Assembly: GCF_001307035.1 (NCBI RefSeq)
Contig: NZ_LKIU01000006.1
Span: forward strand, 88,813-152,812
DNA: 64,000 nt
Direction: 5' to 3'
Origin: Arthrobacter sp. Edens01
GTDB taxonomy: Bacteria > Actinomycetota > Actinomycetes > Actinomycetales > Micrococcaceae
In this document: in pieces, positions 1 to 64,000 of the stretch
How the letters are laid out: every line of letters starts with the position of its first letter
How positions within the stretch are numbered: the first letter of the stretch is position 1
The notes under the pieces: model-generated
What the model was told of the DNA's origin: nothing
What the model saw: only the letters and a program-made list of their open reading frames with translations
Database searches by the model: none
Made by a program: the position numbers and the translations under genes

Positions 1-430
1 CTACCTGAACGGCCAGGCGGCCGGCCACTTCGGACATGGGAGCCAGCAGCGGCAGGGCGCGTCCCTCCTGGACTGTCTCATAGGCAATGGCGGTGACGCC
101 TGAATCCATCAGCGCGCGGGTCAGCTCCGGAGCAGCGGCCAGGTGCAGGTAGGTGAAGAGGATCAGCCCGGGGCGGAAGTACTGGTACTCCGAGGCGATG
201 GGTTCCTTGACCTTCAGGATCATGTCCGAACGCTTCCAGACATCTCCGGCAGATGCCGTCAGTTCAGCCCCTGCCGTTGAATATTCCTCATCGGTAATAT
301 TCGATCCGGCACCTGCCCCGGCCTCTACCAGGACTGTGTGGCCGCGCGTGGTCAGTTCATGAACACCCGAGGCGGTGATGGCCACGCGGTATTCGTTGTT
401 CTTGATTTCTTTGGGGATACCGATAATCAC
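1..430 (-). CDS. ald: Alanine dehydrogenase, N-terminal part (truncated by window edge)
   Basis: NAD-dependent L-alanine dehydrogenase, which interconverts L-alanine and pyruvate plus ammonium in the cytosol. Only the first 143 residues are inside the window; the rest lies before base 1. The protein opens with [17 protein letters not shown], the typical Ald start. Arg15, Lys75 and His96 sit at the positions known for substrate binding and catalysis in the family. I chose the GTG start at 430 because GGAG lies about nine bases upstream and the N-terminus matches the family exactly. The upstream gene at 520-978 is on the same strand. Identity is very likely from the N-terminal half alone. Confidence 0.93.
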
Positions 431-519
431 TTTTTGCTCCGTTAAATGGAAGTACGAGTGGAACCAAACCAATACATAGCTAGCGAGCAGGTGTGCGGAG
501 CCGCCCTGCGGCGGTACTC

Positions 520-978
520 CTAGGTATCAGTCCCCCCTGGTTTTCCGTCCCCGCCCCGGGCGGCCTTCGCGGCGCGCTGCTCGCGCTGCGACTGGAGCCA
601 GGCCTCGACGTCGGACATCCGGATCCGGCGGTGGGTCCCGCGGTACTCAACGGGTATCACCCCGGCGTCGGTGAGGTTGCGCAGGTAGGTGTGGGAGATC
701 CCGGCAGCGGCAGCTGCCTGGGAGGTGGTGAGCAGCGGATTGTGCCCGCGGGCTTCACCGTCACGCTCAACCGCCGCCTCGGCGGTTGAGGAGACGGTGA
801 CTGCTTTGCCCGTGGCGAGCCGGCCGAGCAGGTCCAGGACCGCGTCCCGGGCTGCAGGCGGCAGCCGCAGTGCAGTGCCGTCAACGAACACCGTGACATC
901 GCCGGCGGAAAGCGCCCGGTCCAGTGCCTTGGCGTCCTTGCCGGTCAGTGCGGGGGTGGTCCTGCTCTGTTGGCTCAT
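520..978 (-). CDS. Excisionase/antitoxin-type helix-turn-helix protein
   Basis: Small DNA-binding protein of 152 residues. The second half (about residues 80-130) is a MerR/excisionase-type winged helix with the usual pattern [14 protein letters not shown], then YLRNL, then [13 protein letters not shown]. The first 75 residues resemble the N-terminal part of antitoxins that carry this HTH. In many genomes such antitoxins are followed by a PIN-domain toxin gene; here the next gene on the same strand is ald, 89 bases away, so no toxin partner is visible. It may regulate itself or a neighbour such as ald, but nothing proves that. The C-terminus is basic and glycine rich. Function is inferred from the fold only. 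Confidence 0.7.
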
Positions 979-1150
979 GCATCACATCTTGCCAAATGAA
1001 ACGGGCCGGAAACATGAACCCGCGTCACAGAAGTGCACGCCGCGTCGCCGGAGTGTGTCCTTGGCTGCCGGCCCGCACCGTGCTGGAATGGTTGCCAGCC
1101 GGTGCCGGCGCTGACTCGCCAGGCATCATCCGCCGATTCAAAGGGGAATC

Positions 1151-2266
1151 ATGAGCAGCCGAACCATTCGCGGGGCAGTCCTTGAACGCACCGGAGCGGA
1201 GCGGCCATATGCCCGAAGCCGTCCGCTGACCGTGACGGAACTGCAGCTGGACGGCCCCGGCCCCGGAGAAGTGCTGGTCCGAATCGAAGCCGCCGGCGTT
1301 TGCCACTCGGATCTCTCCGTGGTTAACGGAAGCCGGATCCGTCCGCTGCCGATGCTGCTGGGGCACGAAGCCGCGGGGAGGATTGAGGAGCTTGGCCCCG
1401 ATGTTCCGGGCCTGGCTGTGGGACAGCGGGTGGTGATGGCGTTCCTGCCGCGGTGCGGCGAGTGTGCGGCCTGCCGGACCAACGGCAAGATGCCCTGCAC
1501 TCCCGGCAGCGCCGCTAACAATGCCGGTACCCTGCTTGGCGGCGGCATTCGGCTCGCCAGGAACGGCGAACCGGTGCTGCATCACCTCGGTGTCTCTGCC
1601 TTCGCCACCCATTCCGTCGTCAACTATCGGTCGCTGGTGGCCGTGGAGGACGATGTTCCGCCGGCAGTTGCTGCCCTGCTCGGCTGCGCAGTGCTCACCG
1701 GAGGGGGAGCAGTGATGAACGCTGTGCGGCCGGGCCCGGAAGACGACGTCGCCGTGGTTGGACTGGGCGGCGTGGGCATGGCGGCGCTGCTGGCCGCCAG
1801 GGCAGCGGGAGTGCGCCGCGTGATTGGCGTGGATGCCCTGCCTGAAAAACTGAAGCGTGCCCTGGAACTGGGTGCAGATGCCGTGTACTTCCCGGAGGAA
1901 GCAGCCGCAGAGGGAATCCGTGCCGCGCTCACCGTGGAGGCCGCAGGCCATCCCCGCGCCTTCGAGACTGCCGTGAACCTCACGGCCCCGGGCGGCACCA
2001 CAGTCACGGTTGGGCTCCCTGCCCCGGACCAGCGCTCCGAAATAACGCCGCTGACCCTCACAGCGGAGGCCCGGACAATCATCGGCAGCTATCTGGGGTC
2101 GGCGGTGCCGTCCCGCGATATCCCGGTTTACGCGGACCTCTGGCGCCAGGGAAAGCTGCCCGTCGAAGAGCTGGTTTCCTCCGAGGTCGCGCTGGAGGAC
2201 ATCAATGAAGCCATGGACACCCTGGCGGACGGGCAGGCCATCCGCCAGGTAATCCACTTCGAGTGA
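1151..2266 (+). CDS. Zinc-dependent alcohol dehydrogenase (MDR superfamily)
   Basis: Cytosolic NAD(P)-dependent alcohol dehydrogenase of 371 residues. Catalytic zinc ligands are visible as Cys51 in AGVCHSD and His72-Glu73 in GHEAAG. Four structural-zinc cysteines lie at about 102, 105, 108 and 116 (RCGECAAC, then PC). The Rossmann glycine motif VVGLGGVGMAA is near residue 202. The overall shape is that of class III-like/benzyl-type dehydrogenases. The ATG is preceded by AAAGGGG. It stands alone between a gene on the other strand and the convergent aceB, so there is no operon context to name the substrate. The family assignment is firm; the substrate is unknown. Confidence 0.85.
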   Translation: MSSRTIRGAVLERTGAERPYARSRPLTVTELQLDGPGPGEVLVRIEAAGVCHSDLSVVNGSRIRPLPMLLGHEAAGRIEELGPDVPGLAVGQRVVMAFLPRCGECAACRTNGKMPCTPGSAANNAGTLLGGGIRLARNGEPVLHHLGVSAFATHSVVNYRSLVAVEDDVPPAVAALLGCAVLTGGGAVMNAVRPGPEDDVAVVGLGGVGMAALLAARAAGVRRVIGVDALPEKLKRALELGADAVYFPEEAAAEGIRAALTVEAAGHPRAFETAVNLTAPGGTTVTVGLPAPDQRSEITPLTLTAEARTIIGSYLGSAVPSRDIPVYADLWRQGKLPVEELVSSEVALEDINEAMDTLADGQAIRQVIHFE

Positions 2267-2277
2267 CCGGCGCCCGC

Positions 2278-2380
2278 CGGACCGGAACATCATAGTGCCG
2301 GACGGACCGGGTTAGGCGGCTTTAATACTCCGAAGCGAGCCCTGCGAGCGAAGGAGTTTCGTTGCCGCCGTTCCGGTCCG
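2278..2380. terminator. Nested inverted repeats between convergent genes
   Basis: The gap between the alcohol dehydrogenase and aceB, which face each other, holds an 11-bp inverted repeat, CGGACCGGAAC at 2278-2288 and its exact complement at 2370-2380, enclosing a second pair, GGCGGC at 2315-2320 and GCCGCC at 2364-2369. Together they could fold into a long branched hairpin. The position suits a two-way terminator. There is no clear U-tract, so this is a structural guess. Confidence 0.4.
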
Positions 2381-2405
2381 CCCGGCGCTGCCGGGCCCGG
2401 CGAAC

Positions 2406-4004
2406 CTAGTCCACCAGCTCGTACGCCGGCAGAGTAAGGAACTCGGCGTAATCCTCCGCGAGGCTGATCCGGCCGATCAGCTCGCTGGCCGGCGCGTAGT
2501 AGCGGTTGAACTTCTCCTCATCCACCTCACCCCTGAGCCGCTCCGTTTCCTCAGCGAGCAGCCGCTTGACCAGTTCCGGAGTGACGGTTTCGCCGGTGTC
2601 CTCCAGGGTCACCGCGTTGCGGACCTGCTGCCAGACCTGGGAACGGGAGATTTCGGCAGTTGCGGCATCTTCCATGAGGTTGTGGATGGCCACCGCGCCG
2701 TTGCCCGAAAGCCAGACCGCGCTGTAGGCCACTGCCACGTAGAGGTTGGAGCGCAGGCCTGCCTCGGTGATCGAGCCCTCGGCAGTGGTGACGTCCAGCA
2801 GGTCCCTGGCTGTGACCTGGACGTCCTCGCGAAGCTTGTCCACCTGGTTGGGCTTCTCGCCCAGCACGGAGTCGAAGACCTCCCGGCAGGTATCCACCAT
2901 GTCCGGGTGCGCCACCCAGGAACCATCGAAGCCGTCATTGGCTTCACGGGTCTTGTCTGCGGTGACCTTTTCAAACGCCTTGGCGGTCGTTTCAGGCTCG
3001 CGCCGGTTGGGGATGAAGGCTGCCATGCCGCCCATTGCGAAGGCTCCGCGGCGGTGGCAGGTCTTGACCAGCAGCTCCGTGTAGGCGCGCATGAACGGTG
3101 CGGTCATCGCGACGTCGGCCCGGTCGGGGAGCAGGAAGTCCTTCCCGGAGTCTCGGAACACCTTGATCATGCTGAAGAGATAGTCCCACCGTCCGGCGTT
3201 CAGCCCTGCCGCGTGGTCGCGCAGCTCGTACAGGATTTCCTCCATCTCGAAGGCGGCCGGAATAGTCTCGACCAGCACGGTGGCCCGCACCGATCCCTGG
3301 GGCACGCCCACGTAGTCCTGGGCGAACACGAAGACGTCGTTCCAGAGCCTGGCTTCGAGGTGGCTCTCCATCTTGGGCAGGTAGTAGTAGGGGCCCTGGC
3401 CGTTTTCCAGCAGCTGCTTGGCGTTGTGGAAGAAGTGCAGGCCAAAGTCCACGAGCGCCCCCACCGCGGGTTCGCCGTCAATCATCACGTGCTTCTCCGG
3501 CAGGTGCCAGCCGCGCGGGCGCATGACAACGACGGCGAGGGGTGCGTCCGTGCGGAGCACATATTCCTTGCCCTCGGGAGAGGCGAAGGCAAGCTCCCCG
3601 CGGGCTGCGCGGTAAAGGTTGTATTCGGCGTCGACCACGTTGTGCCAGGTGGGGGTGGACGCGTCCTCGAGGTCCGCGAGCCAGACCTTGGCACCGGAAT
3701 TCAAGGCGTTGATGGCCATCTTTGCGGGGGACGCAGGCCCGGTCATCTCCACGCGGCGGTCCTGGAGCGCCGGCGGTGCCGGTGCCACCTGCCAGTCGCC
3801 GTCCCGGATCTGCGCGGTCTCGGGGAGGAAATCGAGGGGCTCCCCTGCGGCGATGGCTTCGCGGCGTGCGGTGCGCGCGGCAAGCAGATCGTTACGGGTG
3901 GGTGCGAAGCGGTGGTGGAGTTCTTCGATGAACGCCAGGGCTTCCGGAGTCAGGATCGTTCCGGCACCTTCAGCGGGGTTGAGGTCGGTTACTTCGATGG
4001 CCAT
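2406..4004 (-). CDS. aceB: Malate synthase (A type)
   Basis: Condenses glyoxylate with acetyl-CoA to malate, the second step of the glyoxylate shunt; cytosolic. At 532 residues the length is normal for malate synthase A. The family signature (D-H-x2-G-L-N-x-G-x-W-D-Y-x-F) is seen as DHAAGLNAGRWDYLF near residues 262-278, and the N-terminal block KVWLADLEDASTPTW is also typical. The ATG at 4004 follows a clean GAGGAGA ribosome site. No isocitrate lyase gene is adjacent. In this window glyoxylate could also come from purine breakdown (genes at 29.7-35.5 kb). The promoter and two palindromes upstream are listed separately. Confidence 0.97.
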   Translation of the reverse strand: MAIEVTDLNPAEGAGTILTPEALAFIEELHHRFAPTRNDLLAARTARREAIAAGEPLDFLPETAQIRDGDWQVAPAPPALQDRRVEMTGPASPAKMAINALNSGAKVWLADLEDASTPTWHNVVDAEYNLYRAARGELAFASPEGKEYVLRTDAPLAVVVMRPRGWHLPEKHVMIDGEPAVGALVDFGLHFFHNAKQLLENGQGPYYYLPKMESHLEARLWNDVFVFAQDYVGVPQGSVRATVLVETIPAAFEMEEILYELRDHAAGLNAGRWDYLFSMIKVFRDSGKDFLLPDRADVAMTAPFMRAYTELLVKTCHRRGAFAMGGMAAFIPNRREPETTAKAFEKVTADKTREANDGFDGSWVAHPDMVDTCREVFDSVLGEKPNQVDKLREDVQVTARDLLDVTTAEGSITEAGLRSNLYVAVAYSAVWLSGNGAVAIHNLMEDAATAEISRSQVWQQVRNAVTLEDTGETVTPELVKRLLAEETERLRGEVDEEKFNRYYAPASELIGRISLAEDYAEFLTLPAYELVD

Positions 4005-4071
4005 GGTTTCTCCTCTCGCGAGTCGGCGTAGTCCTGCCTGACCGCGTCGTCGAAATGCAGCTGTGCCCCTG

Positions 4072-4100
4072 AAAGTACGGGGCCAGGCGCAGGGTGTAAA
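4072..4100 (-). promoter_or_regulatory. Predicted aceB promoter
   Basis: On the minus strand TTTACA (4100-4095) and TACTTT (4077-4072) are separated by exactly 17 bases and look like a good -35/-10 pair. Transcription would start near 4065, giving a leader of about 60 bases before the aceB ATG. Confidence 0.5.
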
Positions 4101-4106
4101 CCCGTC

Positions 4107-4131
4107 TTTTTGATCCGTTCGGACTCAAAAA
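4107..4131. promoter_or_regulatory. 25-bp palindrome just upstream of the aceB -35 box
   Basis: TTTTTGA (4107-4113) and TCAAAAA (4125-4131) are exact inverted repeats, with TCCG and CGGA between them. The centre lies about 54 bases upstream of the predicted aceB start of transcription, a usual place for an activator. It also lies in the gap shared with the divergent Gls24 operon. The protein that would bind is unknown. Confidence 0.4.
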
Positions 4132-4144
4132 TGAAAACTTGTTT

Positions 4145-4163
4145 CCGTATCGTGAATATACGG
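4145..4163. promoter_or_regulatory. Second palindrome in the aceB/Gls24 gap
   Basis: CCGTAT (4145-4150) and ATACGG (4158-4163) form an inverted repeat with a seven-base spacer, in an AT-rich patch unlike its GC-rich surroundings. It could be an operator for an IclR-type regulator such as those that control glyoxylate genes, but this is inference. The rest of the 344-bp gap (4005-4348) shows only the promoter, the first palindrome and a near-palindrome at 4247-4262. Confidence 0.35.
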
Positions 4164-4348
4164 GCCCACAACTGGCTGGGGCAAGGTCACCCGGGTCCCG
4201 GGTCTGTTTGGTTTTCCGGCGGTGGATTGAAATCGCGCTCCGGACCCGGGAAATATTCCGGCGGGCGTGACGTTCGGGCACCGGTGCGCCCTTAATGGAA
4301 GGTACGGCGATCCCTCTCCGGGATCCCCCTCTTCAGGAGATGAGTGCC

Positions 4349-4867
4349 ATGGCAGAATCCTCCCAAAGTCCTGGACAATCCACCGCATCATCGGCGACGG
4401 CCAGGGAAAGTACTGAGAGGGACAGCGACCTCTCGCAGCACCGGCCCTCTGGTCCGCTGCACACTCCCCGCGGAGACACCACGATCGAAGAAACCGTGGT
4501 GCAGAAACTGGCAGGCATAGCCACCCGCGAAGTCCCCGGCGTCTTCGCCATGGGAAATGCCGCCCGGCGCGCATTCAGTGCCGTCACCGAACGTATCCCC
4601 GGATCCCAGACCAACTACGGCAACGGCGTGAGCGTGGAGAAGGGCGAGCGGCAGGCGGCGGTGGATGTCAGCGTGATCGTCGAGTACGGCTATTCAATCG
4701 TTGAAGTCAGCCAGGCTATCCGCACCAATGTGATCCGCTCTGTGGAGAACGCCACCGGACTTGAAGTCCTGGAAGTCAACGTGAACGTCACCGACGTCCA
4801 TCTCCCGGACGACGACAGCGACGATGACAGCCAGCCGCAGAAGAAACAGCCGGGGCGGCTGGAGTAA
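4349..4867 (+). CDS. Asp23/Gls24 family envelope stress protein
   Basis: First gene of a five-gene Asp23/Gls24 operon, 172 residues. The core (about residues 45-150) has the family pattern: TTIEETVVQKLAGIATREVPGV, then GVSVEKG and a V-rich segment ending in VNVNVTDVHLP. The first 40 residues are Ser/Thr rich and probably disordered, and the tail is acidic (DDDSDDD). Known members sit on the inner face of the membrane, held there by a small membrane partner, and respond to envelope or alkaline stress. I chose the ATG at 4349 because CAGGAGA lies eight bases upstream; the ATG at 4340 overlaps that site. The genes at 4935-6739 follow on the same strand. Confidence 0.88.
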   Translation: MAESSQSPGQSTASSATARESTERDSDLSQHRPSGPLHTPRGDTTIEETVVQKLAGIATREVPGVFAMGNAARRAFSAVTERIPGSQTNYGNGVSVEKGERQAAVDVSVIVEYGYSIVEVSQAIRTNVIRSVENATGLEVLEVNVNVTDVHLPDDDSDDDSQPQKKQPGRLE

Positions 4868-4881
4868 GGGCAGGGGTCCGT

Positions 4882-4918
4882 ATTCGGGGCGGGCCGAATC
4901 CATAACGTACTAATACGT
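4882..4918. other. Two small inverted repeats ahead of the DUF2273 gene
   Basis: ATTCGG (4882-4887) pairs with CCGAAT (4894-4899), and ACGTA (4905-4909) pairs with TACGT (4914-4918). They fill the 67-base gap inside the Gls24 operon and could be an internal promoter operator or an RNA stem that sets the amount of downstream message. No evidence favours one role. Confidence 0.3.
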
Positions 4919-4934
4919 CCAAAGGAGAGCACCG

Positions 4935-5114
4935 ATGAATGCAACAAGATGGTGCCTGGTAATCGGATTGGTCTTGGGTATTGTGCTGGCCTTCGGGGGG
5001 TGGTTCGCGTTCCTCGTGACCGTTCTCTTCGGCCTGATAGGTCTTGTGGTTGGTCTCGTGGCTGACGGCAAACTGGACATGGCCGGCATGTTTGGCCGTG
5101 CCGCAAGCCGATGA
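4935..5114 (+). CDS. Small DUF2273-type membrane protein, 59 residues
   Basis: A 59-residue protein that begins MNATRWCLVIGLVLGIVLAF and is almost entirely two hydrophobic segments, followed by a short charged tail (ADGKLDMAGMFGRAASR). It matches the DUF2273 small integral membrane proteins that accompany Asp23/Gls24 genes and are thought to help anchor them. AAAGGAGAG lies just ahead of the ATG at 4935. Its TGA at 5112-5114 overlaps the ATG of the next gene (ATGA), which implies translational coupling. The call rests on size, hydrophobicity and neighbours; I am confident that it is real. Confidence 0.85.
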   Translation: MNATRWCLVIGLVLGIVLAFGGWFAFLVTVLFGLIGLVVGLVADGKLDMAGMFGRAASR

Positions 5115-5515
5115 CCACGATGCAGGTGGAGACAGCACGCCGTCCACGGCGGGCCGTGGAAGACCGGGGCAGCACGTCAATGTCCCGCAAGGTCCTGGAG
5201 AAGATCGCCAGCCAGGTGGCCCGTGACGAAACCGATGCGGGCGGAACCACTGGCGGGTTTCTGGGCATCGGGTCGAGGGCAGACTTTTCCGCCCGCCCGG
5301 AGGCATCCGTGGAATTGGCGGGAAACATCGCCAGCCTTCGGGTGACTGTCGGCCTGCCTTATCCCGTGCCGCTGCGCCAGGCCACGCATGAACTGCGCGA
5401 GCGGATCGCCGGCCGGGTCACGGAGCTGACCGGTGTGCAGGTGCGGCAGGTGGACATCACCGTGGCGTGGCTGCGGCCACGGCCGGCATCCTCCGGACGG
5501 CGGAACCTGCTGTGA
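5111..5515 (+). CDS. Second Asp23/Gls24 family protein
   Basis: Protein of 134 residues in the Gls24 operon. After a basic N-terminus it shows MSRKVLEKIASQVARD, FLGIGSRADF, a middle VTVGLPYPVPL and the end block VTELTGVQVRQVDITVAWL, which is the Asp23 pattern in a shorter form. It starts with ATGA overlapping the DUF2273 gene; a second ATG at 5120 is also possible. It ends in TGTGA, overlapping the GTG of the next gene. A second, divergent Gls24 protein in one operon is common in actinobacteria and may build a mixed complex under the membrane. Confidence 0.8.
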   Translation: MTTMQVETARRPRRAVEDRGSTSMSRKVLEKIASQVARDETDAGGTTGGFLGIGSRADFSARPEASVELAGNIASLRVTVGLPYPVPLRQATHELRERIAGRVTELTGVQVRQVDITVAWLRPRPASSGRRNLL

Positions 5516-6096
5516 GCGCCGAGTCGCCTCCGGTGGCCCTGCGCCGGCGGCCCAGCCGTTCGGTTGCCGCAACCATTTGCGCCGTCGTGCTTCTGGCGCT
5601 CGGCGTCGCCGCTGTGGTGGCGGCGCTGCTTCGGCTAACCTCCGGAACGTGGCCGGAAGCGGTGACGGCACCGCTGGACTGGCTGGCCGAATCAGCGTGG
5701 AACAGTCCGGGAGTCTGGGCTGCGGGCATTGCGCTCGCTGCCGCCGGGCTGGTGCTGCTGCTGGCAGGAATTGTGCCCGGACGCTTTCACGACCTGCCGG
5801 TTCGGCTGCCGGCGGGGGACCGGTCTGCCGAGCAGGCAACGTCCGGCGGGCCGAGCGCGGTAATGTCCCGCCGGGCGGTCGCACAGCTGGCAGCCGCCAC
5901 CTGTGAACACATCGACGGCGTTTCCTCCGCCTCGGCCACGGCTACGGACCGGGATGTGCGGGTCACGGTGACGACGGCGCTGCATGACACCCAGGACTTG
6001 CAGCGGTGGGTCAGTGACGGGGTGCATTCGCGGCTGGAAGCCTCAGGCCTGGATCCCGTGCCGCGGGTCCGGGTGTCCATCCGTTCACGGGAGTGA
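5512..6096 (+). CDS. Membrane protein of the Gls24 operon (DUF6286-like)
   Basis: About 194 residues from the GTG at 5512, which overlaps the stop of the previous gene. Two membrane spans are clear: SVAATICAVVLLALGVAAVVAAL near residues 18-43 and a second between about 72 and 95. After them comes a soluble domain (about 115-190) with VTTALHDTQDL and VRVSIRSRE, similar in layout to the C-terminal part of Gls24 membrane partners. An ATG 45 bases earlier would overlap the previous gene more deeply and has no better ribosome site. Likely role: anchor or scaffold for the Asp23 proteins. The exact function is unknown. Confidence 0.75.
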   Translation: MSAESPPVALRRRPSRSVAATICAVVLLALGVAAVVAALLRLTSGTWPEAVTAPLDWLAESAWNSPGVWAAGIALAAAGLVLLLAGIVPGRFHDLPVRLPAGDRSAEQATSGGPSAVMSRRAVAQLAAATCEHIDGVSSASATATDRDVRVTVTTALHDTQDLQRWVSDGVHSRLEASGLDPVPRVRVSIRSRE

Positions 6097-6121
6097 CACG
6101 GCGTACCTGGAAGGACGCAGC

Positions 6122-6739
6122 ATGCGACACCATGCAGGAGCCATGAACCGGACCTGGCTGATCATCCTTGGGATTGTTCTGCTGGCTGCCGGGGCAGCAT
6201 CCATCCTCTTTTCATCGGGGCTTATGGCGCAAATGACCGGCGGGAACCTGGCCGGCGCAGACGACCCGGTCCTCTCCGACGGGCCCGGCGTGCTGGAAAC
6301 GCTTCCGGCTTCGGCTGTGCTGATCGGCGGCATCATTCTGGGGCTGCTGGGGCTGTGGTGGATCCTTGCCGAGGTTCCCCGGCGGCGCGCCGCATCCAGT
6401 TACCGGCTCCACGAGGACCCGGCCCGCGGGATCACCCGGTGCGACCCCGCGGTGCTGGCCGCGGCCGTGGAGGATGATGCCTCGTCCCTGCCGGGTGTGG
6501 TCAGCAGCTGGGCACTGCTGCGCGGCACCGCCGAGTCACCGGATCTCGCCCTCCGCCTGACGCTGAACGAACGGGCCGATGTGCAGGAGGCACTGCGTCG
6601 CGTGCGCAGCGACGTGCTGCCGAACCTCAGCCGTGCACTGGAAGTTCCCCTCCACACGGCGGGCATTGCCTTGGAAGTCAGCGGACGTCCCGCCCAGCTG
6701 GGAAGCACGGTGGAATCCACCGGCACCGTTGTGTACTGA
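6122..6739 (+). CDS. AmaP-like alkaline shock membrane anchor
   Basis: Last gene of the Gls24 operon, 205 residues. Two membrane spans (about 11-32 and 62-85) enclose a short outside loop; the C-terminal 110 residues form a soluble domain. This layout is that of AmaP-type anchors that bind Asp23 to the membrane. GGAAGGA sits five to six bases ahead of the ATG at 6122; the ATG at 6143 has its GGAG too close. It follows the previous gene after 25 bases, so it is in the same operon. The assignment is from topology and context rather than strong motif identity. Confidence 0.72.
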   Translation: MRHHAGAMNRTWLIILGIVLLAAGAASILFSSGLMAQMTGGNLAGADDPVLSDGPGVLETLPASAVLIGGIILGLLGLWWILAEVPRRRAASSYRLHEDPARGITRCDPAVLAAAVEDDASSLPGVVSSWALLRGTAESPDLALRLTLNERADVQEALRRVRSDVLPNLSRALEVPLHTAGIALEVSGRPAQLGSTVESTGTVVY

Positions 6740-6853
6740 GTTGCCAAATCGTTATCGGCGCAGGTCCGCGATCTGGCCGGCAACGGTTTTGCCTCGCGGC
6801 TGCGCGCGGTAGCCTGAACCGCACTTCGGCCATTCCTGGTGACGGACGGGTTC

Positions 6854-7693
6854 ATGACCATGGTGCAGCATTACCGGGAGGCACTGCCTCCAAACGACTA
6901 TCCGATCTGCGTCACGTGCGGGACCCAGTATGGCGGGCCCCGGGCGGACTGTCCGGTGTGCCTGGATGAACGGCAGTACGTTCCGCTTTCCGGCCAGGCC
7001 TGGACCACGCTCTCCAAGCTGCGTTCCGGTGCCCGCCGCGCCAGCATCCATCCGCAGGGCCCCGGGGTGCTTGGAATCGGCTCCGAACCCAAGTTCGCCA
7101 TTGGGCAGCGCGCCCTGCTGGTGAAGGCACTGGACGGCAACGTCCTCTGGGACTGCGTCCCGTACCTGGATGAGGAGATGATCGACCTCATCAACGCGGA
7201 AGGCGGCCTGACGGCCATTGCCATCAGCCACCCCCACTACTACGCCATCATGGTGGACTGGGCGCGGGAATTCGGGGTCCCCGTGTATCTGCACAGCGCG
7301 GACCGGGAATGGGTGGGCCGCACTGACCCCGCCCTGCAGTTCTGGGACGGAGACCGGCTGGAGCTGGCTGAAGGACTGGTTCTTTACCGCCCCGGCGTCC
7401 ACTTTCCCGGCGGCACGGTGATGCACTGGGCGGACGATCCGGACGGTCTGGGAGCACTGTTCAGCGGAGATATCATCCAGGTGATCCCGGACTTCACCCA
7501 TGTGGCATTCATGTACAGCTACCCGAACCTGATTCCGGAACGCCCGGACGTGGTGGAGGCAGCTGCTGAGCTGCTGGCGCCGCTGTCCTATGAACGCCTG
7601 TATGGCGCATGGTGGGACTACATCCTGCCCAACGGAGCAGACCGGATCGTGCAGGACTCAGCCCGCCGCTACCTCAAGTTCACACGCGGCTGA
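6854..7693 (+). CDS. Divergent MBL-fold metallo-hydrolase with zinc-finger-like N-terminus
   Basis: About 279 residues. Near the N-terminus, CVTCGTQYGG and CPVC form two Cys-x2-Cys pairs like a small zinc ribbon. The rest resembles a metallo-beta-lactamase fold, with AISHPHYYAIM where HxHxDH is usual, YLHSADREW, GGTVMHW and FSGDIIQ. The change of the second half of the HxHxDH motif to Tyr-Tyr means at least one metal site is altered, so hydrolase activity cannot be assumed. I chose the ATG at 6854; GTG at 6839 and ATG at 6860 are alternatives. The end overlaps the convergent permease gene by 14 bases. Confidence 0.75.
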   Translation: MTMVQHYREALPPNDYPICVTCGTQYGGPRADCPVCLDERQYVPLSGQAWTTLSKLRSGARRASIHPQGPGVLGIGSEPKFAIGQRALLVKALDGNVLWDCVPYLDEEMIDLINAEGGLTAIAISHPHYYAIMVDWAREFGVPVYLHSADREWVGRTDPALQFWDGDRLELAEGLVLYRPGVHFPGGTVMHWADDPDGLGALFSGDIIQVIPDFTHVAFMYSYPNLIPERPDVVEAAAELLAPLSYERLYGAWWDYILPNGADRIVQDSARRYLKFTRG

Positions 7694-9170
7694 GCTGCTC
7701 CACAGCCTTCCGCTCAGCTTCGGCCATGGCCTTGTACTCAGCGACCCGCGCCTGATGCAGCGGCGTGCGGCGCAGCAGGGCGTAGGCCCCGCCCAGCAGG
7801 GCAAACCAGATGGGCGTAACCAGCAGCGCGGTCAGGGTGTCCGGCTGGGTAGTGAGCGCCCAGACGATGAACACGAAGAAGGCTAGCACCACGTACACCA
7901 TTACGCGGCCGCCGGGGAGCTTGAACTTCGACTCCGCATGCAGCTGCGGGCGGCGCCGGCGGTAGGTGAGGTAGCTGAAGAGGATGATGGTCCACACGAA
8001 CATAAAGCAGAGCGCGGAAATGGTGGTCACCAAGGTGAAGGCGGCGCTGACGGAGTCGCCCGCATACAGCAGCACAACACCGGCCAGCAGGAAGGTGCAG
8101 GAGAAGAACAGGGCGTTCTGCGGCACCTTGCGGCGGGACAGCCGCCCGAACGCCTCGGGGGCATCGCCGTCGTGCGCCAGGCCGAAGACCATCCGGGACG
8201 TGGAGTAAATGCCCGAGTTCGCCGACGACGCAGCGGAGGTCAGCACCACGAAATTCACGACGGCGGCTGCCGTTCCCAGCCCCGCCAGGGCGAACATGCC
8301 CACGAAGGGGCTTTCCTCGGCGTTGAAGTCGGTCCAGGGGATCACTGACATCAGGACCACCAGGGCACCTACGTAGAAGAGCATGATGCGCAGCGGAATG
8401 GAGTTGATTGCCTTCGGGAGGTTCTTCTCCGGGTCCTTGGTCTCCGCGGCGGCGGTGCCGACCAGTTCAATGCCGACAAAAGCGAACACTGCGATCTGGA
8501 ATCCGGCCACGAAGCCCATGGGGCCGGTGGGGAAGAATCCGCCGTTCTCCCACAGGTTCTCGAACCCGGCAGTGGTTCCGGGCTCCGACTCGAAGCGCGT
8601 AAGGATCATGACCAGGCCCACGACGATCAGCGTCAGAATGGCGATGATCTTGATCAGGGCGAACCAGAACTCGGTCTCGCCGAAGGCCTTCACCGTGGGA
8701 AGGTTCAGTGCAAGCAGCAGGATGATGCACGCAAGGGCAGGAATCCAGAGCGGTATTTGGGCCCACCAGAAGGTTACGTAGTGGGCGATTGCCACGACGT
8801 CGGCGATTCCCGTGACCACCCAGCAGAACCAGTAGGTCCACCCGGTGAAGAATCCGGCCCAGGGGCCGAGCAGGTCAGCCGCGAAGTCGCTGAACGACTT
8901 GTAGCGGAGGTTGGAAAGCAGCAGTTCGCCCATCGCCCGCATCACGAAATACAGCATGAAGCCGATGATCATGTAGACGAAGATGACTGAGGGACCGGCG
9001 ACGGAGATGGTCTTGCCTGACCCCATAAACAGGCCGGTGCCAATAGCTCCGCCAATGGCGAGGAGCTGGATGTGGCGGCTGGACATCGAACGCGCAAGGC
9101 CCGGGTCTTTGGAGCTGGAAACTGCAGCTGAATGGTCCGTGGCTGAAGCGGGGGTGGAGCTACCTGGCAT
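7680..9170 (-). CDS. APC-family amino acid permease (CycA-like)
   Basis: Inner-membrane amino acid carrier of 496 residues with about twelve hydrophobic spans. The APC signature lies at the start of span 1: MSSRHIQLLAIGGAIGTGLF. Overall it looks like D-serine/D-alanine/glycine transporters. I chose the ATG at 9170 (MPGSSTPAS); an upstream in-frame GTG at 9239 would add a non-typical leader. It is divergent from the glycine riboswitch and gcvP, so uptake of glycine or D-amino acids feeding the cleavage system is a reasonable guess. Substrate remains unproven. The region 9171-9384 upstream shows no gene. Confidence 0.88.
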   Translation of the reverse strand: MPGSSTPASATDHSAAVSSSKDPGLARSMSSRHIQLLAIGGAIGTGLFMGSGKTISVAGPSVIFVYMIIGFMLYFVMRAMGELLLSNLRYKSFSDFAADLLGPWAGFFTGWTYWFCWVVTGIADVVAIAHYVTFWWAQIPLWIPALACIILLLALNLPTVKAFGETEFWFALIKIIAILTLIVVGLVMILTRFESEPGTTAGFENLWENGGFFPTGPMGFVAGFQIAVFAFVGIELVGTAAAETKDPEKNLPKAINSIPLRIMLFYVGALVVLMSVIPWTDFNAEESPFVGMFALAGLGTAAAVVNFVVLTSAASSANSGIYSTSRMVFGLAHDGDAPEAFGRLSRRKVPQNALFFSCTFLLAGVVLLYAGDSVSAAFTLVTTISALCFMFVWTIILFSYLTYRRRRPQLHAESKFKLPGGRVMVYVVLAFFVFIVWALTTQPDTLTALLVTPIWFALLGGAYALLRRTPLHQARVAEYKAMAEAERKAVEQLSRV

Positions 9171-9384
9171 GGAGTTCTTTCTCGTTGGCGCCGAGTCGGC
9201 GCACCGCCGCCACGACACGCGGCTGGCATCAATATGCACAGATATTTAATGAAGCCTCATGAGAGGTGGCGGAACCGCCGACCAATTCAGTTTCGGCAGT
9301 GCTTTGGGGCATGTCAATTTGGCCGTCCGGCCCTCCGGGCCTTCCAGCGCCGTGCCGGGCAGGACATGCGGCCAAAGTCATACC

Positions 9385-9413
9385 TTGATGGGGGCTGTCC
9401 GGCGGGCTAAAGT
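9385..9413 (+). promoter_or_regulatory. Predicted promoter of the gcv operon
   Basis: TTGATG (9385-9390) and TAAAGT (9408-9413) are 17 bases apart. Transcription starting near 9420 would put the whole glycine riboswitch in the leader. Confidence 0.5.
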
Positions 9414-9450
9414 CAGGGTGCAGCCACAATTCAATATGCCTTTACCAGCC

Positions 9451-9645
9451 GTGGCGGGAGAGTCCCGCGCATCAATGCAGACGCGGGCGCCGTAGGAGCA
9501 AACCCTCCCCGGGAATCTCTCAGGCCCCTGTACCGCCATGGCGAGGCAACTCTGGAAAGCAGGACCGGCATGCCGGTTCTCACCGACGGTGCAAGCGGAT
9601 AACACCCGCGGAATCTCTCAGGTCCAATACAGAGCGGGGAGGAAG
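9451..9645 (+). promoter_or_regulatory. Tandem glycine riboswitch upstream of gcvP
   Basis: Two glycine aptamers in a row. Aptamer 1 (about 9451-9560) has GGGAGAG, GCCGTAGGAGCAA and AATCTCTCAGGC, then the closing strand near CTCTGG. Aptamer 2 (about 9561-9645) has CACCGACGGTGCAAGC, AATCTCTCAGGTCC and ACAGAG. These are the conserved core elements of the class, in the right order. Glycine riboswitches in front of gcv genes normally switch expression on when glycine is plentiful. The gcvP ribosome site (GGAG at 9679-9682) lies about 35 bases beyond the second aptamer, so control of translation or of early termination are both possible. Confidence 0.95.
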
Positions 9646-9688
9646 CCCGTCGCATTGGCGTACCCTCGCCCGCCCCCTGGAGCCTCCC

Positions 9689-12523
<2,835 letters not shown>

Positions 12524-12536
12524 GGGGACAGACGCA

Positions 12537-13658
12537 ATGACCGAGCAGTACACAGCGCTCTACGAAGAGCACAAACGCCTGGGTGCCTCCTTCACTGACT
12601 TCGGCGGCTGGCAGATGCCCCTGAAATACAGCTCCGAACTGGCCGAGCACCACGCCGTCCGCAAGGCTGCGGGACTCTTCGACCTCTCCCACATGGGCGA
12701 AGTCGAAGTCACCGGACCGGACGCCGCGGCGTTCCTGGACTACGCGCTGACCGGCAGGCTCTCCGCCGTGGCGGTTGGCCGCGCCAAGTACTCGCTGATC
12801 ACGAACGCTGACGGCGGAATCATCGATGACCTGATCAGCTACCGGCTGGGTGAAGACGAATACCTGGTGGTGCCCAACGCGGGCAACGCCGCCGTCGTCG
12901 CCGCTGAGCTGGCTGCCCGCGCCGAAGGCTTCGACGTCGCGGTGCAGGACAAGACGGCCGAGACTTCCCTCGTGGCGGTTCAGGGCCCCGAGGCCGAGGC
13001 CATCCTGCTGGACCTGGTGCCTGCCGATTTCCGGGACGCGGTGACCGGCATGAAGTACTACGCCGCAGCTCCCGTTGAGCTGACTATCGGCGGCAGCTCG
13101 CACACTCTGCTGGTGGCACGCACCGGCTACACCGGCGAAGACGGTTTCGAGATCTACGTCCCGAATGACGACGCCGCTGCCCTGTGGCAGGCGCTTCTTG
13201 CCGCCGGCGAAGGCCACGGACTCGTTCCGGCGGGCCTGGCCTGCCGTGACTCGCTGCGTCTGGAAGCCGGTATGCCCCTCTACGGCAACGAACTCTCCCT
13301 TGAGGTGGATCCGTACGCTGCCGGCCTGGGCGGCGTCGTCGCCCTCTCCAAGGACAGCGACTTTGTGGGCCGCGAAGCCCTCGCAGCCAAAAAGCAGCAG
13401 ACTCCGGCACGCAAGCTGGTTGGCCTCAAGGGCTCCGGCCGCCGTTCGGCCCGTTCCCACTACCCGGTCCTTAAGGACGGCGAGACCATCGGCGAAGTCA
13501 CCTCCGGCGCTCCGAGCCCAACCCTCGGCTACCCGGTCGCCCTGGCCTATGTCGATGCCTCCCACGCCGAACTCGGCACCACCCTCGACGTCGATCTCCG
13601 TGGCAAGCCCGAACCCTTCGAAGTAGTCCAGCTCCCCTTCTACAAGCGCGACAAGTAA
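12537..13658 (+). CDS. gcvT: Aminomethyltransferase, glycine cleavage T protein
   Basis: Transfers the methylene group from aminomethyl-lipoyl-GcvH to tetrahydrofolate, releasing ammonia. 373 residues, normal length. It starts with MTEQYTALYEEHKRLGA, and DFGGWQMPLKY, DLSHMGEV and GYTGEDGFEIYVP are conserved T-protein blocks; ACRDSLRLEAGMPLYG near residue 235 is the usual folate-pocket region. ATG 12537 is preceded by AAGGGGA and lies 13 bases after gcvP. A 307-base spacer with several hairpins separates it from gcvH, which is unusual for this operon. Confidence 0.97.
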   Translation: MTEQYTALYEEHKRLGASFTDFGGWQMPLKYSSELAEHHAVRKAAGLFDLSHMGEVEVTGPDAAAFLDYALTGRLSAVAVGRAKYSLITNADGGIIDDLISYRLGEDEYLVVPNAGNAAVVAAELAARAEGFDVAVQDKTAETSLVAVQGPEAEAILLDLVPADFRDAVTGMKYYAAAPVELTIGGSSHTLLVARTGYTGEDGFEIYVPNDDAAALWQALLAAGEGHGLVPAGLACRDSLRLEAGMPLYGNELSLEVDPYAAGLGGVVALSKDSDFVGREALAAKKQQTPARKLVGLKGSGRRSARSHYPVLKDGETIGEVTSGAPSPTLGYPVALAYVDASHAELGTTLDVDLRGKPEPFEVVQLPFYKRDK

Positions 13659-13673
13659 GACACCACTCTCCGT

Positions 13674-13729
13674 CGAGAGGCCACTTACGACTCTTTTCAG
13701 CCCTGAAACGAGCCGTAACTGCCCTCTCG
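13674..13729. repeat. 56-bp intergenic palindrome, copy A
   Basis: Begins CGAGAGGCCACTTACGACTC and ends GCCCTCTCG; two 28-base halves pair with about four mismatches. It lies 15 bases after gcvT, before gcvH on the same strand. Same length and 5' signature as copies at 20219, 21077 and 48614. If transcribed, it would be a strong hairpin inside the gcv message. Confidence 0.8.
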
Positions 13730-13965
13730 ATGGGGGAACATGGCACCTCAGCCGGACTGGACTCGGTGGTGGCGGGGCTTTTCGTGTAGCCCCGCATCGC
13801 CGAGCGAGGAACGAGCGAGACAGTGAAAGATCCAGGGCCCCTCTCCGAGCTTGCGAGGAGGAGGGCGGGATCTGGAACGCTAAGGGGCGGCGAAAGGCTC
13901 TGCCTCCGCCGCCCCGGACCTAGACTTTGAACCAGTTGTTCACACCACTTGAAAGGCACATCCCA
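13730..13965. other. gcvT-gcvH spacer with further hairpins
   Basis: No gene seen. Three further inverted repeats follow palindrome A. CGGGGC/GCCCCG at 13773-13794 is one. AGATCC (13828-13833) with GGATCT (13868-13873) encloses a C-rich/G-rich pair. GGGGCGGCG (13884-13892) pairs with CGCCGCCCC (13907-13915). Any of these could lower read-through from gcvPT, and gcvH-glyA-sdaA may have a separate promoter here. Confidence 0.5.
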
Positions 13966-14343
13966 ATGAGCAAAGTTGACTCTTCCCTCCGCTACTCCGC
14001 CGAACACGAGTGGGTGGACGCTTCCAGCCCGGTAAAGGTTGGCATCTCCGCCGTTGCCGCTGACGCCCTGGGCGACGTCGTCTACGTCGACCTTCCCGCC
14101 GTCGGCGACACCGTCACTGCAGGCGAGACCTGCGGCGAAGTTGAATCCACCAAGTCCGTTTCGGACCTGTACGCCCCGGTTTCCGGCACCATCGTGGAAA
14201 TCAACCAGGAAGCCGTGGACAACCCGGCCATCCTGAACGAGGACCCGTACGGCGCCGGCTGGCTGTTCACCGTTGAAGTCACGGAGGAGGGTGCGCTGCT
14301 GAGCGCCGCAGAGTACGCGGAGAAGAACGGCGGCGAGCTGTGA
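13966..14343 (+). CDS. gcvH: Glycine cleavage H protein
   Basis: Lipoyl carrier of the glycine cleavage system, 125 residues. The lipoylated lysine is in [18 protein letters not shown] near residue 65, and the start [17 protein letters not shown] is typical. I placed the start at ATG 13966, with AAAGG about nine bases upstream. Its TGA overlaps the GTG of glyA (GTGA), so glyA is translationally coupled. It is separated from gcvT by a hairpin-rich spacer. Confidence 0.97.
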
Positions 14344-15641
14344 CCGATTACCTGAACTCCCACCTCGCGGAGATCGATCCCGAGGTTGCCGAGCAGATCG
14401 ACAACGAGCGTCGCCGCCAGCAGGAGGGGCTGGAGATGATCGCCTCCGAGAACCATACTGCGGTGTCGATCATGGAAGCCCAGGGCTCCGTGCTCACCAA
14501 CAAGTACGCCGAGGGCTACCCCGGGCGCCGCTACTACGGCGGCTGCGAATACGTGGACGTCATTGAGCAGCTGGCAATCGACCGGGCCAAGGAACTCTTC
14601 GGCGCAGGTTTCGCTAACGTCCAGCCGCACTCCGGTGCACAGGCCAACGCCTCGGTGATGCATGCGCTGATCCGTCCGGGTGACACCGTGCTGGGGCTTT
14701 CCCTGGCTGACGGCGGCCACCTGACGCACGGCATGAAGATCAATTTCTCCGGCCGGCTGTACAACATCGTTCCCTATGGTGTGGACGAAACCACCCACAC
14801 CGTGAACATGGACGACGTCGCGCGCCTGGCCCGTGAGCACAAGCCGAAACTGATTGTCGCCGGCTGGTCCGCGTACGCCCGCCAGCTGGACTTTGAGGCA
14901 TTCCGCGCCATCGCGGACGAGGTGGGTGCCTACCTCATGGTGGACATGGCGCACTTTGCCGGACTGGTCGCGGCCGGACTGCACCCCAGCCCGGTTCCGC
15001 ACGCCCACGTGGTTACCTCCACGACGCACAAGACCCTTGCCGGTCCGCGCGGCGGCATCATCCTGTCCAACGACGCGGACATTGCCAAGAAGATCAACTC
15101 CGCCGTCTTCCCGGGCCAGCAGGGCGGGCCGCTGGAGCACGTGATTGCAGGCAAGGCGACCGCACTGAAGATCGCCGGCACCCCCGAGTTCCGCGAACGC
15201 CAGGAACGCACCCTGGCCGGTTCACGGATCCTGGCCGAACGGCTGCTCTCCGAAGACGTCGCTGCCAAGGGAATCTCCGTGGTTTCCGGGGGCACTGACG
15301 TGCACCTGGTCCTGGTGGACCTGCGCAACGCTGAACTGGACGGCCAGCAGGCCGAGGACCGCCTCGCGCAGATCGACATCACGGTCAACCGCAACGCCGT
15401 ACCGTTCGATCCGCGGCCGCCGATGGTTACCTCGGGTCTTCGCATCGGCACCCCGGCCCTGGCCACCCGCGGGTTTGGCGAGGAAGCGTTCGGTGAAGTC
15501 GCGGACATCATCGCACTGGCCCTCACCGCCGGGAACGGCGAGGATCTCAGCGCGCTCAGGGACCGCGTCCATACCCTGGCCGCGGCCCACCCGCTCTACC
15601 CGCAGGTCGCCGACCTGGCCGGAGCACCCGCCCGCGCCTGA
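14340..15641 (+). CDS. glyA: Serine hydroxymethyltransferase
   Basis: PLP enzyme that joins glycine and methylene-tetrahydrofolate to make serine. 433 residues. The PLP lysine is Lys231 in [33 protein letters not shown] and [18 protein letters not shown] are classic blocks. It starts with GTG at 14340, overlapping gcvH. With the cleavage system it converts two glycines to one serine, and the next gene, sdaA, takes serine to pyruvate, so this operon forms a full glycine-to-pyruvate route. Confidence 0.97.
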
Positions 15642-15665
15642 TCGGCGCGAACCAAAGGACACCGC

Positions 15666-17087
15666 ATGGCTGTAGGCGTTTTCGACCTCTTCACCGTAGG
15701 CATCGGCCCTTCGAGTTCCCACACCGTGGGGCCGATGAGGGCAGGCGCGGCCTTCGCCGCGGAGCTCGCCGACGCCGGTGTCCTTCCCTCCGTGGCCGGT
15801 CTCCGCGTGGATCTTTACGGATCCCTCGCGGCGACCGGCCGCGGGCACGGCACCTTTCCTGCCGTCCTCCTGGGGCTGGAAGGCTTTGCGCCGGAGGAAA
15901 TCCTCCCGGAGCAGATGGAGGAACGGCTCGCGGAGATAGAAGCGAGCGGCAAGATCCAGCTGGGCAGCGAGCTTGAGGCCGCCGGCGGCGTCGGAGTGGT
16001 CCTTGAATACGGGATCGAGGACATGGTGCTCCATCCGCTCACCGTCCTGCCGCGCCACACCAACGGCATCCGGTTCGCCGTCAGCGGCGCCGACGGCGAA
16101 GTCCTCCATGAAGCCACGTTCTTCAGCGTGGGTGGCGGGTTCATCGTGCGCGACGGCGAGGAGGAGACAGCCGCCGTCGAACTCGAAGCCTCCAAACAGG
16201 CCCTGCCGTATCCCTTCCGCACCGCCGTTCAGCTGCTGGAACACTGCACCGCCAACGGACTCTCCATCAGCCAGGTGATGCTGGCCAACGAACTGGTGTC
16301 CCGGTCCGAAGAGGAGATTCGAGCCGGACTGCTGCACATCCGCGACGTGATGGACCAATGCAAGGATTCCGCGATCGCCCGCTACGGCCTGCTGCCCGGA
16401 GGACTCAAGGTCCGGCGTCGGGCGCCCCAGTGGCACACGCGGCTGCGCGAAGAAGACCCTAACCGTGACCCTCGCTTCTGGCAGGAGTGGGTGAACCTGG
16501 TGGCGTTGGCCGTGAACGAGGAGAACGCGTCCGGCGGCCGCGTCGTCACCGCACCGACCAACGGTGCTGCAGGCATCATCCCCGCCGTGCTCTTCTACGC
16601 GACGCACTACGGCCCCGGCATGGACACTGCCGGTCCGGAACAGAAGGACGACGCCGTTGTCCGGTTCCTGCTCGCAGCCGGCGCGATCGGGGTGCTCTAC
16701 AAGGAGCAGGCCTCGATTTCCGGCGCGGAGGTGGGCTGCCAGGGCGAGGTGGGGTCGGCGTCGTCCATGGCCGCCGCTGGCCTGGCCGAAATCCTGGGCG
16801 GCTCGCCGGAACAGGTGGAGAATGCCGCGGAAATTGCGATGGAGCACAACCTTGGGCTGACCTGCGATCCAATCGGCGGGCTGGTGCAGGTGCCGTGCAT
16901 CGAGCGGAACGCCATCGGCGCCGGCAAAGCGGTCAACGCCGCCAAGATGGCGCTGTGGGGCGACGGCGAGCACCGGGTCTCCCTCGACGAGGTTATTGTG
17001 ACCATGCGCGAAACCGGCCGGGACATGAGCTCGAAGTACAAGGAGACCGCCATGGGCGGCCTCGCCGTGAACGTTGTGGAGTGCTGA
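15666..17087 (+). CDS. sdaA: L-serine ammonia-lyase (serine dehydratase), iron-sulfur type
   Basis: Converts L-serine to pyruvate and ammonium using a [4Fe-4S] cluster; cytosolic. 473 residues, the single-chain type with the beta domain first ([18 protein letters not shown]-like block near residue 10) and the alpha domain after it. Cysteines likely to bind the cluster are in [11 protein letters not shown] and in [24 protein letters not shown] precedes ATG 15666, 24 bases after glyA. It completes the glycine-serine-pyruvate route. Confidence 0.96.
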
Positions 17088-17177
17088 ACCGGCACTCCCG
17101 ACGCCGTTCCGGCCGGTATGGCAGATGCGCGGACACGCCCGGCCCCATGCGACACGGCTGAGCGTGCAACTCATTGC

Positions 17178-17189
17178 TAAGTCTGCTTA
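17178..17189. promoter_or_regulatory. TAAG-N4-CTTA motif, copy 1
   Basis: TAAGTCTGCTTA, flanked by C and C. It lies 62 bases ahead of the DUF4383 gene start. One of five copies in the window, all between genes. Confidence 0.5.
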
Positions 17190-17251
17190 CCATATTGGCT
17201 CACGCGGCGGCCTCTGAGCTGCCGAAGCACTCTGAGGGAACGGAGGACTGT

Positions 17252-17719
17252 ATGACTGAGACCAATACTGGTTCTGCGCAGAACCGCGGACGCACGAATA
17301 TCCAGAAAGCTTCCCTGGCTTACGGGGTGGTTTTCCTCCTGGTGGGCGTCATGGGATTCATCCCGGGCATCACCACTAACTATGAGTCACTCGCCGGCGC
17401 CGGGCACCACTCCGAGGCGCTCCTGCTGGGTATCTTCCAGGTGTCCATTCTGCATAACGTTGTTCACCTGCTCTATGGTGTTGCCGGTCTGCTGCTGGCG
17501 CGCAGTGCCGGCGGTGCGCGTGCCTTCATGCTCTGGGGAGGCGTGGTCTACCTTGTGCTGTGGATCTACGGCCTGGTGATCGACGGCGAATCGACGGCCA
17601 ACTTTGTCCCGCTGAACAATGCGGACAACTGGCTGCACCTCTTCCTTGGTGTCACCATGATTGGCCTCGCCCTTCTGCTCACACGCAGCCGGGACCGCGC
17701 CGCCGCGCACCCGGCCTAG
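17252..17719 (+). CDS. DUF4383 membrane protein
   Basis: 155 residues with four membrane spans (about 26-46, 67-89, 96-115, 130-148). NVVHLLYGVAGLLLAR and NWLHLFLGVTMIGLALLL are the paired His-containing segments seen in DUF4383. The start at ATG 17252 follows CGGAGG by six bases. Members of this family are frequent beside stress genes in actinobacteria, but no biochemical function is known to me. A TAAG-N4-CTTA motif lies upstream. Confidence 0.85.
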   Translation: MTETNTGSAQNRGRTNIQKASLAYGVVFLLVGVMGFIPGITTNYESLAGAGHHSEALLLGIFQVSILHNVVHLLYGVAGLLLARSAGGARAFMLWGGVVYLVLWIYGLVIDGESTANFVPLNNADNWLHLFLGVTMIGLALLLTRSRDRAAAHPA

Positions 17720-17733
17720 GGCCCGGACCCGGC

Positions 17734-17765
17734 GGCGGCAGCCGGCCTGCGGGCCGGCTGCCGCC
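17734..17765 (+). terminator. Strong GC hairpin after the DUF4383 gene
   Basis: GGCGGCAGCCGGCC (17734-17747) and its exact complement (17752-17765) form a 14-bp stem with a four-base loop. There is no U-tract, which is common for actinobacterial terminators. Confidence 0.65.
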
Positions 17766-17800
17766 CGGGGTTGAGCACACGTCCGCCCGATGGTAGACAG

Positions 17801-17812
17801 TAAGGACGCTTA
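17801..17812. promoter_or_regulatory. TAAG-N4-CTTA motif, copy 2
   Basis: TAAGGACGCTTA, 28 bases ahead of the small gene at 17841 and only about ten bases before its ribosome site. Its position suggests that it overlaps the start of transcription. Confidence 0.5.
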
Positions 17813-17840
17813 GTAAGTCGCCGACCGGAAGGAACGCATC

Positions 17841-18059
17841 ATGGCCGAACGCGGAAACAGCACCCACGGGCGCCGCATGGATGAGGAAATGAAGCAGGAG
17901 ACGCAGAACCTGACTCGAAATGCCGTCCCGGACCACGTGGAGGAATGGCGCCAGCCGGAGCCGGTGGCCGATGAAACCGACAGTGTCGAAGTGCAGGATG
18001 TGATGGGGGTTGCCCAGGAAGCGGAAGCTTCCGTCATTCAGCCGGAGGGGGATGACTAA
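17841..18059 (+). CDS. Small acidic hypothetical protein, 72 residues
   Basis: A soluble, charged protein with no membrane span or cysteine. It starts MAERGNSTHGRRMDEEM and is acidic and Gln/Glu rich after that. GGAAGGA lies seven bases ahead of the ATG, and the next gene (ChaB-like) follows after two bases, so both belong to one short operon. I do not recognise a family. Composition and partner suggest a general stress protein, but this is a guess. Confidence 0.7.
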   Translation: MAERGNSTHGRRMDEEMKQETQNLTRNAVPDHVEEWRQPEPVADETDSVEVQDVMGVAQEAEASVIQPEGDD

Positions 18060-18061
18060 GA

Positions 18062-18481
18062 ATGCCCAAGACCACCAAAACCGGCAAGGCCAAAAAGAGC
18101 GAGCTGCCATCAACCCTTGAGCGCTCAGATAAGAAGGCGCAGGACACTTTCGCGAAGACCTATGACTCCGCGCTGGAGGAGTATGGCGACGAGCAGCGGG
18201 CGGCGCAGACTGCCTACGCCTCGCTGAAGCGCACGCATGAGAAGGTGGGTGACCACTGGGAACCCAAGGATTCCAGTGGACCGTCGGACAAAAAGGCCGA
18301 ACAGGGCCGGAAATCCGATGCCCGGACAGCCGGGGGAGTGGATGCCAATGCTTCGAAGGAGCATCTGTACGACGTTGCGTCCAAGCTGGACATTAGCGGC
18401 CGCTCGAAGATGAACAAGGACGAGCTGGTGGATGCCATCCAGAAGGCCAACCAGAAAGAGACGCGGAAGTCCCGCTCCTAG
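18062..18481 (+). CDS. chaB: ChaB-domain protein with C-terminal Rho-N/SAP-like segment
   Basis: 139 residues. The first 65 match ChaB: LPSTLERSDKKAQDTFAKTYDSAL-type, then YASLKRTHEKVGDHWEP. A Lys/Ser-rich linker follows, and the last 40 residues (KEHLYDVASKLDISGRSKM, then NKDELVDAI) look like a Rho N-terminal or SAP-like helical motif that often binds nucleic acid. ChaB was first linked to cation transport regulation, but its role is uncertain. It follows the 72-residue gene by two bases and shares the upstream motif at 17801. Confidence 0.82.
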   Translation: MPKTTKTGKAKKSELPSTLERSDKKAQDTFAKTYDSALEEYGDEQRAAQTAYASLKRTHEKVGDHWEPKDSSGPSDKKAEQGRKSDARTAGGVDANASKEHLYDVASKLDISGRSKMNKDELVDAIQKANQKETRKSRS

Positions 18482-18625
18482 TCCTGGCGTGCAGGTGATG
18501 CCTGCCGCGCGTCACCCGTCCGCCGGTCCAAAACGCCCCTCCTGTGATTTGAATTACAGGAAAAGGTAGGGCAAGCTGAACAGCACAATTCGTCAGCTGG
18601 CTTACTAATCCGGGGGTATTGTCCA

Positions 18626-20194
18626 ATGGGCCGCAGCGTAATCGTGCCGACCGAGTCGGAACCCAGCGGCCTGCTGGGGCAGGTGGACAGCTCCGTGAAC
18701 GAGTTCATGGAGCCCATAGCCACGGCCTTCAACGACATAGTTTTCTTTCCGCTGACGATCGGGGACTTTAGTTTCCCCATAGTGGTGGCTTGGCTGATCA
18801 TTGCCGGGGTGGTCATCACCATCTACTTCGGATTTATCCAGTTCCGCGGGCTGAAGGTGTCCGGGCAGGTAATCCGCGGAAAGTTCTCCACTAAACAGGA
18901 CCCGGGAGAAGTCCCCCATTTCCAGGCCCTCACCTCAGCCCTTTCCGGCACGGTGGGCCTGGGCAACATCGCCGGCGTCGGCGCCGCCATGGCACTCGGC
19001 GGACCCGGAGCCACGTTCTGGATGATCCTGGCGGGACTTCTGGGCATGGCCACCAAATTCGCGGAATGCACGCTGGGCGTCAAATACCGCCAGGTCCATG
19101 AAGACGGCACAGTCAGCGGCGGACCGTTCAAATATCTTCCCGTGGCGTTCAAACGGTTCGGCTCGCTGCCGGCCAAAGTGCTGACCGGCGTGTTTGCCGT
19201 CGCGATCCTGCTCTTCGGCGTGGCCGGCGGCAACATGTTCCAGGCCAACCAGACCTTCGCACAGGTGCGCAACGCCACGGGCGGTGACGAAGGGTTCCTG
19301 GGATCCGACGGCGCGGCGCTGATCTTCGGAGCGATTCTCGCTGCCCTCGTGGCCATCGTGATCCTCGGCGGAATCAAGTCCATCGGCGCAACCACCTCCA
19401 AACTGGTCCCCGCAATGGCCGCCGTGTACCTCGTCGCCTGCGTAGCTGTCATCGCCGCCAATTTCGAAAACATTCCGTCCGCCGTCGGCGCCATCATCGA
19501 AGGAGCGTTCCGGCCGGAGGGCTTCGCCGGCGGAATCCTCGGCGTCATGATCATCGGCTTCCAGCGGGCCTCCTTCTCCAACGAGGCCGGCGTGGGTTCC
19601 GCCGCGATCGCACACTCGGCCGTCAAGACCCGCCGCCCGGTCAGCGAAGGCTTTGTGGCGATGCTCGAACCGCTCGTGGACACGGTGCTGATCTGTACCA
19701 TGACGGCTCTGGCCATCATCATGGCCGGCGCACCGAGCCTGCAGGCCGGCATCGACCAGGTGCAGGGCGGGGGAGGGGCGCCCGACGGCGTCATCCTCAC
19801 CTCCGATGCCTTCGCCACGGTGCTGCCGTGGTTCCCGATCGTGCTCTCGGTCGCCGTCGCGCTCTTTGCCTACTCAACCCTGATCACGTGGTCCTACTAC
19901 GGACTGAAAGCCTGGGAATACCTCTTCGGCCGCGGACGCATGCGGGAGATCATCTACAAGGTCATCTTCCTGACGTTCACCGTCGCCGGGTGCGTTCTCT
20001 CCTTCAGCCAGGTCATCAGCTTCACCGACGCGGCGCTGTTCATCTGCGCTTTCGTGAACCTGCTCGGGGTGTACCTGCTCCTGCCGGTGATCAAGCGGGA
20101 AATGAAGAAGTACCTCGCCGACCGGAAGAGCGGGAAGCTGGACATCCTGGGCATCGAGGACGAGGAGATTGAGGACGCCGCGCCGGCGCGCTAG
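18626..20194 (+). CDS. Alanine/glycine:cation symporter (AgcS family)
   Basis: Sodium-coupled amino acid carrier of 522 residues in the inner membrane, with about ten spans. AgcS hallmarks: FSTKQDPGEVPHFQALTSAL, then SGTVGLGNIAGVG, and GFQRASFSNEAGVGSAAIAHS. The tail after about residue 490 is charged. The ribosome site is weak (GGGGG before ATG 18626). No riboswitch is visible upstream, although the glycine operon lies just before. It may import alanine or glycine for the enzymes encoded at 9.7-17.1 kb and at the window start (ald). Confidence 0.93.
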   Translation: MGRSVIVPTESEPSGLLGQVDSSVNEFMEPIATAFNDIVFFPLTIGDFSFPIVVAWLIIAGVVITIYFGFIQFRGLKVSGQVIRGKFSTKQDPGEVPHFQALTSALSGTVGLGNIAGVGAAMALGGPGATFWMILAGLLGMATKFAECTLGVKYRQVHEDGTVSGGPFKYLPVAFKRFGSLPAKVLTGVFAVAILLFGVAGGNMFQANQTFAQVRNATGGDEGFLGSDGAALIFGAILAALVAIVILGGIKSIGATTSKLVPAMAAVYLVACVAVIAANFENIPSAVGAIIEGAFRPEGFAGGILGVMIIGFQRASFSNEAGVGSAAIAHSAVKTRRPVSEGFVAMLEPLVDTVLICTMTALAIIMAGAPSLQAGIDQVQGGGGAPDGVILTSDAFATVLPWFPIVLSVAVALFAYSTLITWSYYGLKAWEYLFGRGRMREIIYKVIFLTFTVAGCVLSFSQVISFTDAALFICAFVNLLGVYLLLPVIKREMKKYLADRKSGKLDILGIEDEEIEDAAPAR

Positions 20195-20218
20195 CGGGTT
20201 CCTTTCCTTCAAACCGAT

Positions 20219-20274
20219 CGAGAGGCCAGTTACGGCTCTTTTCAGCCTCGAAAACAGCCGTAACTGGCCTCTCG
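20219..20274. repeat. 56-bp intergenic palindrome, copy B
   Basis: Starts CGAGAGGCCAGTTACGGCT; the first 19 bases pair perfectly with the last 19. It lies between convergent genes (AgcS symporter and SDR), where it could end transcription from both sides. Confidence 0.85.
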
Positions 20275-20301
20275 GCGGAAGGGAGGGGGCGGGGCGAGGA
20301 A

Positions 20302-21054
20302 CTAGCCGCGGCCGAGGAACGGCATGCCCGCAGCGGTCAGCACCACTGATCCGGGATTGGCCGAGGCGGGCAGCTCCGCCATGAACAGCACAGTGCGTGC
20401 CGCTTCTTCCGCGGGGAAGGTCGGCTCCACCTTGCGGCTGCCGTCCGGCTGGAGGGCGCCGCCGGTAGTGATCCCGGCCAGCAGCTCGGTGGCTGCGTTG
20501 CCGATGTCGATCTGCGCGCAGCTGATCCCGTATGCGCGCCCGTCCAGATCGATCGACTTGGTGAGTCCGGTAACCGCGTGCTTCGTGGCGGTGTAGGCGG
20601 CGGCCAGCGGCCGGGGCGCGATTGCGGAGAGTGAGCCGTTGTTGATGATCCTGCCGCCGGGCGGGTCCTGCGCCTTCATCTGCCGGACTGCCGCTGCCGC
20701 ACAGAGCATGGTGCCGGTCAGGTTCACGGCGACCGTCTCATTCCAGTCGGCAAGGCTGATCTGGTCCACTGACCCGGACGGACCGAAGCTGCCGGCATTG
20801 TTGAACAGCACATCCACCCGGCCGAACCTGTCCGCGGCCTCGCGGAAAAGGCGGTCGACGTCGCCGGGCTGCGTAACGTCCGCCGGGACCACCAGGGCCC
20901 GGGCATCGCCGTCGGCCGTTTCCTGCAGTGCCTCCTCGCGGCGGCCGGCCAGAACAACCTGCCAGCCTGCGTCCAGGAACTCCCTGGCGGTGGCCCGCCC
21001 AATCCCCGATCCGGCTCCGGTAATGACCGCCGTCCGCAACCCCTCAAAACCCAT
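20302..21054 (-). CDS. Short-chain dehydrogenase/reductase
   Basis: Soluble NAD(P)-dependent SDR of about 250 residues. The cofactor motif TGAGSGIG is near the N-terminus, NNAG follows, and the active site is YTATK with a Ser in NGSLSAIA before it. I chose ATG 21054, as AGGA lies seven bases ahead; ATGs at 21060 and 21072 are also in frame. The palindrome at 21077 sits just upstream of the start. Substrate unknown. It faces the symporter gene and is divergent from the lactate permease gene. Confidence 0.85.
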   Translation of the reverse strand: MGFEGLRTAVITGAGSGIGRATAREFLDAGWQVVLAGRREEALQETADGDARALVVPADVTQPGDVDRLFREAADRFGRVDVLFNNAGSFGPSGSVDQISLADWNETVAVNLTGTMLCAAAAVRQMKAQDPPGGRIINNGSLSAIAPRPLAAAYTATKHAVTGLTKSIDLDGRAYGISCAQIDIGNAATELLAGITTGGALQPDGSRKVEPTFPAEEAARTVLFMAELPASANPGSVVLTAAGMPFLGRG

Positions 21055-21076
21055 GACCATATCCTGCCCCATTCAC

Positions 21077-21132
21077 CGAGATGGCAGAAACTGCACGTTT
21101 CAGCGCTGAAACGTGCACTTCCTGCTATCTCG
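21077..21132. repeat. 56-bp intergenic palindrome, copy C
   Basis: Starts CGAGATGGCAGAAACTGCAC. The two 28-base halves are complementary except at three positions and need no loop. It lies between divergent genes, 23 bases ahead of the SDR start codon and 22 bases before the lactate permease -35 box, so it is not placed as a terminator. Confidence 0.85.
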
Positions 21133-21153
21133 GGGGAAAGAAGCCCAAGGGCG

Positions 21154-21182
21154 TTGACCGCCGGGAACTGCGCGCCTAGTGT
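21154..21182 (+). promoter_or_regulatory. Predicted promoter of lctP
   Basis: TTGACC (21154-21159) and TAGTGT (21177-21182) are 17 bases apart. The leader would be about 57 bases and contains an AAAGGGG ribosome site. Confidence 0.55.
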
Positions 21183-21245
21183 CGACGCAACTTGTGAACG
21201 GGCAGGACCGGAACCAACCGGCCCAGCAAAAACAAAGGGGTTTTT

Positions 21246-23069
21246 GTGCATATTCCGGCTGCGCAGTATGAACAGGTCCTCGATCCAATCGGCGACTCCC
21301 TGGTGCTCTCCGCCATCCTCGCCGCTCTTCCTCTGCTGCTGCTGTTCGTGATGCTCGGCGTCTTCCGGCTCAAGGCCTACCAGGCGGGGATCATCTCCCT
21401 GGTGCTGTCCATCCTCCTGGCGCTCTTTGGCTGGGGCATGCCGCTGGACCAAACCCTCTCCGCCACCGCCCTGGGCGCGTTCTACGCCATCTTCCCGATC
21501 CTCTGGATCCTCATCAACGCACTGTGGATCTACAACCTCACGGTGGCCACACCATGGTTCGACGTTCTGGGCCGCACTATCCGCTCAATCTCCGACGACC
21601 TGCGCATCCTGTCGATCCTGATTGCCTTCTGCTTCGGTGCGCTGCTCGAATCGCTCGCCGGTTTTGGTGCCCCCGTGGCGATCGCTGCGGCCATGCTGAT
21701 GGCTGCCGGGATGAAACCGCTGAAGTCGGCGATCGTGGCGCTGCTGGCCAACACCGCGCCGGTGGCTTTCGGTGCCATGGCCGCTCCGATCATTGCGCTG
21801 AACGGCGTCACCGGCATTCCGCTGCAGGAATTGTCTTCCATGACCGGACGGCAGACGCCGTTCATTGCACTCGTGGTCCCGTTGATCCTGGTCTTCCTGG
21901 TGGACGGCAAGCGCGGCGTCCGCCAGACCTGGCCGGTGGCTCTCGTGGCCGGAGTCGTATTTGGGCTGGCACAGTTCGTGGCCTCGAACTTCTTCGTGGT
22001 GGAACTGACCGACGTGGTCGCAGCAGTGGCCACGGTCATTGCCGTTCTGCTGATGCTGCGGGTCTGGCAGCCAAAGGAACTGATTGGCATGTCCGGGGAA
22101 TCAATGAACGACGACGCCGGTGCGGCGCGCGGTGCAGGTGCCGGAGAACTCGCTGCCGAAGAGGGCACTGACACCCTCACCCGCACAGGCGGCGACGGCA
22201 GCACGGCTCCGGGCCACGGAGGTGCGGGCAGCAGCGCTGCAGGCGGAGACGAAACTGGATCAGCCGGAGTGGACAGCGGAGCAAGCGGGTCCGCAGGAGA
22301 CAGCGACCGTGACAACACCCGGCCGCCGGCGCGCAGCGTCTGGCTCTCCGTTGCCCCGTACCTGATCATCATCGTGGTCTTTTCCCTGGCACAGATTCCT
22401 CCGATTAAGGCCTGGCTGACCCAGGTGGGCGGCGTGACCTTCCACTGGCCGGGCCTGGACGTGGTGAATTCCTCCGGTGATCCCGTAGGCGCGCAGAACC
22501 TCCGTTTCGACCACCTCAAGGCCACCGGCACGCTGCTGCTGATCTCCGGCATCCTGACGATGATCCTGTACCGCATTGCACCGGCCAAGGGCGTCCGGAT
22601 CTACGGGGAGACCCTGAAGACCCTGCGCTGGACCATCGTCACGGTGTGTTCGGTGCTCGCACTCTCCTTCGTCATGAACCTGTCCGGCCAGACCACCACC
22701 CTGGGAGTCGCGCTTGCCTCTGCCGGCGGCTTCTTCGCCTTGCTCTCGCCTCTGCTCGGGTGGATCGGTGTGGCCCTCACCGGCTCCGACACGTCGTCGA
22801 ACTCCCTCTTCGGCCAGCTGCAGGTTGCTGCTGCCGAGGAGACCGGCCTCTCACCCACCCTGATGGCCGCGGCGAACTCCTCCGCCGGTGTGCTGGGCAA
22901 GATGCTCTCGCTGCAGAACCTGGCCATTGCTGCAGCCGCCGTTGGGCTCAATGGCGTGGAGGGCACCCTGCTGCGCAAACTGATCGGCTGGTCGCTGGGC
23001 CTGCTGGTCCTGATGACCCTGCTGATCTGGCTGCAGTCCACGCCGGTGCTCGGCTGGATGGTGCCGTAA
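21246..23069 (+). CDS. lctP: L-lactate permease
   Basis: Proton-coupled lactate/glycolate carrier in the inner membrane, 607 residues, about thirteen spans. Conserved blocks: FGALLESLAGFGAPVAIAAAM and GWIGVALTGSDTSSNSLFG, then AAANSSAGVLGKML. It starts with GTG at 21246 after AAAGGGG. Between about residues 285 and 358 there is a long Gly/Ala/Ser/Asp/Thr-rich insert with no fold, replacing a short loop in typical LctP. The next gene encodes a lactate/glycolate-type FAD oxidase, 22 bases downstream, so the two form a transport-oxidation pair. Confidence 0.96.
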   Translation: MHIPAAQYEQVLDPIGDSLVLSAILAALPLLLLFVMLGVFRLKAYQAGIISLVLSILLALFGWGMPLDQTLSATALGAFYAIFPILWILINALWIYNLTVATPWFDVLGRTIRSISDDLRILSILIAFCFGALLESLAGFGAPVAIAAAMLMAAGMKPLKSAIVALLANTAPVAFGAMAAPIIALNGVTGIPLQELSSMTGRQTPFIALVVPLILVFLVDGKRGVRQTWPVALVAGVVFGLAQFVASNFFVVELTDVVAAVATVIAVLLMLRVWQPKELIGMSGESMNDDAGAARGAGAGELAAEEGTDTLTRTGGDGSTAPGHGGAGSSAAGGDETGSAGVDSGASGSAGDSDRDNTRPPARSVWLSVAPYLIIIVVFSLAQIPPIKAWLTQVGGVTFHWPGLDVVNSSGDPVGAQNLRFDHLKATGTLLLISGILTMILYRIAPAKGVRIYGETLKTLRWTIVTVCSVLALSFVMNLSGQTTTLGVALASAGGFFALLSPLLGWIGVALTGSDTSSNSLFGQLQVAAAEETGLSPTLMAAANSSAGVLGKMLSLQNLAIAAAAVGLNGVEGTLLRKLIGWSLGLLVLMTLLIWLQSTPVLGWMVP

Positions 23070-23091
23070 GTTGCCAATGCAAGGAGAACCT

Positions 23092-24480
23092 GTGAGCACT
23101 GAGTCCCTGAACGCTCCCGGCATTCCTGTCGCGGAAGGGGCCGCAGCAGTGCTCAGCGCAGCAGCCCGGTCTTCCGTGGAGCACGAGCACCGGTTGAAAG
23201 CGAGTACGGACCGATCCGGCTTCGTGGCTGACAGCCTTCCGGAGGGCGTGGTCTTCGCCCAGGACGCCGGGGAAGTGGCGGACGTCCTGCGCATGGCGAC
23301 CAGGCACGGCGTCCCCGTGGTTCCCCGCGGAGCCGGAACCGGGCTGGCCGGAGCCTCTTCGGCCAGGCAGGGCGAGGTGGTGCTGGACGTGTCCGGCATG
23401 AACCGGATCCTGCGGATCGACCCCGAAGAGCAGCTGGCAGTGGTGCAGCCCGGAGTGTTGAACGCTGAACTGAACGCCGCTGCCGCCGAGTACGGGCTCT
23501 TCTACGCACCGGACCCGGCCAGCACCGCGATCTGCTCCATCGGCGGGAACATCGCCACGAACGCCGGGGGGATGCGCTGCGCCAAGTACGGTGTCACCAG
23601 GGAAGCTGTCCTGGCCCTGCGCGTCATCCTCGCAGACGGACGCGAACTGCGCACCGGACGGGAAACCATCAAGGGAGTTAGCGGCTACGACCTCAACGCC
23701 CTGATGATCGGGTCCGAAGGCACACTCGGCGTCGTCGTCGAGGCAACCCTGCGGCTGCGCCCGCTGCCCGTACAGACCGCCACGGTTGCAGCCTTCTTCC
23801 CGAACGTTGAACAGGCCGCCCGGGCGGCGTCGGCCGTTGTTGCGGCCCGGATCCAGCCGTCCATGATGGAGCTGATGGACGGGCAGACCCTGGAAGCAGT
23901 GGACGCTGCACTGGGCACGGACTACCGCTCCCGCGGCGCGTCGTTCCTGCTGGTGCAGACAGACGGCCATGGCGCGTTCCTGGAACAGGACGTGGTCATG
24001 GACGCCGTGTCACCGTTCGGGATCTGCGAGCGGGCCGTCGACGACGAGCAGGCTGCCGCACTGGTAACCGCCCGTCGGGAGGCCATCCCCTCCCTCGAAA
24101 AGCTCGGCCGGGTCTCGATTGGGGACATTGGGGTGCCGCGCGGGAAGCTGGCCGAAGTCGTCGCGGGGCTGGAAGACATCGCCGAACGCACCGGGGTGCG
24201 CATCTTCACCATCGCCCACGCGTCGGACGGAAACCTGCACCCGATGATTGTGATGGAGCCGGAGGACTCCGTGACCGAGGGGCCGCCAAAGGCAGCGCTG
24301 GGCGAGATGTTCCACCTGGCCAAGTCCCTGGGCGGCACACTGACCGGAGAGCACGGCATTGGCCTGCTGAAGCGTGACTGGCTCCAGGAGGAGCTCGGTG
24401 ACGTTTCGCTCGAAGTCATGCACACCATTCGGCAGGCACTGGACCCGCTGGGCATCCTCAATCCGGGGAAGGCGATCTAG
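23092..24480 (+). CDS. FAD-linked oxidase (GlcD / D-lactate dehydrogenase type)
   Basis: Flavin enzyme of 462 residues that oxidises a 2-hydroxy acid, probably D-lactate or glycolate, to the keto acid. The PP-loop VPVVPRGAGTGLAGAS is near residue 75. The C-terminal metal/substrate block has HASDGNLHP, and GEHGIGLLKRDWL is near residue 430; these are the GlcD/Dld hallmarks. GTG 23092 follows AAGGAGA. It lies directly after lctP, so lactate is the favoured substrate. No iron-sulfur partner subunit is next to it. Confidence 0.9.
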   Translation: MSTESLNAPGIPVAEGAAAVLSAAARSSVEHEHRLKASTDRSGFVADSLPEGVVFAQDAGEVADVLRMATRHGVPVVPRGAGTGLAGASSARQGEVVLDVSGMNRILRIDPEEQLAVVQPGVLNAELNAAAAEYGLFYAPDPASTAICSIGGNIATNAGGMRCAKYGVTREAVLALRVILADGRELRTGRETIKGVSGYDLNALMIGSEGTLGVVVEATLRLRPLPVQTATVAAFFPNVEQAARAASAVVAARIQPSMMELMDGQTLEAVDAALGTDYRSRGASFLLVQTDGHGAFLEQDVVMDAVSPFGICERAVDDEQAAALVTARREAIPSLEKLGRVSIGDIGVPRGKLAEVVAGLEDIAERTGVRIFTIAHASDGNLHPMIVMEPEDSVTEGPPKAALGEMFHLAKSLGGTLTGEHGIGLLKRDWLQEELGDVSLEVMHTIRQALDPLGILNPGKAI

Positions 24481-24491
24481 GAGCCGGTGGC

Positions 24492-25889
24492 TCACTCGAA
24501 GAGCAGTGAGACGCGCAGGTTCTCAATGGGGGCGGGCCCCACGCCGCGAACCCACAGGACGAGCTTCTGGTTCTGCGCCACGGCCAGTGATCCAGTGCGC
24601 CCACATTGGGAGGTAGTAGTGCAGGACATGGCGGGTTGGAACAGGCCGTCACGGACGAGGTACACGTCGATGCTGCTGCTCCGTTCCGTCATCTCGACTC
24701 TCATCTCCGTGATGGTCCCGGCGCGCGGCATTCGAATTTCGTTAGCGGCTCGCGAGCTGGAGGGAGCCACCGAGCCGGAGATCGGGAAGTAAGCCGCAGC
24801 GTCGGCGAAAGCTGCGGGATCTATGGTGCCGGGCAGGAAGCTGACGAAGACCGTCCCGGCCCCGGCCGGACCCTGTGGACCCTGGGGCCCCTGCGGCCCG
24901 ACCGGCCCTGCAGCACCTTCGGGTCCCTGTGGTCCGACCGGCCCTGCAGCACCTTCGGGTCCCTGTGGTCCGGCTGGCCCGATGGGTCCGGTATCGCCGG
25001 TGTCGCCCTTGTCGCCCTGCGGTCCGGCTGGCCCCTGCGGGCCAGTTTTTCCCTGAGGCCCAACAGATCCTGCCGCACCTGTTGGACCCGCAGCGCCAGT
25101 TGACCCCGCGGGTCCCTGCGCACCGGGATCGCCCTGCACACCTTGGGGACCCATGGGTCCCTGCGGGCCGATCAGGCTCTGTGCACCGACCGGCCACGTG
25201 CCCGCCGTCTTGGGGCCGTAGATGGCGAAGGTTGTGGTGTCCAAATAGAAGTCGCCGTCGGCCCCCAGGGAGCTGGCCGGACTTCCGGAACCGTTGTGGA
25301 TGCTGTTGCCGTCCCGGCCGGGCAGGCCGGCCGGCCCGGGCTCTCCAGCCGGCCCGGCAGGCCCTGGTGCCCCACTGGGCCCAGCAGCGCCCGGTGCTCC
25401 GGCTGGACCGGTTGCGCCCTGTTCGCCGGAGGGGCCGGTTGCACCCTGCTCGCCCGCTGGTCCGTTAGCACCAGTTGAACCGGCGGGTCCTGCGGCTCCC
25501 GCCTGGCCGGCGGCCCCAGCCAGACCGGCGGGTCCCGCTGCGCCCGCCTGTCCCGGAGCCCCGGCAGGTCCGGATGCTCCCGGCTTCCCGTCTGTTCCGG
25601 GTTCTCCCGTGTCGCCCTTGGGTCCCTTGGCATCGGCTGAAGCCGTGGCGGCGATGGGGGGGACTGCACTGTCAGCTCCGGCAGCCAGCCAGGAAACCGG
25701 GACTCCGTCGGGGCCGCAGTTCAGATCCCCCGCGGACGTGGCGATGCTGGTGAACTGCAGTGTGCTCTCGTCCAGACATGCGTGATAGGAAGCCGCGTCG
25801 GACGACGCCGGGGTGCAGGCAGTGAGCACCAGGGCTACAGCCGCCGCAGCAGCGATAGCCGATAGAGGGGAGGAAACGGAGCGGTTCAA
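24492..25889 (-). CDS. Collagen-like (Gly-X-Y) lipoprotein
   Basis: Surface lipoprotein of 465 residues. I propose the TTG at 25889 as start: AGGAGA lies five bases ahead and the protein then opens [19 protein letters not shown] and reaches a lipobox LTAC, giving a proper lipoprotein signal. Two Gly-X-Y tracts follow: the first at about residues 87-190, then a short globular piece with [20 protein letters not shown], then a second tract at about 240-350. The last 110 residues form a non-collagen domain with three cysteines. Such repeats form triple helices in other bacteria. It is alone on its strand between lctP/oxidase and the MMPL gene. Role unknown; adhesion or surface display is plausible. 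Confidence 0.85.
24900..24971 (-). repeat. Perfect 36-bp tandem duplication inside the collagen-like gene
   Basis: Two identical 36-base units (24900-24935 and 24936-24971) each encode four Gly-X-Y triplets ([12 protein letters not shown]). Perfect identity at the DNA level points to a recent duplication. Confidence 0.9.
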
Positions 25890-26094
25890 AGAGATCTCCT
25901 GAGTCAGCTTTCGGGACAATGCAGGGAGATCGGCCGCAGAACCTGCGCTTGGTGCGGTCCTCCCCCAGCGGGAACCGCAAGCCGTACTCAAATAGACGAA
26001 GGCCAAGTTTAGACAACGTCCAGATCAGTTATATTCCATCATTTGGATTGAGTCCAGAAATTTACGCGTGTCTGGCAGGAATGACGTGCCGCAG

Positions 26095-26136
26095 AAAAAA
26101 ACAGCAGCCGCCCCAAAAGGGGGCAGCTGCTGTTTT
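26095..26136. terminator. Bidirectional rho-independent terminator
   Basis: An A-run, then ACAGCAGC and CCCC, a four-A loop, GGGG and GCTGCTGT, then a T-run. It ends the MMPL gene (stop at 26151, minus strand). On the plus strand there is no gene to end. It is one of the few textbook terminators in the window. Confidence 0.9.
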
Positions 26137-26150
26137 TGCGGGAACGGAGG

Positions 26151-28643
26151 CTAGCTCCGGTTCGCGGGTTCGGGTTCCCGATGGTCAACATGCGGGTGCC
26201 GGCGCTCCAGCGAGGCGCCTTCGACGTCGACATCCGGCAGGATCTTGTCCAGCCACTTCGGCAGCCACCAGGCCTTGTCCCCGGCGAGGTGCATCAGTGC
26301 CGGGATCAGGAGCATGCGGACCACAAAGGCATCCAGCAGCACGCCGAAGGCCAGGGCGAAGCCGATCGGCCGGATCATGGCGCTGTGCGAGAAGACGAAC
26401 CCGCCGAAGACCGAGACCATGATGATCGCGGCGGCGGTGACCACGGCGCGTCCGGCACGGACGCCCTGCACAACGGCGACGCGCGACGGCGCGCCGTGGG
26501 CGTACGCCTCCCGCATGCCGGAGCCGATGAAGAGCATGTAGTCCATCGCCAGGCCGAACAGGATGCCCACCAGGATGGTCGGCAGGAAGTTCAGGATCGG
26601 GCCGGGAGTCTCCACATTGAAGACCGGCGCAAACCAGCCCCACTGGTAGATCGCGACGACGCCGCCCAGGGCACCGAAGTAGGAGAGCACAAAGCCGAGC
26701 GTGGCGATGATCGGCACATAGATGGACCGGAACACCAGGATCAGGATCAGCAGGGACAGGCCCACCACCACGCCGAGGTAGATCGGCAGGGCGTCGGAGA
26801 GTTTGTCCGAGATGTCGATGTTGCCGCTGGCGGTGCCGGCGACGCCGATCTCGTACTCGCCATTCAGCGGGGACATGTCCCGCAGCGTGTGTACCAGGTT
26901 CTCGGTGGACTCGCTGGTGGGGCCTTCCTCGGGAACCACCTGGAACGCCACGGTGCTGCCGTCCTCGGAGGAACCGACGGGGGCAACTGCGGACACGCCG
27001 TCCTGGTCGAACAGGATTCCGGCAATCTCGGCCTGGATCTCGGTCGCTTCGGCTTCCGTCGGCTCACCCGGGAGTTCCGCGACCACCAGCAGGGTGCCGT
27101 TCTGGCCCTCGCCGAACTTCTCCGAGAGCGCCGAGTAGGCCCGGTACTGCGTGGAGTCGTGGGCTTCGGAGGAACCGTCCGGAAGGCCGGTGCGCAGGTC
27201 CAGTGACGGAACCGCAATGAACAGCAGCGCCGCGATGGACACCAGTGCGGTGAGCACGGCGGTCAGCGTGGACATCGGCTTCACCGGGGCCGCGGCAGGC
27301 TTGGGCGCTTCCGCTGCCGCGGAGATGGAGGCACGTTCCTTCTTGCTGAGAATCCGGATGCCCACGAGCTTCAGCATGGCCGGAGTCAGAGTCACCGCAA
27401 TCATCACGGCGATCGCGATGCAGGCCGCGCCGACCGTACCCATCAGGCCCAGGAACGGAATGCCGGTGATGTTCAGCGCCAGCAGCGCGATCAGCACGGT
27501 GGCACCGGCGAAAACAACCGCGTTGCCGGAGGTGCCGTTGGCCAGGGCAATGGATTCCTCGACGTCGTAGCCCTGCTTGAGCTGGCGGCGGTGGCGGTTG
27601 ACGATGAACAGCGTGTAGTCGATGCCGACGGCCAGACCGAGCATGAGGCCCAGCACCGGGGTTACGGAGATCATTTCGACGACGCCGGAGAACGCCAGCG
27701 CGCCGAGCGCACCGATTCCGACGCCGATCAGGGCGGAGAGCAACGGCAGGCCGGCACCGATCAGCGTGCCCAGCATGATGATCAGCACCACGGCAGCGAC
27801 GATCAGGCCGATGACTTCGCCTATGCCGACAATGCTGGGGATGCCCTGGGCAATATCGGTGGAAAAGTCGGTGCTCACGCCCTCGACCGGCGCATCCTCA
27901 AAGACGGCAACCAAGTCGTCCTTGGTTTCCTGCGTGATCTCCATCTGCGGGTCTTCGAAGACAACCGTGAGGATCGCGGTGCTGCCGTCCTCGGAAACCA
28001 TCCGGATGTTGGCAGACATTTCCAGCAGGGCAGCACCCTGCTCCAGCTGCGGGGCCTGTTCCTCAGCGGTGGCCGCCGATGATTCGAGTTCTGCCCGGCC
28101 GGCGTCGATCTGGGCCTGCTGGGCATCGAGCTGCGGAGCTGCCATCGGCAGCATCCCGGCGGCTTCAGCCTGGGCGCGCGCCGCGTCCAGCTGGGCCTGT
28201 CCGGCGTCGAGCTCTGCCCGGGCTGCTTCGAGCTGGGCGCGGCCGGCATCGAGCTGGGCCTGGCCCTCTTCGAGCTGGCGGGCCTGCTCTTCGCGCTGTG
28301 CCTCGGTGGCGAACGGGTCAACGGCATTCTCGACGCCGTCCACCTCCTTCGCATCTTCCGCCAATGCGGCAATGGCTTCCCGCTGTTCGGCGGTGAACTC
28401 CGAGCCGTCTTCGGTCTGGAAGACCACGGAACCGGTTCCGCCGGAAGCTTCGGGCAGTTCCTGCTGCAGCCGGTCGGTAACCTGTGTCGTCGGCGTGTTC
28501 GGAATGGAGATTGCCGTGGAAAGCGTGCCGCCGAACAGTGCGAAGGCGGCTCCGCAAATGACAAGCACCCCGATCCACAGTGCTAGGACGGAGCGGGCAC
28601 GCTTGGCGGCGGCCCGTCCGAGGCGGTAAAGGAATTCAGCCAT
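26151..28643 (-). CDS. MMPL/RND-family exporter
   Basis: Large inner-membrane transporter of 830 residues, two repeats of one span, a big outside domain and five spans. The Asp-Tyr pairs typical of MMPL proton relay are in GLAVGIDYTLFIVNRHR and GLAMDYMLFI. The first outside domain (about residues 115-205) holds a heptad-like coiled coil built from repeats such as QLDAGRAQLEAAR. Family members export lipids, siderophores or drugs. A TetR regulator gene lies 74 bases upstream in the same direction, with a clear operator ahead of it, so repression relieved by a ligand is likely. Substrate unknown. Confidence 0.93.
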   Translation of the reverse strand: MAEFLYRLGRAAAKRARSVLALWIGVLVICGAAFALFGGTLSTAISIPNTPTTQVTDRLQQELPEASGGTGSVVFQTEDGSEFTAEQREAIAALAEDAKEVDGVENAVDPFATEAQREEQARQLEEGQAQLDAGRAQLEAARAELDAGQAQLDAARAQAEAAGMLPMAAPQLDAQQAQIDAGRAELESSAATAEEQAPQLEQGAALLEMSANIRMVSEDGSTAILTVVFEDPQMEITQETKDDLVAVFEDAPVEGVSTDFSTDIAQGIPSIVGIGEVIGLIVAAVVLIIMLGTLIGAGLPLLSALIGVGIGALGALAFSGVVEMISVTPVLGLMLGLAVGIDYTLFIVNRHRRQLKQGYDVEESIALANGTSGNAVVFAGATVLIALLALNITGIPFLGLMGTVGAACIAIAVMIAVTLTPAMLKLVGIRILSKKERASISAAAEAPKPAAAPVKPMSTLTAVLTALVSIAALLFIAVPSLDLRTGLPDGSSEAHDSTQYRAYSALSEKFGEGQNGTLLVVAELPGEPTEAEATEIQAEIAGILFDQDGVSAVAPVGSSEDGSTVAFQVVPEEGPTSESTENLVHTLRDMSPLNGEYEIGVAGTASGNIDISDKLSDALPIYLGVVVGLSLLILILVFRSIYVPIIATLGFVLSYFGALGGVVAIYQWGWFAPVFNVETPGPILNFLPTILVGILFGLAMDYMLFIGSGMREAYAHGAPSRVAVVQGVRAGRAVVTAAAIIMVSVFGGFVFSHSAMIRPIGFALAFGVLLDAFVVRMLLIPALMHLAGDKAWWLPKWLDKILPDVDVEGASLERRHPHVDHREPEPANRS

Positions 28644-28717
28644 TGGTGGTCCTTATCGAAATCATGGGTTCTGCTGCGGACGGGGCGGCGGGGGTGAACC
28701 GCCGCGAGCGAAAACTT

Positions 28718-29362
28718 TTAAGACCGGCTCGGGGGTGTGCCCGCACCGGTGCCGGTGCGCAGAGCTGCGACGAGCCGCTGGATCAGCTCAATCCAGGCGG
28801 TGCGGGAGTCAGGGGTATCTATGGCTCCGGTCTGGGCGCACCAGCGTTCATAAAGCACGCTGATTCCCCCTGCAAAGGTGCCGACCAAAAGCTGGATGTC
28901 TTCCGGATCCGCTTCGGGATGCCGGGATACGAGGGCAGCCATCACCTGGTCCCCGGCCATGGTGACCGAGCGGAAAGCCATAATGGCCTGCTGTGGTGAG
29001 GAGCGTGAGTCCGCGCGGCCAAGGACCTGGGTCAGGTAGGAGACCGCTTCGATGAACCGCGGTGAGCTCACCAGATCGACGAGGTCGTCGAGGGGTGAGT
29101 AGCCCGCCGGTGCAGTGCCTTCCGGCAGCATCAGGGACGAAGCGACGACGTCGGTGCCCACCTCGGTGACAACATCATCCAGGGAGGCAAAGTGGTTGAA
29201 GACGGTGCGCCGGGAGACGTCGGCCCGCTGTGCGAGCTCATCCACGGAAAAGTCGGTTCCACGGCGTTCGGACAGCAGGGCGGCGCAGGCGTTCACTATT
29301 GCCTGGCGGTGCCGGCTTTTGATGGCGGACCTGCGGTCGGGGGCGGAACTGGCTGGAAGCAC
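28718..29362 (-). CDS. TetR-family repressor of the MMPL operon
   Basis: 214 residues. HTH at about residues 28-58: FSVDELAQRADVSRRTVFNHF, cut here at FNHF, the usual TetR recognition helix. The C-terminal part is helical and variable. It starts with GTG at 29362. AGGAG touches the start codon too closely for normal use, and a -35/-10 pair just upstream would place transcription start almost at the GTG, so the message may be leaderless. A perfect 17-bp palindrome (29383-29399) overlaps the -35 box, which implies autoregulation of tetR and the downstream MMPL gene. Confidence 0.9.
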   Translation of the reverse strand: MLPASSAPDRRSAIKSRHRQAIVNACAALLSERRGTDFSVDELAQRADVSRRTVFNHFASLDDVVTEVGTDVVASSLMLPEGTAPAGYSPLDDLVDLVSSPRFIEAVSYLTQVLGRADSRSSPQQAIMAFRSVTMAGDQVMAALVSRHPEADPEDIQLLVGTFAGGISVLYERWCAQTGAIDTPDSRTAWIELIQRLVAALRTGTGAGTPPSRS

Positions 29363-29382
29363 ACTCCTACACTAAGTGCATC

Positions 29383-29399
29383 GTTGCACCGGGTGCAAC
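29383..29399. promoter_or_regulatory. TetR operator and promoter of tetR-mmpL
   Basis: GTTGCACC-G-GGTGCAAC is a perfect palindrome. On the minus strand it contains TTGCAC, a -35 candidate, with TTAGTG/TAGTGT 17-18 bases further on as -10. Repressor bound here would block RNA polymerase. Confidence 0.75.
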
Positions 29400-29680
29400 T
29401 ACTCCCGTTCGGGTTCTGATGCCTCCGATGCACGGCTGGCGGCAGCGGGCTTCCGCGATCCCAGGAAATGCACCAGCACACCTGCGCCGATCAGGGTAAC
29501 CGCCGCGCCTCCGTAGACGGTGGCCAGCGAGTACACACCGTCAGGGGCTCCTGAAAACAACCTGCTGAGAAGCCCGGGAATCTGCGGACCGGCGAACAGG
29601 AGCACCGTCAGCAGCGGCCCCCCGGTTAACCAGCCGCGGCGGCCGGGCTGCGTGTTCTTCCCGCTGCTCTGCTCACTCAT
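29399..29680 (-). CDS. Small hypothetical membrane protein
   Basis: 93 residues with two hydrophobic segments (about 18-37 and 50-72), a charged start (MSEQSSGKNTQPGRRG) and an acidic end (SEASEPERE). No family recognised. Its stop codon touches the TetR operator, and tetR begins 36 bases further, so it may be read from its own promoter with some read-through into tetR. Coding is supported by the composition and topology, but it stays a hypothetical. Confidence 0.6.
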   Translation of the reverse strand: MSEQSSGKNTQPGRRGWLTGGPLLTVLLFAGPQIPGLLSRLFSGAPDGVYSLATVYGGAAVTLIGAGVLVHFLGSRKPAAASRASEASEPERE

Positions 29681-29734
29681 GGCTTAAGTCTTCCAGATTT
29701 CAGGCCCGTCCGTTTCCACAGCTGCCGGCTGTGC

Positions 29735-32500
29735 TCACTGAACTGTGAGCGGGCGGGCTGGAACACCGGCGCCCCGCAGCGCCAGGTATACCCGGTCGCG
29801 GGCAAACGGCGGCCGGGTGAACCGCAGCCCGGTGGCATCACGCAGGGCGTTGGCCAGTGCCGGGACCACGGGGTTGAACGGACTTTCGCTCATCGATTTG
29901 GCGCCGAGGGGACCCAGGGAATCACTGGTGGAGGCGAAGAGAACTTCAGTGCGCGGCACATCGGCGAAGGCAGGCACGTGGTACTGGCGCAGAACCCGTG
30001 TCTGGACCTCACCGGAACGGTCCACCAGCACTTCCTCGAAGAGGGCAGCGCCGATCGCCTGCGCCACACCGCCTTCGATCTGTCCGCGGCACTGCAGCGG
30101 GTTGACCACCACTCCGGCGTCGGCGGCCTGCACACTCTGCAGGATCCGAATCTCCCCGGTGGACGGGTCCACGGCCACGCGGAAACCCTGGACATTGAAC
30201 GCCACGGAGCGCGGTGTGCCGCCCCAGCGCCCCTCCGCCGCCAGCTCGACGCCGGCCTCCGCGGCCCGCAGGTAAACTTCCGCCAGCGGCACGCGTTCGT
30301 CCCCGCAGGCCACCGCGTCCGCCTCAAGACTGACCTGTGCAGAGGTGTTCCGGAACAGCGACGCCGCGAACCCCTGCAGTTTCGTTGCCAGTTCAGCAGC
30401 TGCGGCGAGCGTTGCCTTGCCGGCGACAACGGTGCCGGTGGAGCCGTAGGCGCCCGTGTCGTGGTCCACGAGGTCCGTGTCCGACTGCCGGATGACAACG
30501 TTCTGCGGCAGCGTGGCCAGGGCAGTGCAGGCCAGCTGGGTATGGACGGTGGTGGTGCCGTTGCCGAATTCCGCTGTGCCGACGTCGAGCCCGTACCTTC
30601 CATCCGGCCGGAGGGCGATCCGGGTGTGGGCAACGTGTCCGCGCGGCGGCACGGTGTCGATCATGGCGACGGCGGTGCCCTCGCCCACCAGCCAGCCCGG
30701 ACCCAGGTCCCCGCCGGAACGCAGGGGATCCTTGGCGCCGTCCTTGAGCGCGCCGCGGACCAGGTCCACGCATTCGTCCAGACCGTAGCTGCCGTAGAGC
30801 ACGTCCCCGGCAGCTTCCGGCGAAGTGGAAAGCATTGGGTCGCCCTCAACCACCAAATTCCGGCGTTTGAACTCGAGCGGATCAAGGTCCAGCGTCCGGG
30901 CCAGTTCGTCCAGCGCCGACTCGATCGCGAAGATCATCTGGCTCAGCCCGTAGCCGCGGAAGGCGCCCGCCGGAACTGTGTTGGTATAGACGGCGCGGGC
31001 GTCCACTTTCTTGTTCGCACACCGGTAGACCGCCACGGACTCACCGCAGCCGTGGAACATCACGCCCGGCCCGTGGTTGCCGTAGGCACCGGTGTTGGTG
31101 GTTACGTCCACGGCCAGTGCGGTCAGCATGCCCTGCGCGTCAGCCCCGGCTTTGACCCGGACCCGGAAGGGATGCCGGGTGGTGGAGGCGGTGAACTGCT
31201 CCTCACGGCTCAGCTCAATCTGCACCTGCCTGCCCAGCCGAAGGGCAGCCAGCACCGCAACGTCCTCCACCAGGACTTCCTGCTTTCCTCCAAAGCCGCC
31301 GCCCACCCGACCGGAAACCACCCGGACCTTCTCCAGCTGCAGGTCGAACACCCGGCAGAGGGTGCGCCGAACCAGGAACGGCACCTGGGTGGACGTCCGC
31401 ACAACCAGCCGTCCGTGCTCATCGAAGGAAGCGATTGCCGCATGGGTCTCCAAAGCCACGTGCTGCAGGCGCTGGCTGTAGTAGGTCCCCTCATGCACTG
31501 CCACGGCCGCGGCGAACCCGGCCTCGGGATTGCCCAGTTCAGCATGCAGTTCGGCGACGATGTTGCTGGGTGCCGGAGTGCCGACGCCGGGTTCTGCCGC
31601 CGCGGCCTCATGCAGCAGCGGCGCCCCGGGCGCCAGAGCTTCGTCCGGTTCGAACACTGCGGGCAGGATTTCGTAGTCGATCCGCAGTGCCCGGACCCCG
31701 GCCTCGGCAGCGGCCACCGAGGCTGCCGCCACCACAGCCACGCGCTGCCCCTTGAACCGCACGACGTCGTCGAGCACCCGGGTGTCAGCCGGGTCATCCG
31801 TGTGCAGTTCATGCTGGGCAGAGGAGAACCGGAGTGCGGGGGCATCCTCGTGGGTAAACACGGCCTCGACGCCCGGGACAGCCAGGGCGGCTGCGGCATC
31901 GATCGAAACGATCCTCGCATGGGCATGCGGTGACCTTGCCAGTGCCAGATGCAGCAGGTCCGGATAGGTGCCGGGAGGAACGTCCAGGGTGTAGCGGGCG
32001 GCACCGGTGACGATTGCGGGCCCCGCCGGCGCCGGAACGCTTTCACCCACGCCGCTTCCGCCGTCGTCAACGCGCTGCGTGCCGGCTACGGCGTCTTCCA
32101 CAGCCCGGTAACCCGTGCAGCGGCAGAGGTTTCCTTTCAGCGCACGGGGAAGATCGGCCCGATCGGCCGGGCCGAATGCTGCAGCGGTCATGATCATCCC
32201 TGCGGTGCAGAAGCCGCATTGGAAGCCCTGGGCGGCCAGGAACTGCTGCTGCATCGGGTGCAGGATTCCGCCGTCGGCCAGTCCCTCGATAGTCGTCACG
32301 TCCCGGCCGTCGGCGCGGCGGGCGGGGTAGATGCAGCTGTGGACCGGCATCCCGTCAACGTGCACTGTGCATGCTCCGCAGTCGCCGGCGTCGCAGCCCT
32401 TCTTCACACCGGTGTTGCCCAGTTCCCGCAGGAACGTGCGCAGACACTGGCCCGGCGCCGGTTCGGCGTCTGTTGGCCTGCCGTTGACGGTGTAGCTCAT
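29735..32500 (-). CDS. Xanthine dehydrogenase, fused iron-sulfur and molybdopterin subunit
   Basis: 921 residues. The first 145 form the two [2Fe-2S] domain: Cys36, 41, 44 and 56, then Cys95, 98, 126 and 128. The rest is the molybdopterin-binding large subunit with [10 protein letters not shown] and GAFRGYG. The likely catalytic Glu lies in [10 protein letters not shown] near residue 870, where xanthine dehydrogenases more often read GEPP. It should oxidise hypoxanthine and xanthine to urate. The FAD subunit gene is six bases upstream; urate-degrading genes are divergent at 33757. The fusion of the iron-sulfur domain to the large subunit, not to the FAD subunit, is less common. Substrate is inferred from context. 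Confidence 0.88.
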
Positions 32501-32505
32501 GGAAC

Positions 32506-33339
32506 TTACCCCTTTGGCTCTCCGGCCAGCTCGGACCGGATCTCCTCACTGAACTGTTCGGTCATGAACCGGCGCCATTCCGGCAGGCCGTGCACGTCGT
32601 CGTGATAGATCGAAAACGGAATGGCGGCCTCCAGCGCCCGGCACAGCTCCGGCGCGTCAGGAACCAGGTCAAACCGCAGCTGGACCGGGCGGATGGTGGC
32701 GGCCGTGACGGTGAGGACAAACGCACCGTCCGGATCCACCCGGCCAATAAGCAGCACGGCGGAACGTCCCAGGTTGGTCAGCGACTGGCGGCGCATTGCG
32801 GTACGTGATGCCAGGGCGTGCGCAGGAAGGGTGATGCTGCGCAGCAGCTCGCCGGGAGTGAGTGCAGTCTGCCCGTCGCCGGTGACGAGTTCGGCCACGG
32901 GAAGAGTCCGCCGGGTCCCGGCGGGGGAGAGGAGGAGCGCCTGGCCGTCCAGTGCTGCCGTGATGGCGGTCATTGGTCCGGCAGGCAGTGCAGTGCAGAG
33001 GTTGCCGCCTACGGTGGAAACGTTCCAGACCTTGTGGGAGGCGACGAACGCGTTGCAGCAGGGATGAATCAGGTCCAGGGCCGGCCAGCCGGCAGCGGCC
33101 GGGGGCAGGTCTGAAGCGAAGCCGTGAAGTTCGGCAATGGTGCAGGTGGCGGCGATCTCCAGGCCGGCTTCGCGCACCGTCAAAGGTTCCCAGCCGGCAC
33201 CGCTAAGGTCCAGCAGCCGGCGCAGGGTTGAACTGCCGTTGGAAAAGAGCACCGTGCCGCCGGCCAGCCAGGCGTCGCCGGGGCGGTACTCAGCAGGATC
33301 GGCAGTGGGAATCAGTTCATCGACCGTGTTCAGATCCAC
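32506..33339 (-). CDS. Xanthine dehydrogenase FAD-binding subunit
   Basis: 277 residues of the CO-dehydrogenase/xanthine-dehydrogenase flavoprotein type. FAD-binding blocks: [13 protein letters not shown] near residue 22, and ATCTIAELH, then [16 protein letters not shown] near residue 105. It passes electrons from the molybdenum subunit to NAD. It is the first gene of a two-gene operon and its stop is six bases before the start of the fused subunit. The start codon faces a 417-base gap shared with uraD. Confidence 0.9.
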
Positions 33340-33756
33340 TCCAGCTCGCTTTCCTTGCTTCCGGCCCTGCCGTACGGTTTTCCCACTTATATTCCGGGAA
33401 CAACGGCAACCGTCAAATTGCCGGCGGGTAGGAGACTCGCCGGAGTAAACGATTCATAAAATCCCTGCATTCTGCTTTGTCCGGACCCGTAAATTGGATG
33501 GAGCCTACCACGCCTGAACACAGCCGTAACGGGTTTGCGCCAAGCCGTCTGAGCTGCAGGGGGAAACGGGTTGGACACCGGGGAATGAACCCATGCCGCA
33601 GCCTTGACACTGCCTTCACGGGAACTGAACAATGGGCGGACCATAAATGCGGCAGAGCACAACTTTCCTCGGAAACACCAAAACAAAAACCGCGCCTCAA
33701 CCGTTGCCGGAAAAGCCGGTAACGGCGGTGAACGGCCTATTGAAAGACGGACATCC
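33340..33756. other. Divergent control region between xdh and ura genes
   Basis: No gene seen. Near the xdh side, ACGGTT (33374-33379) and AACCGT (33408-33413) are inverted repeats that flank TTCCGGGAA (33392-33400). Near the ura side, CCGTTGCCGG (33701-33710) pairs with CCGGTAACGG (33716-33725) with one mismatch, a hairpin 31 bases ahead of uraD. Both are candidates for purine-responsive control. Confidence 0.4.
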
Positions 33757-34272
33757 ATGGACGCAGTTTCCCGGCTGGATTTTCTTGCCGAGTTCAACCA
33801 GGCGTCCTTTGACCGTGCCGAAGAAATGCTCCGGCCCTGCGTGGACCTGCCGCGCTGGACCTCGGAGATCTCCTTCGCCCGGCCGTTTGGCACCGGAGCG
33901 GAACTGGTCTCCTTTGCTGAACTTGCGGCTCCGGACTGGACTGAAACCGAAATAGACGCCGCACTCTCCCACCACCCCCGCATCGGCGAGCGGGCCTCAG
34001 GAGCCGGGCGCGAGGTGGAATTGTCCCGGGGTGAACAGGCCGGGATTGCGCTTTCCGCCGGCATTCGGGAGCAGCTGGTGGAAGGCAACCGGCGCTACGA
34101 AGAGCGGTTCGGGCGGGTCTTCCTGATCCGTGCTGCCGGGCGCAGCGCGGAGGAAATTCTGGCCGTCCTTTCCGAACGGCTGGAGAACACCGACGAAGCC
34201 GAACTCGCTGCCACGGCGGCCGCCCTGCGTGAAATTGCGATCCTTCGGCTGGAAGGACTGCTGAACGCATGA
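33757..34272 (+). CDS. uraD: OHCU decarboxylase
   Basis: Decarboxylates 2-oxo-4-hydroxy-4-carboxy-5-ureidoimidazoline to S-allantoin, the last step of urate breakdown to allantoin. 171 residues. The active site block SHHPRIGER holds the catalytic His at residues 72-73. I chose ATG 33757 (MDAVSRLDFL), since the longer frame upstream has no homologous look. The gene overlaps uraH (ATGA). First gene of uraD-uraH-pucL. Confidence 0.93.
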   Translation: MDAVSRLDFLAEFNQASFDRAEEMLRPCVDLPRWTSEISFARPFGTGAELVSFAELAAPDWTETEIDAALSHHPRIGERASGAGREVELSRGEQAGIALSAGIREQLVEGNRRYEERFGRVFLIRAAGRSAEEILAVLSERLENTDEAELAATAAALREIAILRLEGLLNA

Positions 34273-34604
34273 CAAGCCGAATCACCACCCACGTACTGGA
34301 CACCTCCACCGGGCGCCCGGCGCCCGGCATTCCGGTTTCCCTCCAGATCCGCGGAGACCTGGACTGGGAGGAGCTGGGCACCGGCACCACCGACGCCGAC
34401 GGCCGGATTCCGGACCTGGGGCCGCAGGACCTGCCCTCCGGGTCCTATCGGCTTGAGTTCGCAACCGAAACGTACTTCGCCGCGGCGGGCACGCCGTCGT
34501 TCTTCCCATCCGTCACCGTGACGTTTACTGTCGCGGAGCAGGAGCACTACCACGTGCCCCTCTTGATCAGCCCGTTCGCCTACTCCACCTACCGGGGAAG
34601 CTGA
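34269..34604 (+). CDS. uraH: 5-hydroxyisourate hydrolase
   Basis: Transthyretin-like enzyme of 111 residues that hydrolyses 5-hydroxyisourate to OHCU. It has the family N-terminal motif ITTHVLDTSTGRPA and ends in the signature YRGS. It forms tetramers in known cases. The ATG overlaps the stop of uraD, and pucL follows after two bases. Confidence 0.96.
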   Translation: MTSRITTHVLDTSTGRPAPGIPVSLQIRGDLDWEELGTGTTDADGRIPDLGPQDLPSGSYRLEFATETYFAAAGTPSFFPSVTVTFTVAEQEHYHVPLLISPFAYSTYRGS

Positions 34605-34606
34605 GC

Positions 34607-35521
34607 ATGGAATCCACCGAAAGCGCTGCCGTTGCGTCCCCGCGAATCATCCTGGGGTCGAACCAGTACGGGAAGGCTGAAGTCCGCCTGGTCAAAACCA
34701 CCCGGGACACCGCGCGGCACAGCCTGGAGGACCTCAGCATCACCTCCCAGCTGCACGGTGATTTTGCTGCCGCGCACACCGAGGGGGACAACGCCCACGT
34801 CGTGGCGACTGATACGCAGAAGAACACCATCTACGCGTTCGCCCGGGTCGGGGTTGGTTCCCCGGAGGCGTTCCTGCTCCGCCTGGCGGATCACTTCACC
34901 TCGAGCTTCGACTGGGTCAGCGGCGGGCGCTGGGCCGCCGAGCAGTACTTCTGGAACCGGATTCACGGACACGACCACGCCTTCAGCAAGGACAAATCCG
35001 AGGTCCGTACCGCGGGGCTGCTTGTGGACGGAGCCGGCCGGCACCTGGTGGCGGGCATCAGCGGCCTCACCGTGCTGAAGACCACCGGCTCGGAGTTCCA
35101 CGGTTTTCCGCGGGACCGCTACACCACCCTTGCCGAAACCACGGACCGGATCCTGGCCACGGACGTCACCGCCAAGTGGCGGTACTCGGATGTGGACGTA
35201 CCGGATTTCAATGCCGCCTATGCCTCCGTGCGGTCCGCGCTGCTGGACGCGTTTGCGGATACACATTCCCTGGCCCTGCAGCAGAGTATGTTCCAGATGG
35301 GCCGTGCCGTGCTCGAAGCCCATCCGGGCATCGCCGAAGTGCGGCTCTCGCTGCCCAACAACCACCATTTCCTGGTCGATCTGGAACCTTTTGGACTGGA
35401 TAACCCCGGCGAGGTCTTTTTCGCCGCCGACCGGCCCTATGGGCTGATCGAGGCTGCTGTGCTGCGGGAAGGCGCTGAAGAAAGCAACCCGGTGTGGAAT
35501 ACCATCGCGGGATTCTGCTGA
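34607..35521 (+). CDS. pucL: Urate oxidase (uricase)
   Basis: Cofactor-free oxidase that turns urate into 5-hydroxyisourate. 304 residues, normal for single-domain uricase. NQYGKAEVRLVK gives the active-site Lys, and GDNAHVVATDTQKNT the partner Thr; FSKDKSEVRTAGL and LPNNHHFLVDL are also typical. It carries no fused UraD domain, since uraD is a separate gene here. Third gene of the operon. Together with Xdh this gives a full route from xanthine to allantoin; no allantoinase gene is in the window. Confidence 0.96.
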   Translation: MESTESAAVASPRIILGSNQYGKAEVRLVKTTRDTARHSLEDLSITSQLHGDFAAAHTEGDNAHVVATDTQKNTIYAFARVGVGSPEAFLLRLADHFTSSFDWVSGGRWAAEQYFWNRIHGHDHAFSKDKSEVRTAGLLVDGAGRHLVAGISGLTVLKTTGSEFHGFPRDRYTTLAETTDRILATDVTAKWRYSDVDVPDFNAAYASVRSALLDAFADTHSLALQQSMFQMGRAVLEAHPGIAEVRLSLPNNHHFLVDLEPFGLDNPGEVFFAADRPYGLIEAAVLREGAEESNPVWNTIAGFC

Positions 35522-35611
35522 GCAAACCAGGGGACTTTAGGGAAGTAACGGTGGTCACACCTTGGGTCCCTGCATTGGGGTATAGCCGGGCCGGAAAGTA
35601 GGCTCGACCGT

Positions 35612-36457
35612 ATGGCTCCCTTCCGAAACAGCCGCGCTGCGGCGCTGCCCGCGAAACTGTCCCGTTCCTGGCTGCTGGCTTCTGCCGCGGACGAAGCGAA
35701 TTTTGCTCCCGCGCTGGCCTCGGAAGCGGACTCTGTCGTGTTCGACATGGAGGATGCAGTACCCGCCGAAGGCAAGGCTGAAGCACGTGAGCGCGTGGTG
35801 GAGGCACTCTCCACCGGCATGACCGCCTGGGTGCGCGTCAACGGCATCGAAACCGACTACTGGGCCGATGACCTGGCCGCCCTTTCGAAGGCTCCCGGCC
35901 TGCGCGGCGTCATGCTGGCCATGACCGAGAAGCCGGAGCAGGTCACGCACACCGCCATGCGGCTGCAGGCCGGCACACCGGTGCTGGCGCTGGTCGAATC
36001 CGCGCTGGGCATCGAAAATGCGACGGCGATTGCCAGTGCGCCGGGCACGTTCCGGCTGGCATTCGGCGTCGGCGACTTCCGCCGTGACACCGGCGCCTCG
36101 GATGACCCCATGGCCCTGGCCTACGCGCGCTCCAAGCTGGTGGTTGCCTCCCGTGTTGGGCAGCTGCCCGGTCCGATCGACGGCCCGACGCCGGGAACGC
36201 TGGGTGAGAAGCTGCTCGATGCCTGCAAGGTGACAGCCTCGATGGGCATGACCGGCAAGCTTTGCCTGATGCCCGAAGCAGCGGACACCATTAACAAGGG
36301 CCTCTCGCCGAGTGAATCCGAGATCGTCTGGGCACACGAGCTGCTCGAAGCTCATGCTGCCGGAGCAGTGGTGGGTGACGGTTCCTACCTGCCCCGCCTG
36401 GCCCGTGCCCAGAAGATTTCTTCCCTCGCGGACTCCTACGGTCTCTGGAACGCCTAG
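35612..36457 (+). CDS. CoA ester lyase (HpcH/HpaI, CitE-like)
   Basis: 281-residue TIM-barrel lyase of the citrate lyase beta/malyl-CoA lyase type. It has SVVFDMEDAVP near residue 40 (metal-binding Asp/Glu), then VRVNG and ALVESALGIEN. Such enzymes cleave or make malyl-CoA, citramalyl-CoA or related esters. The ribosome site ahead of ATG 35612 is poor. It follows pucL by 90 bases and precedes rraA on the other strand. Link to glyoxylate metabolism is possible but not shown. Confidence 0.85.
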   Translation: MAPFRNSRAAALPAKLSRSWLLASAADEANFAPALASEADSVVFDMEDAVPAEGKAEARERVVEALSTGMTAWVRVNGIETDYWADDLAALSKAPGLRGVMLAMTEKPEQVTHTAMRLQAGTPVLALVESALGIENATAIASAPGTFRLAFGVGDFRRDTGASDDPMALAYARSKLVVASRVGQLPGPIDGPTPGTLGEKLLDACKVTASMGMTGKLCLMPEAADTINKGLSPSESEIVWAHELLEAHAAGAVVGDGSYLPRLARAQKISSLADSYGLWNA

Positions 36458-36478
36458 CTCCGGACTGCACCGGCCGGG

Positions 36479-36946
36479 CTAGCGTTCGACCAGGATTCCG
36501 TCCTCGTCGGCGTAGAGCACGGCACCCGGGCGGAATGTCACGCCTCCGAACTCCACCGGCACGTCCACCTCGCCGACTGAGTCCTTGGCACTCTTGCGCG
36601 GGTTGGAACCCAGTGCCTTCACGCCCAGCGGCAGCTTTGCGACGGCGGCACGGTCACGGATCGGTCCGTGAATGACGACGCCGGCCCAGCCGTTGGCGAC
36701 GGCGGACTCCGCAATCATGTCCCCCATCAGGGCGGTGTTCAGTGAGCCTCCGCCGTCGACCACCAGCACGGAGCCGTTGCCCGGTGAATTCAGGGTGGAC
36801 TTCACCAGGCCGTTGTCCTCATGGCAGCGGATGGTGCGCACGGGGCCGGTGAAGCGGGTGCGGCCGCCCAGGTCCTGGAACTGGAGGGAGACCGAGGCCA
36901 GCGCTTCGCCGTGTTCGTCATAGAGGTCTGCTGTGCTCTTTTCCAT
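36479..36946 (-). CDS. rraA: RraA-family protein
   Basis: 155 residues. TADLYDEHGEAL at the start, DNGLVKSTLN and VVDGGGSLNTALMGD, then GVVIHGPIRDRAAV and LGVKALGSNPRKS are the RraA pattern. In E. coli RraA inhibits RNase E; many relatives are 4-hydroxy-4-methyl-2-oxoglutarate aldolases, and the residues seen here fit either. I chose ATG 36946 because the N-terminus MEKSTADLYDEHG matches the family; no good ribosome site is visible at this or at 36970. Confidence 0.9.
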   Translation of the reverse strand: MEKSTADLYDEHGEALASVSLQFQDLGGRTRFTGPVRTIRCHEDNGLVKSTLNSPGNGSVLVVDGGGSLNTALMGDMIAESAVANGWAGVVIHGPIRDRAAVAKLPLGVKALGSNPRKSAKDSVGEVDVPVEFGGVTFRPGAVLYADEDGILVER

Positions 36947-37022
36947 GGCACATACTGTGCCACAGCCCACATTTTGTTACGGGGACGGCGCCGGCACCGG
37001 CACCGGCCACGGTGCCCGCTGG

Positions 37023-37589
37023 TTAGGCGTGCTTCGCCGCAGCCTGGGCCTTGAGCAGGTCCACAACCTGCAGCAGTTCCTCCACTGACCCCGAGGTGGG
37101 GGAATTCTCGTCCTGCGGCCAGCCTCCGGGAAGGCCTTCGTTGTAATACAGGCCGTCGCCCAGCAGCATGATCGCTCTGGCAATGGCGCGGTCGCCGACT
37201 TCCACGAGCACCAGGTCGAACCAGTCGCGGTGGATCTGCTGCAGCAGCTCGGAGGCAGCGGCGTCGTTGGCCTGCGCCAGGCGGACCGCCGCAATCAGGG
37301 CGCGGTCCAGGCCGCTGTCCACATAGACGGAGGTGCGGACCAGGAAGCGCGCCGGACCTTCGGGGTCTGTGCGCATCCGTTCCAGATCGGCCGCGGCCAG
37401 GACCCGCAGCCGGTCCAGGAGGCCCGCCGCCAGGGCTTCCTTGTTCTTGAAGTGGTACAGCAGCCCACCCTTTGAGACCCCGGCCAGTGCGGTCACGGCG
37501 TCGAGAGTGGCACCGCGAGGGCCTTCATTTATGAGCAGTTCCTCATAGGCGGAGAGGACGCGCTCGCGGGCGGGGATCTGTTCAGGCAT
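37023..37589 (-). CDS. TetR-family regulator of the adjacent MFS pump
   Basis: 188 residues. HTH at about 25-55: GATLDAVTALAGVSKGGLLYHF. The C-terminal domain is helical, of the type seen in drug-responsive TetR proteins. It is divergent from the MFS exporter gene at 37728, with a near-perfect 22-bp palindrome between the two start codons, so it most likely represses both genes. Ligand unknown. Confidence 0.9.
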   Translation of the reverse strand: MPEQIPARERVLSAYEELLINEGPRGATLDAVTALAGVSKGGLLYHFKNKEALAAGLLDRLRVLAAADLERMRTDPEGPARFLVRTSVYVDSGLDRALIAAVRLAQANDAAASELLQQIHRDWFDLVLVEVGDRAIARAIMLLGDGLYYNEGLPGGWPQDENSPTSGSVEELLQVVDLLKAQAAAKHA

Positions 37590-37613
37590 GGCTTTACGCT
37601 ACGCCATCCGATG

Positions 37614-37635
37614 CTGTACAGTCTAGACGGTACAG
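37614..37635. promoter_or_regulatory. TetR operator between tetR and MFS gene
   Basis: Arms CTGTAC (37614-37619) and GTACAG (37630-37635) enclose the palindrome GTCTAGAC (37621-37628). The 22 bases are self-complementary at all but one pair. This is the right size for a TetR dimer pair. Confidence 0.78.
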
Positions 37636-37727
37636 TAACGTACGGGTTGGCCCCGGCGGTTGCTGGCATGTCTTTTTAACCCATCAGTTTTCGGCAGGCG
37701 GAGCCCTGCCAAGTCCAAGGAGGAATT

Positions 37728-39479
37728 GTGCCTGCGGTACAGGAACGGCCCGTGCTTCAGCGGGCCGGAAAGCGTGAATGGCTGGGACTGGCGGTGCTGA
37801 TGCTCGCCGTCCTGCTGGTAGCGGTAGACAACACCGTGCTCAGCTTTGCCGTCCCGTCCCTGTCCCGTGCCCTGGCGCCGACCGGGACGGAACTGCTCTG
37901 GATCATCGACATCTATGCGTTGATCCTGGCTGGCCTGCTGGTCCCGATGGGCAGCCTGGGGGACAGGCTTGGACGGCGGAAGCTGCTCATGATCGGTACA
38001 GCCGGGTTTGGGCTGGTCTCCGTCGCGGCGGCGTTCGCACCCACGGCCGGCGCCCTGATTGGCGCCCGTGCCCTGCTCGGCTTCTTCGGCGCCATGCTGA
38101 TGCCGGCCACGCTCTCCATCATCCGAAACATGTTCGTGGTGCCCGGCCAGCGCCGCATCGCGATCGCCGTCTGGGCAGCCGGTTTCTCCGGCGGCGCAGC
38201 GCTTGGCCCGATCGTGGGCGGAACCCTGCTGGAGCACTTCTGGTGGGGCTCGGTTTTCCTTCTCGCCGTGCCGGTGCTGATTCCGCTGCTGGTCTTCGGT
38301 CCGCGGCTGCTGCCCGAATCCCGTGACCCCAAGCCGGGCAAGGTGGATCCGATCAGCATCCTGCTGGTCATGGCCACCATGTTCCCGCTGGTCTACGGCA
38401 TTAAGTCCATCTCCACGCACGGACTCGACGCGTACGCCCTGGTTCCGATGGCTGCCGGCCTGCTGTTCGGCGTGGCTTTCGTGCGGCGCCAGCTCAGCCG
38501 TTCTGAGCCCATGCTGGATGTGCGGCTGTTCCGTAATCCGGTCTTTACCGGTTCCATCTCCGCGAACCTGCTCAGCGTCTTCGCACAGGTTGGCTTCATC
38601 CTCTTCCTCTCCCAGCACCTGCAGCTGGTCCTTGGGCAGACGCCGCGCGAAGCCGGTCTGATGATGCTCCCCGGCCTGATGCTGACCGTAGTCGCAGGCC
38701 TCGCCGTCGTCCGCATGGTCCGGTACGTGCGCCCGGCCTATGCCGTTGCCGGTGGTCTCGCGTTCAGTGCCGTCGGCTACACCGTAGTGCTGATGACCGG
38801 ACACGACGACAGCCCGCTGGGGCTGGTGATCGCGTTTATGATCCTCGGCATCGGCGTCGGTTCCGCTGAGACCATCTCCAATGACCTGATCCTGGGCAGT
38901 GTTCCGCCGGCCAAGGCAGGTGCGGCGTCGGCCATTTCGGAAACCGCCTATGAGGTCGGTGCCGTCCTTGGCACCGCAGTGCTGGGCAGCATCCTCACTG
39001 CGGGTTACCGCAACGGGATCTCCCTGCCGGACGGCATGGATCCGGCCGCTGCGTCGGCCGCCTCGGAAACACTGGGCGGCGCCGTCGAGGCGGCGAAGAC
39101 CCTTCCCGGCCCGCAGGCCGCAGAACTGCTGTCCTCCGCGCAGTCCGCCTTTGACTCGGGTGTGGTTGCGACCTCCCTCATCGGCATTGTGCTGATGGTG
39201 GCTGCTGCCGTCGGCGCCGTCTTCACGCTGCGCCGGGTGGCCGCGGACCAGGACTCGGCAATTGATGATGATGCTGCCGGTTCCGTCGTCGACGGGTCCG
39301 AAGCCGTGCATGCTGCGCCGGCGGCCTCCGCGTCGGCTCCGGCTGCCGTGTCTTCCAGCGGGGAGGACTCCAGTGGGGAAGCTTCCAGTGGGGGTGACTC
39401 CAGCGGGGAAGACCCTAGCGGGGACGACAGCGCGAAGGTCGACGAGCAGGCTGAGTGTGCGGCAGGGCAGCGCCGCTAG
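37728..39479 (+). CDS. MFS multidrug exporter, DHA2 family
   Basis: 583 residues with fourteen predicted spans. WLGLAVLMLAVLLVAVDNTVL at the first span, GSLGDRLGRRKLL between spans 2 and 3, and the motif GFSGGAALGPIVGG are typical of LfrA/EmrB-type drug:proton antiporters. The start is GTG 37728, after AAGGAGG. The last 75 residues after span 14 form a low-complexity acidic Ser/Gly/Glu/Asp tail encoded in part by 15-bp tandem repeats. Divergent from its TetR regulator. Substrate unknown. Confidence 0.93.
   Translation: MPAVQERPVLQRAGKREWLGLAVLMLAVLLVAVDNTVLSFAVPSLSRALAPTGTELLWIIDIYALILAGLLVPMGSLGDRLGRRKLLMIGTAGFGLVSVAAAFAPTAGALIGARALLGFFGAMLMPATLSIIRNMFVVPGQRRIAIAVWAAGFSGGAALGPIVGGTLLEHFWWGSVFLLAVPVLIPLLVFGPRLLPESRDPKPGKVDPISILLVMATMFPLVYGIKSISTHGLDAYALVPMAAGLLFGVAFVRRQLSRSEPMLDVRLFRNPVFTGSISANLLSVFAQVGFILFLSQHLQLVLGQTPREAGLMMLPGLMLTVVAGLAVVRMVRYVRPAYAVAGGLAFSAVGYTVVLMTGHDDSPLGLVIAFMILGIGVGSAETISNDLILGSVPPAKAGAASAISETAYEVGAVLGTAVLGSILTAGYRNGISLPDGMDPAAASAASETLGGAVEAAKTLPGPQAAELLSSAQSAFDSGVVATSLIGIVLMVAAAVGAVFTLRRVAADQDSAIDDDAAGSVVDGSEAVHAAPAASASAPAAVSSSGEDSSGEASSGGDSSGEDPSGDDSAKVDEQAECAAGQRR
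39354..39428 (+). repeat. Five 15-bp tandem repeats in the MFS C-terminal tail
   Basis: Units close to TCCAGCGGGGAGGAC, five copies, encode repeated Ser-Ser-Gly-Glu-Asp. The tail is cytoplasmic in this topology. Copy number is likely to vary between strains. Confidence 0.85.
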
Positions 39480-39758
39480 TTTCGCGGAGGAACCGGATCG
39501 GCCTGCCGGGCAATATCGTGTTGCCGGCGTGGGCTGGAGCTAGTTGGCATCCCGGCGGGTTCCCGTAGGCCCGGCTGAGCTCTCGTAGACCCGCGGGGAT
39601 GTAACCGGATGTAACGGTGGCGGCGCGGGTTCTGCTCCGGTTCGGGACAGTCCTTCCGTTCCGGGACTTTCCTGCCGCTGCGCCGCGCAGGAAAGTCCCA
39701 AGCTGGCAGGGAAGTCCCAAAGCGGAGGGAAAAGGTGCCCTGAAGGAGCCCGAAGTGG
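39480..39758. other. Convergent gap with GGGACTTTCC inverted repeats
   Basis: No gene seen. GGGACTTTCCTGC (39663-39675) and its exact complement (39687-39699) form a 13-bp stem with an 11-base loop. A third related copy, GGCAGGGAAGTCCC, lies at 39705-39718, again in reverse orientation. The stem could end transcription of the MFS gene or of the USP gene. Confidence 0.55.
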
Positions 39759-40199
39759 TCAGTCCCGCTCGGTCGGGTGGACGATCAACACCGGACAGTG
39801 GGCGTGGGCTGCGGCGGCGGAGCTGACCGAGCCAAGCAGCAATCCGGCGAATCCGCCCCTGCCGCGGCTGCCAAGCACCAGCATCTCTGCGTCATTGCTG
39901 GCTTCGACCAGCACCGGAACAGGCTGCCCGGACACCACCGTCTTCTGCAGTCCTTCGGGAAGGTCTTCGCCGAAAGCTTCCTGTACGGTGTCGTCCAAGA
40001 TGCTTTCCGCCTCCACCCGGGGCGACCATTCAGAGGATGCGATCGGAACGGCCAGCGCAACGGGATAGGACCAAACCGTCACCGCCTCGATCCGGCACTG
40101 CAGCAGGTCTGCCAGCCGCCGGGCTGTCCGCAGTGCCACCAGTGAGAGCGCCGAGCCGTCCACGCCGACCACGATTGGTTTACGGATGTCCTGTGCCAT
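39759..40199 (-). CDS. Universal stress protein (UspA domain)
   Basis: Single UspA domain, 146 residues. It starts PIVVGVDGSALSLVAL, has VSGQPVPVLVEAS in the middle and the ATP-binding block GSRGRGGFAGLLLGSVS near residue 110, ending in CPVLIVHP. The G-x2-G-x9-G(S/T) motif suggests an ATP-binding member. Stand-alone gene with no operon partner. Confidence 0.93.
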   Translation of the reverse strand: MAQDIRKPIVVGVDGSALSLVALRTARRLADLLQCRIEAVTVWSYPVALAVPIASSEWSPRVEAESILDDTVQEAFGEDLPEGLQKTVVSGQPVPVLVEASNDAEMLVLGSRGRGGFAGLLLGSVSSAAAAHAHCPVLIVHPTERD

Positions 40200-40406
40200 G
40201 GTTCCGATCCTGTCTGTTGGTCTGTTCCTTTTGCTGCCGCTCCTGCCAAAGAGTCTGCCGCCACACGGGTGTTTGCACTAGGTCCGGAGCCAATCCCCGC
40301 CCCGGGAGTTGGTGCATGTTCGCAGAGGCATGCCTCCGGCTGCCGGGTCAGGGCATTTCGACGTAACCGATTCAGCCGGGGCGAGGGCATTTCGTAGTAT
40401 CAACAG

Positions 40407-41609
40407 ATGCCTGATCCCCAGTCCGAGCGCCGGAATGCGGCCCCGATAGGCGCCGGCCTGCTGCTGGTGCTGGCGTTCCTTGCCGCTACGGGACCGTTCA
40501 CGACGGACCTCTATCTGCCGTCTTTCCCTGGCATCGCCAGTGACCTTGAGGTGACGGCGTCGGGCGTGCAGCTGACCCTGACCGCCTTCCTCATCGGCAT
40601 GGCAGCCGGACAGCTCGGGTTCGGGCCCATCTCCGACCGGTTCGGCCGGAGGCGGCCACTGCTGCTGGGCTCTGCTGCGTTTGTCCTCGCGTCCGTGGCA
40701 TGCGCCGCGGCGCCGAATCTGGGAGTGCTGATCGCTGCCCGTTTTGTCCAGGGCCTGTGTGCTGCAGCCGGCCCGGTGATAGCGCGGGCGGTAGCCGCGG
40801 ACCTGACCTCGGGTGCTTCCGCCGCGCGGACCTTCAGCCTCCTCATGACCATCGGGGGCGTCGCGCCGGTGGTGGCCCCTGTCCTTGGCGGTGCGCTCAC
40901 CGGGCTTCTGGGCTGGCGGGGTGTTCTGTGGACGCTCGCCGGTATTGCGGCGCTGATGTTCATCTGCGCCGCCGCAGCCGTCCGGGAGAGCCTGCCTGCC
41001 GGGAACCGTGCAACCGGACCTGCGTTTGGCGGCCTCGCGGTGGTGCTGCGGAAGAGCCGGTTCCTCGGGTACGTGCTGTTGTTTGCCAGTGCCTTTGGCG
41101 TGCTGATGGGCTACATCTCCGCGTCCCCGTTCGTCTACCAGAGCATTATGGGCCTGAGCCCGGAAGCCTACGGCCTGATGTTCGGCCTGAACGCCGCAGG
41201 GATGGTCACCTCAGGGTTCATTGCCGCCCGGCTCAGCCGCCGGGTGCCGCCCCGGAGCACCGTCCGGCGGGCTGTGGCCGTGTTGGTGGGGTTCGCCGTC
41301 GTGCTGCTGGTCCTGGTGCTCGCCGCCGTTCCTCCACTGCTGCTGGCTATCCCCATCTTCGCCATGGTGTCCTCGCTGGGGTTCGTCATGGGAAACACGA
41401 CGGCGCTGGCACTCGCCGAGGTTGAAGGCTCGACCGGCAGTGGCAGTGCCGTGCTCGGCGGAGCGCAGTTCCTGATGGGTGCGGCCGTCTCGCCGCTGAC
41501 TGGCCTGGGCGGGGAGTTCACGGCCTTGCCGCTTGCACTGGTGATGGTGGGTTCGGCCCTGCTGGCGGCCACCGCACTCTTCCTCACCCGCCAGCGGCAA
41601 CCCGCGTAG
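40407..41609 (+). CDS. MFS exporter, Bcr/CflA type
   Basis: 400 residues and twelve spans. Hallmarks of the Bcr/CflA group: PFTTDLYLPSFPGIASDL near residue 32, GQLGFGPISDRFGRRRPL in the first loop, and RFVQGLCAAAGPVIARAVAADL. Members export bicyclomycin, chloramphenicol or small metabolites. No dedicated regulator is beside it. A 32-residue membrane peptide gene follows within 12 bases. Confidence 0.92.
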   Translation: MPDPQSERRNAAPIGAGLLLVLAFLAATGPFTTDLYLPSFPGIASDLEVTASGVQLTLTAFLIGMAAGQLGFGPISDRFGRRRPLLLGSAAFVLASVACAAAPNLGVLIAARFVQGLCAAAGPVIARAVAADLTSGASAARTFSLLMTIGGVAPVVAPVLGGALTGLLGWRGVLWTLAGIAALMFICAAAAVRESLPAGNRATGPAFGGLAVVLRKSRFLGYVLLFASAFGVLMGYISASPFVYQSIMGLSPEAYGLMFGLNAAGMVTSGFIAARLSRRVPPRSTVRRAVAVLVGFAVVLLVLVLAAVPPLLLAIPIFAMVSSLGFVMGNTTALALAEVEGSTGSGSAVLGGAQFLMGAAVSPLTGLGGEFTALPLALVMVGSALLAATALFLTRQRQPA

Positions 41610-41621
41610 ACTGATCGGACC

Positions 41622-41720
41622 ATGCGACACATGAACAAGTACCGCACGCCCATTGTCTGGCTTCTGATTATCGGCCTGGTTGGCAGCATCAGCGTCGGCT
41701 TCCTCGGCCTCTTTTTCTAG
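41622..41720 (+). CDS. Very small membrane peptide, 32 residues
   Basis: Starts MRHMNKYRTPIVWLLIIGL and is one membrane span with a basic N-terminus. It begins 12 bases after the Bcr/CflA stop, on the same strand, so co-transcription is likely. Ribosome site is weak (GATCGGACC). ATG 41631 could be the true start. Size, topology and position suggest a real small protein that might help the pump, but I know no named family. Confidence 0.5.
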   Translation: MRHMNKYRTPIVWLLIIGLVGSISVGFLGLFF

Positions 41721-41793
41721 GCCCCACAGCATCCTTTTTCCTGCCCGGCCCCGGCCCGGGTTTGCTCGGCGTGGCCATTCCGCCATAGGATAC

Positions 41794-41805
41794 TAAGCAT
41801 GCTTA
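41794..41805. promoter_or_regulatory. TAAG-N4-CTTA motif, copy 3
   Basis: TAAGCATGCTTA is a perfect 12-bp palindrome, 62 bases ahead of the SDR start. Flanks C and CC match copies 1 and 4. Confidence 0.55.
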
Positions 41806-41867
41806 CCTAAAGTAGGCGGCCGCCAGTTGCGGCTCCATATCCATGAACAATGGGAAGTGGGGAACTT

Positions 41868-42776
41868 ATGGCCAACGAAAACACCTCGGACCAGTACACA
41901 TTCCAGGATCCGGTCAACCGGTATCCCTCCGTCAGCCCGCCTAAGCAGGATCAGCCCGAACCCGGCCTCGACGCCGACCTCGAGCCCAAGACGGACCGCG
42001 GCGAGGATTCCTACCGCGGAACCGGGCGGCTTAAGGGCCGCAAAGCGCTGATCACCGGTGCAGACTCCGGAATCGGTGCGGCGGTGGCCATTGCCTTCGC
42101 CCGGGAAGGCGCCGACGTCGCGCTCTCCTACCTGCCGGAGGAAGAGGAAGACGCCGCAAAGGTCATGGAGCTGATCAGGGATGCCGGCCGCACCGCCGTC
42201 GGGCTTCCCGGTGACCTCAAGGACCGCGACTACTGCATCCAGCTGGTGCAGGACGCCGTTGACGGCCTGGGCGGCCTGGACATTCTGGTCAACAACGCCG
42301 GCAAGCAGGTTGCAGTGGAGAACCTTGAGGACCTCAGCGACGAACAGCTTGATGACACCTTCAAGACCAACATCTACTCCTTCTTCCGGGTGACCAAGGC
42401 TGCGCTTCCGCACCTTCCGGCCGGGTCGAGCATCATCAACTCGACGTCGATCCAGGCCTACAGCCCTTCCCCGCACCTGCTGGACTACGCCAGCACCAAG
42501 GCGGCGATCAACAACTTCACCAAGGGTCTGTCCCAGCAGCTGGCCCCCAAGGGCATCCGAGTGAATGCTGTGGCTCCGGGCCCGTTCTGGACCCCGCTGC
42601 AGGTATCCGACGGCCAGCCCAAGGACGCCCTGCCGGAGTTCGGCAAGGACACTCCGCTGGGCCGCGCCGGCCAGCCCACCGAACTTGCCCCGGCTTACGT
42701 CTTCCTGGCGTCCCCGGAATCAAGCTACGTGGTCGGAGAGACCCTGAACGTCAACGGCGGTATGCCTTCGCCGTAA
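41868..42776 (+). CDS. SDR oxidoreductase, general stress type
   Basis: 302 residues. A 50-residue N-terminal extension (NPVNRYP-like, with PKQDQPEPGLDADLEPK) precedes the SDR core, as in the Bacillus stress protein GS39/YhdF group. Cofactor motif TGADSGIGAAV near residue 60, NNAGKQ, and the active site YASTK. I chose ATG 41868 (MANENTSDQY); GTG 41850 would add six residues. The palindrome at 41794 lies upstream and a strong terminator follows. Substrate unknown; a role in osmotic or general stress is inferred from relatives. Confidence 0.9.
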   Translation: MANENTSDQYTFQDPVNRYPSVSPPKQDQPEPGLDADLEPKTDRGEDSYRGTGRLKGRKALITGADSGIGAAVAIAFAREGADVALSYLPEEEEDAAKVMELIRDAGRTAVGLPGDLKDRDYCIQLVQDAVDGLGGLDILVNNAGKQVAVENLEDLSDEQLDDTFKTNIYSFFRVTKAALPHLPAGSSIINSTSIQAYSPSPHLLDYASTKAAINNFTKGLSQQLAPKGIRVNAVAPGPFWTPLQVSDGQPKDALPEFGKDTPLGRAGQPTELAPAYVFLASPESSYVVGETLNVNGGMPSP

Positions 42777-42790
42777 GCTCTGCGCAACAC

Positions 42791-42832
42791 AAAGAAGCCG
42801 GCTCCGCACTTTCGCGGGGCCGGCTTCTTGCT
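42791..42832. terminator. Bidirectional terminator
   Basis: AAGAAGCCGGC (42792-42802) pairs with GCCGGCTTCTT (42819-42829), and the stem extends inward to 16 bp. T-rich sequence follows. It lies between the convergent SDR gene and the membrane-protein gene. Confidence 0.88.
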
Positions 42833-42839
42833 GTTAGGA

Positions 42840-43871
42840 CTAGGCCGTTGCGGGCGTGAACTTGGCGCGGTCCACGCGGCGGTGGAAGCGCATGCCGGCG
42901 AGTCCGCCCAGAATTGCGCCAACCAGGCTGACCACCACGGTGGCCAGCAGCGCCAGCCAGGATCCGGCGCTCGCCTGGCTGAGATCCTGCTGCAGGGGCG
43001 CCACGGAGTTCAGCTGGGTGAGGCTGCGGATGTCGTCATTGAAGATCAGGCCAAGGACAATAACGACGGCGGCGGCCACCAGTGCCCACAGCCAGACCGC
43101 AACACCCTGCTTGGCTCCGTTGAAGCGGGCCATTCGTCCGGCGACGTAGCCGCCGGCATAGTAGGCGAGCAGCAGGACAATCAGGGTGACGATCGCGCCG
43201 ATCAGCCCGGAGGACTGGTTCGCTGCGGCTTGGTCCAGTGCCGCGCCCAGGTCTGTGTCCGTAGAGACGCCGACGGCGGCACCAATGGCGGCAGCAAGTG
43301 CGGAGAGCAGCACCACCATTCCGGTGGCGGTCAGCCAGCCGAAGAAGGCGGCGCCAAACTTGATGCCGCCAAAACGTTCCCGTTCTGCGGCCAGGAGTGC
43401 CTCCCGGTTCGGCATGACGGGCTCGTCGGCCGTGCGGGGAGAGCCGGTGTGCCCGGCAGCGACCGCGCCGCGTACGTCGCCGTCTTCGCGGTGCGTGGCA
43501 CGCCGGGTGGTCCCTGCGGGCGCATCCTCACTCGTGTAGTCGGCGTCGTTCGGGTCCCTGGTGCCCGTGACACTGGTGTTGAGTACTTCCGTTTCATGCT
43601 GGCGGCTGCTTGTCCGCTCGGGAGCGGTGTCCATGCGGCGGGTGACGTCCGGCTCGGTGCCGGAGGGTCCTGCCGTGGTCTCATGTGAGGATCCGGCGGA
43701 CTGGCGTGTGTGTCCGCCCGGGTCTTCCGTGCCGCGGGTGTCCATGCGGCGGGTGACGTCCGGCTCGCTGGTCGAAGTGCCTGAGGCGTCCGGGCCGTTG
43801 GGGGCGGGGAGGTCGTCTGCGGCCCGGCGTCGGGGTTCGCCTGCCGCGGTGCTGCCTGATTCGGTACTCAT
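42840..43871 (-). CDS. Membrane protein with long disordered N-terminus
   Basis: 343 residues. The first 160 are hydrophilic and low in complexity and contain the decapeptide EPDVTRRMDT twice, from a 31-bp exact DNA repeat. The second half has four membrane spans beginning at FGGIKFGAAFFGWLTATGM and ending with LGGLAGMRFHRRVDR. The GGIKFGAAFFGW entry motif recurs in actinobacterial TIGR-type four-span stress membrane proteins, but I cannot name a family with confidence. A TAAG-N4-CTTA motif is 50 bases upstream. Confidence 0.7.
   Translation of the reverse strand: MSTESGSTAAGEPRRRAADDLPAPNGPDASGTSTSEPDVTRRMDTRGTEDPGGHTRQSAGSSHETTAGPSGTEPDVTRRMDTAPERTSSRQHETEVLNTSVTGTRDPNDADYTSEDAPAGTTRRATHREDGDVRGAVAAGHTGSPRTADEPVMPNREALLAAERERFGGIKFGAAFFGWLTATGMVVLLSALAAAIGAAVGVSTDTDLGAALDQAAANQSSGLIGAIVTLIVLLLAYYAGGYVAGRMARFNGAKQGVAVWLWALVAAAVVIVLGLIFNDDIRSLTQLNSVAPLQQDLSQASAGSWLALLATVVVSLVGAILGGLAGMRFHRRVDRAKFTPATA
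43626..43767 (-). repeat. 31-bp direct repeat within the membrane-protein gene
   Basis: The same 31 bases occur at 43626-43656 and 43737-43767, in frame, encoding EPDVTRRMDT each time. Perfect identity suggests a recent internal duplication or strong selection on a binding motif. Confidence 0.9.
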
Positions 43872-43921
43872 CTGCTTCTCCTATTGCCGTTGGGGGTGCC
43901 GGACTGAAGGTGATGACTTCA

Positions 43922-43933
43922 TAAGTAACCTTA
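43922..43933. promoter_or_regulatory. TAAG-N4-CTTA motif, copy 4
   Basis: TAAGTAACCTTA in the gap between two divergent membrane-protein genes, 50 bases from the minus-strand start and 76 bases from the plus-strand start. Confidence 0.5.
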
Positions 43934-44009
43934 CTGTAGCGTCAGCGGTCCGGGTTCTGCCGGATTCGCCGGTCCTGCGCCCGGCACAACGCGTGGAAGA
44001 CTTGGCTGC

Positions 44010-44510
44010 ATGGATACGGACCTGATCATCACCATCGTCGCCGGCCTGCTGATCGCGGTGGGTGTGGCCGGCATCGTGGTGCCTGTGCTGCCTGGCAGCA
44101 TCCTGATCCTGCTGGCCTTCCTGGGGTGGGCCATCGGCGTCAGCAGTGGCGCGGGCTGGTGGTCCTTCGCTTTCGGTGCGCTGTTCGCCCTGAGCGGGCT
44201 TTCTGCCAGCGCCGTCCTGACTGGCAGGAAACTCAAGCAGCGGCAGATACCCAACCGGTCCGTCCTCATTGGCCTGGCGGCAGGAATCGCCGGAATGTTC
44301 TTTATCCCGGTGGTGGGGCTGATCGTTGGCTTCGCCGGCGGTCTGCTGCTCAGCGAGTTCGCGCGGCAGCGCAGTTTCCCGGCAGCTGCGTCCTCGTCCT
44401 GGGCGGCGCTGAAGGCCACCGGGCTGGGCATGCTGGTGGAGCTCGGGCTCGCGCTCGCGGCCGGAACCGCGTGGATTATCGGCGTCTGGGTTCACTTCGC
44501 GTCCCGCTGA
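44010..44510 (+). CDS. DUF456 membrane protein
   Basis: 166 residues with about five spans. The N-terminus VAGIVVPVLPGSILILLAFLG carries the Pro-Gly-rich first repeat, and GIAGMFFIPVVGLIVG the second, as in DUF456. Function unknown for the family. Divergent from the gene at 42840-43871; both may answer to the motif at 43922. Confidence 0.85.
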   Translation: MDTDLIITIVAGLLIAVGVAGIVVPVLPGSILILLAFLGWAIGVSSGAGWWSFAFGALFALSGLSASAVLTGRKLKQRQIPNRSVLIGLAAGIAGMFFIPVVGLIVGFAGGLLLSEFARQRSFPAAASSSWAALKATGLGMLVELGLALAAGTAWIIGVWVHFASR

Positions 44511-44714
44511 AGGGATTCAGGACCGCTTCGGCCGGAGATGATCACGCCCACCGCCTTGGCCATTCGCCCGGTGAGCGCCGGCGGCAGTGGTTCCAGTGCG
44601 TCGAACCACGCCATGTGGATAACCGCCCGACCTGCGGACAAAAGCTGTCCCCAATCTGGGGAATACTCAAGAGATGCCGACCCGGCCAGCTTCCCCGCCT
44701 CAAGGACATCACCC

Positions 44715-45290
44715 ATGACTGAACGAGCCGTTCCGCCCGAACTGGTCGTTGCCGACGCCGCGGCCTGGCGGGCCTGGCTCCAGGAGAACGATGCAGTGAG
44801 CGACGGCGTTTGGCTGATCCTGGCGAAAAAGGGGACCCGGATTCCTACATCGCTCACGTATGCCGAAGCGCTGGGGGAGGCACTGTGCAGCGGCTGGATC
44901 GACGGCCGCAGGAACACCGTGGACTCCGCAACGTTCCGGCAGCACTTCACGCCCAGACGGGTGCGGTCCCTGTGGTCAAAACGGAACGTGGAACTGGTCG
45001 CCGGACTGATCGAGTCCGGCCGCATGCGGGAGCGGGGGCAGGCCGAAATTGGCCGGGCCAAAGCAGACGGCCGATGGGACCGGGCCTACAGAGGACCCGC
45101 GACGCTTGAAGTCCCGGCTGACCTGGAAGCTGCACTGGCGGCTGTGCCGGACGCGGCTGCGGCTTTCGCAGGGCTGGGCCGCTCAGCCCGCTATCCCATC
45201 CTCCACCAGGTGGTCACGGCGCCCAACGACACGGTACGGGCAGCCCGAATCGCCAGGCAAGTGGCCTCGCTGGCCGACGGCCTTGCCTGA
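44715..45290 (+). CDS. YdeI/OmpD-associated family protein
   Basis: 191 residues, soluble. DGVWLILAKKG, SLTYAEALGEALCSGWIDG and FTPRRVRSLWSKRNVELV are the diagnostic blocks of the YdeI family; the end ARYPILHQVVTAPN is also typical. I chose ATG 44715, with AAGGA eight bases ahead; an earlier ATG at 44538 is in frame but lies in non-coding-looking sequence. Family members have been linked to peptide resistance, but the mechanism is unknown. Confidence 0.88.
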   Translation: MTERAVPPELVVADAAAWRAWLQENDAVSDGVWLILAKKGTRIPTSLTYAEALGEALCSGWIDGRRNTVDSATFRQHFTPRRVRSLWSKRNVELVAGLIESGRMRERGQAEIGRAKADGRWDRAYRGPATLEVPADLEAALAAVPDAAAAFAGLGRSARYPILHQVVTAPNDTVRAARIARQVASLADGLA

Positions 45291-45375
45291 GGGGTCAAGC
45301 TTGGCCGCTGGGTTGCTCCGGTCCAACCCGGCCCCGCCGCGCCCCGAGCCGGCCGACGGCATTCTCTAAAGCGGA

Positions 45376-46902
45376 TTAGTCCGCGGGCGGTGCTACGAAC
45401 TCGGCCAGGGCGGCAAGCTGCCCCGAGCGCGCTTCGGGCTGCAGGTACATCATGTGCCCCGCCTCGTAATAGTGGTGCGTGAACCGTGCGCGGGCTGCGT
45501 CGGACAAACGCAGGTGCGCCCAGACGTACTCGGCCGCGAAATGGGGTGTAGCGCCGTCGTAATAGCCGTAGTCAACGTGCACCCGCAGGCTCGGGTTGTG
45601 CGCCATCAGCCGTTCAAGGGTCTTTGTGACGTCGATGGGTACGCCCTCGAACTCCTTGTAGCTCCACGGCTGGACCCTGCCGGTGAGGACTTCGTAAGGC
45701 AGGTCGTTCTCGTAGCCGAGCTCGGCACGGACGTAGTGGTTGATTGCCGCGGCGTAGGGGCCGTTGATTGCGGCGAGGCTGGGATCGTCCCAGTTGACCG
45801 AGGCCTGCGGGTCCTCCGCGGGAGCGGTGAAGCGCCCGTCGATCCGCCCTACAGCCAGTCCCTGGTCCCGGAGCAGCTCGGCGGAGAACTGGGCATAGTC
45901 CCAGCGCAGGTTGGTGCGGCGGATAAACCCGGGGTCAAGGGTGGTGAGTTCGGCAAGGCGCTGGACAGCGGCGTCGTACTCCTCCGTGGTGAGCCGGGAG
46001 CCCTGGCTGAGGGCATATCCGTAGTCCTTCGCCGCATACTCCTCCGCCTCACGCACCACATCGGCCAGCTCCCGGCCCGGATGCCGCCCGTGGAAATGCG
46101 CGATCGCGGCGTAGGTGGGCAGGTGAAGGGCATAAGGCGTGTCCACACCCGGTGCGAACATGACGGTGCCCAGGTTCAAGACGGTGGAGATCAAGCCAAG
46201 CCCGTTGACGGACATTCCGTACGCATCAAAGAGGCGCCCGGCGACGGCGACGGCACGCAGGGTGCCGTAGGACTCGCCCACCAGGTACTTCGGGCTCAGC
46301 CAGCGGTTGTTGCGGGTGGTCCACAGGCGGATCACTTCCGCCACCAGGTCCCGGTCCTGCTCGAACGCGTGGAACTCGTCCGCGGTGTTGCCGTCCACAA
46401 CCCGGGAGAAGCCGGTATTCACGGGATCGATCATCACCAGGTCGGCATGTTCCAGCAGCGTCTGCGGGTTGTCGACCAGGCCGTACGGGGGAGGGGTGAG
46501 GCTGCCGGCATCGCCGGAATCGACCAGCCGGGGACCGAGCAGCCCCAGGTGCAGCCACACGGAGGATGAGCCGGGCCCGCCGTTGAAGGCGAAAACCACC
46601 GGACGGGGGTTCGGGGTTTCTTCCGCGGCGAGGTTGGCCGTGTAAGCGGACAGGAAGATCTCTGCCTTGGGCTTGAACCCTTCGGACTTGCCGTCGGAAG
46701 TTTCCTCCCGCCTGAACACCACCCGGCCAGTGGTGGTCGTGTACTCCAGACCGGAGGGCAGCCGGTGGCTGCGCTGCACCAGATCGTCAGCTACGTCGGT
46801 GGTGCCGCCGGTGTCCGACGCCGATGGTGCGGACGCTGCCCCGGCCGGCGATTTCTCGGTGGGTCCCGGAGCAGGGCTGGTCTCTGCGGACTGTGAAGGC
46901 AT
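45376..46902 (-). CDS. Peptidase S10 (serine carboxypeptidase-like)
   Basis: 508 residues. The oxyanion block NGGPGSSS is at 107-114, the nucleophile Ser211 is in VGESYG, and the His is in EAGHMMYLQP near the end, with an Asp in VHVDYGYYDG before it. The first 40 residues are Pro/Ala/Ser rich without a clear secretion signal, so the enzyme may be cytosolic, which is unlike the vacuolar eukaryotic members. It would cut residues from peptide C-termini. Single-gene unit. Confidence 0.9.
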   Translation of the reverse strand: MPSQSAETSPAPGPTEKSPAGAASAPSASDTGGTTDVADDLVQRSHRLPSGLEYTTTTGRVVFRREETSDGKSEGFKPKAEIFLSAYTANLAAEETPNPRPVVFAFNGGPGSSSVWLHLGLLGPRLVDSGDAGSLTPPPYGLVDNPQTLLEHADLVMIDPVNTGFSRVVDGNTADEFHAFEQDRDLVAEVIRLWTTRNNRWLSPKYLVGESYGTLRAVAVAGRLFDAYGMSVNGLGLISTVLNLGTVMFAPGVDTPYALHLPTYAAIAHFHGRHPGRELADVVREAEEYAAKDYGYALSQGSRLTTEEYDAAVQRLAELTTLDPGFIRRTNLRWDYAQFSAELLRDQGLAVGRIDGRFTAPAEDPQASVNWDDPSLAAINGPYAAAINHYVRAELGYENDLPYEVLTGRVQPWSYKEFEGVPIDVTKTLERLMAHNPSLRVHVDYGYYDGATPHFAAEYVWAHLRLSDAARARFTHHYYEAGHMMYLQPEARSGQLAALAEFVAPPAD

Positions 46903-47246
46903 TCGTTCAGCCTAGCGGGCAAAACTCTGGCTTGTGTGCTGTATCACACGTCATCTATAGTTCCACTAGTTCGCTATAAGAAACACATGTTCAAATATCG
47001 AACACATCGTTTTGAACAGGAAGTGACGGAGAAGTGCGGGTGCGATCCATTCCGCCAGTCCGCCGCCGCCCGGCTCGGATCGCCTCATTGCTGGCTGTGT
47101 GCCAGGGCAGCGACATCTTCCAGAGGCCGGCTGTCATAAATGGAACATAGTGTGTCCCCGGTCACAGATCAGGGTATCTTGATGCGACAGGTTACCGACC
47201 GTTCTTTCAGTAATGTTTCCCCAGTCAAAAAAATAATGGAGTTTCA
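46903..47246. promoter_or_regulatory. Control region of the MHS transporter
   Basis: No gene supported. This AT-rich gap has GTGTG-N6-CACAC (46934-46949), like a GntR-type site, and TGTTC-N7-GAACA (46988-47004), like an IclR-type site, with a related GTTC/GAAAC pair just before it. GGAG lies five bases ahead of the transporter ATG. The regulator is not in the window. Confidence 0.45.
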
Positions 47247-48593
47247 ATGACTACTAAAAGCGCGTCTGCTGCGCCGTCCCAGCGGATGAGCCGGGAGGAA
47301 CGCAAGGTACTTGCGGGCACCCTGGTTGGTACCACCATCGAGTGGTACGACTTCTTCATCTACGCCCAGGCCGCAGGCTTCGTCCTGGCCACCCTTTACT
47401 TCGCGCCCGTCGGTGAAGGCACTGCCCTGGCACAGATCGTTTCCTTCGCCTCCATCGGCATCAGCTTCCTGTTCCGTCCGCTGGGCGCCATCGTCGCCGG
47501 CCACCTGGGCGACAAGCTTGGCCGCAAGCAGATGCTCGTGTTCACCCTGATCATGATGGGTGCCGCCACTGCCCTGATCGGCGTGCTGCCCACCTACGCA
47601 CAGATCGGCGTCGCAGCACCGATCCTGCTGCTGGTCCTGCGTATCCTGCAGGGCTTCTCCGCCGGTGGCGAATGGGGCGGTGCTGCCCTGCTCTCCGTTG
47701 AGCACGCACCCGTGAACAAGCGCGGCTTCTTCGGTGCCTACCCGCAGATCGGCGTTCCCGTCGGCATGATCCTGGCGACGTTCGTCATGTTTGTCATCTC
47801 CAGCACCCTCAGCGAAGAGGCCTTCCTGGAGTGGGGCTGGCGCCTTCCGTTCCTCTTCTCCGTGGTCCTGATCTTCGTGGGCTACTTCATCCGCCGCTCG
47901 GTGGATGAGAGCCCGGTCTTCAAGGAGATGCAGCAGCGCAAGAAGGAATCCTCCGCACCGCTGGGGCAGCTCTTCAAGTACAACTCCCGCGAGGTCATCC
48001 TTGCCGCCCTGATCTTCATCGCCAACAACGCAGCCGGCTACCTGGTTATCGCGTTCTTCGCCTCCTATGCCGGCAAGGCGCTGGGGATGGAACGTCCGGC
48101 CGTGCTGCTGGCCACCACCGTAGGCTCCTTCGGCTGGCTGATCTTCACGATGTACGGCGGCATGCTCTCTGACAAGATCGGCCGTGTTCGCACCTTCCAG
48201 ATCGGCTACGCCTGGGTGTTCCTGTGGGCTATTCCGATGTTCCTGCTGATCGACACCGCCAACGTGTTCCTGTTCGGCCTGTCCATCTTTGTGCTGACCA
48301 TCGGCCTGGGCCTCTCCTACGGACCGCAGTCGGCGCTGTATGCCGAGATGTTCCCGGCCCGTGTCCGCTACTCCGGTGTTTCCATCGGCTACGCGCTCGG
48401 TGCCATCCTGGGCGGCGCATTTGCGCCCATGATTGCCGAGATGCTGCTGAACGCGACCGGCTGGTCCGGCTCGATCGGCATCTACATCATGGTCCTCTGC
48501 GTCATCTCCTTCGTGGCAGTGACCATGGTCAAGGAAACCAAGGGCGCCGATCTTGGCGTCGAGGAGTCGCACCGGGCTCCGCAGCCCAAGTAG
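47247..48593 (+). CDS. MHS-family metabolite:proton symporter
   Basis: 448 residues, twelve spans. VGTTIEWYDFFIYAQAAG at span 1 is the MHS signature; RPLGAIVAGHLGDKLGRK and GFSAGGEWGGAALL are in the following loops. Relatives carry shikimate, proline/betaine, citrate or aromatic acids. ATG 47247 follows GGAG. The gap upstream has IclR/GntR-like palindromes, which supports a substrate-induced carrier for an organic acid. Substrate unknown. Confidence 0.92.
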   Translation: MTTKSASAAPSQRMSREERKVLAGTLVGTTIEWYDFFIYAQAAGFVLATLYFAPVGEGTALAQIVSFASIGISFLFRPLGAIVAGHLGDKLGRKQMLVFTLIMMGAATALIGVLPTYAQIGVAAPILLLVLRILQGFSAGGEWGGAALLSVEHAPVNKRGFFGAYPQIGVPVGMILATFVMFVISSTLSEEAFLEWGWRLPFLFSVVLIFVGYFIRRSVDESPVFKEMQQRKKESSAPLGQLFKYNSREVILAALIFIANNAAGYLVIAFFASYAGKALGMERPAVLLATTVGSFGWLIFTMYGGMLSDKIGRVRTFQIGYAWVFLWAIPMFLLIDTANVFLFGLSIFVLTIGLGLSYGPQSALYAEMFPARVRYSGVSIGYALGAILGGAFAPMIAEMLLNATGWSGSIGIYIMVLCVISFVAVTMVKETKGADLGVEESHRAPQPK

Positions 48594-48613
48594 TCCTTTC
48601 CGACACCCCCAAA

Positions 48614-48669
48614 CGAGATAGCAGAAACTGCCCGTATGAAGCTTCATACGGGCAGTTTCTGTCATTTCG
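48614..48669. repeat. 56-bp intergenic palindrome, copy D
   Basis: Starts CGAGATAGCAGAAACTGCCC. The two 28-base halves pair except at three positions near the outer end, with no loop needed. It lies between the convergent MHS transporter and META lipoprotein genes. Confidence 0.88.
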
Positions 48670-48684
48670 GTGAAGGGGAGGAGG

Positions 48685-49125
48685 CTACCGGGTGAGGGTG
48701 CCGATTTCGTTGCCGGCGCCGTCGTACACCAACAGGGTGTCCTCGCTGGGAACCGCGCTGGCGGCCGAAGCCAGCCACTGGTCCACGTCCGGGCAGGCCA
48801 TCATGGTCATGGCCACTTCCTGGAAGCGGACCGTCCCGTCCTCCAGGACCCAGTGGCCCATCAGCCGGTTGCAGCCGTCGGTTCCGGTAAGACGGCCGTC
48901 CTCATGCAGCTCCAGGGAAGGCTCGCGGGTGTTCTCCGGGTTGCCCCAGATGCCTTCGGGTGCGGACGCGTCAGCTGAGGCATCGGGAGAACCGGACGAC
49001 GACGGCGACGCCCCGCCGCTGCTGCCCGTCACGTCAGGGGTTCCACCGTCGCTGCCGGGGTCCATGGCGCAGGCGGAAGCGCCCAGCAGCAGGGCCAGGG
49101 CCAGGAAGGTGAACCGGGTGCGCAT
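48685..49125 (-). CDS. META-domain lipoprotein
   Basis: 146 residues. The start MRTRFTFLALALLLGASAC gives a lipoprotein signal with lipobox ASAC. A Ser/Gly/Asp-rich linker follows to about residue 58, then a META/HslJ-like domain with GRLTGTDGCNRLMGHW, then MTMMACPD. AGGAGG precedes the ATG at 49125. The corA stop is 12 bases upstream, so it is the second gene of a corA operon. Outer face of the membrane; function unknown. Confidence 0.85.
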   Translation of the reverse strand: MRTRFTFLALALLLGASACAMDPGSDGGTPDVTGSSGGASPSSSGSPDASADASAPEGIWGNPENTREPSLELHEDGRLTGTDGCNRLMGHWVLEDGTVRFQEVAMTMMACPDVDQWLASAASAVPSEDTLLVYDGAGNEIGTLTR

Positions 49126-49137
49126 GTTTTGGGCCTC

Positions 49138-50133
49138 CTAGAGCCAGTTATTCCGTTTGAACGCTGCATAGAGCAGTATCCCAAGCACCACCATAAGCGC
49201 CAGTGCCATGGGGTAACCCAAAGCCCAGTCCAGCTCGGGCATGTGTTCGAAGTTCATGCCGTAGACGGTCCCCACCAGGGTGGGTGCAAAGAGGATGGCT
49301 GCCCAGGAGGAGATCTTCTTGGTCTGCTCATTCTGCGCCACTGATGTCTCCGCGAGGCGGTTCGAGGCCAGGGTTGAGCTGAGCGAGAGGGCGTTGTCCA
49401 GCAGTGAACGGTAGGCCGTGATCCGGTCGATCAGGCGGAGCACGTGGTCCAGTACATCGCCCAGATTGTCTTTGAGCTGGGGCGGCACACCATACTTTTC
49501 CGGATTCCGCTGCAGTTCGCCCACCACCGTTTCCAGGGGACTGATGGCGCGCTGGCAGCCGATGACTTCGCGTGAGAGTTCGTAGATGCGGCGGGAGACT
49601 TCGGCATCGCCGCCGAAGAGCTGGTCTTCAATCTCATCGATATCGTTTTCAAGACCGGCTGAAACCGGCGCGTACTCATCGACCACCTGGTCCAGGATGG
49701 CGTACAGCACTGCCTGCGGGCCCAGGGAGAGCAAGTCGACTTCGTGTTCCAGTCGCTTCCGTACCCGCGCCAGGTCCGGAGACTCGGCGTGGCGGACGGT
49801 AACTACAAAGTTGGGGCCCACAAACAGGTGCAGCTCGCCTATTTCAACGCGTTCGACGTCGTCCAGGTAGCGGGCGGGGCGCAGCACCACAAACAGCTGG
49901 TCACCGTACTGTTCCAGCTTGGAGCGCTGGTGACCGGCCAAAGCGTCCTCAACAATCAGCAGGTTTAGACCGAACTCCTCGGAAACGGCCAGCAGCTCAA
50001 TGTCATCCGGACGGTAGAGCCCTATCCAGGCCATGCCCCCGGTTTCGCGGGTGAGGTCAAAGGTCTCCTCGAGGGTCTGCGGACTATGGACCCGCTCGCC
50101 GTCCACATAGACCGCATTGTCGACCAGGGTCAC
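49138..50133 (-). CDS. corA: CorA-type magnesium/cobalt channel
   Basis: 331 residues. The long soluble N-terminal funnel is followed by two spans at the C-terminus. The selectivity motif GMN is in VYGMNFEHMPELDW near residue 300. It starts with GTG at 50133 after AAAGGAG. It likely mediates Mg2+ uptake. A TAAG-N4-CTTA motif is only 18 bases upstream of the start codon, and the META lipoprotein gene follows. Confidence 0.95.
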   Translation of the reverse strand: MTLVDNAVYVDGERVHSPQTLEETFDLTRETGGMAWIGLYRPDDIELLAVSEEFGLNLLIVEDALAGHQRSKLEQYGDQLFVVLRPARYLDDVERVEIGELHLFVGPNFVVTVRHAESPDLARVRKRLEHEVDLLSLGPQAVLYAILDQVVDEYAPVSAGLENDIDEIEDQLFGGDAEVSRRIYELSREVIGCQRAISPLETVVGELQRNPEKYGVPPQLKDNLGDVLDHVLRLIDRITAYRSLLDNALSLSSTLASNRLAETSVAQNEQTKKISSWAAILFAPTLVGTVYGMNFEHMPELDWALGYPMALALMVVLGILLYAAFKRNNWL

Positions 50134-50151
50134 TGCTGCTCCTTTACGCCC

Positions 50152-50163
50152 TAAGTATGCTTA
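50152..50163. promoter_or_regulatory. TAAG-N4-CTTA motif, copy 5
   Basis: TAAGTATGCTTA, with C before and CC after, as in copies 1 and 3. It lies 18 bases upstream of corA, just ahead of its ribosome site. Confidence 0.5.
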
Positions 50164-50211
50164 CCTTGATGAGCCTACTTCCCCCGGTGGCCCCGGGCTG
50201 GACAAAGGCCC

Positions 50212-50856
50212 TCAGCTGACCTCAAAGACGTCGGCATTGCGCGGCAGCCACGGCTGGCCGGTGGCTGGATGAGCAAACACCAGCGGCAGTCCGGCAGCCC
50301 GTTCCCAGTCCATTGAATCGGCGACCTGGACGTGGACGTGAGGCTCGGTGCTGTTGCCGGAGTTCCCGCATGCACCCACGGGTGTTCCCGCGGACACGGA
50401 ATCTCCCACGGAGACGGCAATCGATCCGCGCCGCAGATGGGCCAGCAGCACATAGGAGAGGTCCCTGCCGGTTCCGACGGCCAGGACCACATGGTTTCCC
50501 GCTATCCCGGCCGGACCCCTGCGGACACGTTCGCGCTGGGTGAGGGCATAGCCGGCCAGGGACAGCGGTGAGCGCCGCGCCTCATGGTCCGGTTCGCCGT
50601 CGTGCACTGCCGCGACCGTCCCCGCCGCCGGAGCCAGCACCGGAGAACCGAATCCGGTGAATGCTTCCGGCGGCTCGGTGCCGAAAAAGCTCCTGAACGA
50701 CGGCGGTGCGGAGCGCCCGTGCCCGTCCACCGCGACGAAGTCGATGGCGTACGCGGTGCCGAAGAGATGCGTGCCGTGGCTTGGGACCCGGTTGGCGGGA
50801 CTGTTCTGCACTGTCCAGCGGCCGGTGAACGGAAAACTCAGGAGCAGCGGTTCCAC
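50212..50856 (-). CDS. M23-family peptidase-like protein
   Basis: 214 residues. His and Asp of the first zinc pair lie in HGTHLFGTAYAIDFV and the HxH pair in EPHVHVQV near residue 180, in line with M23 endopeptidases; GTVAAVHDGEPDH is in the middle. No secretion signal is seen at the N-terminus (MEPLLLSFPFTGRW), so its route to the cell wall is unclear and it may act elsewhere. It lies ten bases downstream of the alcohol dehydrogenase stop on the same strand. Confidence 0.8.
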   Translation of the reverse strand: MEPLLLSFPFTGRWTVQNSPANRVPSHGTHLFGTAYAIDFVAVDGHGRSAPPSFRSFFGTEPPEAFTGFGSPVLAPAAGTVAAVHDGEPDHEARRSPLSLAGYALTQRERVRRGPAGIAGNHVVLAVGTGRDLSYVLLAHLRRGSIAVSVGDSVSAGTPVGACGNSGNSTEPHVHVQVADSMDWERAAGLPLVFAHPATGQPWLPRNADVFEVS

Positions 50857-50865
50857 AGGGTAAGG

Positions 50866-51885
50866 CTATGGGGTGAGCAGCACTTTGACGGCACGCCGCT
50901 GGTCCATGGCGCGGTAGCCTTCCGCGGCATCCTCCAGCGGCAGAGTCAGGTCAAATACCCGTCCGGGGTCGATTCTTCGGTCCCAGATGCGCTGGATGAG
51001 GTCCGGGAGGAACCGGCGGACAGGGGCGGGACCGCCAAGCATGTTGATCTCCGCGAAGAAGAGTTCCATGCCGGGGAGCGCCACCTCGTAGGTGACACCC
51101 ACAAAGCCCATGTGGCCGCCGGGACGGGTGGAGCGGATGGCCTGCAGCATCGATTCCTGTGTGCCGACCGCTTCCACTACAGATTCTGCGCCGACGCCGC
51201 CGGTCAGTTCCCTCACTGCCTCAACGCCTTCGTCGCCGCGCTGCGGCAGGATGTCCGTGGCACCGTAAAAGCGGGCCAGCTGCTGCCGTTCAGGATTCCG
51301 GCTCATGGCAATGATCTGCTCGGCCCCAAGTTCTTTGGCAGCCAGGACCGCCATCAGCCCGACGGCGCCGTCGCCCACCACTACCGTGGTTTTCCCAGGC
51401 CCCGCCTGTGCCGCCGTCGCACCAAACCAGCCGGTGCCCAGCACATCGGAAGCTGCCATCAGTGAAGGAATAAGTTCCGGCGGGGGAGTGCCTGGCGTGG
51501 CTACGAGGGTTCCGTCGGCCAGCGGGATGCGGGCGCGCTGGGCCTGGGTTCCGATGGCACCCATGGGGAACGCGTTGACGCAGCGGCTCTGGAAGCCCGC
51601 CCGGCAGATCACGCAGGTGTTGTCCGATGCCCAGAAGGAACCGACGACGAAGTCTCCGGGCTTGACGGTCCGTACATCAGCGCCGATCTCCTCGACCACC
51701 CCGATGTATTCGTGGCCCATTGGTGAGTCCTGGACTTCTTCCACGCCCCGGTAGGGCCACAGATCCGATCCGCAGATGCAGGTGGCTGCCAGCCGGATGA
51801 CGGCATCTGTTGGTTCTTCAACAGCCGGATCTGCCCGATCTTCCACCCGGACATCGCCGGGGCCGTGCATTATTACGCCGCGCAT
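50866..51885 (-). CDS. Zinc-type alcohol dehydrogenase
   Basis: 339 residues. Catalytic zinc ligands: Cys in ATCICGSD near residue 38 and His-Glu in GHEYIG. VVGDGAVGLMAVLAA is the cofactor motif near residue 170. The structural zinc cysteines are reduced (CVICRAGFQSRC), which fits the group of zinc-type dehydrogenases with MRGVIMHGPGDVRVE starts. ATG 51885 follows AAGGAGG by five bases. A hairpin at 51953 separates it from the gene behind. Confidence 0.88.
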   Translation of the reverse strand: MRGVIMHGPGDVRVEDRADPAVEEPTDAVIRLAATCICGSDLWPYRGVEEVQDSPMGHEYIGVVEEIGADVRTVKPGDFVVGSFWASDNTCVICRAGFQSRCVNAFPMGAIGTQAQRARIPLADGTLVATPGTPPPELIPSLMAASDVLGTGWFGATAAQAGPGKTTVVVGDGAVGLMAVLAAKELGAEQIIAMSRNPERQQLARFYGATDILPQRGDEGVEAVRELTGGVGAESVVEAVGTQESMLQAIRSTRPGGHMGFVGVTYEVALPGMELFFAEINMLGGPAPVRRFLPDLIQRIWDRRIDPGRVFDLTLPLEDAAEGYRAMDQRRAVKVLLTP

Positions 51886-51952
51886 GGCGCCTCCTTGCGG
51901 GTTGGCGTTCCACCAAGGAGAGCACTTTTGCCGCTGCCGGAACAGCCCCAAC

Positions 51953-51994
51953 AGGCGAAGGGCCATCCCGGTGGTCCGGGATGGCCCCTCGCCT
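51953..51994 (-). terminator. Terminator hairpin after the TIM-barrel gene
   Basis: GGGCCATCCCGG (51960-51971) pairs with CCGGGATGGCCC (51976-51987) around a four-base loop. A second layer, AGGCGA with TCGCCT, extends the stem. It lies 20 bases beyond the stop at 52014. Confidence 0.85.
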
Positions 51995-52013
51995 GGCCTG
52001 TCAGGGGGCTGCG

Positions 52014-52991
52014 TTAGAAGCGCACGTTCCGGAGGTACCGGTAGCCCACCTCGGCGGTCTGCAGGGGAGTGACATCCGGCTGGTCATTCTCCACGATGTA
52101 CTCCTTGGGCTGGTGCGCCCGGAAGATGCGCGGGAAATCGATGGTTCCGGTTCCCAGGTCGGCGAAATCTCCCGACGCTTCGCGGTCCTTTACGTGGTAT
52201 TGCAGGGTCTCCTGCGGGGCCTCCCTGATCGTGTCGATGGCGAACTGGACCGGATCTGCAGCACCGACGCCGACGCCGCCGGTGACTGCCCAGTACAGGT
52301 CGACTTCCAGGTGGATCAGCTTCGGGTCAAGGCGGCTGGTGAAGATGTCCCAGGGGGTGAGTCCGCCGCCCAGGTCCGTCGTGAACTCGTGGGCGTGGTT
52401 GTGGTAGCCGTATTTGATGCCCGCGCGTCGCACGACGGCTGCTTCCGCGTTCATCTGGTCTGCCCACCGGTACCAGTCGTCCGCCTTGGTCGAGGCGAGG
52501 TAGGGAACCACCATGTAGGTCTGGCCCAGCGTCCGGGCGTTGGAGATCTTTGTCTGCAGATCCGCCGGGGTGGCACTGATTCCCTCGTGGCTGGACGAGG
52601 CGCGAATTCCCAGACGGTCCAGGGTCCGCTTCATTTCCTTGGCCGTGCGTCCGTACAGTCCGGCCAGTTCCACCCGGTTGTATCCGTACCGGGCAAGCCT
52701 CGCGAAATTCTTATCGATCTCGTCGCCGTTCATGATGGAGCGCAGGGTGTACATCTGGATGCTGATCTGTCCCGGGGGAACGGGCCTGCGGCCCTTGTGT
52801 CCGGGCTTGTCGTGATGCCCCGGCTTGCCGTTGTGGCCGGGTCCCTTGGCGACGGCGGGAGCCGCGCCAAGACCCGCCAGCCCGACGCCGACGCCCGCGG
52901 CAAATGCTCCGCGGATGAAATTGCGACGGTCAACCCCCTTTTTCTCAAGAGAACGATTCAGTGCACCTGTTGCGTCAAATCCAAAGCACAT
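52014..52991 (-). CDS. Tat-exported TIM-barrel sugar isomerase/epimerase-like protein
   Basis: 325 residues. The twin-arginine signal DRRNFIRGAFAAGVGVGLAG ends near residue 48 and is followed by a His/Gly/Lys/Pro-rich linker (GHNGKPGHHDKPGHKG). From residue 75 it is a xylose-isomerase-like barrel with QMYTLRS at the start, SSHEG, YHNHAHEF and VDLYW as metal- and substrate-pocket pieces. Such proteins act on keto-sugars or inosose-type substrates; this one would work outside the membrane. GAAAGG precedes ATG 52991. The ROK regulator gene lies upstream on the same strand. The His-rich linker may bind metal. Confidence 0.87.
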   Translation of the reverse strand: MCFGFDATGALNRSLEKKGVDRRNFIRGAFAAGVGVGLAGLGAAPAVAKGPGHNGKPGHHDKPGHKGRRPVPPGQISIQMYTLRSIMNGDEIDKNFARLARYGYNRVELAGLYGRTAKEMKRTLDRLGIRASSSHEGISATPADLQTKISNARTLGQTYMVVPYLASTKADDWYRWADQMNAEAAVVRRAGIKYGYHNHAHEFTTDLGGGLTPWDIFTSRLDPKLIHLEVDLYWAVTGGVGVGAADPVQFAIDTIREAPQETLQYHVKDREASGDFADLGTGTIDFPRIFRAHQPKEYIVENDQPDVTPLQTAEVGYRYLRNVRF

Positions 52992-53360
52992 ACTGTTGCC
53001 TTTCTGACAGAAGAACGCACTTTCGCCGCCTTCATTGGCAATGGCGAGAATACGCGCGGGGCTTACTGGGGATCACCGGGCCGAAAAGAAAAAGGCTGCC
53101 GTCTCCGGCTAGTCGTCCGAAACGGTCCGGTACCAGCACTAGGGGGTCAAACGTCCGATTTTGTTGTCTGAAACCACTACCAGCGCGCGCGGATGTACCC
53201 AATGTCAGAAAGCGGAAAGACATGCCTGCTTTCCCGCTCTGATCCTTTCAGGGTGCGAGTTGAAGCAGCGGCGGTGGCTGGAAATGAGTCCGTCGCATGA
53301 GGCTAAGTCGGACTTTTGGTGCCTGTCAAGCAAAAGTCGTCGCCACGCCGCTGAAAATCT
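52992..53360. other. Gap between the ROK and TIM-barrel genes
   Basis: No gene supported in 369 bases; short frames here lack ribosome sites and family likeness. GACTTTTG (53311-53318) and CAAAAGTC (53331-53338) form a hairpin with a 12-base loop, 23 bases beyond the ROK stop, that could be its terminator. A promoter for the TIM-barrel gene must lie in the rest, but I see no clear pair. Confidence 0.4.
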
Positions 53361-54569
53361 TTAACCGGCGCTGGTTTCCGAAAGGCTGGAGACCATTGCG
53401 TCGATGCGCTGGGGAGACATGGCGTGGTGGATTGCCAGAATGCTGGCACCCAGCACGCCGGCGTCGAGCCCTGAGCTGGAATGCACGATCTGCAGATGCT
53501 GGGTGGCCAGCGGAATAGTGCGCGAATAGACCGTTTCCCGGATACCGGCGATGAAGTGTTCACCCGTGAGCGACATGGATCCGCCAATGACGATCACCGA
53601 AGGATTGATCAGGCTGATGCAGGCTGAGAGAACATCTCCCACGTCCCGCCCAGCCTGCCGGACGGCGTGAATGGCCTCCGTGCTTCCGCCGCGAACCAGC
53701 TCCACGACGTCTTCACTGCCGGTGGCGTCCAGTCCCAATTCGCGCAGCTTGGATGCAACCGCAGGTCCGGAAGCTATTGCTTCCAGGCAGTCCGTGTTCC
53801 CGCAGTGGCACGGAACTCCGCCGCCGCCGTGCACCCGGATATGGCCGATGTCCCCGGCAACTCCGTCCGCACCCCGCTGCAGCATGCCGCTGGAGACGAT
53901 GCCGGAACCGATTCCGGTTGCGACCTTGACGAAGAGCAGGTTGTCCACCTGCGGCCAGGCCATGTTCCGCTCGCCCAGCGCCATGATGTTGACGTCGTTG
54001 TCCACCAGGACGGGTACGTGGAACCGTGCCTGCAGGTAGCCCGGCACGTCATAGCCGTTCCATCCGGGCATGATGGGCGGATTGATGGGACGTCCGGTGC
54101 GGTGTTCCACGGGGCCGGGCAGGCCGATGCCGACGGCCAGGAGATCGGATGTGGAGCGTCCCGTGCTGCTGAGGAGTTCCGTGCCGATCTCAACAACTGC
54201 ACCCAGGACGGCCTCGGGACCCTGGGTGATTTCCAGTGCGCGGGCAGACTGGGCGAGCAGGTGCCCGGTGAGATCCGTGACCGCGACCTGGAGGTGGGAA
54301 GCGCCGATGTCCACGCCGAGCACCACCCGGCTGCCTGCCTTCAGCGCGATGCGGGATGAAGGGCGCCCCCCGGTGGACACCGCGTCCTGCACGAAGCCCA
54401 CGAGACCCAGGTCCATAAGCGCTTCGATCCGGAGAGTGACTGTTGAACGTGCCAGCCCCATTAGCTCAGCCAGCTCTGACCGGGTCCGTGGTTTGCCGTC
54501 GCGGAGGATCTGGAAGAGCTCGCTTGCTCCGGAGGATGCTAGACCGCTGACGTTACTTATGTCACTCAC
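53361..54569 (-). CDS. ROK-family transcription regulator
   Basis: 402 residues. HTH at about 15-55: RSELAELMGLARSTVTLRIE. The ROK domain follows with LGVDIGASHLQVAVTDL (ATP-binding type), and the zinc motif CHCGNTDCLE near residue 255. ROK regulators sense sugars or sugar phosphates. The start is GTG 54569, with no ribosome site, and TAATTA lies four bases upstream of it, so the message may be leaderless. The gene is divergent from the ebo-type operon and its own downstream neighbour is the Tat-exported barrel protein; either may be its target. Confidence 0.9.
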   Translation of the reverse strand: MSDISNVSGLASSGASELFQILRDGKPRTRSELAELMGLARSTVTLRIEALMDLGLVGFVQDAVSTGGRPSSRIALKAGSRVVLGVDIGASHLQVAVTDLTGHLLAQSARALEITQGPEAVLGAVVEIGTELLSSTGRSTSDLLAVGIGLPGPVEHRTGRPINPPIMPGWNGYDVPGYLQARFHVPVLVDNDVNIMALGERNMAWPQVDNLLFVKVATGIGSGIVSSGMLQRGADGVAGDIGHIRVHGGGGVPCHCGNTDCLEAIASGPAVASKLRELGLDATGSEDVVELVRGGSTEAIHAVRQAGRDVGDVLSACISLINPSVIVIGGSMSLTGEHFIAGIRETVYSRTIPLATQHLQIVHSSSGLDAGVLGASILAIHHAMSPQRIDAMVSSLSETSAG

Positions 54570-54608
54570 CGACTAATTACAGCACAAAAGGCGACAGAAC
54601 TCTTGACT

Positions 54609-54685
54609 TGGTTATCTTCGCGTGGGATGGGAGAACCCCTCTCCTATTGAGGTGCAGAAAACTGCTGGGAGGCATCAGATAACCA
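54609..54685. promoter_or_regulatory. Spaced inverted repeat in the ROK/ebo gap
   Basis: TGGTTATCT (54609-54617) and AGATAACCA (54677-54685) are exact complements separated by 59 bases. CTCAG-AAC-CTGAG lies beside the second arm at 54693-54705. Paired half-sites at this distance could hold a regulator dimer by looping. Which protein binds is unknown; the ROK regulator next to it is the first candidate. Confidence 0.4.
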
Positions 54686-54777
54686 CAAATACTCAGAACC
54701 TGAGATGGATTCTGCAAGCCGTCGACTGAAGAACGCCATATCAGGGCGCAGATATATCGGAATAACCCATAAGTCCG

Positions 54778-54806
54778 TTGTTCCCTGACATTAGCTATGT
54801 TAGGTT
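54778..54806 (+). promoter_or_regulatory. Predicted promoter of the ebo-type operon
   Basis: TTGTTC (54778-54783) and TAGGTT (54801-54806) are 17 bases apart. The start would be near 54813, with a leader of about 70 bases. TTCCCTG occurs twice around the -10. Confidence 0.45.
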
Positions 54807-54883
54807 CCCTGTGACGGGCGTCTCACCGGCAGTTCATCAGGCCGGCCGTGAGGGCGTTTGCGTGACGGCTTCGAGGAGGAAGT

Positions 54884-56149
54884 TTGATCAGGGACACCCA
54901 TAGGGGAATGCCGGCTGACGGGGAGGACCGTGCTGCAACGGCCGCCGCTCAGGAGAGCTGGAGCTACGGCAGAACAGGCATCTGGCTCATCGGAGCACGT
55001 GGATCAGTGGCAACAACTGCCGCAGCAGGGCTGGCGGCGATCGCATCGGGGCTCGTGAAGCCGCAGGGATGCGTCACTGAACACGAAGCATTCCAGGACG
55101 TGATTCTCCCCGGCTACTCAGACCTAGTGGTGGGCGGCCACGACATCAGCGGAGTTGGCATGGCCAAGCAGGCTGAGAGGCTTGTTGAGGCCGGAATGGT
55201 CCCCGGACATCTTCTTGAATCGGTTCGGGCACAGCTGCTTGAGGCCGATCTTCGGGTACGGCCCGGGTACCACCCGGCTGGCACACCGGAGACGCAGGCT
55301 GATGCAGTAAAACGCCTATGCGGCGACATCCTCTCCTTCAAGGAGGCAAACGGGCTGCAGCGGGTTATCGTCCTGGACGTGGCCTCAACGGAAGCCCCGC
55401 CGGAACAGCTCGACGAGTTCTGCGACGCCGGGCTTTTGGAAACCGCGCTCCAGGATCCGGCACGGCACGTCCTGCCCGCAAGCTCAGTAGCTGCCTACGC
55501 GGCCGTCATGGCCGGTTCCCCCTATATCTGCTTTACCCCCTCCACTGCCCTGAATATCCCTGCCCTTTATGAACTGGCCGGAGCCGGCCGGGTTCCGACG
55601 GCAGGCCAGGACGGTAAAACAGGCCAGACCTGGCTGCGCTCGGTACTGGCCCCGGCACTCACAGCGCGAGGGCTGCGGGTGCTTTCATGGGCCGGGACGA
55701 ACCTCCTTGGCGGCGGTGACGGGGCGACACTCGCAGACAGCAGGGCGGTCTCCGGGAAACTGCTCTCGAAGAACCGGGGGCTGAGGGATCTCACCGGGGG
55801 AGCGGTGACCCCCCTGCACATCGACAACGTGCCGGACCTGGGCGAGACCAAGGTTGCGTGGGACCACATCCACGTCGAAGGTTTCCTTGGTTCCCGCCTG
55901 ACGATCCAGACAACGTGGAGCGCCTATGACTCCATGCTCGCGGCTCCAATGGTGCTGGACCTGACGCGCCTTATGGCTCTGGCTGACGCAGCCGGGGAAA
56001 CCGGGCCGATCGGTGCACTCGGGTTCTTCTTCAAGGACCCATGGGGCAGCGCGGAACATTCCTTCTCCCAGCAGACCACCAACCTGGTGCAGTGGGCACT
56101 CGATGCCTCGGCCCGGCTTTCTTCGGCTGCGGGAGGTGACCGGTTGTGA
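54884..56149 (+). CDS. Inositol-3-phosphate-synthase-like sugar phosphate cyclase
   Basis: 421 residues, first gene of the ebo-type operon. The NAD-binding start GIWLIGARGSVATTAAAG is near residue 33. MIPS-type blocks follow: NLLGGGDGATLADSRAV, then NVPDLGETKVAWDHI (with the conserved Lys) and SAYDSMLAAPMVLDL. MIPS turns glucose-6-phosphate into inositol-3-phosphate. The protein is divergent from housekeeping Ino1, so the product may differ. It starts with TTG at 54884, backed by a near-perfect GAGGAGGAAG. The stop overlaps the GTG of the next gene. In other ebo clusters this place is held by EboD, a dehydroquinate-synthase-like cyclase. Confidence 0.85.
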   Translation: MIRDTHRGMPADGEDRAATAAAQESWSYGRTGIWLIGARGSVATTAAAGLAAIASGLVKPQGCVTEHEAFQDVILPGYSDLVVGGHDISGVGMAKQAERLVEAGMVPGHLLESVRAQLLEADLRVRPGYHPAGTPETQADAVKRLCGDILSFKEANGLQRVIVLDVASTEAPPEQLDEFCDAGLLETALQDPARHVLPASSVAAYAAVMAGSPYICFTPSTALNIPALYELAGAGRVPTAGQDGKTGQTWLRSVLAPALTARGLRVLSWAGTNLLGGGDGATLADSRAVSGKLLSKNRGLRDLTGGAVTPLHIDNVPDLGETKVAWDHIHVEGFLGSRLTIQTTWSAYDSMLAAPMVLDLTRLMALADAAGETGPIGALGFFFKDPWGSAEHSFSQQTTNLVQWALDASARLSSAAGGDRL

Positions 56150-57027
56150 GCACCTTCGGCGACTACGTGGAGCTGGTCCGTGCTCCCGCCATCCTCACGG
56201 TTCTGGGCGATACCGCCGCCGGGGCTGCTGCGTCCGGCCGCCTGCTGCGCGGCCGGAGGCTGGGCCTGCCCCTGGCCAGCGCCTGCCTTTATGCCGGCGG
56301 AATGGCCCTGAATGATTACGCGGACCGCGACGTCGATGCCCGCGAACGCCCGGAACGCCCCATCCCCTCCGGGAGGATAAGTGCCCGCCGTGCCCTTGGG
56401 ACAGCATCCGCGCTGACCGCAGCTGGGCTCGGACTGTGTGCCCTGGCCGGCGGCCGGGGCGCGCTGGCAATTGGCATTCCGCTGGCGGCTTCCATCTGGA
56501 CCTATGACCTGGCCGCAAAAAAGCACGCCCTCATAGGCGCTGCCTCCATGGGCAGCTGCCGGGCCCTCGATGTGCTGATGGGTGCGGGGGCCGGCCATGT
56601 CCGGCAGGCACTCGGAGCCGCGGGCATCATGGGTGGACACACGGTCGCTGTGACGCTCCTTTCGCAGGGCGAAGTCGAGGGAACAGACGCGGCAACAGCG
56701 TCCGGCGTCGCGGCCACCACCGGTCTGCTCACCGCTGCATTAATGGCGGGCTCAGCGGGGCCGCCGGCCAGGATGCTCCCGATGCTCGCGGCCACAGCTG
56801 CCTACGCGGTGCGGTGTGCGCCCGCCCAGTTGAGGGCAGCGCGAAATCCGGTGGCACACAACGCGCTCGAAGCGACCAAAGCGGGCATCCGCGCCATGGT
56901 TCCGCTCCAGACAGCGCTCGCGCTCCGTTACGGACACCCCGCCGCCGCCGGCGCACTGGTGGCTGTCGACGTCGTAGGCAGAGTCCTTCGGTCCAGGCCC
57001 GGGGGCAGGAAGGTGAGTGAATCATGA
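56146..57027 (+). CDS. eboC: UbiA-family prenyltransferase (EboC-like)
   Basis: 293 residues, about eight spans. The Asp-rich prenyl-diphosphate motif is NDYADRDVDARERPERPIPSG, seen here in two parts: NDYADRDVD near residue 63 and RERPERPIPSG after it. The second Asp motif near residue 125 is YDLAAKK. It is of the SCO3242-type found in actinobacterial ebo clusters. It probably attaches an isoprenoid to a small polar ring. GTG start overlaps the previous stop; its own stop overlaps the next ATG, so all three are coupled. Confidence 0.88.
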   Translation: MSTFGDYVELVRAPAILTVLGDTAAGAAASGRLLRGRRLGLPLASACLYAGGMALNDYADRDVDARERPERPIPSGRISARRALGTASALTAAGLGLCALAGGRGALAIGIPLAASIWTYDLAAKKHALIGAASMGSCRALDVLMGAGAGHVRQALGAAGIMGGHTVAVTLLSQGEVEGTDAATASGVAATTGLLTAALMAGSAGPPARMLPMLAATAAYAVRCAPAQLRAARNPVAHNALEATKAGIRAMVPLQTALALRYGHPAAAGALVAVDVVGRVLRSRPGGRKVSES

Positions 57028-58511
57028 GTACCCCATCGCCGCTTCCCTTCAGCATTGGATACGGCACCAACGGTTTTACGGACCACCCCCTGCCGGATGT
57101 GCTGGAGCTGCTGCACGAGCTTGGTTACGGCGCGGTTGCCCTGACACTCGGCCACCCGCACCTGGACCCGTATGCCCCGGATCTGGACGCCCGGCTGGGT
57201 TCCCTGCGCAGCCGTCTGGACGAGCTGGATCTCCGGGTGGTCATCGAGACGGGAACGCGGTTCCTCCTGAACCGAAAGGAGAAGCACCGCCCCGCCCTTG
57301 TTGATGAAGAGGCTGCAGCGCGCGTCGATTTCCTGCTCCGGGCGGTGGACATCGCGGCGGCGCTGAACGCCGAGTGTGTCTCCTTCTTCTCCGGGATCCT
57401 GCCTCCCGGTGCCAGTCCGGAGTCCGGGTGGCAGCGGCTGGAAACCAGGGTTGCCGAGGTTCTCCGGCATGCTGCCGGCAAGGGGGTCCTGCTCGCCATT
57501 GAACCGGAACCCGGAATGTTCGTGGAGACCGTCGCCGACGCGCTCGCGCTGCGAACCCGGCTGGGCAACCCCGATGGCCTTGGCCTGACGGTGGACATCG
57601 GACACTGCGTGGTGGTTGAACCAGACGGCGTGCGCGGTGCGCTGCTCGAGGCCGGGCCGCTGCTCGCCAACGTCCAGCTCGATGACATGCGGTCCGCCGC
57701 ACACGAGCACCTTCCCTTCGGTGAAGGCGAGGTCGACGTTTCGCTGGCGCTGGCAACACTCGCTGAACTGAACTACCGCGGGGTTGCCGCCGTCGAACTT
57801 CCCCGGCACTCCTTCGACGCGCCGAACCTGGCCGCCCGAAGCATGGCTGTGCTGCAAGCGGCCTGGCGGGAGGTCCAGGCCGGCAAGGCCGCGGAACAGT
57901 GGCTGCAGGAGGGCAAAGCCCGGCTGGCCGCAGACCCCGGAGCCCTGCCCGGACTCTTCGCTACAGCCGGCCGCAGCGTCGGCCGCACCCCGCTCCGCCC
58001 GGATGCCGATCCGACGGGAGTCCTCCACGGCAGCGTGGGTGATCACGTCCGCGGCCAGCTTGTCCGGCACCTGTTGGACCTCATGCCACCGCAGGAACTG
58101 GCCGAGACAGTCCTGTCGCTCTATGACAGGGGAGACTCCTCCGAACGGCGCGGAGTCCTGAGAGGACTCGGCGCCCTGGCAGAGGCCCAGCCGGACCTTC
58201 CGGCGCCCGTGGTTGCAGCCGGCGTGCAGATCACGGCCGACGCACTGCGGACGAATGAAACCGGTCTTGTCGCTGCCGCAGCCGGTCCCTTCGCCGCTGC
58301 CTACCTGGACCAGCACAACTGGCGGCACGCGGTCCTCAAACTCGTGTTCATGGGGGTCAGCCTTACCGCCGTCACGGATCTGCAGGACCGCGCTGATGAC
58401 GAACTGGCGCGCATGGCCGCTGACTTCGCCGCCGAAAGGGAAGCAGCCGGGCGCACCGTACCGGATGACGTTCACCTGCTGCTGAACCGGGCAGCCACCA
58501 ACCTTCCGTAA
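57024..58511 (+). CDS. eboA: TIM-barrel isomerase fused to EboA domain
   Basis: 495 residues. Residues 5-285 form a xylose-isomerase-like barrel: FSIGYGTNGFTDHPL, then IEPEPGMFVETV, VDIGHCVVVEP and VELPRHSFDAPN. Residues about 330-495 match EboA: LYDRGDSSERRGVLRGL, then DALRTNETGLVAAA and NWRHAVLKLVFMGVSL. In many actinobacteria these are two neighbouring genes; here they are one reading frame. EboA has no known chemistry. The ATG overlaps the stop of the UbiA gene. It lies 12 bases before eboB. Confidence 0.88.
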   Translation: MSTPSPLPFSIGYGTNGFTDHPLPDVLELLHELGYGAVALTLGHPHLDPYAPDLDARLGSLRSRLDELDLRVVIETGTRFLLNRKEKHRPALVDEEAAARVDFLLRAVDIAAALNAECVSFFSGILPPGASPESGWQRLETRVAEVLRHAAGKGVLLAIEPEPGMFVETVADALALRTRLGNPDGLGLTVDIGHCVVVEPDGVRGALLEAGPLLANVQLDDMRSAAHEHLPFGEGEVDVSLALATLAELNYRGVAAVELPRHSFDAPNLAARSMAVLQAAWREVQAGKAAEQWLQEGKARLAADPGALPGLFATAGRSVGRTPLRPDADPTGVLHGSVGDHVRGQLVRHLLDLMPPQELAETVLSLYDRGDSSERRGVLRGLGALAEAQPDLPAPVVAAGVQITADALRTNETGLVAAAAGPFAAAYLDQHNWRHAVLKLVFMGVSLTAVTDLQDRADDELARMAADFAAEREAAGRTVPDDVHLLLNRAATNLP

Positions 58512-58523
58512 GGAGCACCAGAC

Positions 58524-59402
58524 ATGCGCATCTTCGATCCGCACATCCACATGACAAGCCGCACCACCGATGACTACGCCGCGCTCTACGCCAGCGGCGT
58601 CCGGGCACTCGTCGAACCGGCCTTTTGGCTTGGACAGCCCAGGACAAATGTCGGATCCTTCATCGACTATTTTGATTCGCTCCTGGGCTGGGAGCGGTTC
58701 CGCGCCTCGCAGTTCGGCATCCGCCACCACGCCACGATTGCGCTGAATCCCAAGGAAGCCAACGACCCCAGATGTGTTCCCGTCCTGGAGGAGATCCCCA
58801 GGTACCTGGCGAAGGAAGGCGTCGTTGCCGTCGGGGAGATCGGCTTCGATTCAATGACCCCGGCGGAGGACAAGGCGTTCATCCGCCAGCTGGAACTCGC
58901 CGCAGAGTTCTCCCTGCCTGCGCTGGTGCATACCCCGCACCGGGAGAAACTCCTGGGCACCCGGCGAACGCTGGACATCATCCGTGATTCCCCGCTTGCT
59001 CCTTCCATGGTGGTGGTTGACCACCTGAACGAAACGAACGCCGGAATCGTGAAGGACGCCGGAGCCTGGATGGGATTCTCCATCTACCCGGACACGAAGA
59101 TGGACGAGAAACGCCTGGTCGCGATCCTCCACGAGTACGGAACCGAGAAGGCGCTGGTGAACTCGGCGGCCGACTGGGGGAAGTCCGACCCGCTCAAGAC
59201 GGCGAGCACAGCGAAAGCGATGCTTGCCGGCGGGTTCTCGGAGAGCGACGTCGACCGTGTCCTGTGGCAGAACCCGGTGGACTTCTACGGCCAAAGCGGG
59301 CAGCTGATCCTGGATCCAATCCCGGGATTCGATGAAGCTGAGTCCGGCGGAGCGGCCGCGACGTTCGAAGGCAATTCCCTCCTTCGGGGGGCCCGCGCCT
59401 GA
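58524..59402 (+). CDS. eboB: TatD-like metal hydrolase (EboB)
   Basis: 292 residues. Amidohydrolase/TatD metal ligands are visible: DPHIHM near the start, GEIGFDSM, HTPHREK, DHLNET and SAADWG near residue 215. TatD relatives are DNases or small-molecule hydrolases; EboB members are a distinct branch. AAGGAG precedes the ATG. Its TGA shares one base with the ATG of eboE. Confidence 0.88.
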   Translation: MRIFDPHIHMTSRTTDDYAALYASGVRALVEPAFWLGQPRTNVGSFIDYFDSLLGWERFRASQFGIRHHATIALNPKEANDPRCVPVLEEIPRYLAKEGVVAVGEIGFDSMTPAEDKAFIRQLELAAEFSLPALVHTPHREKLLGTRRTLDIIRDSPLAPSMVVVDHLNETNAGIVKDAGAWMGFSIYPDTKMDEKRLVAILHEYGTEKALVNSAADWGKSDPLKTASTAKAMLAGGFSESDVDRVLWQNPVDFYGQSGQLILDPIPGFDEAESGGAAATFEGNSLLRGARA

Positions 59403-60526
59403 TGGAGCTTTCCTACTGCACCAACGTGCACCCGGCCGAGGACCTGGACGGCGTCATCCGGCAGCTGCGCGAATACGCCGGCCCGATTCGGCGGCGGGCA
59501 GGACTGGACGTTCTCGGCGTCGGGCTCTGGCTGCCGGCCGGGCTCGCCCGCCGCCTGGCGGAGAATCCGGGGGATAGGGAGCTGCTTCGCGGGGTCCTCT
59601 CCGAGCAGGGCCTGCAGATACATACCCTCAACGCGTTTCCCTACGGCGGGTTCCACAACGAGGTTGTGAAGACTGACGTCTACCTGCCCACGTGGGCCCA
59701 GCCGGAGCGGCTGCGTTACACGCTTGAGTGTGCTGAAGTCCTGGCTGCCCTCCTTCCCGAAGGCACAGCGGGGTCCATCTCTACGCTGCCGCTTGGCTGG
59801 CGTGAGCCGTGGACCGCGGAGGACGACGCCGCTGCCACCACCGCATTCGCCCTGCTGTGCGAAGGCCTGAAGGCGCTCAGGGAGCGGACCGGAAAGATAG
59901 TCCGCGTAGCCGTGGAACCGGAACCGGGGTGTGCGCTGGATAATGTCTCGGACGTTGTCGATTGGCTGGCTGCCCGGATCTCCAGGGGGATCGATCCCGA
60001 CTGCGTCGGCCTGTGCCTGGACACCTGTCACCTGGCGGTGTCCTTCGCGGACCCTCTCGACGCCGTGCGCAGCGTCGGAGATGCAGGCCTGCGCATCGTA
60101 AAAGTCCAGGCCTCTGCCGCCCTGCACGTGGACGAGCCTTCTACGAAGGCAGCGCGCCGGGCGCTGGAGAGGTTCGCAGAACCGCGCTACCTGCACCAGG
60201 TACGGGAACTGGACCTCGACGGGACCATTCTGACGGCGGATGACCTGCCGCAGGCACTCGGTGAGCTCCCGGGCAGGGGTCCCTGGCGGATCCACTTCCA
60301 TATGCCGCTGCACCTGGTGCCCGTACCTCCCCTGGACACGACGGTTGAAGTGCTGGAAAGGACCGTGGCGGAAGTGGGCTCCCTCCCGTACGGGGAGGAG
60401 GTGCACCTGGACATCGAGACCTACACCTGGAGTGTCCTGCCCGGGAAAACAGCTGACCTGGTCGAAGGAATAGCCGGAGAAATCGCCTGGGCGCAGTCCC
60501 GCCTGCTGGCCCCTGCAGCGTCCTGA
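59402..60526 (+). CDS. eboE: EboE, TIM-barrel metabolite traffic protein
   Basis: 374 residues. MELSYCTNVHPAEDLDGVI is the typical EboE start. Other blocks are LNAFPYGGFH, VAVEPEPGCALDNV, LCLDTCHLAVSF and IHFHMPLH, which together give a barrel with several metal-binding His/Glu/Asp. It resembles AP-endonuclease-2-type isomerases. In Nostoc punctiforme the ebo genes are needed to move a scytonemin precursor to the periplasm, hence the name. It overlaps eboB by one base. Confidence 0.92.
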   Translation: MELSYCTNVHPAEDLDGVIRQLREYAGPIRRRAGLDVLGVGLWLPAGLARRLAENPGDRELLRGVLSEQGLQIHTLNAFPYGGFHNEVVKTDVYLPTWAQPERLRYTLECAEVLAALLPEGTAGSISTLPLGWREPWTAEDDAAATTAFALLCEGLKALRERTGKIVRVAVEPEPGCALDNVSDVVDWLAARISRGIDPDCVGLCLDTCHLAVSFADPLDAVRSVGDAGLRIVKVQASAALHVDEPSTKAARRALERFAEPRYLHQVRELDLDGTILTADDLPQALGELPGRGPWRIHFHMPLHLVPVPPLDTTVEVLERTVAEVGSLPYGEEVHLDIETYTWSVLPGKTADLVEGIAGEIAWAQSRLLAPAAS

Positions 60527-60562
60527 CCCCAGCCCCGCCCTGCGCCAACCCAAGGAGAGAAG

Positions 60563-61963
60563 TTGAAACCGGTACTGCTGCTCGACGTCGTAGGGCTCAC
60601 CGCCCAGTCGCTCCGCGACATGCCCCGCCTGTCCAGGCTCGCTGGAACGGGCTGGTCCTCGGAACTGGCCACGGTACTTCCTGCCGTGACCTGCACCGTC
60701 CAGTCCACGATGCTCACCGGCCTCCCGCCGGCTGAACACGGGATTGTTGGCAACGGCTGGTATTTCCGCGAACTGGGGGACGTGTTCCTGTGGCGCCAGC
60801 ACAACAAGCTGGTTGGCGGCGAAAAGATTTGGGAAAGCGCCCGCCGCAAGGAACCCGACTACCGGGCGGGCAACGTCTGCTGGTGGTACGCCATGGGAAT
60901 GTCCACGGACATGACAGTGACGCCCCGGCCGATTTATCACGCCGACGGCCGCAAATCGCCGGATGCCTATATCCGGCCCCCGGCCCTGCACGACGATCTG
61001 GTGTCCCGGTACGGCGAGTTTCCGCTGTTTCAGTACTGGGGTCCGGGGGCGGGCATCCAGTCTTCCCAGTGGATCATTGAATCGACCAGGCACCTGATGC
61101 GGACCCAGTCGCCGGAGCTGCTTATGGCCTACGTTCCGCACCTGGACTACGACCTTCAGCGGTTTGGCCCCAGCCACCCCCAGGCTGCCCGCGCAGCCGC
61201 CGATCTTGATGCTGCGCTGGCTCCGTTGCTGGATGAAGCCGAAGCGAGAGGGTACGCAGTCATCGCCGTATCGGAGTACGGCATCGAAGACGCGCACCTG
61301 CCCGTGGACATCAACCGCGTCCTGCGCAGGGAGGGCCTGCTGGAAGTCTACGTTCAGGACGGGAAAGAGCAGCTGGATACCTGGACCTCCCGTGCCTTTG
61401 CCGTCGCAGACCATCAGGTGGCCCACGTTTACGTTCAGGACGCCGGGGACGTTGCCCGGACCGCGGAGATCCTCAGGGCAACAAGCGGAATCGATGAAGT
61501 CCTGGACCGCCGGGCCCAGGCTAAGTACGGGCTGGACCACGAGCGGTCCGGTGAACTCGTTGTCATCGCGGAGCCGGGCGCCTGGTTCACGTACTACTTC
61601 TGGCTCGATGATGCCCGTGCGCCCGAATACGCACGCGGCGTGGATATCCACCGGAAGCCGGGGTACGACCCGAGCGAACTCATTTTTAATCCCGCGGACA
61701 AACTGGCGAAGGCAAAAGCAGGCCTGAACCTGGTCAGGAAAAAGGCCGGGCTGCGGTATGCCATGAGCACCGTGTCCCTGGATCCCGGCCATATCCGGGG
61801 AACCCATGGGCGGCTTCCCGGATCCCGGGACAGCACGCCGCTGGTGATCTCCTCCGAGGACAGAATGCCGCCGTTTGCCGAGGAACTGATTCGGCTGGGG
61901 AAACCCATCCCCGCTGCCTCGGTGAAATCGCTGGTCCTGCAGACCCAGGGACTGCCTGAATGA
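60563..61963 (+). CDS. eboF: EboF-like alkaline phosphatase/phosphodiesterase superfamily protein
   Basis: 466 residues. LLLDVVGLT gives the first metal Asp, and PAVTCTVQSTMLTG near residue 43 the nucleophile Thr. YVPHLDYDLQRFGP gives a second Asp. Where many relatives read SDHGM, this protein has SEYGIED, so one metal site differs. No secretion signal. It starts with TTG at 60563 after AAGGAGAGA; an ATG is not available nearby. Last gene of the ebo-type operon, 36 bases after eboE. A role in releasing phosphate from an intermediate is reasonable. Confidence 0.86.
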   Translation: MKPVLLLDVVGLTAQSLRDMPRLSRLAGTGWSSELATVLPAVTCTVQSTMLTGLPPAEHGIVGNGWYFRELGDVFLWRQHNKLVGGEKIWESARRKEPDYRAGNVCWWYAMGMSTDMTVTPRPIYHADGRKSPDAYIRPPALHDDLVSRYGEFPLFQYWGPGAGIQSSQWIIESTRHLMRTQSPELLMAYVPHLDYDLQRFGPSHPQAARAAADLDAALAPLLDEAEARGYAVIAVSEYGIEDAHLPVDINRVLRREGLLEVYVQDGKEQLDTWTSRAFAVADHQVAHVYVQDAGDVARTAEILRATSGIDEVLDRRAQAKYGLDHERSGELVVIAEPGAWFTYYFWLDDARAPEYARGVDIHRKPGYDPSELIFNPADKLAKAKAGLNLVRKKAGLRYAMSTVSLDPGHIRGTHGRLPGSRDSTPLVISSEDRMPPFAEELIRLGKPIPAASVKSLVLQTQGLPE

Positions 61964-62184
61964 CCCGCCCCTAATTTGTTTCCTAAACAACAAAAGATGC
62001 CTCCGCGTCGAATACCGGCGCGGCTGATGGTTGCTGTGCGCTCACAGGTCAAGCGGAAAAAGGAATTTTTAGTAAGGGAGGCTTTGTTTTTTCAAACCAC
62101 TAGCGCATCCGATGAGCCTCAACTAGCGTTCAATCACCTGATTCCGGCTGGTCCGGATCCTCAATGGCGAGAAGAGAGAGAACG

Positions 62185-64000
62185 ATGACAGTCACAAGAC
62201 GCGGGTTATCTCAATCACCCGGGCATCAGAGGGATGCCAGCACCTCAGCCAAACGGGCACGGCGCGGCAGCATGGCGCTGGCGCTCGCCGCCCTGATGGC
62301 AGTGTCCATTGCGGCAGCTCCGGCACAGGCCAAGCCCAAGCCCGGAGCACCTGTAGCCCCGCCGCCGGACTCGGCGTTCCAAAAAGTAACCCTCAATGAC
62401 ACTCCGGGCGAGCCTGTGGACCTCGCTGTGCTGCCCAACAGCGACGTCCTTCATACCACCCGCCAGGGCGAGGTATGGCTGAATGACTCCGAGACCGGCC
62501 TGAACACCCTCGCGGGAACGCTGGATGTCTATGAGCATGACGAAGAGGGCCTGCAGAGCATTGCCATCGATCCGAATTTCGGAAAGAAGGGCAACAACTG
62601 GGTCTACATGTACTACTCCCCGCCCCTTGATACCCCGGTGGATGATCCTGCAACGCCGGGCATCAACGAAGGTGACGCTCCGGCCACGGGCACGGCGGAA
62701 GATTTCGAACGGTTCAAGGGATACCTCCAGCTCTCGCGGTTCAAGTTCGACGGCAAGACCGTCGACGTGGCCAGCGAGCAGCGGATGCTCGAGGTGCCCG
62801 TAGACCGCGGCATCTGCTGCCACGTTGGCGGCGACATCGTTTTCGATGCCAAGGGAAACCTGTACCTCTCTACGGGTGACGACACCAATCCGTTCTCCTC
62901 GGGCGGTTACAGCCCCCTCGATGAACGACCGGAGAGCAACCCGGCATACGACGCCCAGCGGACGTCCTCAAACACCAACGATCTTCGCGGAAAGGTGCTG
63001 CGGATAACCCCGACGAAGGACGGCGGCTACACCATTCCCAAGGGGAACCTCTTCACGCCCGGGACTCCGCTGACCCGTCCGGAAATCTACGTGATGGGGC
63101 TGCGCAATCCGTTCCGCATCGAATTGAACCAGAAGACCGGAGAGCTCTACATCGGTGACTACTCGCCGGACGCCGGCAGCCCTGACCCGCTCCGGGGCCC
63201 GGCAGGAACCGGCAAATGGGCAGTAGTGACGGAGCCGTCCAACTACGGCTGGCCCTACTGCGCCACGGCTGAACTTCCCTACGTGGACTACGACTTCGCC
63301 ACCAACACCTCCGGTGAGACCTTCAACTGTGCAGCACTCGTCAATGAGTCGCCCAACAACACCGGACTGCGCGAGTTGCCCCCGGTAGCCCAGCCTGAAG
63401 TCTGGTACTCCTACGGTGCTTCCCCGCTCTTCCCGGAGCTGGGGACCGGCGGAATCGGCCCGATGGCCGGCCCGGTCTACGACTTCGACAAGAAGGCCAG
63501 CAAGGGGCGGGCACCCATCGCCTGGCCGGAATACTACGACGGCAAGTCATTCTTCTACGAGTGGACCCGTGACTACATCAAGGCAATGACCATGAAGAAG
63601 GGTGAGCTCGTTTCGATCGAAGACGTGGTCAGCTCGATCGTGGTGGACAACCCCATGGATATGGAGTTTGGTCCTGACGGAGCCCTGTATGTGCTGGAGT
63701 ACGGTGACGGTTACTTCGGTGAGAACCCGGACGCCCAGCTCTCCCGCATCGACTACATCGGTGAGGGCGGAAACCACACGCCGGTAGCCGCGGCTTCCGG
63801 CACCCCGACTGTGGGCATGTCTCCGCTGACGGTTCAGTTCTCCAGTGCCGGCACCACGGACGCCGACGGCGACAGGCTGCGTTACGCCTGGGACTTCAAC
63901 TCGGACGGTGTGGTGGACTCGCGCGAGGCGAATCCGAGTTACACATATGAGGAGATCGGAACCTACCGGGCCAGCCTCCAGGTCACCGACCAGGGCGGTA
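62185..64000 (+). CDS. Exported PQQ-type sugar dehydrogenase with PKD domain (truncated by window edge)
   Basis: 605 residues visible; the end lies beyond base 64000. A basic start followed by a hydrophobic stretch ending in AAAPAQA near residue 53 is a signal peptide. The glucose/sorbosone dehydrogenase barrel follows, with EEGLQSIAIDPNFG, GICCHVGGDI, LYLSTGDDTNPF, LRGKVLRI and MGLRNPFRIE. From about residue 535 a PKD domain begins (TVQFSSAGTTDADGD, then YAWDFNSDG). Secreted; it would oxidise sugars or sugar derivatives. GAGAGAG precedes ATG 62185. It lies 221 bases after the ebo-type operon, same strand, probably with its own promoter. Confidence 0.9.
   Translation, partial: MTVTRRGLSQSPGHQRDASTSAKRARRGSMALALAALMAVSIAAAPAQAKPKPGAPVAPPPDSAFQKVTLNDTPGEPVDLAVLPNSDVLHTTRQGEVWLNDSETGLNTLAGTLDVYEHDEEGLQSIAIDPNFGKKGNNWVYMYYSPPLDTPVDDPATPGINEGDAPATGTAEDFERFKGYLQLSRFKFDGKTVDVASEQRMLEVPVDRGICCHVGGDIVFDAKGNLYLSTGDDTNPFSSGGYSPLDERPESNPAYDAQRTSSNTNDLRGKVLRITPTKDGGYTIPKGNLFTPGTPLTRPEIYVMGLRNPFRIELNQKTGELYIGDYSPDAGSPDPLRGPAGTGKWAVVTEPSNYGWPYCATAELPYVDYDFATNTSGETFNCAALVNESPNNTGLRELPPVAQPEVWYSYGASPLFPELGTGGIGPMAGPVYDFDKKASKGRAPIAWPEYYDGKSFFYEWTRDYIKAMTMKKGELVSIEDVVSSIVVDNPMDMEFGPDGALYVLEYGDGYFGENPDAQLSRIDYIGEGGNHTPVAAASGTPTVGMSPLTVQFSSAGTTDADGDRLRYAWDFNSDGVVDSREANPSYTYEEIGTYRASLQVTDQGG

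Follow-up and report, generated by a model that had tools for sequence, protein, structure and literature searches.

A compact ebo-type operon of six genes, on the + strand at positions 54884-61963 of the window (the whole 64,000-nucleotide stretch of Arthrobacter sp. Edens01 DNA that was analysed), was found to carry a cyclase of the myo-inositol-phosphate synthase (MIPS) type where EboD would be expected. The best explanation is an actinobacterial variant of the ebo cluster, in which a module of MIPS plus a TIM barrel replaces EboD and would make a cyclitol that the UbiA protein prenylates; we give this reading about an even chance. Pfam and NF profile matches bore out the original prediction of a six-gene ebo-type operon, each gene lying where it had been placed. 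The predicted range took in these six genes but left out conserved flanking genes, which are included here:

52014..52991, - strand: exported xylose-isomerase-like barrel, Tat-type, weakly IolE-like, conserved flank (PF01261 43 bits, IolE model 29 bits)
53361..54569, - strand: ROK-family regulator, divergent to the operon, conserved flank (PF00480 193 bits)
54884..56149, + strand: MIPS-like sugar-phosphate cyclase, ebo-type myo-inositol-phosphate synthase (PF07994 160 bits, PF01658 94 bits)
56146..57027, + strand: UbiA-superfamily prenyltransferase, SCO3242 family, in the EboC position (NF045897 310 bits, cut-off 260)
57024..58511, + strand: TIM-EboA fusion, xylose-isomerase-like barrel plus EboA domain (PF01261 126 bits, NF035938 144 bits)
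58524..59402, + strand: EboB, TatD-like metal hydrolase (PF01026 48 bits)
59402..60526, + strand: EboE, xylose-isomerase-like TIM barrel (NF035939 421 bits, cut-off 250)
60563..61963, + strand: EboF, type I phosphodiesterase / nucleotide pyrophosphatase family (PF01663 202 bits)
62164..64000, continuing beyond the window, + strand: glucose/sorbosone-dehydrogenase-like protein with PKD, secreted-looking, conserved flank (PF07995 97 bits, PKD 53 bits)

Along the order cyclase, UbiA, TIM-EboA fusion, EboB, EboE and EboF, three of the junctions are overlaps (4, 4 and 1 bases) and two are gaps (12 and 36 bases). A scan of the region for promoters and terminators returned counts close to those of shuffles. 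The cyclase gene has a putative TTG start, and similarity to relatives starts near residue 28. In the fusion protein, a PF01261 barrel (residues 28-279, approximately 57024-57878) is followed by the EboA domain (NF035938, residues 340-486, approximately 58041-58481), which exceeds its curated cut-off (144 bits vs 50); barrel and EboA are two separate genes in the Streptomyces loci L067 and L068. Actinobacterial hybrids of xylose isomerase and EboA were remarked on in a 2016 paper (PMC5133447). Membership of the ebo type is indicated by a TatD-like EboB and a PF01663-type EboF, both adjoining EboE. The EboB grouped in the tree with the EBOB of other actinobacterial ebo loci, and the EboF scored 774 bits against an EBOF profile built partly from the same protein. 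The UbiA had been called EboC; it occupies the EboC position, but it falls under the curated EboC cut-off (NF035940, 155 bits vs 250) and scores as a member of the SCO3242 family. This cut-off was also missed by the UbiA of two non-actinobacterial ebo loci, L066 (with EboD, 96 bits) and L105 (without EboD, 95 bits), and was passed by that of L074 (342 bits).

The whole Edens01 genome was searched with the EboD profile, and no EboD-level match was found. The sole match was AroB, encoded between aroK and efp/nusB, at 159 bits, compared with 641-655 bits for true EboD in two control records. On this basis, the possibility that another part of the genome hides an EboD was rejected, and the predicted presence of MIPS in place of EboD stands. 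The operon cyclase is also not the cell's only enzyme of the Ino1 family, as the second MIPS in the genome is a typical actinobacterial Ino1. Across the 29 actinobacterial genomes with an EboE match, none gave an EboD-level match (best 199 bits vs 641-655), and 27 contained two MIPS genes. The ebo-type cyclase was the only MIPS in G268 and G404. In the tree, the second MIPS of G051, G075 and G097 was of a generic rather than the Ino1 type, and that of G279 grouped with the YcaO-cluster type and not with ebo cyclases.

At least 588 EboE candidates were confirmed, the best 80 of which were returned. Among the 123 EboE loci scanned, EboD was present in 76, MIPS in 29, both in none and neither in 18, with EboE loci that were lone or at a contig edge tallied as 'neither'. 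A second TIM barrel was detected by profile in 29/29 MIPS loci vs 0/76 EboD loci; the profiles or queries for the TIM, ROK, glucose/sorbosone-dehydrogenase-like and Tat-barrel counts came from the operon itself and near kin, and distant relatives may escape them. The EboD locus L071 of Ketogulonicigenium, for instance, has an annotated sugar phosphate isomerase/epimerase, missed by the TIM profile, and two Gfo/Idh/MocA genes. With an extra barrel in every MIPS locus and none found with EboD, the MIPS form looks like a two-gene module of cyclase and TIM barrel. MIPS does take the place of EboD, but the exchange is not the one-for-one swap originally envisaged.

The predicted mutual exclusion of the two cyclases was strong, no scanned locus having both, but it is not absolute. 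The metagenome bin G437 contains EboD on one 4.6-kb contig and an ebo-type MIPS on another, so strict exclusion as a law was dropped. The two UbiA fragments of this bin cover an overlapping part of the model with different sequences, and no overlap joins the contig ends, which points to two loci or two strains. Much of the pattern is accounted for by common descent, since 27 of the 29 MIPS loci belong to Actinomycetota. Further actinobacterial records gave MIPS plus TIM in 6/6. The same operon occurs in 7 other genomes of the genus, so the arrangement is not a chance one, and at least 20 genus members had no match to the EboE profile. In a set of 296 Actinomycetota genomes, EboE exceeded its cut-off in 13 (Edens01 among them), and an ebo-type MIPS above 480 bits was present in these 13 and in no other; scoring covered the best 6 candidates per genome, and the profile included 8 of the 13, the other 5 scoring 508-534 bits. 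Beyond Actinomycetota the MIPS form recurs in Gemmatimonadota, where Gemmatirosa and a second genome carry it without EboD. The alphaproteobacterial ebo loci L087 and L105 lie in bins without EboD; the only MIPS there sits in a separate YcaO-type cluster (full in L198, partial in L199) and is a doubtful candidate for their ebo cyclase.

Trees were built with proteins shorter than 60% of model length omitted. A quick EboE tree fell short of its constrained tree in likelihood, so the placements come from careful trees of hand-picked subsets (41-43 of 103-119 rows). The EboB of the Gemmatimonadota MIPS form sits clearly, and EboE probably, among EboD-type lineages. For EboB, the AU test rejected grouping Gemmatimonadota with actinobacteria (9e-152) and with Rokubacteria/Myxococcota (0.0007). 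The corresponding values were 0.16 and 0.29 for EboE and 0.14 and 0.45 for EboF; for UbiA, grouping with Rokubacteria/Myxococcota was rejected (p 0.0003) and grouping with the actinobacterial UbiA was kept (0.38). A single actinobacterial-Gemmatimonadota clade is thus compatible with the tests for EboE, EboF and UbiA. Based on the position of EboB, and less certainly of EboE, the MIPS+TIM module probably entered ebo clusters at least twice.

These patterns bear on a different account: MIPS and EboD would each give a precursor of their own, the actinobacterial pathway would have dropped the EboD step along with its product, and the two forms would use common late enzymes to build unrelated compounds. 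The constant presence of an extra barrel with MIPS, undetected by profile in 76/76 EboD loci, would be expected from it, as would a genome with both cyclases, which G437 may be. It is countered by a single Gemmatimonadota UbiA clade, at 63-71% identity, that adjoins EboD in L079 and MIPS in L070 and L242, and we consider this account unlikely. As one of the three Gemmatimonadota rows, L079, adjoins EboD, the idea that UbiA strictly tracks the cyclase was also set aside.

The Edens01 cyclase belongs to the MIPS family, with both Pfam domains over their cut-offs and the active-site Lys, Asp and Asn positions retained. The closest solved structure was Archaeoglobus fulgidus Ino1 (1u1i, 177 bits). 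All nine active-site positions checked are retained in Edens01, and likewise in 28/28 actinobacterial and 3/3 Gemmatimonadota ebo cyclases. Within the sequence family shared with A. fulgidus Ino1 and other MIPS, the ebo cyclases nevertheless form distinct clades in the tree, apart from the housekeeping Ino1, generic and YcaO-cluster types. In 28/28 of the actinobacterial ones, the residues matching A. fulgidus positions 259-260 are Gly-Gly; position 259 is Asp in A. fulgidus and Asn in all other MIPS rows, including the Gemmatimonadota ebo cyclases (3/3). The Gly-Gly pair suggests that the substrate or product may have changed, a point against the best explanation.

The actinobacterial MIPS-type UbiA rows have the NDxxDxxxD motif (N, D, D, D) and the CR-motif Arg in 28/28. 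In the EboD-type rows the CR-motif Arg was found in 67/67 and the Asp-rich NDxxDxxxD motif in 66/67, so the Edens01 UbiA has both features in common with them. The two sets differ sharply at positions 14 and 58, which suggests different acceptors. A further possibility, to which we assign only a low probability, is that the ebo cyclase acts on another sugar phosphate, such as sedoheptulose-7-phosphate, and arrives convergently at the ring that EboD makes. It draws on the largely common remainder of the pathway, on the Gly that replaces Asn/Asp in every actinobacterial ebo cyclase, and on 6k96, named as a five-membered-cyclitol-phosphate synthase, whose place in the MIPS fold family indicates that substrates can change. 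The unaltered nine positions, the Asn of the Gemmatimonadota cyclases and the UbiA differences between forms all speak against it.

The flanking genes recur at other loci. Relatives of the ROK regulator were found near 13/37 operons, and near 14/40 actinobacterial or Gemmatimonadota loci in a second count. The Tat-type barrel, with RRNFIR near its N terminus as read by eye, has relatives near 19/40 such loci, mostly at 26-31% identity beyond close relatives. The glucose/sorbosone-dehydrogenase-like protein, 739 aa at full length in L250, likewise has relatives near 19/40, compared with 0/80 named-genome loci. The Streptomyces plasmid operons are located inside or close to NRPS or PKS regions, or next to genes for proteins annotated as ScyD/ScyE-family, Tat-signal or multicopper oxidase. 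The flanking enzymes of the MIPS form vary between lineages.

Under the best explanation, the cyclase would be an NAD-using enzyme whose substrate is a hexose phosphate, glucose-6-phosphate being the likeliest, and whose product is an inositol-phosphate-like cyclitol; the linked TIM barrel may isomerise or epimerise the ring. The membrane UbiA would then attach a polyprenyl chain to the ring. Several such operons have a gene for a polyprenyl diphosphate synthase beside them: it lies near the operon in Edens01 and in 8/8 close relatives, and in three distant lineages (L019, L026, L031) it is the operon's immediate neighbour. EboE, EboB and EboF would modify the prenylated ring afterwards. The predicted product is a membrane prenylated cyclitol for chemistry outside the cytoplasm, either a metabolite carrier or a partner of exported enzymes, a role consistent with the exported sugar enzymes nearby and with the NRPS/PKS placement on Streptomyces plasmids. 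EboD-type clusters would fill an equivalent role with a ring from the dehydroquinate-synthase-like cyclase.

MIPS retains phosphate. The cyclases of the DHQ-synthase type eliminate it, as described in the 2016 paper (PMC5133447). Together with the lack of a recognised inositol monophosphatase among the six operon genes, this counts against the best explanation, since identical rings would require that the substrate or steps differ. A broader proposal is more tentative and less probable than the best explanation itself: the prenylated cyclitol would be a membrane carrier or cofactor serving many unrelated metabolites at the outer face, with unrelated cyclases slotted in independently and a head group derived from inositol phosphate in Actinomycetota and some Gemmatimonadota.

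It is improbable, in our estimate, that the product moves no metabolite and is instead a redox cofactor or co-substrate of exported sugar- or metabolite-oxidising enzymes. Many MIPS-form operons do have a glucose/sorbosone-dehydrogenase-like protein, a Tat-type barrel, a ScyD/ScyE-family protein or a multicopper oxidase nearby, and the 2016 paper left a cofactor role possible (PMC5133447). The variation of these enzymes by lineage and the Nostoc ebo cluster, reported as responsible for excretion of scytonemin intermediates (PMC6282210), weigh on the other side. That the cyclase merely supplies ordinary cell inositol for phosphatidylinositol and mycothiol, its operon placement being incidental, is very improbable, as G268 and G404 with no other MIPS are outweighed by the two MIPS in 27/29 genomes, the canonical Ino1 of Edens01 and the >480-bit ebo cyclase found only alongside EboE in the 296 genomes.

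The idea of a prenylated-cyclitol product is not new: an isoprenoid-cyclitol was proposed for ebo in 2016 (PMC5133447), and a cyclitol-plus-lipid carrier was discussed in mBio in 2018 (PMC6282210). In the literature searched, replacement of EboD by MIPS was unreported, the ebo product undescribed and the EboD substrate a guess. The MIPS form suggests a common, purchasable substrate and product (glucose-6-phosphate and inositol phosphates) and is found in actinobacteria that can be cultured, which makes the ring precursor directly testable. The two cyclase forms are a natural swap experiment and a clue to the ebo product. Two reports count against the best explanation. In Pseudomonas fluorescens, the EboD-containing ebo cluster called EDB reportedly converts tryptophan to indole compounds (PMC9655573). 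The other report concerns an EboC homologue that farnesylates quinoline acids on heterologous expression, all 14 acceptors reported as tested being aromatic (PMC9235831).

The Edens01 operon shares with EDB and with eboABCDEF of cyanobacteria, Bacteroidota and eustigmatophyte plastids its compact organisation, EboE and EboA over their cut-offs, and EboB-, EboF- and UbiA-type proteins. It differs from them in having MIPS and an extra TIM barrel instead of EboD, an SCO3242-family UbiA below the EboC cut-off and a barrel-fused EboA. SCO3242 of S. coelicolor, after which NF045897 is named, is listed among the CDA-cluster genes as a 'putative transferase', and its neighbour by number, SCO3243, as 'myo-inositol phosphate synthase' (PMC3610822). 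That listing files them as antibiotic-cluster and not ebo genes; in the light of the MIPS form, the two are probably ebo genes.

A cluster of MIPS, YcaO, TIM, GT4 and PIG-L (G447, the actinobacterial family f18 and partly G440) also has a MIPS and a related TIM barrel. In contrast to the Edens01 operon, the stretch that contains it is without ebo genes and has YcaO, a methyltransferase, Gfo/Idh/MocA, a glycosyltransferase and a PIG-L deacetylase. A TIM barrel related to the ebo one therefore travels with MIPS in a non-ebo setting, an observation that counts against the best explanation.

The six ebo-type genes were found at 54884-61963 on the forward strand, matching the coordinates and order of the original prediction exactly. 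Neighbouring genes overlap (by 4, 4 and 1 bases) or have short gaps of 12 and 36 bases between them, and the set was therefore read as a single operon. Their family scores were as follows.

Ebo-type operon, 54884-61963, forward strand, genes in order
MIPS-like cyclase: PF07994, 160 bits; PF01658, 94 bits
UbiA prenyltransferase: NF045897 (SCO3242 family), 310 bits, cut-off 260; NF035940 (EboC), 155 bits, below the cut-off of 250
Xylose-isomerase-like barrel (TIM) fused to an EboA domain: EboA domain, 144 bits, cut-off 50
EboB, TatD-like: 48 bits
EboE: 421 bits, cut-off 250
EboF: PF01663, 202 bits

The barrel and EboA domain of the third gene are two neighbouring separate genes in the Streptomyces loci L067 and L068. 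Actinobacterial barrel-EboA hybrids have been on record since 2016 (PMC5133447, part of the text).

An EboD profile (A2, built from seven sequences) matched only AroB in the Edens01 genome (159 bits), the gene of which adjoins shikimate kinase and efp/nusB; true EboD proteins in two control records scored 641 and 655 bits. A second MIPS, a canonical actinobacterial Ino1, was also present. Neither of the two findings named as refuting the original proposal was made: no EboD was found elsewhere in the genome by this profile, and the ebo cyclase is not the only MIPS of the cell. Among the 29 actinobacterial genomes with an EboE match, none gave an EboD-level match, the best being a full-length cyclase-family match of 199 bits in genome G150. 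Two MIPS genes were present in 27 of them and one in G268 and G404.

An evenly drawn set of 296 Actinomycetota genomes yielded 13 with EboE above cut-off (14 at any score), and a set of 148 closer relatives yielded 17; Edens01 belongs to both sets. Considering the best six candidates per genome, the ebo-MIPS profile A3 exceeded 480 bits in exactly the same 13 genomes and reached at most 352 bits in the rest; eight of the 13 are contained in the profile, and the remaining five scored 508-534 bits. Profiles were then applied to 123 EboE loci (the window, 30 actinobacterial, 11 plasmid, 80 from contigs of named genomes and one from Gemmatimonadota). EboD was assigned to 76, MIPS to 29, neither to 18 and both to none. 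The TIM barrel accompanied all 29 MIPS loci, none of the 76 EboD loci and four of the 18 with neither cyclase; the TIM profile missed an annotated sugar phosphate isomerase/epimerase gene in one of the EboD loci (L071). Six additional actinobacterial records all carried MIPS and TIM.

The 18 loci with neither cyclase comprised seven actinobacterial and 11 others. Three of the seven lay at contig edges, two were lone EboE genes, one was the additional cluster of a genome that has MIPS in its first, and the last was from G279, which has two MIPS genes, both away from the ebo locus. For eight of the 11 others, EboD was found elsewhere in the genome (467-607 bits); for L087, L105 and L118, none was found by profile. 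L087 and L105 are alphaproteobacterial loci with UbiA, EboA, EboB, EboE and EboF for which their genome bins yielded no EboD, and a histidine-kinase-like ORF occupies the expected EboD place in L105. A lone EboE of the actinobacterium G398 (L062:9040-10221) was nearer to alphaproteobacterial EboE (48% to L105). A gene annotated as a ferritin-like protein lies immediately upstream in the EboD-type clusters of Mycetohabitans (L073:3987-5069) and Aureibacter (L074:2832-4100).

Ebo-type MIPS above 480 bits was also found in three of 200 Gemmatimonadota genomes (best nine candidates per genome). Gemmatirosa (L070) and G543 (L242) have consecutive UbiA, MIPS and TIM genes adjoining EboF, EboB and EboE, and no EboD was found in either genome. 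The EboE of G543 is broken across two frames (L242:5766-6936), which could reflect a sequencing error or gene decay. In the third genome, metagenome bin G437, TIM-MIPS-UbiA occupies one end of an 8.4-kb contig, and UbiA-EboD-EboE-EboF is on a separate 4.6-kb contig. The two UbiA fragments differ, indicating two loci or two strains, and the bin counts against strict exclusion of EboD and MIPS.

On trees of hand-picked subsets, Gemmatimonadota EboE grouped with Rokubacteria within the EboD-type rows (support 99/95 and 100/98), and EboB with EboD-type rows of Chloroflexota, Deinococcus and Acidobacteriota. By AU test, a grouping of Gemmatimonadota with actinobacterial sequences was rejected for EboB (p 9e-152) and not for EboE (p 0.16) or EboF (p 0.14). 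For UbiA, grouping with Rokubacteria/Myxococcota was rejected (p 0.0003) and grouping with Actinomycetota was not (0.38). Since the trees demand two cyclase-label changes each for EboE, EboB, EboF and UbiA, the MIPS module likely entered ebo loci twice, a conclusion that only EboB makes firm.

The solved structures nearest to the ebo cyclase were A. fulgidus Ino1 (177 bits) and 7nwr (160 bits); the M. tuberculosis-type Ino1 structure 1gr0 was barely detectable. In the tree, ebo cyclases formed clades distinct from housekeeping Ino1, generic MIPS and YcaO-cluster MIPS. The alignment held 28 actinobacterial and 3 Gemmatimonadota ebo, 8 YcaO-cluster, 25 generic and 23 housekeeping rows. Invariant in all were positions 225, 229, 255, 261, 274, 306 and 332 (A. 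fulgidus numbering), chosen as MIPS active-site residues, together with 278 and 367, which are those mutated in the aligned mutant chains. All 28 actinobacterial ebo cyclases had Gly-Gly at 259-260; position 259 was Asn in every other row and Asp in A. fulgidus. As the equivalent Asn of the yeast enzyme contacts the substrate, the Gly-Gly may alter the product or substrate of the actinobacterial ebo cyclase.

For UbiA, the first Asp-rich motif and the Arg of the CR motif showed little or no variation in either form. Position 14 (window numbering) was Ala in 28/28 MIPS-type rows versus Asn in 65/66 EboD-type rows, and position 58 was Ala in 26/28 versus Phe in 55/66. Three Gemmatimonadota rows, counted separately and including the EboD-adjacent L079, had Ala at both. 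These two residues suggest that the acceptors may differ between the forms.

The available parts of the literature include an isoprenoid-cyclitol hypothesis with sedoheptulose-7-phosphate as a guessed EboD substrate (PMC5133447), export of a scytonemin precursor with a carrier idea (PMC6282210), in vitro farnesylation of quinoline acids by an EboC homologue (PMC9235831) and conversion of tryptophan to indole compounds reported for the Pseudomonas EDB cluster (PMC9655573). The word 'inositol' is absent from the main texts of the first three, and no description of the MIPS form was found in the literature searched, whose coverage excludes most subscription journals and preprints. In the best supported mechanism, MIPS probably forms a phosphorylated cyclitol. 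TIM would alter its stereochemistry or oxidation pattern, UbiA would attach a prenyl chain that is probably dedicated to this use, and EboE, EboB and EboF would perform the final steps; the product would act at the membrane, serving exported chemistry. Points that conflict with this scheme are the phosphate, which MIPS keeps and EboD-type cyclases lose, the additional barrel of the MIPS form, and the change to Gly-Gly.

As in Edens01, a ROK regulator, a Tat-type barrel and a glucose/sorbosone-dehydrogenase-like protein with a PKD domain (GSDH-PKD) flank the operon in all eight close relatives, of which seven belong to the genus and one only to the family. GSDH relatives were near 19 of 40 actinobacterial or Gemmatimonadota loci, as were Tat-barrel relatives (19 of 40). 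Neither was near any of the 80 named-genome loci, a weak absence given that the queries were Edens01 proteins. In Edens01, a polyprenyl diphosphate synthase (PF00348) lies ~1.5 kb beyond the GSDH gene, outside the window, and one is likewise near it in the eight close relatives. In three distant lineages such a gene directly adjoins the operon: upstream of MIPS in L019, downstream of EboF in L026 and convergent in L031. Downstream of the window (L250:2480-7605), a second ROK regulator, the polyprenyl synthase and a sugar-type ABC transporter are common to the eight close relatives.

On Streptomyces plasmids, the operon was found with an NRPS gene within 5 kb in one setting, near type II PKS genes in another (in L253 the whole operon adjoins them), and in a further one adjoining genes annotated as ScyD/ScyE family with multicopper-oxidase genes near. 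The plasmid of Streptomyces sp. NBC_01244 has a lone EboE in a type II PKS region without other ebo genes (L069:7971-9149). SCO3242 and SCO3243 of S. coelicolor are given as CDA-cluster genes (PMC3610822, in part).

A separate, non-ebo cluster was conserved at L198:8911-17655 (G447) and L200-L205, and partial in L199 and L206; these loci come from a single actinobacterial family and from alphaproteobacterial bins. It encodes MIPS, an unknown protein, a methyltransferase, Gfo/Idh/MocA, YcaO, a TIM barrel related to that of ebo, a GT4 glycosyltransferase and a PIG-L deacetylase, a gene content that suggests a mycothiol-like pathway including a YcaO step.
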